DNA of 33,815 nt, taken from positions 2,722 through 36,536 of the forward strand of contig PLAD01000222.1 of NCBI GenBank assembly GCA_003134215.1. Direction: 5' to 3'. Source of the DNA: Armatimonadota bacterium (GTDB taxonomy: Bacteria; Armatimonadota; Armatimonadia; Armatimonadales; Capsulimonadaceae). Of this stretch, positions 1 to 33,815 are shown piece by piece. The notes beneath the pieces are model-generated. The model was not told the origin of the DNA and searched no databases. It was given only the letters and a program-made list of their open reading frames with translations. The translations under genes and the position numbers were made by a program. Position 1 is the first letter of the stretch. Every line of letters starts with the position of its first letter.

Positions 1-23
1 CACTTCCTACAGGCTGCTGCCAT

Positions 24-686
24 CTAGCTCTCGGCGATAACCGAATGTTCTGGCTGAGCTTGAATCTCAGATGTCGTCGGTAATCGCTTGGAGCGCATCA
101 GTCGCGGCAGCAGGATGCCTTCGTATTTTGAAGCGTAAGCAACGGCATTTCCAACGACAATGCCGAAGATCGCGCCGATCAGCACCTGATAGACAAAATG
201 CTCGCGGATCTCGACTCGGGACCAGCCTACAGCGACCGCTATAGCAAATGCGTACGGCGAAAGCTTTGGGAACTTATGCAGCAGAAGGGACGATACGGCG
301 AAGGCAGTGAGCGAGTGTCCGCTCGGAAATCCGTGCATGGCGCCGTCGGGACGACGAAGTGGGACGAGCTTAAACCCGAGGCTGAGAATCGCGCAGCACA
401 ACGTAATATCCCACACGCCCCACGAGAGGTCCGGGCGGTTCAATTTCCTGGCAATCAGGAAAAAAAGCGCCGCTGTGGCGGCGAGCATGCAGTTGTAGAT
501 ACTGTACCAGTGCTCTCCCAGAGCCCGCCCGACCATGCAGACCTTATGTGTCGGGATTATGGCAAAGCAGCAGGCAAAAGCTAACGCGGCAAAGGCCAGC
601 AGCGGTTGAGCATAAGTTTTAAGTGATGGACCTCCAACTATTGCGGCAGTTGAATGGGTCCCAGGTACTATTTCGCGATCGTTCAT
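24..686 (-). CDS. PAP2-family phosphatase, membrane
   Basis: 220 aa ORF with several hydrophobic segments and PAP2-like motifs (LVPLRRPDG, FPSGHS, SRVEIREHFVYQVLIG). Confidence 0.85.
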   Translation of the reverse strand: MNDREIVPGTHSTAAIVGGPSLKTYAQPLLAFAALAFACCFAIIPTHKVCMVGRALGEHWYSIYNCMLAATAALFFLIARKLNRPDLSWGVWDITLCCAILSLGFKLVPLRRPDGAMHGFPSGHSLTAFAVSSLLLHKFPKLSPYAFAIAVAVGWSRVEIREHFVYQVLIGAIFGIVVGNAVAYASKYEGILLPRLMRSKRLPTTSEIQAQPEHSVIAES

Positions 687-820
687 ACAGCAAAGAGCCT
701 GTCAAGAATTTTGATCGATTGGAGTCGGCTTTTCAATTATTGCATGGCGGTCTGACTTTCACCGCGCATCTCATCGGCCCAGATCGGTTTTTTAACGTTG
801 GCCGCTAGAGTGTTCGTTTC

Positions 821-1837
821 TCAAAGTGCAACTGGTATTCTCTGACGGGTCTCCGACGATTCTATGGCGGCGAATACCATGGCAAGCGACTTGATATTGT
901 CGTGGCATTCTCCCATGGGTGTAGCCCCGGTCTTGAGCGCGTTCAGGAAGTCCTGAATTGAACCAGCGATACCGCTGGGCTCTTCGACTACCTCGGCGGT
1001 CAACGGCGTGATCGCTCGAATAAAACCCTCTTCACCGGACACCAGTTCAGCCGTCGGGGGGTGATCGCCGACACCGTCCCAGGTCGCTGTTCCTTTGGCG
1101 CCGACTGCTCTCCACTCTGCTTCCCAGCTTGTCGCCTGCCCCTCGCTGCACCAGGAGCCACGATAGGTATAGCGCAGGCCGCCGACCATCTCGAAAATTG
1201 CTGTCGCGCTCACATCGCCGGAATACCAGCTCCAGGGCGGATTGAACTCCTCGCAATAGACGGCAACCGGGTCGCCGTTGCACAGATAACGCGCCGCGTC
1301 GAACGTGTGGATGGCCATGTCCAGGATCAAAGGACTTGCCATTTCGTCACGGAAACCGCCGAAATGAGCGCCGATGTAGAAGTCGGAATTGAGAATTCCG
1401 AGCGGACCAACTTTTTCAATCAAGCTGCGGTACGCGGAAAGGTTTTTGTCGTACCGCCGGCTCTGGCTGACCATATACAGCTTGTCGGATTTTTCGGACG
1501 CCGCCACCATTTCGCGCGCCTCGGCCATTGACGCCGCCATCGGCTTCTCGCCCAGAACGGGAACACCGGCCTTCAGGGAGGTAAGGGTAACCTCCTTGTG
1601 CGATTCAGGAATCGTGACATCAACCACGAAATCCGGTTTGACCTCGGCGATCGCTTTCTCCAGGTCGCTTCCCGTGTAGGCGCTAATACCGATTTTGTCA
1701 GCAGCGCTCGCCGCCGCATCGGGCCGAATATCTACCCATCCGCCGATTTCAACCTGATTGGAAATAGACTTAAGATTGCTTCCCCACGCCTGTCCCATGG
1801 CGCCCGCGCCGACGATCACTGCTTTGAAAGTGCTCAA
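821..1837 (-). CDS. Gfo/Idh/MocA family NAD(P)-dependent oxidoreductase
   Basis: 338 aa ORF, N-terminal Rossmann motif (VGAGAMGQAWG), GEKPMA motif typical of the family. Confidence 0.92.
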   Translation of the reverse strand: MSTFKAVIVGAGAMGQAWGSNLKSISNQVEIGGWVDIRPDAAASAADKIGISAYTGSDLEKAIAEVKPDFVVDVTIPESHKEVTLTSLKAGVPVLGEKPMAASMAEAREMVAASEKSDKLYMVSQSRRYDKNLSAYRSLIEKVGPLGILNSDFYIGAHFGGFRDEMASPLILDMAIHTFDAARYLCNGDPVAVYCEEFNPPWSWYSGDVSATAIFEMVGGLRYTYRGSWCSEGQATSWEAEWRAVGAKGTATWDGVGDHPPTAELVSGEEGFIRAITPLTAEVVEEPSGIAGSIQDFLNALKTGATPMGECHDNIKSLAMVFAAIESSETRQRIPVAL

Positions 1838-1922
1838 AATCCAGTTCCTTTAGAATGCTTGTCCCAGTGATTATATGAGTTTCGCGGAAGTTAGTCAATT
1901 AAATGACGGGGCATATCGCATA

Positions 1923-1952
1923 TTGCACGACGTCTCCGCAGTCGTGTATAAT
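1923..1952 (+). promoter_or_regulatory. sigma70-like promoter upstream of the truncated tRNA-Gly
   Basis: TTGCAC (1923-1928), 18 nt spacer, TATAAT (1947-1952). Confidence 0.65.
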
Positions 1953-1997
1953 AGAGATCCACAAAGCACGTTCCAAACGAGCCGTCGTTTGAACTAT

Positions 1998-2037
1998 GCG
2001 GGAGTAGCTCAGTGGTAGAGCACCTACTTCCCAAGCA
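1998..2037 (+). pseudogene. truncated tRNA-Gly (5' half only)
   Basis: 40 nt matching 39/40 the first 40 nt of the intact tRNA-Gly at 7769 (one G>A in the anticodon stem); similarity stops just after the anticodon loop. Confidence 0.9.
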
Positions 2038-2071
2038 AACCCCTTAGTTTTAGTAATATCCTAGTATAAAT

Positions 2072-2108
2072 AGCCCCCTTCGGTACAATCATTGTATCCG
2101 GCGGGGCT
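2072..2108 (-). terminator. strong stem-loop, possible minus-strand terminator
   Basis: AGCCCC...GGGGCT outer arms with inner GG-TACAAT/ATTGTATCC pairing; on the minus strand followed by a T-rich ATTTATACT. Confidence 0.4.
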
Positions 2109-2353
2109 CGAAGATCTTCACGAGAGGACATTTCATAACTCCTTATTGACAGAATGCTCTATCGGAAGGAATTATCTACCGGCCGGAAACGCGGCGGCTA
2201 TTTGACGCTTACATTGCGCACACCATATGCCCCCAAGTTCTCAGAATACATAATCTGTCGATACGTTCCATGCAATTGATGTTTACCATCGGTACCATGC
2301 AGCTTATAATGGCGTTGTCGTGAGCCAAGTCTAAGCTACTGCCAAGATAGAGT

Positions 2354-3413
2354 TTACGGATTTGCCGTCTTTATAACAAGCTGACCCGAGTTGTCTAAGA
2401 CTGATATAAATGGGTTACTCGAATCCGCACCAGTATAATCCTGATGTGAGCCGTCAAAGCCATCAAAGTGCACTTTCCACGTCCCGTCAGGATAGGGAAC
2501 GGATTGCGAATCTCCCCAATTAAGATTGACCGGCGTGGCGATTGTAACTGGGGGAGCCGTCTGCTACTGACTTTCTGTAAAAGCGATTGAGAACCGAATC
2601 TTTCCCGATGTGCCAAATCTGTGGTGTACCGTTGTGACTTGATACACGACTTGATTACCATTGTCGCTCTGAAACGAAATACTGTAATCGCCTTCGTTTG
2701 GACTTCCCTTGAAAATTTGTTCTGAATGTTGAACTACCTGCCAACCTGAATCGGGACTTACACTATAGGTATTTGTATGGTCATCGTTCCGGCCATCACT
2801 GCCAGAAGTCTGATAGTAATCTGTTGTACGATAAGTCCGGGTTACGGTATTCGGCGCTGGTGTTTAAGTATAGTAGACAGTAATGTTGCCTGGACTACCA
2901 GGTAGTTCACCGATTAATATATTGTAGGTATCCGTGTTGCGATGCTTTTCAATACCAAGCAATGCAGTCGTTTGCCATGGAACGGTAAGTGATCCGTGTA
3001 CATAGCCGAATTGGTGTGTCCCGGCAGGTGTTCCAGCCTCTAGAATGTCGCCGGACGGCACCAGAAACTTTAGAGACTGTGTTGTATTTTGAGCGGCTGT
3101 TTATGTGTGTCCACTAATTGTCAAGGTCGGGGTAAATCCACTTGTTGCAGCGAATTCGAAGTTCCCCTGCATAGAAATCGATATAATGGAGTGCCCGGTG
3201 TTGACCCGAATGACCACATAAGGTGCATTGGTGGCAAGCTGTGAGATAGAGAGTAAGCATCCGGCGGGAATTGCGAAGATCAACTCCTTGGGCATCGTTG
3301 CCCGACTCGCCCCAATCCGCTCGTAGGGAATAGCCGACGTGAGCGATGGACATACGAGCGGATGCGATAAGAATATCAGCGCCGTCGTCTTCGAGGTTCC
3401 CTGGGCGCAGCAT
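2354..3413 (-). pseudogene. modular beta-rich/surface or phage-like protein of unknown family, interrupted by three in-frame stops and a probable upstream frameshift
   Basis: One reading frame from about 3295 down to TAA at 2354-2356 with protein-like composition, broken only by TAA (3101-3103), TAA (2864-2866) and TAG (2564-2566). The overlapping frame MLRPGNLEDDGADILIASARMSIAHVGYSLRADWGESGNDAQGVDLRNSRRMLTLYL (start 3413) looks like its N-terminus. Confidence 0.65.
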
Positions 3414-3708
3414 CAGGTTCAGGCAACTTTACAATTTGTCTGTCCAACAGATGCTGTCGTAATTGATCTGCCGTGAAGGGACATTCGATAAAATCTATCA
3501 TTTGCTCCTTCGAAAGGTTGCCAATTTGCTTTTGCCGCATCGAAAGCATACTGTCGTCGAACTGCTTTTCGCCATGACTAGTCCTAGTTCGCACAGATGA
3601 TTTCTTGCCGTCAAGCCAGTACCAGTACATATTATGATGCGTGGGATCTTCTTCGAAGCCCTTTGCTTGCAAAGCTTTCCTGAATTTGTCCGTGTCGTAT
3701 GTGGCCAT
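3376..3708 (-). CDS. HicA/YcfA-like small protein, candidate toxin
   Basis: 110 aa; layout KALQAKGFEEDPTHHNMYWYWLDGKKSSVRTRTSHGEK resembles the HicA core (GF...H..Y...DGK...SHG). Start overlaps the upstream stop (TAATG). Confidence 0.5.
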   Translation of the reverse strand: MATYDTDKFRKALQAKGFEEDPTHHNMYWYWLDGKKSSVRTRTSHGEKQFDDSMLSMRQKQIGNLSKEQMIDFIECPFTADQLRQHLLDRQIVKLPEPDAAPREPRRRRR

Positions 3709-4778
3709 TAGGCGATTTCCTCCACGGCGTCAACATCGTCGTCAATCAGATCCCTAAGGTCAATAGCGTCCTCAGTCAAGTTTTTATCCAACTCGCCAAT
3801 CAGTCCGTCGTAGAGAAAGGCAAATTCCTCATGGAGTTGATACACGGCTTGTTGACGATCTGAAGAAAAGGCGACAATACCGTATTTTGGACATTCGTAG
3901 ACCCAAAGCTCATTTCGATACGCCGGGAAACAACTGACCGGGGCAACTAGCTTAAAACGCCGCTTTTGCCACATGAACGAACCAATATTGAATGGAGAAA
4001 GATCAACTGTTGAAACATCGTATACATCGTCAACCTGCCGTACTGACCCATCGTAATTGAGTTGAACGCTCCCTATGACCTCTACGACTGAACCAGCAAC
4101 CAATTGCGATATCTGTTCTTCCATGTCCGAAGGATACAGACATAGTATTTCCCGAAAGGCATGTCTGACGACAATATGCCGTGAACCAGCCTTTACACGG
4201 ATTTCTACTAAATCACCTACAATTCGTTGAACGTCAGCTTCAGATGAAGAAGATGATAACTCAAAATAATTGCTGATCTGGTGCCTAGTCAGCGGAGTAA
4301 GCACTGCCTTGAAGACACCGGTACCGTTGCCAATAAAGACCGACAAACCTTCATCGTCTCGTGGACACATCTGCTGAAGAGACTTGAGGGTTCTTGCTCT
4401 TCCAACGGAATCTGGCATGAGACGTATAAGCTCATTGTCATTCTTGTTATTAATCGCAGACACTACATTCGGTAAGTCTTGGATGGCCTCAACCCCTAAA
4501 TCGGGCATTCCCGGAAGAACAGGATTGCTGCCAAGTTCCGAAGTTAGCGTAAGGCTTCCGGCTTCCGTCTTGGATAGAAACAGTTCGCACGATGCCCGAA
4601 TATAGCTTGGCCATGTTCCACGTGAAGCCACGCCACTCGTACTCTTCGATAGCGCAAGATTGTATAGCGTGGTCTGGGCAGCACCAAGCTTCGAAGCTAG
4701 GGCAGCGAACGAAATGCGCCCTTCGCTAACGGCTTCACCATCTAATTTAATTGTAAGCGTACGCTCGGTAGTTGCCAT
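3708..4778 (-). CDS. hypothetical protein, coupled partner of the HicA-like ORF
   Basis: 356 aa, overlapping stop/start with the downstream small ORF; C-terminus (ELWVYECPKYGIVAFSSDRQQAVYQLHEEF...) has a HicB-like feel but no firm family. Confidence 0.6.
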   Translation of the reverse strand: MATTERTLTIKLDGEAVSEGRISFAALASKLGAAQTTLYNLALSKSTSGVASRGTWPSYIRASCELFLSKTEAGSLTLTSELGSNPVLPGMPDLGVEAIQDLPNVVSAINNKNDNELIRLMPDSVGRARTLKSLQQMCPRDDEGLSVFIGNGTGVFKAVLTPLTRHQISNYFELSSSSSEADVQRIVGDLVEIRVKAGSRHIVVRHAFREILCLYPSDMEEQISQLVAGSVVEVIGSVQLNYDGSVRQVDDVYDVSTVDLSPFNIGSFMWQKRRFKLVAPVSCFPAYRNELWVYECPKYGIVAFSSDRQQAVYQLHEEFAFLYDGLIGELDKNLTEDAIDLRDLIDDDVDAVEEIA

Positions 4779-4945
4779 AATACTTGCCCAAAAAGTAGCT
4801 TGCTAACCGAATATTTGCTTGGTCGATGCGATTTTCGCTGATGCAAAGGACGAATTCTGCATTGTACCCTTCTGAACGAAGGCTTAGTGCAAGATTTTGA
4901 TAGCCACACCTTATATTCCACGATTGGAGGGCTAGCGCTAGTCAA

Positions 4946-5066
4946 TAATCCCGTTCGGGAATATTTTTTGAAGTCGCACATCCTTCATCATAAAATAATC
5001 CCTGACGGTAATATTTAGTTGGTTTTGCCTCTTGACTGGTATAATATTCCCGTTCGGTAAACATTT
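4946..5066 (+). promoter_or_regulatory. triple operator-like repeat upstream of hipB
   Basis: TAATCCCGTTCGGGAATATTT (4946), TAATCCCTGACGGTAATATTT (4996), TATTCCCGTTCGGTAAACATTT (5045), at 50 and 49 nt spacing; third copy overlaps an extended -10 (TGGTATAAT). Confidence 0.75.
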
Positions 5067-5075
5067 AACATTACC

Positions 5076-5315
5076 ATGAAATACACTCCCGCACAACTAG
5101 GCAAACTGATACGATCTACCCGCAAGTCGCTCCGAGTGACGCAGGAGCAACTCGCCATGACTGCCGGAACGGGCTTGCGATTCATAATCGACCTCGAAAA
5201 AGGGAAGCCGACGTGCGAAATTGGCAAGGCGCTCACCGTGCTGCAAACCCTCGGTATTGATATGACGTTGGTGCCGCCAAAGAATAGCGTCGAAGGTGAA
5301 GCGGAGGCGCAGTGA
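5076..5315 (+). CDS. hipB: HipB-like Xre-family HTH antitoxin
   Basis: 79 aa HTH (LIRSTRKSLRVTQEQLAMTAGTGLRFIIDLEKGKPTCEIGKALTVLQTLGIDM), directly upstream of HipA. Confidence 0.9.
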   Translation: MKYTPAQLGKLIRSTRKSLRVTQEQLAMTAGTGLRFIIDLEKGKPTCEIGKALTVLQTLGIDMTLVPPKNSVEGEAEAQ

Positions 5316-6559
5316 TGGCTCGAACCCTCGATGTATACCTCCACCATAACCTCGTCGGGCACCTTATCCAGGATGACCACGGCGACATGGTGTTCGATTA
5401 CGCTGAAAGTTGGCTGAGCCGACCGAACGTCATCGCCCTTTCTAACTCACTGCCGCTTCGTGCCGAGCGCTTCGGTCGCAACGAATGCCGTGGCTATTTT
5501 GGCGGTATCCTGCCGGAATCGGATAAGAGGGATATCATCGCCAGAAACCTAGGCATAAGCTCTAAGAACGATTTCGCAATGCTGGAGCGCATCGGCGGCG
5601 AATGCGCCGGTGCGGTGACATTCGTTGCCCCAGGCGAGGATCTGCCTGAGGACCAAGACCGTTACCGCATACTAAGTGGTTCTGAATTGGCGGATATCCT
5701 TCGCTCACTGCCTCGCCGACCGCTCATGGCCGGAGCCGACGATGTTCGCCTTTCGCTGGCAGGTGCGCAGGACAAGATTGCAGTCCGTATCGTCGGCGAC
5801 GAAATATCGATTCCCCTCGGCGGAGCGCCAAGCACCCACATTCTGAAGCCAGCCATCGAGCGGTTTCAAAGTGTCGTTTTCAACGAATCGTTCTGCATGA
5901 CCCTTGCCCAACGAATCGGGCTGCCGGTCGCCCATGTGGAAACAGGCAAGGTTGAGGATATCGATTATCTCGCCGTTAAGCGTTACGACAGGAACTTCAC
6001 GGATGCGGGGACATTGGAGCGGCTTCACCAAGAGGACTTTTGCCAGGCACTCGGGATTGCCTCCGAACAGAAATATCAGAACGAGGGTGGTCCCTCACTT
6101 CAGCAATCCTTCGAACTGGTCCGTGAAACGTCGGCACTGCCTGTCATCGACCTAACGACTTTGCTCGATGGCGTTCTCTTCAACTTCCTAATTGGCAACA
6201 ACGACGCCCATGGCAAGAACTTTTCGCTTCTTCGCACGATTGTAAGCGGGAAGGCCACGATTCGCCTCGCCCCGTTCTATGACCTTCTGAGCACCGCCTT
6301 TTATCCCGAGCTATCAACGAAGATGGCGATGAAGTTCGGCGGCGAGTACGACTCTGAGAAAGTCGTAGCAAAACACTTCGACAGATTCGCCCAAGATGCA
6401 AATCTTGGCAAGGCGATGGTAAAGCGGCGAGTGAAGGAAGAAGTGGAGGCGGTGATATCAACGCTGGCGACGATGCCGGTGGATAGGCAGGTCGCCGATG
6501 ACATCGCCTCGCTCATCCGGCGGCGTTGCGAGAAGACGTTGGTGCGGCTCGGAGATTGA
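5312..6559 (+). CDS. hipA: HipA family serine/threonine kinase toxin
   Basis: 415 aa; HipA motifs STHILKP, GNNDAHGKNFSLL, LAPFYDLLST. Start may be GTG 5312 or ATG 5315. Confidence 0.92.
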   Translation: MMARTLDVYLHHNLVGHLIQDDHGDMVFDYAESWLSRPNVIALSNSLPLRAERFGRNECRGYFGGILPESDKRDIIARNLGISSKNDFAMLERIGGECAGAVTFVAPGEDLPEDQDRYRILSGSELADILRSLPRRPLMAGADDVRLSLAGAQDKIAVRIVGDEISIPLGGAPSTHILKPAIERFQSVVFNESFCMTLAQRIGLPVAHVETGKVEDIDYLAVKRYDRNFTDAGTLERLHQEDFCQALGIASEQKYQNEGGPSLQQSFELVRETSALPVIDLTTLLDGVLFNFLIGNNDAHGKNFSLLRTIVSGKATIRLAPFYDLLSTAFYPELSTKMAMKFGGEYDSEKVVAKHFDRFAQDANLGKAMVKRRVKEEVEAVISTLATMPVDRQVADDIASLIRRRCEKTLVRLGD

Positions 6560-6643
6560 ACCTTATTCGTCGGCCCGTCTAATCTTATGTGATTGTGGTC
6601 GAAAGGTGCGCCCTAATCTCAGCGCCAATACTTGATGGACCTA

Positions 6644-7590
6644 CTAACGCTGGCGCAGCGTATACACCGCCACCTTAACCCCCGTCCCGCTGATACCATA
6701 AACCGGCTCCGGCAATCCATGCCTACGCATCTCTTCGAACATGCGCCGGATGCCGCCAGTGGATTCCCGAACATATCCAGTCATGTCAGCTAATACACGG
6801 GCGATATGCGGGTTACGGGAATACCGAGCGTTTTGTATGTTCTGAACACGAACCAGCCCCGGTAGCCGACCAAGGCTTTCGACTTCCAGGCGATCCTCGA
6901 AAAGCGTCACCCGAATGCCGTCGCCCTGTAAACTGTAAGAACGGTGCGTCACTGCATTGACGATAGCTTCAAACCAGGCAAACTCGGGGAGAAGCGGGAT
7001 TCGTTCGAAACGACCACCCGGTACTTGGCGAATGACGGAGCCAAGCTTTTCCGCAACTAGTTCCCTTGTGGCGTCAATGATCTGCGGTATAGTTCCTTCG
7101 ATGCGGATGTCTTCAGACAGGTTCGACTGTGTTCCTGTTTCTACGGTCATTCCTCGGTACTGAAGGAAGCGCACATATGACCACACCGGCGTCGTGCGTC
7201 CAAAGAGCAGCCGTCCGGCTTGCGTAACGCCTGTTCGATTGCCGGTGCCGAGGTAAAGTCCACGGCTCCTCAGAAGTGCAGCGGTATCAGTAGCACCGAC
7301 CTTGTGCTTGTAAGCAGCGATAGCTTCGTCATTGAGGTCTTCCAGCGTCAGGTCGTGCACAATCGTTCCATCGCAAATTGACTCGCCCTTGTCGAACGCA
7401 AGGTCCCGCTCTTCGGTCGGCCCGAGCCGCCGGTTTTCGTCGCCGACACGAAGAAAACATTCGTGCTTCTTGTTGCGGTGGATTGCTCACCGGCCTCTTT
7501 ATCGAGCACGAGGATACGGTCATCCTCTCCTTTGTCATTCGTGCAATCGATATAAGCAACTGCATGACTAACGAAGCGTAGAATCGGTAG
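6644..7590 (-). pseudogene. AlbA_2/RecG-like ATP-binding protein, 5'-truncated and frameshifted
   Basis: ORF 6644-7360 carries the RecG-like ATP-binding C-terminal region (EAIVNAVTHRSYSLQGDGIRVTLFEDRLEVESLG). The same frame extends upstream as IHRNKKHECFLRVGDENRRLGPTEERDLAFDKGE, then shifts frame near 7485-7492 to LPILRFVSHAVAYIDCTNDKGEDDRILVLDKEAGE. Confidence 0.75.
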
Positions 7591-7768
7591 TCATGGAGCT
7601 AGGAAGCGTCCTTGACAAGGCCCCTCGATAGGTTAGCAGGATTCTCCCAAACGCCCCTCGCTACCGATTTTCTGCCAAAAAAATGACCTAGACTCAAAAT
7701 CACCGTGCCGGACATGGTAAAATAATCGAGTCCAGCACGTTTTGAGCGTGAGGGGCTATGTTACTTTT

Positions 7769-7840
7769 GCGGGAGTAGCTCAGTGGTAGAGCACCTGCTT
7801 CCCAAGCAGGGTGTCGCGGGTTCGATCCCCGTCTCCCGCT
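7769..7840 (+). tRNA. tRNA-Gly(CCC)
   Basis: GCGGGAG/CTCCCGC acceptor stem, CCTGC-TTCCCAA-GCAGG anticodon arm (anticodon CCC), GCGGG-TTCGATC-CCCGT T arm. Confidence 0.96.
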
Positions 7841-7933
7841 TCCGTATCCGTTTATCTTTCCTCCGTCCTATTTTCTCCCGACGTCTGTCGCAGCCTCTTC
7901 GTATAATATTTCGTATATTTGGACAGACTCGGG

Positions 7934-8190
7934 ATGTGAACCAGGACAGTCACGCTAGAATGGACAGCCGACACTATTCGCCAACTGATAGACCAACTGC
8001 CATCTAAATCTCAGGGATTGCTTAATGGCGAGTTTTTGCTCGATGCCATTCAGCGGATCGGAGTGGATGGAATTGCAGCAGGTCGACCTCGGCCTGATGG
8101 CCGGGCCTGGAGCGAGATTGAAGGATTCGAGTGATCCTCGTCGATACTAGCCCAATCGTATTCACAATCTACAAGCAGTGCTACGCTTTC
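7934..8190 (+). pseudogene. remnant of a toxin-antitoxin-like gene pair
   Basis: ATG then immediate TGA (7937-7939), followed in frame by TRTVTLEWTADTIRQLIDQLPSKSQGLLNGEFLLDAIQRIGVDGIAAGRPRPDGRAWSEIEGFE*. Its stop overlaps GTG at 8131 starting VILVDTSPIV, a PIN-domain-like N-terminus that ends within ~30 codons. Confidence 0.5.
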
Positions 8191-8240
8191 GGCGCCGCAG
8201 TATTGTCCTGCTGTGTTTGGGGCCGCTAACACTTAGGCTT

Positions 8241-8654
8241 TTAAGTGTTCAATACATCGATCTTCTCTGTTCTTGCTGCGGAAATCAGTTCGGCGTCTAG
8301 TGTCGCAAGAGGAAGCGCACGACGAATTGCAAGCTCAAGATAGGCTGCGTCATAGAGGGTCAAACGATGTCGCTCTGCTAGGTCTAAGGTTTCCGTCCAC
8401 GCATGCACATTTGTTTCAGTGTCGATAGATATCGGCAATGACAAGAGATCGGCTAATGTTGCGTCCCGAAAGGCCGCGTCGGTTCTGGCGCGCCGCACTC
8501 CCATTTCGAGAACGTTTGCAACCTCAAGACGCCATAGTCCAGGGACCCATGCGCCCTCTGCTAGCACCTTCTCAAAAACCAAACGGGTACCTGATGTGTT
8601 CTCGTTATTATAGGCCCAAGCTAACGCAATCGAAGCATCAAGGACCAAGCTCAC
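8241..8654 (-). CDS. vapC: VapC-type PIN domain toxin
   Basis: 137 aa; SLVLDASIALAW start, LTLYDAAYLELAIRRALPLATLDAEL PIN motif. Confidence 0.9.
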   Translation of the reverse strand: MSLVLDASIALAWAYNNENTSGTRLVFEKVLAEGAWVPGLWRLEVANVLEMGVRRARTDAAFRDATLADLLSLPISIDTETNVHAWTETLDLAERHRLTLYDAAYLELAIRRALPLATLDAELISAARTEKIDVLNT

Positions 8655-8899
8655 GGACGACCTTTGTCTCTCTCCGTCTTCAATTCGCTCCAGTTGAAAT
8701 CAACCTTGTTACGCGCCGCCCTTTCTTCAAGTCGCTGTGCCGCAGCGCGCGCCTGCGCACGATCGTTGCCTTCGACATTTGGAACAAGGCGGGCAACTGG
8801 CCGTCCATGGCGTGTGATTATGATTTCCTCTCCTTGTTCGACACGGCTGAGCAGAGATCCCAATGTGTTCTTTGCCTCAAAGGCTCCAATTTCGTGCAC
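8651..8899 (-). CDS. vapB: Phd/YefM-type antitoxin (VapB)
   Basis: 82 aa; FEAKNTLGSLLSRVEQGEEIIITRHGRPVARLVP; 4 nt overlap with vapC; GTG start. Confidence 0.9.
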   Translation of the reverse strand: MHEIGAFEAKNTLGSLLSRVEQGEEIIITRHGRPVARLVPNVEGNDRAQARAAAQRLEERAARNKVDFNWSELKTERDKGRP

Positions 8900-8915
8900 G
8901 ATTTACCTCATATTG

Positions 8916-8939
8916 ATCTAGCTTAAGCTAGATTATACC
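8916..8939 (-). promoter_or_regulatory. vapB promoter with overlapping palindromic operator
   Basis: Perfect 18 bp palindrome ATCTAGCTTAAGCTAGAT (8916-8933) overlapping a minus-strand TATAAT. Confidence 0.7.
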
Positions 8940-9116
8940 GGCTTGATGATTGCTTCTAACCAGGCTTTTACCAGGCATTGACGAACAAACGCCCCCGAAT
9001 GCAGCGATTAACGTGCTTCGAAGGCGTTTGCCCGACGACACATCGTTTGCCATAAGATAGTCCGGACGTCAGACTACAGTTCTGTCGTCGTGGACGTGTT
9101 CGCAAACAAGCGAGTT

Positions 9117-10583
9117 TCAGACAATTGCGGGACTAATTAGCGGTGTCGCGTTTTGACCTGCTTCGACGGGCTGCTTGGTGACAAACTCCTCATAATAAGA
9201 GCGTTCGACATTCACATCCCATAGGTCATAGTCCGCGCCGCAGACGTTCCGCGCCGCAAGCATACCAGTGAGCATCGAGTGGTCCTGATTGTTATAGCGA
9301 TGCATGCCATTACGGCCTATCGTTTGGAGGTTGTAGATTGTGGAAAGATACTTTCTTAGTATGTCGACGTTTTCCTTATACGTGCCGTCATACACCGGGT
9401 AGGCTTTCTTTTGCCGAATAACGGTTCCGTCAACTACCTTGAGACCGGATCCCAAGCGAAGGGAGTTCAACTCCTTCGAGGCCAATTTAATCAGGTCCTC
9501 GTCAGCCATCTCCCATATTTCATCACCCTCGGAGCAGAAGTATTCCATTCCCAAGCTCGACTTGCTGGCGTCGGGAACCAGCGCTTCGCTCCAATTTCGA
9601 AAGTTTTGGATACGTCCTACGTTTACTCCTGGCGTATGGATGTAAATCCAGTTGTCAGGGAAAATATTTGCGTTGTCGACAATGAGGCAGACGATTAAGA
9701 AATCGCGATATTTTAAGTTTTCCGCAGCTGTTAACGCGTAATCTGGGGCGGGAGGATCGATTTTTTTGATCAGCTCGGTGATCGGCATACTTGAGATAAG
9801 GTGGTCGGTGCTGATTTTTTGTTCGACACCGCCTTTCACAGTTGTTATCGAATCAACTTTGCCATTCTCTACACCGATCTTTGAGACACCGGTATTGAGC
9901 GTAACAGTTCCGCCGCGGCGCTCGACTGCAGATTGAAACGTCTCCCACATTTGACCAGGACCATACATCGGATATTGAAAATTTTTGATAAGAGACTTAA
10001 TTTTGTCTCCACCGAATAGTGCGTTCATGACAGCACGCTTGAGAGACATGCCCTGGATCCGCTGTGCCGCCCAATCCGCGCGGATTTCTTTGCACGGAAT
10101 TCCCCAGACCTTCTCAGTGTAAGTCTTAAAGAAATGTAAATAAAGTCTCCGCCCAAACCGGTTTGTTACCCATTCTTCGAAGTTCTCCTCCGGGAATTGA
10201 GGCCAAGTCTTCCACTTTAGGTAACTGAGGACGATGCGGATACTCTCGTAGACTCCGAGATTTTTCAGAGTTCCAAAGAGGTTGAGGGGATAATCATAAA
10301 ACTTGCCGCGATAGAAGATGCGCGACATGCGTCGGACGCTGAGAAAATTATCTCCCAGTACCTCTAGCCACAGATCTTGAACTTCCTGGCTTTTCGTGTA
10401 GAAGCGATGCCCGCCGATGTCGATGCGATAGCCCTTATAAATATCCGTTCTGGATATTCCACCGACTGTATCGGATTGCTCTAACACCAGTGGCTGTTCA
10501 CCACGTTTTACCAGTTCATAAGCCGCGGTTAATCCAGCTGGTCCAGCGCCGATGATAACGACGGAATTCTTACAACCTTCCAT
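9117..10583 (-). CDS. NAD(P)/FAD-dependent amine oxidase-like / UDP-galactopyranose mutase-like oxidoreductase
   Basis: 488 aa, dinucleotide-binding motif VVIIGAGPAGLTAAYELVKRG, GGISRT...YRIDIGGHRFYTKS. Confidence 0.85.
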   Translation of the reverse strand: MEGCKNSVVIIGAGPAGLTAAYELVKRGEQPLVLEQSDTVGGISRTDIYKGYRIDIGGHRFYTKSQEVQDLWLEVLGDNFLSVRRMSRIFYRGKFYDYPLNLFGTLKNLGVYESIRIVLSYLKWKTWPQFPEENFEEWVTNRFGRRLYLHFFKTYTEKVWGIPCKEIRADWAAQRIQGMSLKRAVMNALFGGDKIKSLIKNFQYPMYGPGQMWETFQSAVERRGGTVTLNTGVSKIGVENGKVDSITTVKGGVEQKISTDHLISSMPITELIKKIDPPAPDYALTAAENLKYRDFLIVCLIVDNANIFPDNWIYIHTPGVNVGRIQNFRNWSEALVPDASKSSLGMEYFCSEGDEIWEMADEDLIKLASKELNSLRLGSGLKVVDGTVIRQKKAYPVYDGTYKENVDILRKYLSTIYNLQTIGRNGMHRYNNQDHSMLTGMLAARNVCGADYDLWDVNVERSYYEEFVTKQPVEAGQNATPLISPAIV

Positions 10584-10900
10584 GGTATATCAGTCCTTTT
10601 TGCACTTCTACTACCCTAATTCTGTCATTCTTACAGCACAAAACGTAAGAGACGAGACACCTATTATATGACTAACGCTTCGATTTCTGTAGGTGGTAAC
10701 GCAACATTTGTGTAAGAAGATAATATCTTGATGTACGAGGTATCGTCTTGACATACCAATCTATGGCATAAACCGTGCCATATTGTAAATTGCACTGAAA
10801 TTTTGAGGCACAGACCAGACGTTAGGAAGCAAAATACATGTGAAGCTGTGACCATCAATTGTCGTCATGTATAATGGTAAGCCATGGGTACTTTTAACCG

Positions 10901-13495
10901 ATGAGCAAGAAGCTCTCGATATCAGTCATTATTCCTTGCTATAATGCGAGGCAAACGCTCAAGGAATGTCTGGATGGTATATTGGCCGGTGATAGTCAGC
11001 CGGAAGAGATTTATGTTTCCGACGATTCCTCCTCCGACGACTCCGTTGCTATAGCCCGATCCCATCCCCTTCAGCCCAAAGTCCTCGTGTCCGCTGAGTC
11101 CAGCAACATGCCGGGCGGTCCAGCGCGCGCCCGGAACAAAGCCGCCGCCCAAGCAACAGGCGACATCATGGTGTTCATTGATTCGGATGTTGTAGTGCAT
11201 GCCTCGACAATCGCTAAGCTGCGATCGGAGTTCGAACGAGACAACTCCGTTTCAGCCGTATTTGGTTCCTACGACTCCGAAAAAGCCGGCCAGAAGACAG
11301 TATCACTTTACAAAAACCTCCTCCACCATTATGTACATCAGAAAGGCGGCAGGCGCGAAGCAAATACCTTCTGGGCAGGATGCGGAGCCATCCGCCGGAA
11401 CATCTTTGAGGACGTCGGTGGTTTTGACAACTCCATTACTGCTCCATCTATAGAAGATATTGAGTTGGGGTACCGGCTTCGAGACCGCGGACATAGAATC
11501 ATCAATTCTCCCGAAATCCTGGTTTCACACCTGAAGCGGTGGACGTTACATTCGCTCGTGATGACGGACATCTTTAAGCGTGCGATCCCGTGGTCTCAGC
11601 TTCTTGAAGACGGCAGGACCTCTGCCGGCGGCGACTTGAACATTGACGCGAGGGCACGTATATGTGCAGCAGCCGTTTTGGTCGGCTCTATTTGTTTGTT
11701 GGCGGCACTATGGAAGCCGGTGGCGCTGATCGCTGTAGCCGCTGCCGTCGGAACAGTTCTGGTCCTTAATTGGGACATGTTTAGGCTGTTCGCAGCCGTC
11801 GGAGGATTATCTTTTTCTACGTCGGCACTTTTTTTGCATACCTTCTACCTTTTCTACAGCAGCATGACGTATGTCGCGGTTGTGCTGATGTCACGGTGCC
11901 AACGTATCTTGCAAAGGTTATATGGTACTCATGCCATAGATGCGGCGGTCGCGCTTGTCTTCCTTTGCATAATGATACTCACCAATAGCGGGGGCATCTA
12001 TACCGGTGACGCAAACAACCAAATGCGAGCGTCAATGGTTCTCGCGACGACTGGTCACTTAGGCTTGCCGTACTGTCCGGTGAAAAACCACTCACTTTGG
12101 CTGCAGGCGCCAAATGGACTCTACTATGAGTTTCACGATATCGGCGGGGAGCTTTTAATGCTTCCGTCCGCGCGGCTCGGAGCGATGTTGACCAAATCTC
12201 ATGGAGCAGAGCTTATTTCTTACCCGCCGCTGATAAGCAGGTCTCTCTCATCACTCTGTTATTCTGCCATTGCCGCGTCGGGATCCTTCTACCTCTACCT
12301 GTTCTTTCGTATTTTCTGGAACCGTCGCACCGCGTATTTACTGACACTGGCATTTTCCTTTGCCACAATTTACTGGGTGTATTCGAAAGCGAATTGGGAC
12401 GTTATCTTGGGTGCTGCCGGTTATTGCGCAATCTTGTACTATTGCGCTGTCCTCCTTGATCCGAAGACGCAAGATCGCAAGACGCTGACGTCCCTCTCTC
12501 TGAAACTTGGTCTGATTACTGCCGCCGTATGCATGTGTCGATTTTACAACGGACCGTTTATTTTGTTAGGACTGGCGGGACTTTGCTTTATGAGGCGATT
12601 CCCGCTCTCTGCGTATCTCACATGCGGCATCCCAATCGTTCTTGCTTTGTCTGTCGATTTTTTTTACAATCAGTTGCGAACAGGTTCGCCCTTTCAGACG
12701 GCTGCGATCGGCCGACAGCCCATATCCAACGTCGTTGTCGACAACACATCGTGGATCAACGGGGTTTTCGGCCTGTTGTTTTCACCTAATCGCGGGCTTT
12801 TCATTTTTGCTCCAATATTTCTTTTGATCCTGATGTCGCCCTTTCTTTGGAAGCGGCTTGCCGACACTCGCTACCGAGCGTTAACTCTACTTTTTGGTTC
12901 TGGGGCTGTGGCTTACCTATTACTTGTGGCCAAGTTATCGTTTTGGGCTGCGCGTGGATGGGGCCCTCGATATCTTGTCCCGCTGCTTCCGGTGTTGTTC
13001 CTCCCGGTCGCGGCCGTGCTGGCGGAGTTGTGGCATGACCAGCGTTGGCGCTTGGTTCTAAAGCCGTTGATCTTTGTTTCGTTTCTGCTCACGGCTGCAC
13101 CCGTATTCGTCAATTTCTTCTATGCTACGAACACATATCCGGGAAACGACTCAGCGGTTTCCAATCTGCCGCTTGAACATCTTGCAGTTTGGCACGGGCT
13201 GTGGCTTGCTTGCCACGGCCGCCCTCTGCCCCCCGACCCGGCAATGAACACGCTGCTGAAGCGCGAAGTATTGGATTTTCCAGATCTATGGATGGCACGG
13301 GTATGGGAAGCCGGCCATTTTGTTGCGCGGGTTCTGGATGTATCATTTGCATCGATATTAACGCTGGCCGCAGTCTGCAGCCACGTCATTGCATGGAGAG
13401 GCACCGCTGTTGATGTTAAGCCGGACAATAGACGAAAAGGCGATAGCATCGATGTGCAGCATGAACGACTGGCACAGAATTTGCCAAACATATAA
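10901..13495 (+). CDS. GT2 glycosyltransferase fused to a polytopic GT-C-like membrane domain
   Basis: 864 aa; N-terminal GT-A fold (SVIIPCYNARQTLKECLDGIL, FIDSDVVV), C-terminal many-TM region resembling GT-C/ArnT-like proteins. Confidence 0.8.
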   Translation: MSKKLSISVIIPCYNARQTLKECLDGILAGDSQPEEIYVSDDSSSDDSVAIARSHPLQPKVLVSAESSNMPGGPARARNKAAAQATGDIMVFIDSDVVVHASTIAKLRSEFERDNSVSAVFGSYDSEKAGQKTVSLYKNLLHHYVHQKGGRREANTFWAGCGAIRRNIFEDVGGFDNSITAPSIEDIELGYRLRDRGHRIINSPEILVSHLKRWTLHSLVMTDIFKRAIPWSQLLEDGRTSAGGDLNIDARARICAAAVLVGSICLLAALWKPVALIAVAAAVGTVLVLNWDMFRLFAAVGGLSFSTSALFLHTFYLFYSSMTYVAVVLMSRCQRILQRLYGTHAIDAAVALVFLCIMILTNSGGIYTGDANNQMRASMVLATTGHLGLPYCPVKNHSLWLQAPNGLYYEFHDIGGELLMLPSARLGAMLTKSHGAELISYPPLISRSLSSLCYSAIAASGSFYLYLFFRIFWNRRTAYLLTLAFSFATIYWVYSKANWDVILGAAGYCAILYYCAVLLDPKTQDRKTLTSLSLKLGLITAAVCMCRFYNGPFILLGLAGLCFMRRFPLSAYLTCGIPIVLALSVDFFYNQLRTGSPFQTAAIGRQPISNVVVDNTSWINGVFGLLFSPNRGLFIFAPIFLLILMSPFLWKRLADTRYRALTLLFGSGAVAYLLLVAKLSFWAARGWGPRYLVPLLPVLFLPVAAVLAELWHDQRWRLVLKPLIFVSFLLTAAPVFVNFFYATNTYPGNDSAVSNLPLEHLAVWHGLWLACHGRPLPPDPAMNTLLKREVLDFPDLWMARVWEAGHFVARVLDVSFASILTLAAVCSHVIAWRGTAVDVKPDNRRKGDSIDVQHERLAQNLPNI

Positions 13496-13522
13496 GGGTG
13501 CGTTCGTGCAGGCGCGAGTCTT

Positions 13523-14422
13523 TTGCTTCCCTGGTTCGACGTAATAGCAGAAAGCGACGAGATTATCGATTTGTTGTCTTATACTTATGAAAGTCCATTA
13601 GCAAGTCCTCTAGGTTTTCTTAGGAACTCATTGCATGATCTGTTGACTTCTATCGACCCTGCCTACCGCCTGTTTCGCCGCAACCTCGCTCTGCGATACC
13701 GATACTCTTCGCTTGGGATCGCGTGGTCGGTTGCTCCTGCTCTCATCATTTCACTGGTCATGACTGTAGGGCAGCGCGCAAAGCTTTCCGCCTTGTACGG
13801 CGGGACGGTACCCCCGCAATTTTACGCAGTCTTCGGACTGTTCATTGCCTTGACTTTCGTAGAAGCGATGAATACACAGCGACTGATTTTTTCCGGGATA
13901 AGTCACCAGATGATGAGAAGCAGAGCCGCAATTGAAAGCCTGATACTCGCAGGGGCGGCCGAAAACGCGTTCAATTTGTTGGTAAAACTCATTGTGCTCG
14001 CGGGAGTGTTTCTGATTTTCCGAGTTCCGTTGGCTCCGACATGGCCTTTCGGATTAGTTGGCTTCGGAATGATACTCATACTAGGCACAGCCGCTGGGCT
14101 TTTGTTGGCGCCATTCAACGCACTTAGGGATGACATAGAGAACATTATGATGTTCTTCCCCTGGGTTTTCTTCGCTGCCGCGCCAGTCTTCGTCGCTGCT
14201 CGTCCCCATACGGTGCTGGCGACGGTCTATCGACTGAACCCCCTTAGTTCACTGATCGACATGACGCGCACTGCAACCTATGGCTCAGCCGGCAATGCGG
14301 TGTTCGCATCTTGCGCCACGTACTTTACGTGCGGCATTATCGCATCGACTTTTGTTCTCTTTCTGACATGGGCGCTTTGCCGAATATCAAAGCCATATGT
14401 AGTGGAACGTTATCTCGTATGA
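13523..14422 (+). CDS. ABC-2 type transporter permease (Wzm/polysaccharide export type)
   Basis: 299 aa, multiple TM helices, LFRRNLALRYRYSSLGIAWSVAPALI typical of the family; TTG start suspected; ATGA overlap with the next gene. Confidence 0.8.
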   Translation: MLPWFDVIAESDEIIDLLSYTYESPLASPLGFLRNSLHDLLTSIDPAYRLFRRNLALRYRYSSLGIAWSVAPALIISLVMTVGQRAKLSALYGGTVPPQFYAVFGLFIALTFVEAMNTQRLIFSGISHQMMRSRAAIESLILAGAAENAFNLLVKLIVLAGVFLIFRVPLAPTWPFGLVGFGMILILGTAAGLLLAPFNALRDDIENIMMFFPWVFFAAAPVFVAARPHTVLATVYRLNPLSSLIDMTRTATYGSAGNAVFASCATYFTCGIIASTFVLFLTWALCRISKPYVVERYLV

Positions 14423-15798
14423 TCGATTCCCAAGTTAATATTCTTGAAGTGAGAAAGGTTTCGAAGCGATTTTGCCGCGATCCAAAATACGCAATCAAGT
14501 ACGCTCTTCAGGATATCGTCGGAGATCTTCGCGGGGGGATGGACCGTGATACACTAAGGCCCGGCGAGTTCTGGGCAAATCGAGATGTCTCGTTCGAAGT
14601 AAAAAGAGGTGAAGTCGTCGGTCTCATTGGGCACAATGGGGCCGGGAAAAGCACGCTCATCAACCTCTTATCCGGCATCCTGAAGCCATCGGCCGGCGCT
14701 ATTACGATTGCGACTAACAAGGTTGTGTTGATGGATCACAACGGCGGTTTGAGCGCAAAATTGTCCGGCCGCGAGAACATCGGCAACCTGTTGTACATGA
14801 ACGGCCTGCACGGACCAGAGGTCGCGGCCTGCATGGACGAGGTCATTGCATTTTCGGAACTCCGCGAATTTATCGATGCGCCGGTGGGGAGTTATAGCCT
14901 GGGCATGCGAGTGAGGCTGAGTTTTGCCATTAACGCGCGACTGCGTCCGGACATGTTTATCGTCGATGAAGCGCTGAACGGCGGCGACTTTCGTTTTCAG
15001 TTGAAGTTCAAACAGTTCCTTGATGAATACGTCGCTTCTGGAGGTTCAATTCTTTTTGCGTCCCACGACATGTTCGCTGTTCAAAGCTTCTGTAAGCGAG
15101 TCGTCCTGATGGACCATGGCACGGTGGTTCGTGTCGGCGATCCCACCGAAGTAATTCACGAATATACCAGAATCGGAGCAGCAAGGGCGAAAACAGGAGC
15201 GGTCGCCCGGACCTTTGCATTTGAAAGTGAAACACGTGACAATGGCGCATCCCTCACCTCCGACGGCATCGGCATGGCGAGCGTAGTTGAAGAAGTGGTG
15301 ACCGTTGAGTCTGTGATTGTGGCGTCTCCCGATGGCGGCGACCTTTATCCCGGAATGCCCGCCCAGGTGACCGTCGGTTGTTATGCCAGACAGGCCGTAC
15401 AAGACGTCATTTGCGGCTGCGAAATCGGTGTCGGCGACTTATTCCCGGTCGCATCCATAGCGGGCGGACTTGAGACGCCCTTTGATCTTAAAGCCGGCTG
15501 GAATACATTTACGTGTACTGTAGACCGACTGCCTCTCCTACCCGGAAAGCACGTTATGACGATCGTCATCATGAAGAGTGGAGGCGGAGGCACACTGGCG
15601 TTTAAAGGTTACAGCGATGCGCCGGTGATTTTCGAAGTGAAGGGCTCTGCCGATCCATTATTCAATATGGCCCTCTACCGAAAAAATCTGATGTTTATTC
15701 CGGCGGGGTGGCGGAAGGACGAACAGGGAGCGCCGCTTATCGCCGAGACTGTCGCCACTCATAATATAGCGCCCTTCGACGTTCATTCGTCGCAGTAA
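14419..15798 (+). CDS. ABC transporter ATP-binding protein with C-terminal Wzt-like substrate-binding domain
   Basis: Walker A GHNGAGKST, YSLGMRVRLSFAI signature, FIVDEAL Walker B; ~200 aa beta-rich C-terminal extension. ORF track begins at 14311 but the ATGA overlap supports 14419. Confidence 0.88.
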   Translation: MIDSQVNILEVRKVSKRFCRDPKYAIKYALQDIVGDLRGGMDRDTLRPGEFWANRDVSFEVKRGEVVGLIGHNGAGKSTLINLLSGILKPSAGAITIATNKVVLMDHNGGLSAKLSGRENIGNLLYMNGLHGPEVAACMDEVIAFSELREFIDAPVGSYSLGMRVRLSFAINARLRPDMFIVDEALNGGDFRFQLKFKQFLDEYVASGGSILFASHDMFAVQSFCKRVVLMDHGTVVRVGDPTEVIHEYTRIGAARAKTGAVARTFAFESETRDNGASLTSDGIGMASVVEEVVTVESVIVASPDGGDLYPGMPAQVTVGCYARQAVQDVICGCEIGVGDLFPVASIAGGLETPFDLKAGWNTFTCTVDRLPLLPGKHVMTIVIMKSGGGGTLAFKGYSDAPVIFEVKGSADPLFNMALYRKNLMFIPAGWRKDEQGAPLIAETVATHNIAPFDVHSSQ

Positions 15799-16768
15799 CG
15801 AACATTTTCGCGCTTTGCCATGCTACGTTCGCCGGCCAACCTTTACGCTGCGATTTTGAGAGCCATCCCGACCGATATAGCGTGTTCGTCCACATGTCAT
15901 ATCCCATCCCTGCCATGTAAGAGTTCCATGGCTTGAAGGTGCCGGCATAATGATAAATTGCTGCAGAACCACGGAGCTCTTCCGCTCGCTCGGCATAGAC
16001 CGCATGATCGGGCCACGTCGGATCCTTCAGGATTTTCCCCAGAAATGCCGGAGCAAAGTTCCATTCGACGTCTAACATCCCCCATTTACCGGCGAGGACG
16101 GCATTAAGACTATCTTGGTCGGCCCAGCGAATGTATTCGGAATGACTGGTCGTATACTGAAGACAGGCTTCAGTGATGCTGTCTTGCCGCCATTTTTTGA
16201 GGTTGATCATCAGGACGCCGGAATTGAAATATGGGGTGTCCGGCCGCAGCCCAATTTTATCGAAGTTTCGCAAGCCAAGCAGCGACGACACGACGGGTAT
16301 CGCCATATCTCTTCCCGCAAGAGCATGCCATGGCTCAATTGGCACGCTCCATAGCTTGCTTATATCGGCGGCAATGAGCACGTCGCAATCGAGGTACAGA
16401 ATACGGTCGCAGCCTTCCGGGATCAGACGGTCCAGAAGGAGCCGAGTATAGTTGTCTGCCGTAAATCGAAAATTAACAGGGAGGTTTTGCAAGCAGCTAA
16501 GGTCCGGATGCACGACCTTCAAGATTACGTTCAACTGAGGAAAGTCACTTACAATCCGATTTAAGCCTTGTTGACTTTCTTCCGACAAATCACTGCTGAA
16601 GACATAGATGACAAGAGACGAAGCTGGCTGCAGGTGTTCGAGTAACGAGTAAAGCGCCACGGCAAGCGGCGTAGCGAAGCGCTCGTTTACGCAGAAGGCA
16701 ACCGCCATGCCGGGTTCACATGCATCTGACCGCCCACTTGTCGCATCATTCTCCTTGATCATGCTCAT
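15737..16768 (-). CDS. glycosyltransferase family 8
   Basis: 343 aa; DRILYLDCDVLIAADISKLW, FNSGVLMINLKKWR, DQDSLNAVLAGKW. Confidence 0.92.
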   Translation of the reverse strand: MSMIKENDATSGRSDACEPGMAVAFCVNERFATPLAVALYSLLEHLQPASSLVIYVFSSDLSEESQQGLNRIVSDFPQLNVILKVVHPDLSCLQNLPVNFRFTADNYTRLLLDRLIPEGCDRILYLDCDVLIAADISKLWSVPIEPWHALAGRDMAIPVVSSLLGLRNFDKIGLRPDTPYFNSGVLMINLKKWRQDSITEACLQYTTSHSEYIRWADQDSLNAVLAGKWGMLDVEWNFAPAFLGKILKDPTWPDHAVYAERAEELRGSAAIYHYAGTFKPWNSYMAGMGYDMWTNTLYRSGWLSKSQRKGWPANVAWQSAKMFVTATNERRRALYYEWRQSRR

Positions 16769-16772
16769 TTAA

Positions 16773-17750
16773 TTACTGACGCCTAATAAATTTGATGAAG
16801 TTTCTCGGTGAATGTTTGGCTGTTTTCATAACAGTTTGCACCGCAAGAAGTGCGTTCATCGGGACGGCCTTCCACTGACCTCTGAAAGTTCTTAGTAATG
16901 TCATGGCGGCATAGTTGAACGCGATTCGGCCCAGCAAAAATGCTCGCTCTTCGTCGGTAAGAAGCTCATAGTGGCGGCTAAACATTGTCTGTGCATCGTT
17001 AATAAAGAGCTTTTGCACAAATTCCACCCTGTCCCCGCTGTCGCATATGTTGTCTCCATCCACTCGTTTTATCCACAATGGAAACATTGTAAATGCAATT
17101 CTGGTGGGTTTGTTAAGGACGATGTCGAGCAGTAAACATCCGTCATCTGCAATGTGTAGGCCGCTTGCCCAACCGTAGGTTTCAACGGTCGAACGTCGCA
17201 TCAACAAGGCTGAGGATGGGGAAACGCACATGTCAAGATACATGGCTCGGACCGCAGGCGGCTCCATAAGGCGCCATCCGAAACAATCGCTGTGTTTGAA
17301 ATCCCACCACCGGTACCCTCTTTCAAAGAAGCTCCTGTATCGTTTTCCAGACGGATCTATATTGGCTGAGTTGGAGAATACGAAATCGACATCAAGTGTT
17401 TGTAGAGCCTCCAGGCTTCGCTCAAGAAATTGAGGTTTCCATATGTCGTCAGAGTCAAGCGAACAAAGGTACTCGCCGGTTGCGTATTTCAATCCGGCAT
17501 TCCTTGCCGCGGCTTGCCGTTGATTCGCCTGATAAACGTATTTAACGTCGGGCATCGCGCTGACCAGCTCCCGGGTATTGTCCGTCGAGCCGTCATCAAC
17601 AACTATGATTTGCGTTTTCTTGTATGTCTGCGCCCTAATGCTGTCCAAAGCCTCTAAAAGGAACTCCGCCCGATTGTAAGTTGGAACAACAATTGAAACA
17701 AGGCCAGGTTCGAAATCGGCGGCGTTCGGCTGTGCGTTTTTAACGTGCAT
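16773..17750 (-). CDS. glycosyltransferase family 2
   Basis: 325 aa; SIVVPTYNRAEFLLEALDSIRAQTYK, DDGSTDNT, SLDSDDIW. Confidence 0.93.
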   Translation of the reverse strand: MHVKNAQPNAADFEPGLVSIVVPTYNRAEFLLEALDSIRAQTYKKTQIIVVDDGSTDNTRELVSAMPDVKYVYQANQRQAAARNAGLKYATGEYLCSLDSDDIWKPQFLERSLEALQTLDVDFVFSNSANIDPSGKRYRSFFERGYRWWDFKHSDCFGWRLMEPPAVRAMYLDMCVSPSSALLMRRSTVETYGWASGLHIADDGCLLLDIVLNKPTRIAFTMFPLWIKRVDGDNICDSGDRVEFVQKLFINDAQTMFSRHYELLTDEERAFLLGRIAFNYAAMTLLRTFRGQWKAVPMNALLAVQTVMKTAKHSPRNFIKFIRRQ

Positions 17751-18999
17751 TGCAGACCTCTATCAGCTTGGCTGCAAACGACCGTCCACCGTCGGTTTTG
17801 ACGAGTCGACGAATCTGAATTGCGGCCTGCCGCCCCATCGCTTCCCATTTGTCTCTGCTCAACCACGCTCGTTCCATTACTTTATCAAATCCCTGTGCGG
17901 TTGCGCTTTCTGCGACGAAACCAGTGTTGCCGTCATCGATTACTTCTGCGCTCCCGCCGGCCGGCGTCACGATACATGGTCTTCCGCAGTACATTGCTTC
18001 GACCACAGTAGCCGGCAGCCCCTCGGCCCGCGACGACATTACCAGTACTTGGTGCGAGCGCCAAACGTCGGTAACGTCATTGGTAGTTCCTGCGAATCGG
18101 ATGTTTTCGACATTCAGAAGCTTCGCCATTCCCTTAATGCCATTATCGTATTCTCCGCGCCCGAACACCGACACGTCGACCGGTCTTTCGCGCCATTTAT
18201 TTTGCGCCAAGACGCGTAGGAGAATGTCCTGACCTTTTTCCTGAGGGCATAACCTTCCTATTGTCGCAATTCTGTACCTCTCATTCACGGTTTCAGGCCA
18301 AGCCAATGGCTGCTCTACCGGAGTCGTGACCGGACTTCGGACAACTTCGGCGTGCGGAAATCGCGTTCCGATTTGCAACTCCGTTAATTCTCTATTGTGC
18401 TCTGAAACAAAATATACTTTTTGTGCTCCGAAAAAGGCGTTTGCCATAGGTTCGCGAACATGATCAGGCGGAAATATCCATTCACTTGCTTTATGCGAAA
18501 TTAAAACATATGGGATGTTCAGTCGCAAGCATGCTATTGCAAATTCTGTCCCGTCGAAATTACCGCCTTGAGACACCACTACCAAATCAGGCTTCAGCTC
18601 CTCAAGTCTGAGGGCCAGCCAAAAGAACTGGCGACTGAAATCCGGATGAAGTCGATGTCGGTGACGAAAAGGAACGATCCAAGATGGCGGCTTGAGCTTA
18701 AGAAATCGGTCGACGCTATCGCTTTTATCGGCGCTGAAATCTTCGACCGATATTCCAGCACCTGTCAATTCCTTAATTGAATCGTGCTCAAAGTCGACGC
18801 AGGACTTTATCACCGCTACCCTGTGGCCATCAGCCAAAAGACATTTGGCTGTTTCGAACCAGAGCACCTCGCATCCACCCCAAGGATCAGGGCACCAGCT
18901 CAAAATAACGATGTTTTTCCGGATATCTTGAGTTTTAGAGGCGCTTGAAGTAAAAGTGGCGGCCGATCCCGACGATCCATTAGAAGTATTTTGTTTCAC
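17740..18999 (-). CDS. glycosyltransferase family 4-like
   Basis: ATIGRLCPQEKGQDILLRVL, SRAEGLPATVVEAMYCGRPCIVTPAGGSAEVI. Likely GTG start at 18999 (GTGA overlap) rather than the 19092 ATG in the track. Confidence 0.88.
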   Translation of the reverse strand: MKQNTSNGSSGSAATFTSSASKTQDIRKNIVILSWCPDPWGGCEVLWFETAKCLLADGHRVAVIKSCVDFEHDSIKELTGAGISVEDFSADKSDSVDRFLKLKPPSWIVPFRHRHRLHPDFSRQFFWLALRLEELKPDLVVVSQGGNFDGTEFAIACLRLNIPYVLISHKASEWIFPPDHVREPMANAFFGAQKVYFVSEHNRELTELQIGTRFPHAEVVRSPVTTPVEQPLAWPETVNERYRIATIGRLCPQEKGQDILLRVLAQNKWRERPVDVSVFGRGEYDNGIKGMAKLLNVENIRFAGTTNDVTDVWRSHQVLVMSSRAEGLPATVVEAMYCGRPCIVTPAGGSAEVIDDGNTGFVAESATAQGFDKVMERAWLSRDKWEAMGRQAAIQIRRLVKTDGGRSFAAKLIEVCNAR

Positions 19000-20891
19000 G
19001 CGCCCGCCAATCGTTCTGCCAAATCTTTCGCAGCATGCGGACTCAGACGGACTCGAATACGTTTCGCCGCTTCGCATCCTATATATTCCCACCGGTCCTT
19101 AAGCTGCCAGGCATGCTCCAATACTCTGTCCAAATCAGTCTCGCCTTGTCCTTCCATACAGAAACCAGTCACGCCATGTTCGACGAACTCTGAGTCACAG
19201 TGGGGAGAAGTCATTATGGCCGGGCGGCCGCAAGCAAGCGCTTCAACGACATGCTGAGACTTGTTCTGCGAAATTGACGGAACTACGACGGCGTGATGCG
19301 TATGCCAGGGGATAGCGTCTTCGTCGTAATCTGAAAATGTTACGTTGTTAAGTTGAAGGAAGTCTGCGGCGCTTCTTAACGATTTACCTTCATTTACGTG
19401 ACCGTAGAAAGTGATGTCAATCGGTCTTTCCTGCCACTTTTTCTGGGCTAACAGCTTCAGCAACATGTCCTGACGATCTTCATTGACACTGAAAGTGCCC
19501 AGACACGCCAATCGGACCCGCCCGCTTTCTCCCTGTGGCCATCGAAGCGGACCGTGTTCAGGAAATCGGTAAAAATCCTGGACGATTTCAGCCCGGGAAA
19601 GCTTTACGCCTATTTGCAGTTCGGTGAGCTGCTTATCGTGTTCTGAAGTGAAGAACACTGACTTAGCGCTTTGGTAGATGAATTTCATGTCAGCATGTAT
19701 GGGATCCGGGGGCCATAGTTGATCGAAAGCTCGATGGACGATCAATATATAGGGATAACCGTGGTCCAGGCAGGCGCCGGCCAGCATCAGTCCGTCAACG
19801 TTTCGACTCAGACAAACGATCGCTAACTGAGGATTGATCGAGAGCAATCGCGCTTTCAACCGGCGATACCTGCCGTCGATCCAAGCTGCCGGCCGGTACC
19901 TATATGGAACAAGTGAGCGAAGATAATTCACAGCCGCCGGAGTCGAGTCGGCATTGTAGTCATTTAAGTCGATATTGCAGCGTATCAACTCTTTGATGCG
20001 CTCGTGATTTCCGTCAACCGCATATTTAACCACAGAAACCTGGTGCCCGCCCTTTGATATATGCGTTGCCATACCGAACCAGAGTTCGTCGGATTCAGAC
20101 CATGGTTCCGTGCCGCCGACGAGAAATGCAAACTCTCTCTTCGTGGATTTGTCAACAAGACAATTTATTCTCGCATAGATCTCCTTGTTGATATCGCTTT
20201 TACTCATCCCATCCGTTCTGAATGGAGGCCCAAAAGCTACAGTCGCCTTATTGCCCTTTTTCCAGGTATTGCTGTTTCCCAGACAAGAAGGCAAAATTGA
20301 TAGATTGTATTTGTAGGCGACGGTAGCCGCAAGCGAGCCCAGGTCATCGGCGCCGTTCAATGCTTCCCAGTGTTCCTTGGTTTGCGGAAATATCATTACT
20401 GGTTCTTGCCGACTAACAGCGCCTTCTATGTCCTTTAGTAGACGCCGCTGACCAGACACCGACGGCTTTTCGGTTAAGATCATATTATTACAAGTTGACA
20501 TTCCGGCTCTGAGGAAAGGATTGCTGAAATATAATTCTAACCATTTCTGCCACCCGTACTTCGGAGAGTCGAAGAAGCCGGAGTTCGAAACACCCTGGAT
20601 TTCTTTGTCAAAACGGTCCTTGACGATCCTCCTGTATACGAAAGAATCAGGCGGTCGATGATAAGGGAGCAAACAGCGAACGTAAAAAGTAGGCCACAAC
20701 TCGGTGCGCCGCATGAGGAGGTGGTTTGACACGAGAACAAATGGGCCTTCCGCAACGGATGCCAGATGCTCGCCGCCGGAGACCGTCAAATCGAATGTAG
20801 CACACCGGCGCTGAAGAAATGCGATATAGGGTCGTATAACCAGATGGCCCCAAAGGGTGCCCAGCATCTTTACAAACGGCTGGAAATCCAT
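18996..20891 (-). CDS. PlsC-like acyltransferase domain fused to a GT4-like domain
   Basis: 631 aa; N-terminal LPLAT-like region (FVLVSNHLLMRRTELWP, VMIFPQTKEHWEALN, LPSCLGNSNTWKKGNKATVAFGPPF); C-terminal GT4-like region aligning with the downstream GT4. Confidence 0.75.
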   Translation of the reverse strand: MDFQPFVKMLGTLWGHLVIRPYIAFLQRRCATFDLTVSGGEHLASVAEGPFVLVSNHLLMRRTELWPTFYVRCLLPYHRPPDSFVYRRIVKDRFDKEIQGVSNSGFFDSPKYGWQKWLELYFSNPFLRAGMSTCNNMILTEKPSVSGQRRLLKDIEGAVSRQEPVMIFPQTKEHWEALNGADDLGSLAATVAYKYNLSILPSCLGNSNTWKKGNKATVAFGPPFRTDGMSKSDINKEIYARINCLVDKSTKREFAFLVGGTEPWSESDELWFGMATHISKGGHQVSVVKYAVDGNHERIKELIRCNIDLNDYNADSTPAAVNYLRSLVPYRYRPAAWIDGRYRRLKARLLSINPQLAIVCLSRNVDGLMLAGACLDHGYPYILIVHRAFDQLWPPDPIHADMKFIYQSAKSVFFTSEHDKQLTELQIGVKLSRAEIVQDFYRFPEHGPLRWPQGESGRVRLACLGTFSVNEDRQDMLLKLLAQKKWQERPIDITFYGHVNEGKSLRSAADFLQLNNVTFSDYDEDAIPWHTHHAVVVPSISQNKSQHVVEALACGRPAIMTSPHCDSEFVEHGVTGFCMEGQGETDLDRVLEHAWQLKDRWEYIGCEAAKRIRVRLSPHAAKDLAERLAGA

Positions 20892-21029
20892 CCTGAGTAA
20901 CTGTTATCCTTACTTATTCGCTCCGTATAAACGATAAAGTTATCGTCGCAGGCAGTTGTTGTGCATTAAACGTATTGCACTAATGTTGCACAAACCGTGC
21001 CAGAAATGTGAATATAGCGACTGAGGGGA

Positions 21030-21056
21030 GCGCTGCACGATCTGATCGTGCAGCGC
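21030..21056. terminator. perfect hairpin immediately downstream of the prepilin gene
   Basis: GCGCTGCACGATC-T-GATCGTGCAGCGC, 13 bp arms; no clear T-run on either side. Confidence 0.5.
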
Positions 21057-21062
21057 AGTCGT

Positions 21063-22037
21063 TTAGACCGGGCTGAAGGTTGCGGAATAGCCCTGAGCGT
21101 TGGCAGTACCTGCGGCGGACGGTTCTATGGCTGTCGTGCCCCAGTTGGTCTTATCGAACGGGTCCGTCGCTGAAACCGCGGAATAGCCGGGAGAAACCGA
21201 TCCAGGAAGCATCCACTTTACATGTCCGTCGGCGAACACAAAGTTTGAGCCGCCTGCGTGCACACCGGTTGCGCTTTTGTAGCACATGGCATTTGCTGCG
21301 CAGGGAGACGTAAAACTAGGCGTAACGACCGCAGCGGCGATTGCTCCGCCCAGAACACCCGTGGCAAGGGATTCGGCGTCGTCAACACCATTGTAATTTC
21401 CTCCTCCATTCCGCTGCCACGTGATGCCGTTTCCTGTCGGACTGTAATACTCGTTGTCCCGGTTTCCGACCCCGTTATTTCTAAACTCGGTTGAGTTGTT
21501 GTAAGGCGCGAAGTCACCTTGCTCCTCGTACAAAAGGACAGTGTTCGCCGGGGCATTTTCTGCACTTGTTACGGTCCCCATCACGCCGCTGCCTTTGATG
21601 AACGTATGACCGCCGGCAGTAAAATCGGTTCCAAGCAGCGCCTGATTGGCGGAATACGAAATCGGGAACATTTTGAAGAGCACTCCGCCGCTGACGTTCG
21701 TCCCTACCTGGCCGTTATTTGGCACCACTGTCGGGTCGTCCGGGCACTGATAAACATTGATGCTATTGACATATGCGTAGAGCGGTCCTGCCCACGCAAA
21801 GCCTTCGTCATTGCTGGAAGTTCCTTCCGGATACAGCTCGTCATAGTCCTGCGTATATTGTAAGAATGCAAGTCCAAGCTGCTTTTCATTGCTTTGGCAG
21901 GTGCTCTGACGAGCCTTCTCTCGTGCAGTGGCAAAGACAGGGAACAAAATCGCGGCGAGTAACGCTATTATTGCTATTACAACTAAAAGTTCTATAAGTG
22001 TAAAACCAAGAGCTTTGCAAGGATACTTACTTTTCAT
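21063..22037 (-). CDS. DUF1559-type prepilin-like protein (N-terminal methylation motif, H-X9-DG-like C-terminus)
   Basis: 324 aa; [35 protein letters not shown]-terminal [17 protein letters not shown]. Confidence 0.93.
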
Positions 22038-22477
22038 GATCTATATTCCTTCTGTTAGGAGCAGTTAAACGTTTGCACAAATTCACATAGGCTTTGTATG
22101 CTTTCGATATTACCCGCTCAGAACCAGTGAAATCAACCCTGATACGGCTGATTTATATTAAAATACAGCTACAAAAGAACAAAAATAACTAATTCCCATA
22201 GGATTAATGTTAATAACATCTGGAGGTAAGGCCATACTCGAACTGACTATCGTTTGGAAGTGTGGGAGAGAGAGTAAGTGGATGCGATCAAAAGACCGAA
22301 TTTGTTGAGACTAGCCTGAATCGCTAGATTTTGTCGAATCTTTGCAAGACTTTAATATAAATATGGAAGAAAATTGGGTATAAACCGTGATTGTAGTTTG
22401 GTGCTTCTGTATAGCCGATGCACACTTGGATAATTTGTTTTTCTGTTGATGAAGTGTTGTAATGTGGGGCGACGCCG

Positions 22478-23071
22478 ATGAATCCGTTTATTAAATTTCT
22501 TACTGCTTTACAAGGCGACCAGCCTGGTACAGGCGACGAGGATGTCGATTCTCAATCGCGTGTGGATATGCAGCTGCATGAACCTCTCCCTCAGGAAACG
22601 GCGCCGCAAGATGTTAATCTTGCTCAGCGTATTACGCTCGAAGGTGATCCTTCAATAAACCTTGCTCCGAAAATAAGGCGGGAATTTAAACCGGAGAAAG
22701 GCCTGCCGTCATCGCAAGCCGAAGTTGACGCCATCCCAAGTGGACAGAGGACCATTTCCTTTTTTACGTCAAGGCCGGTGCCTGTAACCGCTGTCGCTGT
22801 TATAACAGTATTAATTGGCGGTCAGCCGAGGCAGGTTACTGCAACACACAAGGAAGCTCAGCTTTGCCGAGCCGGCAATGTTCCTCATGTTCGTGCGTTC
22901 AAAATTAAGGATCGGACGATACCCTGGTATGAGTGGAGCAAGTACGACCCCTACAAGCACTATTGGGCAATGGAAGAACGCAACTGGGCAGGCACCGCCA
23001 CTATTATTCCTTGTCTGATGCGTGTAGAAAACTGCGACCCAACTCTCAAGGGCTATTTCAAGGGCGACTGA
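22478..23071 (+). CDS. hypothetical protein
   Basis: 197 aa complete ORF, no recognised family. Confidence 0.6.
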   Translation: MNPFIKFLTALQGDQPGTGDEDVDSQSRVDMQLHEPLPQETAPQDVNLAQRITLEGDPSINLAPKIRREFKPEKGLPSSQAEVDAIPSGQRTISFFTSRPVPVTAVAVITVLIGGQPRQVTATHKEAQLCRAGNVPHVRAFKIKDRTIPWYEWSKYDPYKHYWAMEERNWAGTATIIPCLMRVENCDPTLKGYFKGD

Positions 23072-23084
23072 TCGAACGTCCAGT

Positions 23085-24158
23085 TCAACGAGGGACAATC
23101 TCGGACACCTGATCGAAAGAGTTCAAGAACACATCGAGCAGGAAAGGGTCAAAATGCTTTCCTCGCTCTTCACGCATCATAGTGAAAGCCCGGTCAATCG
23201 GGAATGCGGACTTGTACGGCCTGGCGCTTGTCAAAGCGTCAAAGACATCTGCGATAGCGCATATCCGGCTGAGCAATGGAATTTCGTTTCCGCTGATCCC
23301 GTCTGGGTATCCTTTGCCGTCCCAACGTTCATGATGAGACTGCGCAATGACTTGACCGGCTTCCAGTAATTTCGACGATGATCCACCAAGAATCTGTGCG
23401 CCGAACAATGTGTGAAATTGCATTACTCGGCGCTCTTCCGATGTTAAACTAGCCGGCTTCAGCAGAATATCGTCTGCAACTCCGATCTTTCCAACATCGT
23501 GCATCAGAGAAGCATACTTCAAAATGGCAAGATCTTCCCGCGCCAGGCCGATCTTTCCTCCGATGAGGACGCAGTATTTGCTGACCCGTTCGACATGGTC
23601 GGCCGCTTCCGTGTCGCGAAATTCGGCTGCAGCGGCCAGCCTCCGTATTGTGTCGACGTGGGCGTCGTAAATATGCTGCTCTGCAGCGGCCACCTGACGC
23701 AGCGCTTCCACTAATTGATTCGTACGTGCGTCTACCGTGTCTTCTAACGCTCGTTCGCGCCTTTTGACCTCGTCCTGATTTGCTTTTACTTGAAGCTGCG
23801 CAAATAGACGAACTCGGAGTTCCGTCTGATCGATCGGCTTTGCAATGAAATCGTTGGCGCCAAGCTCTACCGACGTTAGCCGATCCTCCAGGCTGTCACT
23901 CGCCGTGACCACAATGATCGGTATGTCGGATGCTTCGGCCGAATTCCGAATTCTGGTGGTTAGTTCATGTCCGTGCATACCTGGCATCATTAAATCCACC
24001 AGCACCAGCTCAATATCGTTGGCGATTAATTCAAGGGCCTCCTGGCCGCTTGAAGCCAGGACAGCTGTATGTCCAAGCCTCTCGATACTTGCTTCTAGTA
24101 AATCCCGGTTGATCTCGGAATCGTCAACCACTAAAATGCGTTTTGCAGCGCCCATCAT
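23085..24158 (-). CDS. response regulator with receiver and HD-GYP domains
   Basis: Receiver (ILVVDDSEINRDLLEA, LVLVDLMMPGMHG); HD-GYP (HDVGKIGVADDIL, SHHERWDGKGYPDGISGNEIPLLSRI). Confidence 0.95.
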   Translation of the reverse strand: MMGAAKRILVVDDSEINRDLLEASIERLGHTAVLASSGQEALELIANDIELVLVDLMMPGMHGHELTTRIRNSAEASDIPIIVVTASDSLEDRLTSVELGANDFIAKPIDQTELRVRLFAQLQVKANQDEVKRRERALEDTVDARTNQLVEALRQVAAAEQHIYDAHVDTIRRLAAAAEFRDTEAADHVERVSKYCVLIGGKIGLAREDLAILKYASLMHDVGKIGVADDILLKPASLTSEERRVMQFHTLFGAQILGGSSSKLLEAGQVIAQSHHERWDGKGYPDGISGNEIPLLSRICAIADVFDALTSARPYKSAFPIDRAFTMMREERGKHFDPFLLDVFLNSFDQVSEIVPR

Positions 24159-24553
24159 CTGCTGCTCATTCTGAGATCGTCGATCTCTTCCATGAGCTTC
24201 TCGATCGATTGAACGAACGTTCGAGTTTGAATTGGTTTTGTCATATAACCTGCGCAGCCGGCGCTTACTGCCGATTCTCGGTCGCCTTGCATCGCGTGGG
24301 CTGAAACGACGACGACCGGAATGTGCACCGTTTTTTCATCCGACTTCAAGCGCTTCGCGGCCTCAAGTCCATCCATCCCAGGCAGCGCAATATCCATAAG
24401 GACCAGATCGGGCTGCAGTCTCGCGATGAGATGCAACGCCTCTTCGGCGGAACGGATACCGAGGACGTTATAACCGTGAATTTCAAGCAGGTCAATTGCC
24501 AGCTCAAGATTAAGTTCGTTATCTTCGACTATGACAATTGTTTTAGTTTTCAT
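24155..24553 (-). CDS. CheY-like single-domain response regulator
   Basis: 132 aa receiver (VIVEDNELNLELAIDLLE, LVLMDIALPGMDGLEA, VVVSAHAMQGD, MTKPI). Confidence 0.95.
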   Translation of the reverse strand: MKTKTIVIVEDNELNLELAIDLLEIHGYNVLGIRSAEEALHLIARLQPDLVLMDIALPGMDGLEAAKRLKSDEKTVHIPVVVVSAHAMQGDRESAVSAGCAGYMTKPIQTRTFVQSIEKLMEEIDDLRMSSR

Positions 24554-24571
24554 AAAATGTGTCGGCCGCTC

Positions 24572-27500
24572 CTATGCGGCAAGACGGATTTCCGGGATAG
24601 CGGATTCGTCCTCTGCTCTTATCGGGAGCCTAACATAGAATGTGGATCCATGGCCCACTCCCAGGCTTTCGGCCCATGCTGAGCCCCCATGAAGCTGCAC
24701 CAATCTTTTAGTGATGCTTAGACCCAATCCTGTTCCTTGCTGCTCACGGGAATACGACGAATCTGTCTGTTCAAACTCTTTCCAGATGCGTTCGATGTCT
24801 TCGGGTGCGATACCGATTCCTTCGTCCTTGACAGAAATCAGCAGTTGTTCGGCCGCCATCTCTGCGTGCACTTCGATTCTCCCGTGCTCTCTCGTGAACT
24901 TGACCGCATTCGAAAGCAGGTTCAGAAGGACCTGTCTCATGTGCGCATCGTCCGCATAGAGTGCCGGAACGTTGGGCTCAACATCGACTGTAAGTTCAAT
25001 GGACTTCTTCGAAGCGAGTGGTCGAATAATTGAGATCGCCGCGTTGAGAATGACTGAGACATCTAGTTCGGTTTTAATCAGGTCAACGCGGCCGGCTTCG
25101 ATTTTTGAATGATCGAGGATGTTATTGATAAGTTCGAGCAGGTGCTTGCCGCTGGTCAGAGTGTGCCCAAGATACTTTATCTGCTTCGGATTCAGCGCTC
25201 CGAAGTGCTGATCGAGCAGCAGCTCGGAGAATCCGAGAATGGCGTTTAGCGGCGTACGTAGTTCATGGCTCATATTGGCCAGAAACTGGCTCTTCGAACG
25301 GTTGGCAAGCTCGGCCGTCAGCTTGGCCTGAACAAGCTCCTCGCGCTCCAGTTTGCGTTCGGTGATATCCGCAAGGCAAACGACTGCGCCGGTCACTTTA
25401 CCGTTGTCTATGATCGGGGAGGACGAGTATTCAACCGAGATAGACGATCCGTCCTTTCGCCAGAACACCTCCGTGTCGACATGGCATCGACCAGTTGAGT
25501 GAAGGGCGTTGTAAATGGGACAGTCCTTTATGCTGTAGTGGCTGCCGTCTTGGTGACTGTGGTGTGATAAGGTGTGTACATTCTGTCCAACCATCTCATC
25601 GCGACTATAACCGAGCGTCCGGGCCGCAGCTTCGTTGACGAAAGTGCAGATACCGTCAAGATCGATTCCGTAAATGCCTTCCGATGTTGACTCTAATAGA
25701 AGCAAGTTGTTAGTGGCGAGTCTTAAACGCTCGTCCTCTTCCGCTTTACGTTCCGTGATGTCGCTGTGCGAACCGGCCAAGCGATACGGTACTCCGTTGC
25801 CATCGCGCAACGCGGCTCCCCTGGCAAGTATCCAGAGCTGCCTGCCGTCCTTATGGATCATTCGATACTGTATCTCAAAGGCGGAAATGGCGCCTGACAG
25901 GTAGTCGTCAATGTGCTTTTTGACCGTAACTAGATCATCCAGGTGCAGTAAATTGAGCCAGGTTTCAACCTGGTTGGTCAGCTCGTGGTCTAAGTAACCC
26001 AGCATGCTCTTCCACCGAGGGGAGAAATAGACACGATTATTCGTGATGTCCCAGTCCCACAGTCCGTCCATCGAACCTTCGACAGCCACGGCGAAGCGCT
26101 GATTGCTTTCGACAAGCTCTGCCTGAGCAATCCGCAAGCCTTCACGGGCGTTGTCCAGCCCTCCTGCAGCACTTGCAATTTCCGTCTGCATCAAATTGAA
26201 CGACGCAGCCATTTCCGACATCTCGTCGTTAGTCAGCACGTTGACCGCGATAACGTCGATCCGTGCGTGTGCATCCTCGAGGCGCCCCGCACCAAGAGCC
26301 TCCATGGCGCGTGAAAAGTCGGCAAGCGTTCCGGTCGCCAAGCGCCTTGCAGCGATGGAGATCTCTTCCGCCGCGTGCGCGATCATGCCTGGCAAAATCA
26401 GGCCGACACTGATTGTCAGCAGCGCTACCGCGACAAATATGTCTTGAAGGCCGGCGATAAGCGCCGGACGGCTCTGCGAAACATGATCGATTGCCAGCAG
26501 ATATCCACCGCCGTCAAGTGCGAGGACCAGCAGCATTGCCCCGGTCAACTTTGAATGAAGTGAGTTGAAAAGCGGCCTGAGGCCCGCACCGCGACGTTCG
26601 AACAGCCTTTGGACGCCGTTTATGGCGACGCCGGAATAAGCGAGAGCGATGCCGGCCAGGACTGTCGGGAGCCCGAACTGTTCGAAGCCAAGTAGGGTTG
26701 AAAGCCCCCAGATACTCGCCGCAACAACACCGGCCGTGATTGTCCAGTCCGGAGCTCGATACGGACGAGGCAAGTCCGGCGCGTTTCGACGCAGCAGCCA
26801 GACTGCGATGTTTGGCATTCCGATACCGATCAAGTAGGTCAGGTTTGCAGCCGCGATCACCCAGGTGGGGTCGCCTGTCAATAAGAATATGATCGCAAAT
26901 CCGGCTGTAAGCAGCGTCGCGACCCATGGACAGTCGGTTTTCGAACGCATTGCCAAAATTTTCGGCAGCAGTCCATCATCGGCAAGCTGCGAAATCGTAC
27001 GTGAGGCGCCGGCGAGCGGCTGAAGGGTGCCCTGAAACATGTTCAGTGTCATGAACCAGATCGCTGCGCTCTTTGCCAAAGGACCGGCAAACGGAGCAAA
27101 TGTCGGTCCAAGCACGTTCTGCAGATCGTTAAGCAGCGGTGCAGTGCCGAAAAAGCCAAGCCATACAAAGGGAAGAATGACAAAATAGAGGCCGGCCATC
27201 AATGCGCTTGCCAACATCGCCTTGGGCACATTCTTTGCCGGGTCGATTGTTTCGCCGACATGGCACGCGGCAGCCTCGAATGCCGGAGCGGCAAAGCCGA
27301 TCAGGTAAAGACCGGCCATGGCCGACGTGACTTTTCCAAAGAACCCGCCGAAGGGAGTGACCAGGTGGAATGTCGTCGCTCTATGCCAATCTTCATGGCC
27401 GGTCAGCACTGGAATGACAGCCGACATAAACGCAAGAATGGCCGAACCGATTGCAATGGGAATGGCCAGTCTCACGACACTTTTGACGCCGGACAGGTTG

Positions 27501-27964
27501 ACTGCCGTAAAGAGTGAAATAATGCCGATTGCAATAAGATTAATTGGAACGTGCGGCAAATACCACTGGTGCAGAGCGCAGGCCGAGAGAATTGCCGTCA
27601 GTCCGCAGGTTGGAATCCAGCCCCACCAATAACAGGTGCCGGTCAGTACAGCGAGAACCCGGCTGTACGGGCGAAAAGCCTCTGCGCAGGTGGCCGCAAT
27701 GCCGCCGACGCGATTCGGCCACATCAGGATAAGTTCTGTCCAGCCCGGGGCTGCGAGCCACGACAATATCAATCCGAGGGCTAGGAGCGGGATTGCGGCG
27801 CTTCCTTGAGTCGCGATCAGTCCACCGGCGCCGGCAATTAAAAACAGACTTTGATTACTTCCACCCATAGCGAGCGCGGTGGTGCCGAACCACCCGATCG
27901 TTCTTGGATGTTGCTTGCCGGAGTTGTTGGACATCGGCGAAATTCCGTCGCCTAGCTGGTCCAT
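24572..27964 (-). CDS. amino acid permease (APC superfamily)-PAS-PAS-histidine kinase fusion
   Basis: 1130 aa; about 460 N-terminal residues APC-permease-like, then a TM/HAMP-like segment, two PAS domains (each followed by DITERK), HisKA (FLANMSHELRTPLNAILGFSELL) and HATPase (NLLSNAVKFT, DEGIGIAPED, GTGLGLSITKRLV). Confidence 0.92.
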   Translation of the reverse strand: MDQLGDGISPMSNNSGKQHPRTIGWFGTTALAMGGSNQSLFLIAGAGGLIATQGSAAIPLLALGLILSWLAAPGWTELILMWPNRVGGIAATCAEAFRPYSRVLAVLTGTCYWWGWIPTCGLTAILSACALHQWYLPHVPINLIAIGIISLFTAVNLSGVKSVVRLAIPIAIGSAILAFMSAVIPVLTGHEDWHRATTFHLVTPFGGFFGKVTSAMAGLYLIGFAAPAFEAAACHVGETIDPAKNVPKAMLASALMAGLYFVILPFVWLGFFGTAPLLNDLQNVLGPTFAPFAGPLAKSAAIWFMTLNMFQGTLQPLAGASRTISQLADDGLLPKILAMRSKTDCPWVATLLTAGFAIIFLLTGDPTWVIAAANLTYLIGIGMPNIAVWLLRRNAPDLPRPYRAPDWTITAGVVAASIWGLSTLLGFEQFGLPTVLAGIALAYSGVAINGVQRLFERRGAGLRPLFNSLHSKLTGAMLLVLALDGGGYLLAIDHVSQSRPALIAGLQDIFVAVALLTISVGLILPGMIAHAAEEISIAARRLATGTLADFSRAMEALGAGRLEDAHARIDVIAVNVLTNDEMSEMAASFNLMQTEIASAAGGLDNAREGLRIAQAELVESNQRFAVAVEGSMDGLWDWDITNNRVYFSPRWKSMLGYLDHELTNQVETWLNLLHLDDLVTVKKHIDDYLSGAISAFEIQYRMIHKDGRQLWILARGAALRDGNGVPYRLAGSHSDITERKAEEDERLRLATNNLLLLESTSEGIYGIDLDGICTFVNEAAARTLGYSRDEMVGQNVHTLSHHSHQDGSHYSIKDCPIYNALHSTGRCHVDTEVFWRKDGSSISVEYSSSPIIDNGKVTGAVVCLADITERKLEREELVQAKLTAELANRSKSQFLANMSHELRTPLNAILGFSELLLDQHFGALNPKQIKYLGHTLTSGKHLLELINNILDHSKIEAGRVDLIKTELDVSVILNAAISIIRPLASKKSIELTVDVEPNVPALYADDAHMRQVLLNLLSNAVKFTREHGRIEVHAEMAAEQLLISVKDEGIGIAPEDIERIWKEFEQTDSSYSREQQGTGLGLSITKRLVQLHGGSAWAESLGVGHGSTFYVRLPIRAEDESAIPEIRLAA

Positions 27965-28160
27965 AAAAGAGTTCTTCCACTGTTAGTCATGATTATCACT
28001 GCTAGTATGTATTGGCTTACAATTTGAGTTGGATTATGGCCAACGAAAGCACGTTAAATTTGTCGCTATTCTCGCAGCAAGAGAAGACGCATAGCGGCGG
28101 GCCAATCGTCGAAAAAATACTGGGAGTGATTGATAAAATTAAAGTATGGTGTATATTGAA

Positions 28161-28193
28161 TATAACGATGTTAGAATAACTAACGTTGATATA
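28161..28193. promoter_or_regulatory. imperfect inverted repeat just upstream of the tetR-like gene
   Basis: TATAACGATGTTAG-AATAA-CTAACGTTGATATA, arms match 11/14, ends 2 nt before the ATG. Confidence 0.65.
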
Positions 28194-28195
28194 TT

Positions 28196-28801
28196 ATGGG
28201 TATAAGAGAACGGCGACAACGACAAAAAGCGGCGACGAGAGAAGGCATATTAACTGCCGCGCTCATACTGGCCAAGAACGAGGGCTGGCAAGCGGTCACA
28301 GTGCGACGGCTTGCCGAATTGGTCGAGTACACGCCGCCGATTATCTACCGATATTTCGCAAGCAAGGATGCGCTTTTTAAAGAGCTGCAAAATCGAGGGT
28401 TTGACGAGCTTAATTCGAGGATCGCAGTTGTGTACGCTGCAGCCGCCGATCCTCGGGAGCGACTGATCGCGATGGCCGACACCTATATCGTGTTCGCATA
28501 CGAGCGACCGGAGCTCTATGAGTTGATGCACGGAAGCAGCAGCGCTGCCGTTGACCTGGACAGCACGCTGGAACAAGCGACATCCGGCGCAAGCATTATC
28601 GAGAACTGCCTCGAAGAGTGGGCGGCCTCTCGTTCTGTTTCCTTGAGAAGCATCGAGGACTGCGTCGATATCGCCTGGGGGCTGCTGCACGGTCTCATCA
28701 CCGTCGAAATGCTTGGACGAATTTCCGGCGGAAAAGACCGCGTCAGGACGCTCGCGGAAAATACCATCAAAGATCTGCTCAAAGCCTGGGCGACGGGATG
28801 A
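28196..28801 (+). CDS. TetR/AcrR family transcriptional regulator
   Basis: 201 aa; N-terminal HTH (REGILTAALILAKNEGWQAVTVRRLAELVEYTPPIIYRYFASKDALF). Confidence 0.95.
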   Translation: MGIRERRQRQKAATREGILTAALILAKNEGWQAVTVRRLAELVEYTPPIIYRYFASKDALFKELQNRGFDELNSRIAVVYAAAADPRERLIAMADTYIVFAYERPELYELMHGSSSAAVDLDSTLEQATSGASIIENCLEEWAASRSVSLRSIEDCVDIAWGLLHGLITVEMLGRISGGKDRVRTLAENTIKDLLKAWATG

Positions 28802-28815
28802 TATTATTTTTTCTC

Positions 28816-28840
28816 TATAATCTAACATTGTTAGATTATA
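28816..28840. promoter_or_regulatory. perfect palindromic operator between the tetR-like gene and the epimerase gene
   Basis: TATAATCTAACA-T-TGTTAGATTATA, 12 bp arms. Confidence 0.8.
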
Positions 28841-28866
28841 TTTCAAAGTAAGATAGGATAAATAAA

Positions 28867-29853
28867 ATGACTGGAAATAAGATGACAACTTCGATATCGA
28901 AATATAAAATCGCGCTCTTCGGCGCAGCGGGTGCGGTTGGAAAGAGCATTGCGCATGCACTTCGGGCCAACGGGCAATCTTATCGCGTCGTCGGTCGGGA
29001 GACTTCTCGGCTGGAATCCGCGTTCGGCGACGATTCCCTTGCCGAGATCGTCGGTTGGAACCCCGATGATCCCGCATCGGTTCGCGCGGCAGCCGAAGGG
29101 ATCGACACCATCATTTATCTGGTCGGAGTTCCCTACAACCACTTCGAACTGCACCCGGTTTTGATGCAGAAAACCCTTGACGGAGCTCTCGCAGCCGGGG
29201 TCAAACGGATCGTTCTGATTGGGACCGTCTATCCATATGGAGCGCCCACAACTCCGACCGTTGCCGAGAGTCATCCGCGCAATCCGACTACGTTCAAGGG
29301 CAAGATGCGTAAAGAGCAGGAAGAGATTTTGTTGAAAGCACACGCGGACGGAAAGATCCAGGCTGCGATCCTGAGGCTGCCGGACTTCTACGGTCCCAAT
29401 GTCGACCAAGCCAGCTTCTTGCATCTTCTCTTCAAAGCTGCATCGGAAGGAGGCGCCGCCGATATGATCGGGCCGATCGACACCCCGCACGAGTTTGTTT
29501 TCATACCTGATGTAGGCCCAGTTGTTCTTGAACTCGCATCGAAGCCGGAAGCCTACGGCCGTTTGTGGAACCTTGCCGGCGCCGGCGCAATAACACAGCG
29601 TGAGATCGCCGAGAAAGTATTTGAAATGGCCGGCAGGAAGCCCAGCCTTCGCGTCGTCGGCAAGACCGGCCTGCGCCTGCTCGGACTATTCAACCCGATG
29701 CTGCGAGAACTGGTCGAGATGCACTACCTCCAAACCACCCCCGTCCTGATGGACGACACCGCACTAACCCAGCTCATCGGCCCAATCAAGAAAACCCCCT
29801 ACGCCCAGGGTATCAGGGAAACTTATGAAACTTACAAAAAGGAGGCAAAGTAG
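28867..29853 (+). CDS. NAD-dependent epimerase/dehydratase family protein
   Basis: 328 aa; KIALFGAAGAVGKSIAHAL, extended-SDR-like layout. Confidence 0.9.
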   Translation: MTGNKMTTSISKYKIALFGAAGAVGKSIAHALRANGQSYRVVGRETSRLESAFGDDSLAEIVGWNPDDPASVRAAAEGIDTIIYLVGVPYNHFELHPVLMQKTLDGALAAGVKRIVLIGTVYPYGAPTTPTVAESHPRNPTTFKGKMRKEQEEILLKAHADGKIQAAILRLPDFYGPNVDQASFLHLLFKAASEGGAADMIGPIDTPHEFVFIPDVGPVVLELASKPEAYGRLWNLAGAGAITQREIAEKVFEMAGRKPSLRVVGKTGLRLLGLFNPMLRELVEMHYLQTTPVLMDDTALTQLIGPIKKTPYAQGIRETYETYKKEAK

Positions 29854-30026
29854 ATCTGTAGTTGCCGGAATGACCGTTTATGTGGCTTTGCTCGGTACCT
29901 TGACAAAGGTTCAGAGGAAAGCCATTATATAATGTATAAAACTTCGCCGCCCCGCATAATTCTAATTTATTCCACAGGCCAATTTCGTTCGGAAACGGCT
30001 CTCAACACCCTGAGAAATCCTGGACT

Positions 30027-31454
30027 ATGCTAAAAATCGACGCCTATGCCATCAGAGCACGATCACGCATACCTGCTTGTAAGTCAACAACCCTCGTCAC
30101 GCTTCTTCTCCTTGCCGCACCGATCCTTGCCGACCCGTTCGCCAATGCACAATCTTCTCTGTCCGGCCGGCCGTCAGCGCCGAGCATCTCTCAGGCCATC
30201 AGTGGCGACGGCGCTGTAACTCTCACCTGGAATGCACCTTCATTTGGTGTGGTCGGCGCGGCTTTCTCGGTTTACCGCGGCGCGGCGCCTGGCGCGGAGG
30301 CAGCGACGCCGATTGTTTCAGGTCTGACAGCCCTGACATACAAGGATAAGGGCCTGGCCGATGGTGTTCCCGAGTACTACACGGTGGTTGCGAGTAACCC
30401 CAAGGGATCTAGCGCACCAAGCCCTGAGGTTATGGGCGTTCCGTACGCTGCCCCTACAGGACTGACCACAATTCCCGGCGATGTCGAAGTACTGCTGACC
30501 TGGGCCCCGCTTGCCGGGGCTTCGACCAATGGCGGAGGGTATATCGTTTGGCGGTCGTTGACTCCCGGAGGGCCCTACACACAGGTGACGACGACTCTGA
30601 TTTCCGGAGGCCCTGCCTACCTGGACACTGTGGGCGGACACGGGCTCGATATCGGTGCAACTTATTACTACGTTGTCACCTACCTCGACAAATACGGAAA
30701 TGTCAGCCCAAAATCATCCGAAGTTTCCGCGGCCACTGCGGCCGCCGGTGGTGTTTGGAGCCTCTCCGTTTCTCCCAGTGACACGTCATCCGGGTCGACC
30801 TCCGATCCAAACGCAAGTTCCGATGGCGCTGCTCACCTTTCCACCGGAACAGTCTTTGCGACAGTCGCCGGACCGCAGTCAGCGGCTGCAAATGAGGCGG
30901 CAACGGCATTGATTGGCGGGACATGTACGGCGATCTGGCATCCAGACACTCCCGGCGCTCTTCCAGGACTTTACGTTGTTGTCGAAGACCGGACTGGAAA
31001 TATCTATGGTGAGATAGCCGGAGAGTTTTCAGGCGACGCCTCGGTTGCAATCGCCGGCGGTCCTTCCCTGGAAACTCGCGACCCCGCATCGGCGACTCAG
31101 ATCGCGTCGCTGCCGAAACTGACGGAAACACTGGACGAAAGTACGCCTGGAGTTGTCGCAATGACGGTCACAGCGACGGACCATACACGGAAGGTCACTG
31201 GCCAGGCGCCCCAATCGATACATTCCTACACCGAAAACTTATCGGTCTCGTCGCAGACCGTGCATGTATTTACCCCGGAGTTTTTCGAGGCGAACTACAG
31301 CACATCGCCGCACGTCTTCCTGTCATTTCCGCTCCCGGAAACATCTATTGCCGCGCTGGCCGCTGCAGGTGAAGGTACACCGGCCGGAGACGCCTGCTCC
31401 GCCTGGGGCGAGGTTACCGACGAGTATTCTAAGTTCAAAGTGGATGAGAGGTAG
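30027..31454 (+). CDS. secreted fibronectin type III domain protein
   Basis: 475 aa; hydrophobic N-terminal segment, two FN3-like repeats (SGDGAVTLTWNAPSF..., PGDVEVLLTWAPLAG...). Confidence 0.8.
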   Translation: MLKIDAYAIRARSRIPACKSTTLVTLLLLAAPILADPFANAQSSLSGRPSAPSISQAISGDGAVTLTWNAPSFGVVGAAFSVYRGAAPGAEAATPIVSGLTALTYKDKGLADGVPEYYTVVASNPKGSSAPSPEVMGVPYAAPTGLTTIPGDVEVLLTWAPLAGASTNGGGYIVWRSLTPGGPYTQVTTTLISGGPAYLDTVGGHGLDIGATYYYVVTYLDKYGNVSPKSSEVSAATAAAGGVWSLSVSPSDTSSGSTSDPNASSDGAAHLSTGTVFATVAGPQSAAANEAATALIGGTCTAIWHPDTPGALPGLYVVVEDRTGNIYGEIAGEFSGDASVAIAGGPSLETRDPASATQIASLPKLTETLDESTPGVVAMTVTATDHTRKVTGQAPQSIHSYTENLSVSSQTVHVFTPEFFEANYSTSPHVFLSFPLPETSIAALAAAGEGTPAGDACSAWGEVTDEYSKFKVDER

Positions 31455-31477
31455 ACAAGACGGCAGCATCGCCGTCT

Positions 31478-31996
31478 CTAACTATGCTGCTGCGCGCGGC
31501 TCAGGGCGGCTTCTTTGGCGCAGACATTCATGTTGATACTCAGGTTGACCTTCGGGATGATCCATTTCACGTAACCTAGAGAAATCAGCAGTTCGATATT
31601 ACCAAGGCAGTAATTTTCTTCTTCATCGGAGTATTCGAGGAGCTCGTCAATCGTGATCGTCGTACCACGAAACGCCGCCTGATCGGCTAGCGTATGTACG
31701 AATCGCTTGCGCATGTCGCGATTTTTGGCGATCAGTGAGGCATGTGCAAGGCCTGCCTTTTCGCAGCGTAGAACTCCCTGCGGCGTCAAGCGGACAATAT
31801 TGTCTTCATGATGTGGCAGCACCCATCCCTGTTTGATGAGCTGGTTGTAATGCTCCCAGAATACATTCATGTCGAACTTTAAATGTACCGCCCAAAGGTC
31901 AAGAGACTCCAGTGTCGCATCGCCGGCGGCGAAGCTCTTGGTGTAGAGGTAGTGCAGGATTGATTCATCCATCGAAAGGTTATCCATTGCGTACAC
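31478..31996 (-). CDS. hypothetical protein, possibly winged-helix
   Basis: 172 aa; helical composition with LTPQGVLRCEKAGL; internal ATG at 31984 is an alternative start. Confidence 0.55.
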   Translation of the reverse strand: MYAMDNLSMDESILHYLYTKSFAAGDATLESLDLWAVHLKFDMNVFWEHYNQLIKQGWVLPHHEDNIVRLTPQGVLRCEKAGLAHASLIAKNRDMRKRFVHTLADQAAFRGTTITIDELLEYSDEEENYCLGNIELLISLGYVKWIIPKVNLSINMNVCAKEAALSRAQQHS

Positions 31997-32282
31997 TCCG
32001 ATCAGTCATAGAAGCCCTTTAACGGGACTAGGTTCTCATTACATGCTCCTATTCTAACATGACGAGTCCTTCTTGGCAATAGCATGTGACGACAAAAAAG
32101 GACGGCTTTACGATCGGCAGTTAGCCAATCGAAACACCGTCCCATTTTATGTTGTTTGGGCGACCGGTCGAGGCTGCCCGTTCATGACCCATCGTCGGCG
32201 TTCCGGTTCGAATAATCGTTACGTTGGCGATAATGCTGCCATTGCTTCGGCTATTCGTTAATGGGTGTAACGAGAGTTAAAA

Positions 32283-32323
32283 CGAGGCTAAACCTCGCCA
32301 CCACCCTGTTGACTATCTTCCAT
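32283..32323 (-). other. candidate micro-ORF (MEDSQQGGGEV) with Shine-Dalgarno and overlapping hairpin
   Basis: Minus strand CCTAGGAGGTGGTGGCTAA-ATG...TAG (32288-32323); the stop lies in the loop of CGAGG-TTTAG-CCTCG followed by TTTT. Confidence 0.35.
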
Positions 32324-32505
32324 TTAGCCACCACCTCCTAGGTTTAAAGGATGTGTCTATCATACCCTGTATTTCACAGATCATAGAAGTATTTTCTTCA
32401 GACTCTTCCCGGTGTCCAGCCCAGCTAAGTTTCGCTGCTGTTGGGCAGGGGTAACTCCTTGCAGTGACATTCAGGCTACGCATGCTGTTTGTTAGGAGGA
32501 ACTTT

Positions 32506-32967
32506 ATGAGCACAACGCCAACATCGCCGAGTTCGCCGTCGACCCAGTCTGTGGCAACCGGGACCATTATCGGAATCGCCGTCGCCATTGTTGTTGTAGC
32601 AGCAATCGCCTACTTTATCTATGCCGGCACTCAGAACCAAACGCCGACCAGTACGATTACGACGATCAACAATCCAGCACCGGCGCCGGCTACATCGCCG
32701 AATGTGAGCGGTACACCTGGTTCATCCAGTAATACGACCATTAACATACCACCGTCGAACTCGTCATCCAACTCTTCGTCGCCGGCTCCGTCACCCAGCA
32801 ACGGATCGAGTTCGACGGCAGCGCCGAACTCCTCCACGAATTCGTCGCCTAGCAGCGGGTCGAGCAATAACAGCAACTCTGGTCCTGGAACGACCGCAAC
32901 CGGAAATAGCGGCAGTGCAGGCGCCACCGGAAGCGGATCAGGAGCCGGCTCCTCCGGCGGAATGTAA
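32506..32967 (+). CDS. single-TM protein with Ser/Asn/Pro/Gly-rich low-complexity tail
   Basis: AGGAGG Shine-Dalgarno upstream of ATG 32506; one TM helix then low-complexity sequence. Confidence 0.7.
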   Translation: MSTTPTSPSSPSTQSVATGTIIGIAVAIVVVAAIAYFIYAGTQNQTPTSTITTINNPAPAPATSPNVSGTPGSSSNTTINIPPSNSSSNSSSPAPSPSNGSSSTAAPNSSTNSSPSSGSSNNSNSGPGTTATGNSGSAGATGSGSGAGSSGGM

Positions 32968-32988
32968 CCCCGTATCCCCAGCGTATTT

Positions 32989-33024
32989 GCCCCGCAAGGC
33001 GTAATTGGTCTGCGGGGCTTTTTT
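32989..33024 (+). terminator. intrinsic terminator
   Basis: GCCCCGCA...TGCGGGGC followed by TTTTTT. Confidence 0.9.
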
Positions 33025-33063
33025 GATGATCAACAAATCCGTTTTATAAGTTTTTTCACAATA

Positions 33064-33102
33064 GTGGCACCCTTAATAAAAATGATGTTAATTGGGTGCC
33101 AC
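33064..33102. repeat. inverted repeat GTGGCACCC/GGGTGCCAC
   Basis: 9 bp perfect arms with a 21 nt spacer; GTGGCACCC occurs again at 33216. Confidence 0.55.
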
Positions 33103-33680
33103 GGTATGAGTCTCAGCTCGAACGGTGTCTGAGATGGAGCGGACGCTCCTGCTCAATTGTTGACCAGGTTGCTTAGCAGTAGACAGCAAAACACCCTTCC
33201 GCTGGAGGCGAAAGCGTGGCACCCGTAGAAAAATAACTAGCGCGGCACCGCACTCAAAAATGGAATCAAATGGAATAAAAATGACTCCTTCGCCAAAATT
33301 TGCTGCAAAGTTCATTGACAACATAGGTGATCAGCAAACAAGATTCAAAACCTCACTGTCGGACAGTATCGCCGGCTCGTTTATGGTATCTGTGTTTTGT
33401 GCCGTCTTATTATTTGACATATGGTTACCTGCTCCGGCTGACGCTGTAGGCGTAAAAATTTTTCTGGGCGTCATAACCGCGATTCCACTTCCGACTATAA
33501 AGTGGCCCGTCTTGCCACTCTAGCTGCCGCGTTGTAATGTTATACGATGCACAGAAAAAGAAAAAGCACAACTTTGGGAATACGCTAAATCCTTCGCAAC
33601 TCAGTTGGGCGTACCATGTGAGCCCTTCTTCTGGGAGCCCACGAACTAGCCGTTTAAGCTGCCCCCATTATTAGGCCAAC

Positions 33681-33815
33681 ATGACATTACAAACCGACGC
33701 TCTTGGAAACACGATGTACTGGGGTAATACCAGCGGTCCCGGCGGCTACAACATCGCGAACCAGAACGTCATGGTGACTTATCCGGCGACCGGCCAAACG
33801 GGAACCGGCAACAGC
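33681..33815 (+). CDS. partial ORF running off the window, possibly RHS/YD-repeat-like
   Basis: Open 45 codons (MTLQTDALGNTMYWGNTSGPGGYNIANQNVMVTYPATGQTGTGNS) to the window edge. Confidence 0.35.
   Translation, partial: MTLQTDALGNTMYWGNTSGPGGYNIANQNVMVTYPATGQTGTGNS

Follow-up and report, generated by a model that had tools for sequence, protein, structure and literature searches.

The window analysed here, a stretch of 33,815 nucleotides, contains two copies of the 5' half of a tRNA-Gly(CCC) gene, and the interval of about 5.77 kb between the orphan half and the intact tRNA is probably the relic of an element that inserted into this gene with 5'-half polarity, which is the best-supported of the readings compared below. 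The window corresponds to contig C84:2722-36536 of a MAG of the Capsulimonadaceae (Armatimonadota), whose 3.6-Mb assembly comprises 418 contigs and is 87.7% complete.

According to ARAGORN, the intact tRNA-Gly(CCC) at 7769-7840 on the forward strand is the sole tRNA in the window. Its first 40 nt (7769-7808) recur at 1998-2037 with 39 of 40 positions identical, as the original prediction had reported, while the runner-up among ungapped 40-nt matches to the tRNA half, over the whole window and both strands, reached only 22/40. In a search across the window's whole genome, the orphan half gave E = 4.9e-13, and a chance origin is therefore excluded. The lone mismatch is at position 29, where the intact gene has G and the orphan has A; this substitution would disrupt the anticodon stem, as expected of a non-functional leftover. 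The break had been placed just after the anticodon loop, and this was confirmed, for the identity ends between TTCCCAA and GCA, at tRNA nt 40. Both copies are on one contig, separated by 5.7 kb, and all of their flanks are different.

Table 1. Features of the tRNA-Gly(CCC) island and its borders in the window.
Feature	Position	Strand	Evidence or remark
TATAAT hexamer, presumably left over from the native tRNA promoter	1946..1951	+	Sequence read; tRNA-Gly(CCC) genes of relatives have TTGACA/TATAAT upstream
Orphan 5' half of tRNA-Gly(CCC)	1998..2037	+	39/40 with 7769-7808; stops just past the anticodon loop
Hairpin just inside the left end	2072..2108	+	Stability not significantly above that of shuffles, z -1.16
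Non-coding or decayed DNA, lower GC, ~1.3 kb, with small ORFs lacking a family match	2109..3413	.	GC and family searches
110-aa ORF, putative cargo, no family match	3376..3708	-	Profile searches
356-aa ORF, no family match	3708..4778	-	Remote relatives only
HipB-type antitoxin, Y4mF family	5076..5315	+	TIGR03070 above cut-off; PF12844
HipA-type toxin kinase	5312..6559	+	PF07804 1.2e-54, PF13657 1.4e-24
Decayed AlbA/RecG-C-like ATP-binding gene	6644..7485	-	PF13749; phrog_12156 2.2e-48 from profile position 163; stop codons in the 5' part
Upstream module, putative element-borne promoter before the new 5' half	7630..7768	+	TGG-TAAAAT extended -10; 81% to G004 over 139 bp
Intact tRNA-Gly(CCC)	7769..7840	+	5' half presumed element-derived, 3' half presumed host-derived (attR side)

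The content of the interval (Table 1) agrees with the accessory character proposed for it: HipA is absent from all six family relatives, the ORF at 3708-4778 is rare, and the ATP-binding gene is decayed. The GC content is 45-50% over roughly 2000-5000, compared with 52-58% on the left side. Pfam and NCBIfam recognised a HipB-type HTH protein and, after it, a HipA kinase that has both domains, and these genes clearly form an intact HipBA pair, a putative toxin-antitoxin system. The original prediction of toxin-antitoxin-like genes is thus clear for HipBA but finds no counterpart in the pair at 3376-4778, which has no match to any family. Remote relatives of ORF 3708-4778 occur in 5 of 290 other genomes of the phylum and on one cyanobacterial plasmid, with 22-43% identity, the 43% covering a short stretch only. 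No Pfam match was obtained among the small ORFs tested, which lie mostly at 2395-3413 and in the stretch 7329-7581.

An integrase is missing from the interval, as had been noticed before. The search of the window's own genome with PF00589 gave no match on the window's contig; tblastn with the integrase of a relative, described below, was also empty, and no integrase fragment was recognisable in the interval. Since the integrase is missing and the genes are decayed, the island would be either a relic or an element moved in trans.

We further focused on the surroundings of tRNA-Gly(CCC) in the family. Each of six relatives has one intact tRNA-Gly(CCC), and in five of them it adjoins tRNA-Cys, which follows within about 25-50 bp; the sixth is the genome G004. 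In two relatives (G001 and G005), genes for cyclophilin and acylphosphatase lie ~1.4-2 kb upstream of tRNA-Gly(CCC). The window's contig carries the same two genes immediately outside the left edge of the window, ~2 kb before the orphan half; they match their counterparts at 70-75% and 56%, and their order and orientation are the same. Because these genes are also located upstream of tRNA-Gly(CCC) in both relatives, the left side with the orphan half is probably the native site. The promoter before the intact gene would then probably be the newcomer. A consensus scan gave no forward-strand promoter near 1946, because a good -35 is missing. The correspondence on this side is incomplete, for PAP2 and Gfo/Idh genes are interposed directly left of the orphan half; these are located elsewhere in the relatives, where no tRNA stands beside the Gfo/Idh gene.

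The right side is less simple. The tRNA-Cys of the window's genome is on another contig (C230), together with its usual glutaredoxin neighbour, and the right flank of the window is accessory, comprising a PIN/Phd toxin-antitoxin pair and, as identified by eye, a UGM-like flavoprotein and glycosyltransferases. Given both observations, an extra rearrangement of the Gly-Cys pair must be assumed. In the relatives that keep this pair, the window's right flank is absent after the tRNA. An orphan 3' half adjoining tRNA-Cys was looked for and not found. An empty site, in which a single tRNA-Gly(CCC) would join both flanks, was also sought in the relatives, as the original prediction had suggested. No clean one was found; synteny matched the left flank in two relatives and the right flank in none.

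The tRNA and its surroundings were searched in 20 relatives, and the only match other than to a whole tRNA was on contig C42 of G004, which belongs to the same family. This match stops inside the tRNA: it covers the upstream region and tRNA nt 1-38 but lacks the 3' half. The orphan 5' half of G004 (L009:10010-10047) is identical at 38/38 nt and breaks at the anticodon loop, at nt 38. An ORF for a tyrosine recombinase of ~390 aa (L009:10236-11411) starts ~190 bp past the half tRNA, with matches to PF00589 (3.1e-6) and to the phrog_1 integrase (3.8e-14). The end of the G004 element also has a hairpin just inside, which is significantly more stable than shuffles (z -4.68). Apart from the tRNA half, the left end of the window island does not resemble that of the G004 element.

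The DNA before the G004 orphan half corresponds to the module that precedes the intact tRNA in the window: 113 of 139 positions (81%) of 7630-7768 are identical, and in 291 genomes of the phylum the module has no match beyond the G004 half. Its extended -10 (TGG-TAAAAT), which was missed by the consensus scan, is conserved in G004. The shared sequence diverges at tRNA nt 38/39; in the window it runs on into the 3' half of the tRNA, and in G004 into the integrase-bearing end. Therefore the module with its 5' half, joined in one case to the 3' half of a tRNA and in the other to an integrase end, fits a carried attP half. A 40-bp match to the module at a second integrase locus of G004 (L043) was rejected as chance; it lies inside an apparent integrase coding sequence. 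A scan of other integrase loci of the family for half tRNAs yielded whole tRNAs and, beyond these, only the tRNA-Gly(GCC) element already known.

The intact tRNA-Gly(CCC) of G004 lies near the end of contig C45 and is 97% identical to that of the window. It has a third, different upstream region, as the opposite end of the G004 element would be expected to have; a small gene of HTH-type regulator (recognised by eye) lies before it. We thus read G004 as carrying an element with the integrase at its orphan-half end, split by a contig gap, so that C42 and C45 would belong together. The module in G004 may mark where an earlier insertion ended on the right, before a later one took place at the same tRNA.

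The G004 integrase is divergent. At E <= 1e-10, the 291 genomes of the phylum contain no relative of it but itself; searches of phages, plasmids and IMG/VR and a sequence search of the PDB also gave none. By eye, its motif 2 reads YSLK, compared with the usual HxxR. A structure prediction from the single sequence had a mean pLDDT of 38 and was unusable. A Fic-domain protein adjoins the integrase and matches PDC-S24, a candidate defence family of PADLOC (1.2e-175).

Three other explanations were weighed. First, there may originally have been two tRNA-Gly(CCC) genes, the first of which lost its 3' part through an ordinary deletion or insertion, with the interval being whatever lay between them. 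This needs no integrase, in agreement with an interval that has none. However, a tandem pair, which the original prediction had offered as its alternative, is unsupported by the relatives, since the intact tRNA-Gly(CCC) is single in all six and paired with tRNA-Cys in five. Moreover, an ordinary deletion need not end at the loop, yet the breaks fall at nt 40 in the window and at nt 38 in G004, there beside an integrase. We consider such a history unlikely.

Second, the right tRNA and the module 7630-7768 may be native and inherited by both G000, the window's genome, and G004; the G004 copy would have been split by an element, and the left half in the window would come from another event. The module is indeed common to exactly these two genomes, and in G004 it stands before the orphan half, in the position of a native promoter. 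But it is the orphan half of the window, not the intact gene, that lies near the core genes of G001 and G005, the left orphan half is unaccounted for, and the G004 module begins right after a truncated-looking ORF (L009:9500-9868) and so resembles an inserted end. Inheritance of this kind is, on balance, quite unlikely. Third, an assembly artefact, in which two contig pieces were joined at the 40-nt tRNA repeat, is conceivable in a MAG of 418 contigs and 87.7% completeness, because such a repeat can mislead assemblers, but it is very improbable, as the copies are 5.7 kb apart on one contig with flanks that all differ, the halves differ by one substitution, and an independent half of the same kind exists in G004.

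Under the insertion reading, which we prefer, a small integrative element would have used the anticodon loop of the host tRNA-Gly(CCC) as its specific insertion site, and its relic would extend from 2038 to about 7806. Anticodon-loop DNA is a symmetric site that many tyrosine integrases use. The element would have brought a second tRNA 5' half in its attachment site, together with a new promoter, the putative extended -10 TGG-TAAAAT. Strand exchange at the loop would then have stranded the native promoter and the native 5' half on the left as the orphan, and on the right would have rebuilt an intact tRNA whose 3' half is the host's and whose 5' half and promoter come from the element. Later, the element may have lost its own integrase, if it ever had one; mobilisation in trans is another possibility. 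The left third would have decayed, and the HipBA pair would have stayed intact. The duplication, the break at the loop, the interval's accessory character and the module found beside a half tRNA and an integrase in G004 are observations; that the insertion ran in this direction, that the promoter is active and that an integrase was lost is inferred. The earlier proposal that the element supplied a new 5' half and promoter is accordingly strengthened in one respect, as the G004 half abuts an integrase and has the same module, and falls short in another, as the empty site was not found.

An element that replaces the front half of a tRNA also replaces its promoter, and thus each integration would place the host tRNA under the element's control. 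The Capsulimonadaceae, a little-studied family, provide two cases, one of them with an integrase, in which effects on tRNA expression could be tested. A broader proposal, possible but doubtful, is that the Capsulimonadaceae hold lineage-restricted small elements that target tRNA-Gly(CCC) with 5'-half polarity by means of a divergent integrase, inserting successively, each with its own promoter, and that some lack an integrase and are moved in trans. If this were true, the regulation of the tRNA would be replaced at each insertion.

The island can be compared with several known systems. First, the tRNA/tmRNA islands in Islander number 3,919, of which 3,760 have a 3' fragment and 159 a 5' fragment (PMC4383910). 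The orientation called unusual by the original prediction is therefore rare, at about 4% in Islander, but not unknown. The window shares with the 5'-fragment islands an intact tDNA and a terminal fragment of the same tDNA in the same orientation, with a crossover at the anticodon loop. It also has the configuration that Islander filters for, with the 5' fragment (1998-2037) upstream of the intact gene (7769-7840), and at about 5.77 kb it falls within the length range of 2-200 kb. Islander also requires a tyrosine integrase inside the island, which the window lacks and G004 has beside its half; because of this, we file the window island as a relic derived from the Islander class, or working like it.

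Second, the archaeal pTN3 of Thermococcales has 41 bp of the tRNA 5' half in common between attP and attB, and its integration rebuilds a full tRNA cut off from the original promoter (PMC5495485, PMC8371274). The window is similar in that its putative attB is a tRNA 5' half. The integrase gene of pTN3 spans attP and is split on integration, whereas the G004 integrase ORF is whole and lies ~190 bp inside the end. Third, phages with tRNA-dependent lysogeny (PMC10865867) also integrate at a host tRNA gene, but the tRNA is not restored at their junction, whereas the window has an intact tRNA. According to a review, integration into the 5' half of tRNA genes is seldom met in bacteria.

Finally, a further comparison comes from the same genome, in which an intact tRNA-Gly(GCC) on contig C224 has an integrase downstream and an orphan 3' half lies on contig C172. 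This element shares with the window island a tRNA-Gly target and an anticodon-loop break, and belongs to the tyrosine integrase class. It differs in that the intact gene keeps its own promoter, with the integrase downstream of it, and the 3' half is orphaned. As this is the ordinary polarity, the genome has both polarities, each at a different tRNA-Gly gene. The 5'-fragment polarity has precedents in 159 of the 3,919 Islander islands and in archaeal pTN3, and so counts as rare but known. The window island is another example of this uncommon configuration, which is the less frequent of the two modes known for such elements and has few documented cases in bacteria, and represents a modest addition to a known class.

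In the same-family relative G004, the module shared with the window starts 3 bp past the end of a secreted-protein ORF, and because this truncated-looking ORF stops so close to the module, an insertion or deletion junction is suggested where the two meet. The tyrosine recombinase of the G004 element had no close relatives in 291 genomes of the phylum, nor in phages, plasmids or IMG/VR. By eye, its motif 2 appears atypical, with YSLK in place of HxxR. The Fic protein has a match at 1.2e-175 to PDC-S24, a candidate defence family of PADLOC.

Features of the G004 element, the window and its genome (G000)
Feature	Location	Remark
Secreted-protein ORF	G004 L009:9500-9868	truncated-looking
Tyrosine recombinase	G004 L009:10236-11411	divergent
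Fic protein	G004 L009:12076-13557	adjoins integrase
110-aa ORF	window 3376-3708 (-)	
356-aa ORF	window 3708-4778 (-)	
PIN-domain toxin and Phd/YefM antitoxin	window 8241-8899	immediately right of intact tRNA-Gly(CCC)
tRNA-Cys	G000 C230:17736-17807 (L083:9737-9808)	apart from tRNA-Gly(CCC)
tRNA-Gly(GCC), intact	G000 C224, L048:4807-4878	integrase downstream
tRNA-Gly(GCC), orphan 3' half	G000 C172, L010:1395-1436	identical; separate contig

Inside the island, the 356-aa ORF has no family match, and its remote relatives come from a handful of genomes of Armatimonadota plus a single plasmid of Geminocystis. It forms a pair with the 110-aa ORF, which might be a small toxin. The PIN and Phd/YefM pair represents further accessory DNA beyond the island. 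The genes for tRNA-Cys and tRNA-Gly(CCC) are neighbours in five relatives and apart in G000 and G004. The tRNA-Gly(GCC) of G000 holds an element with ordinary polarity.
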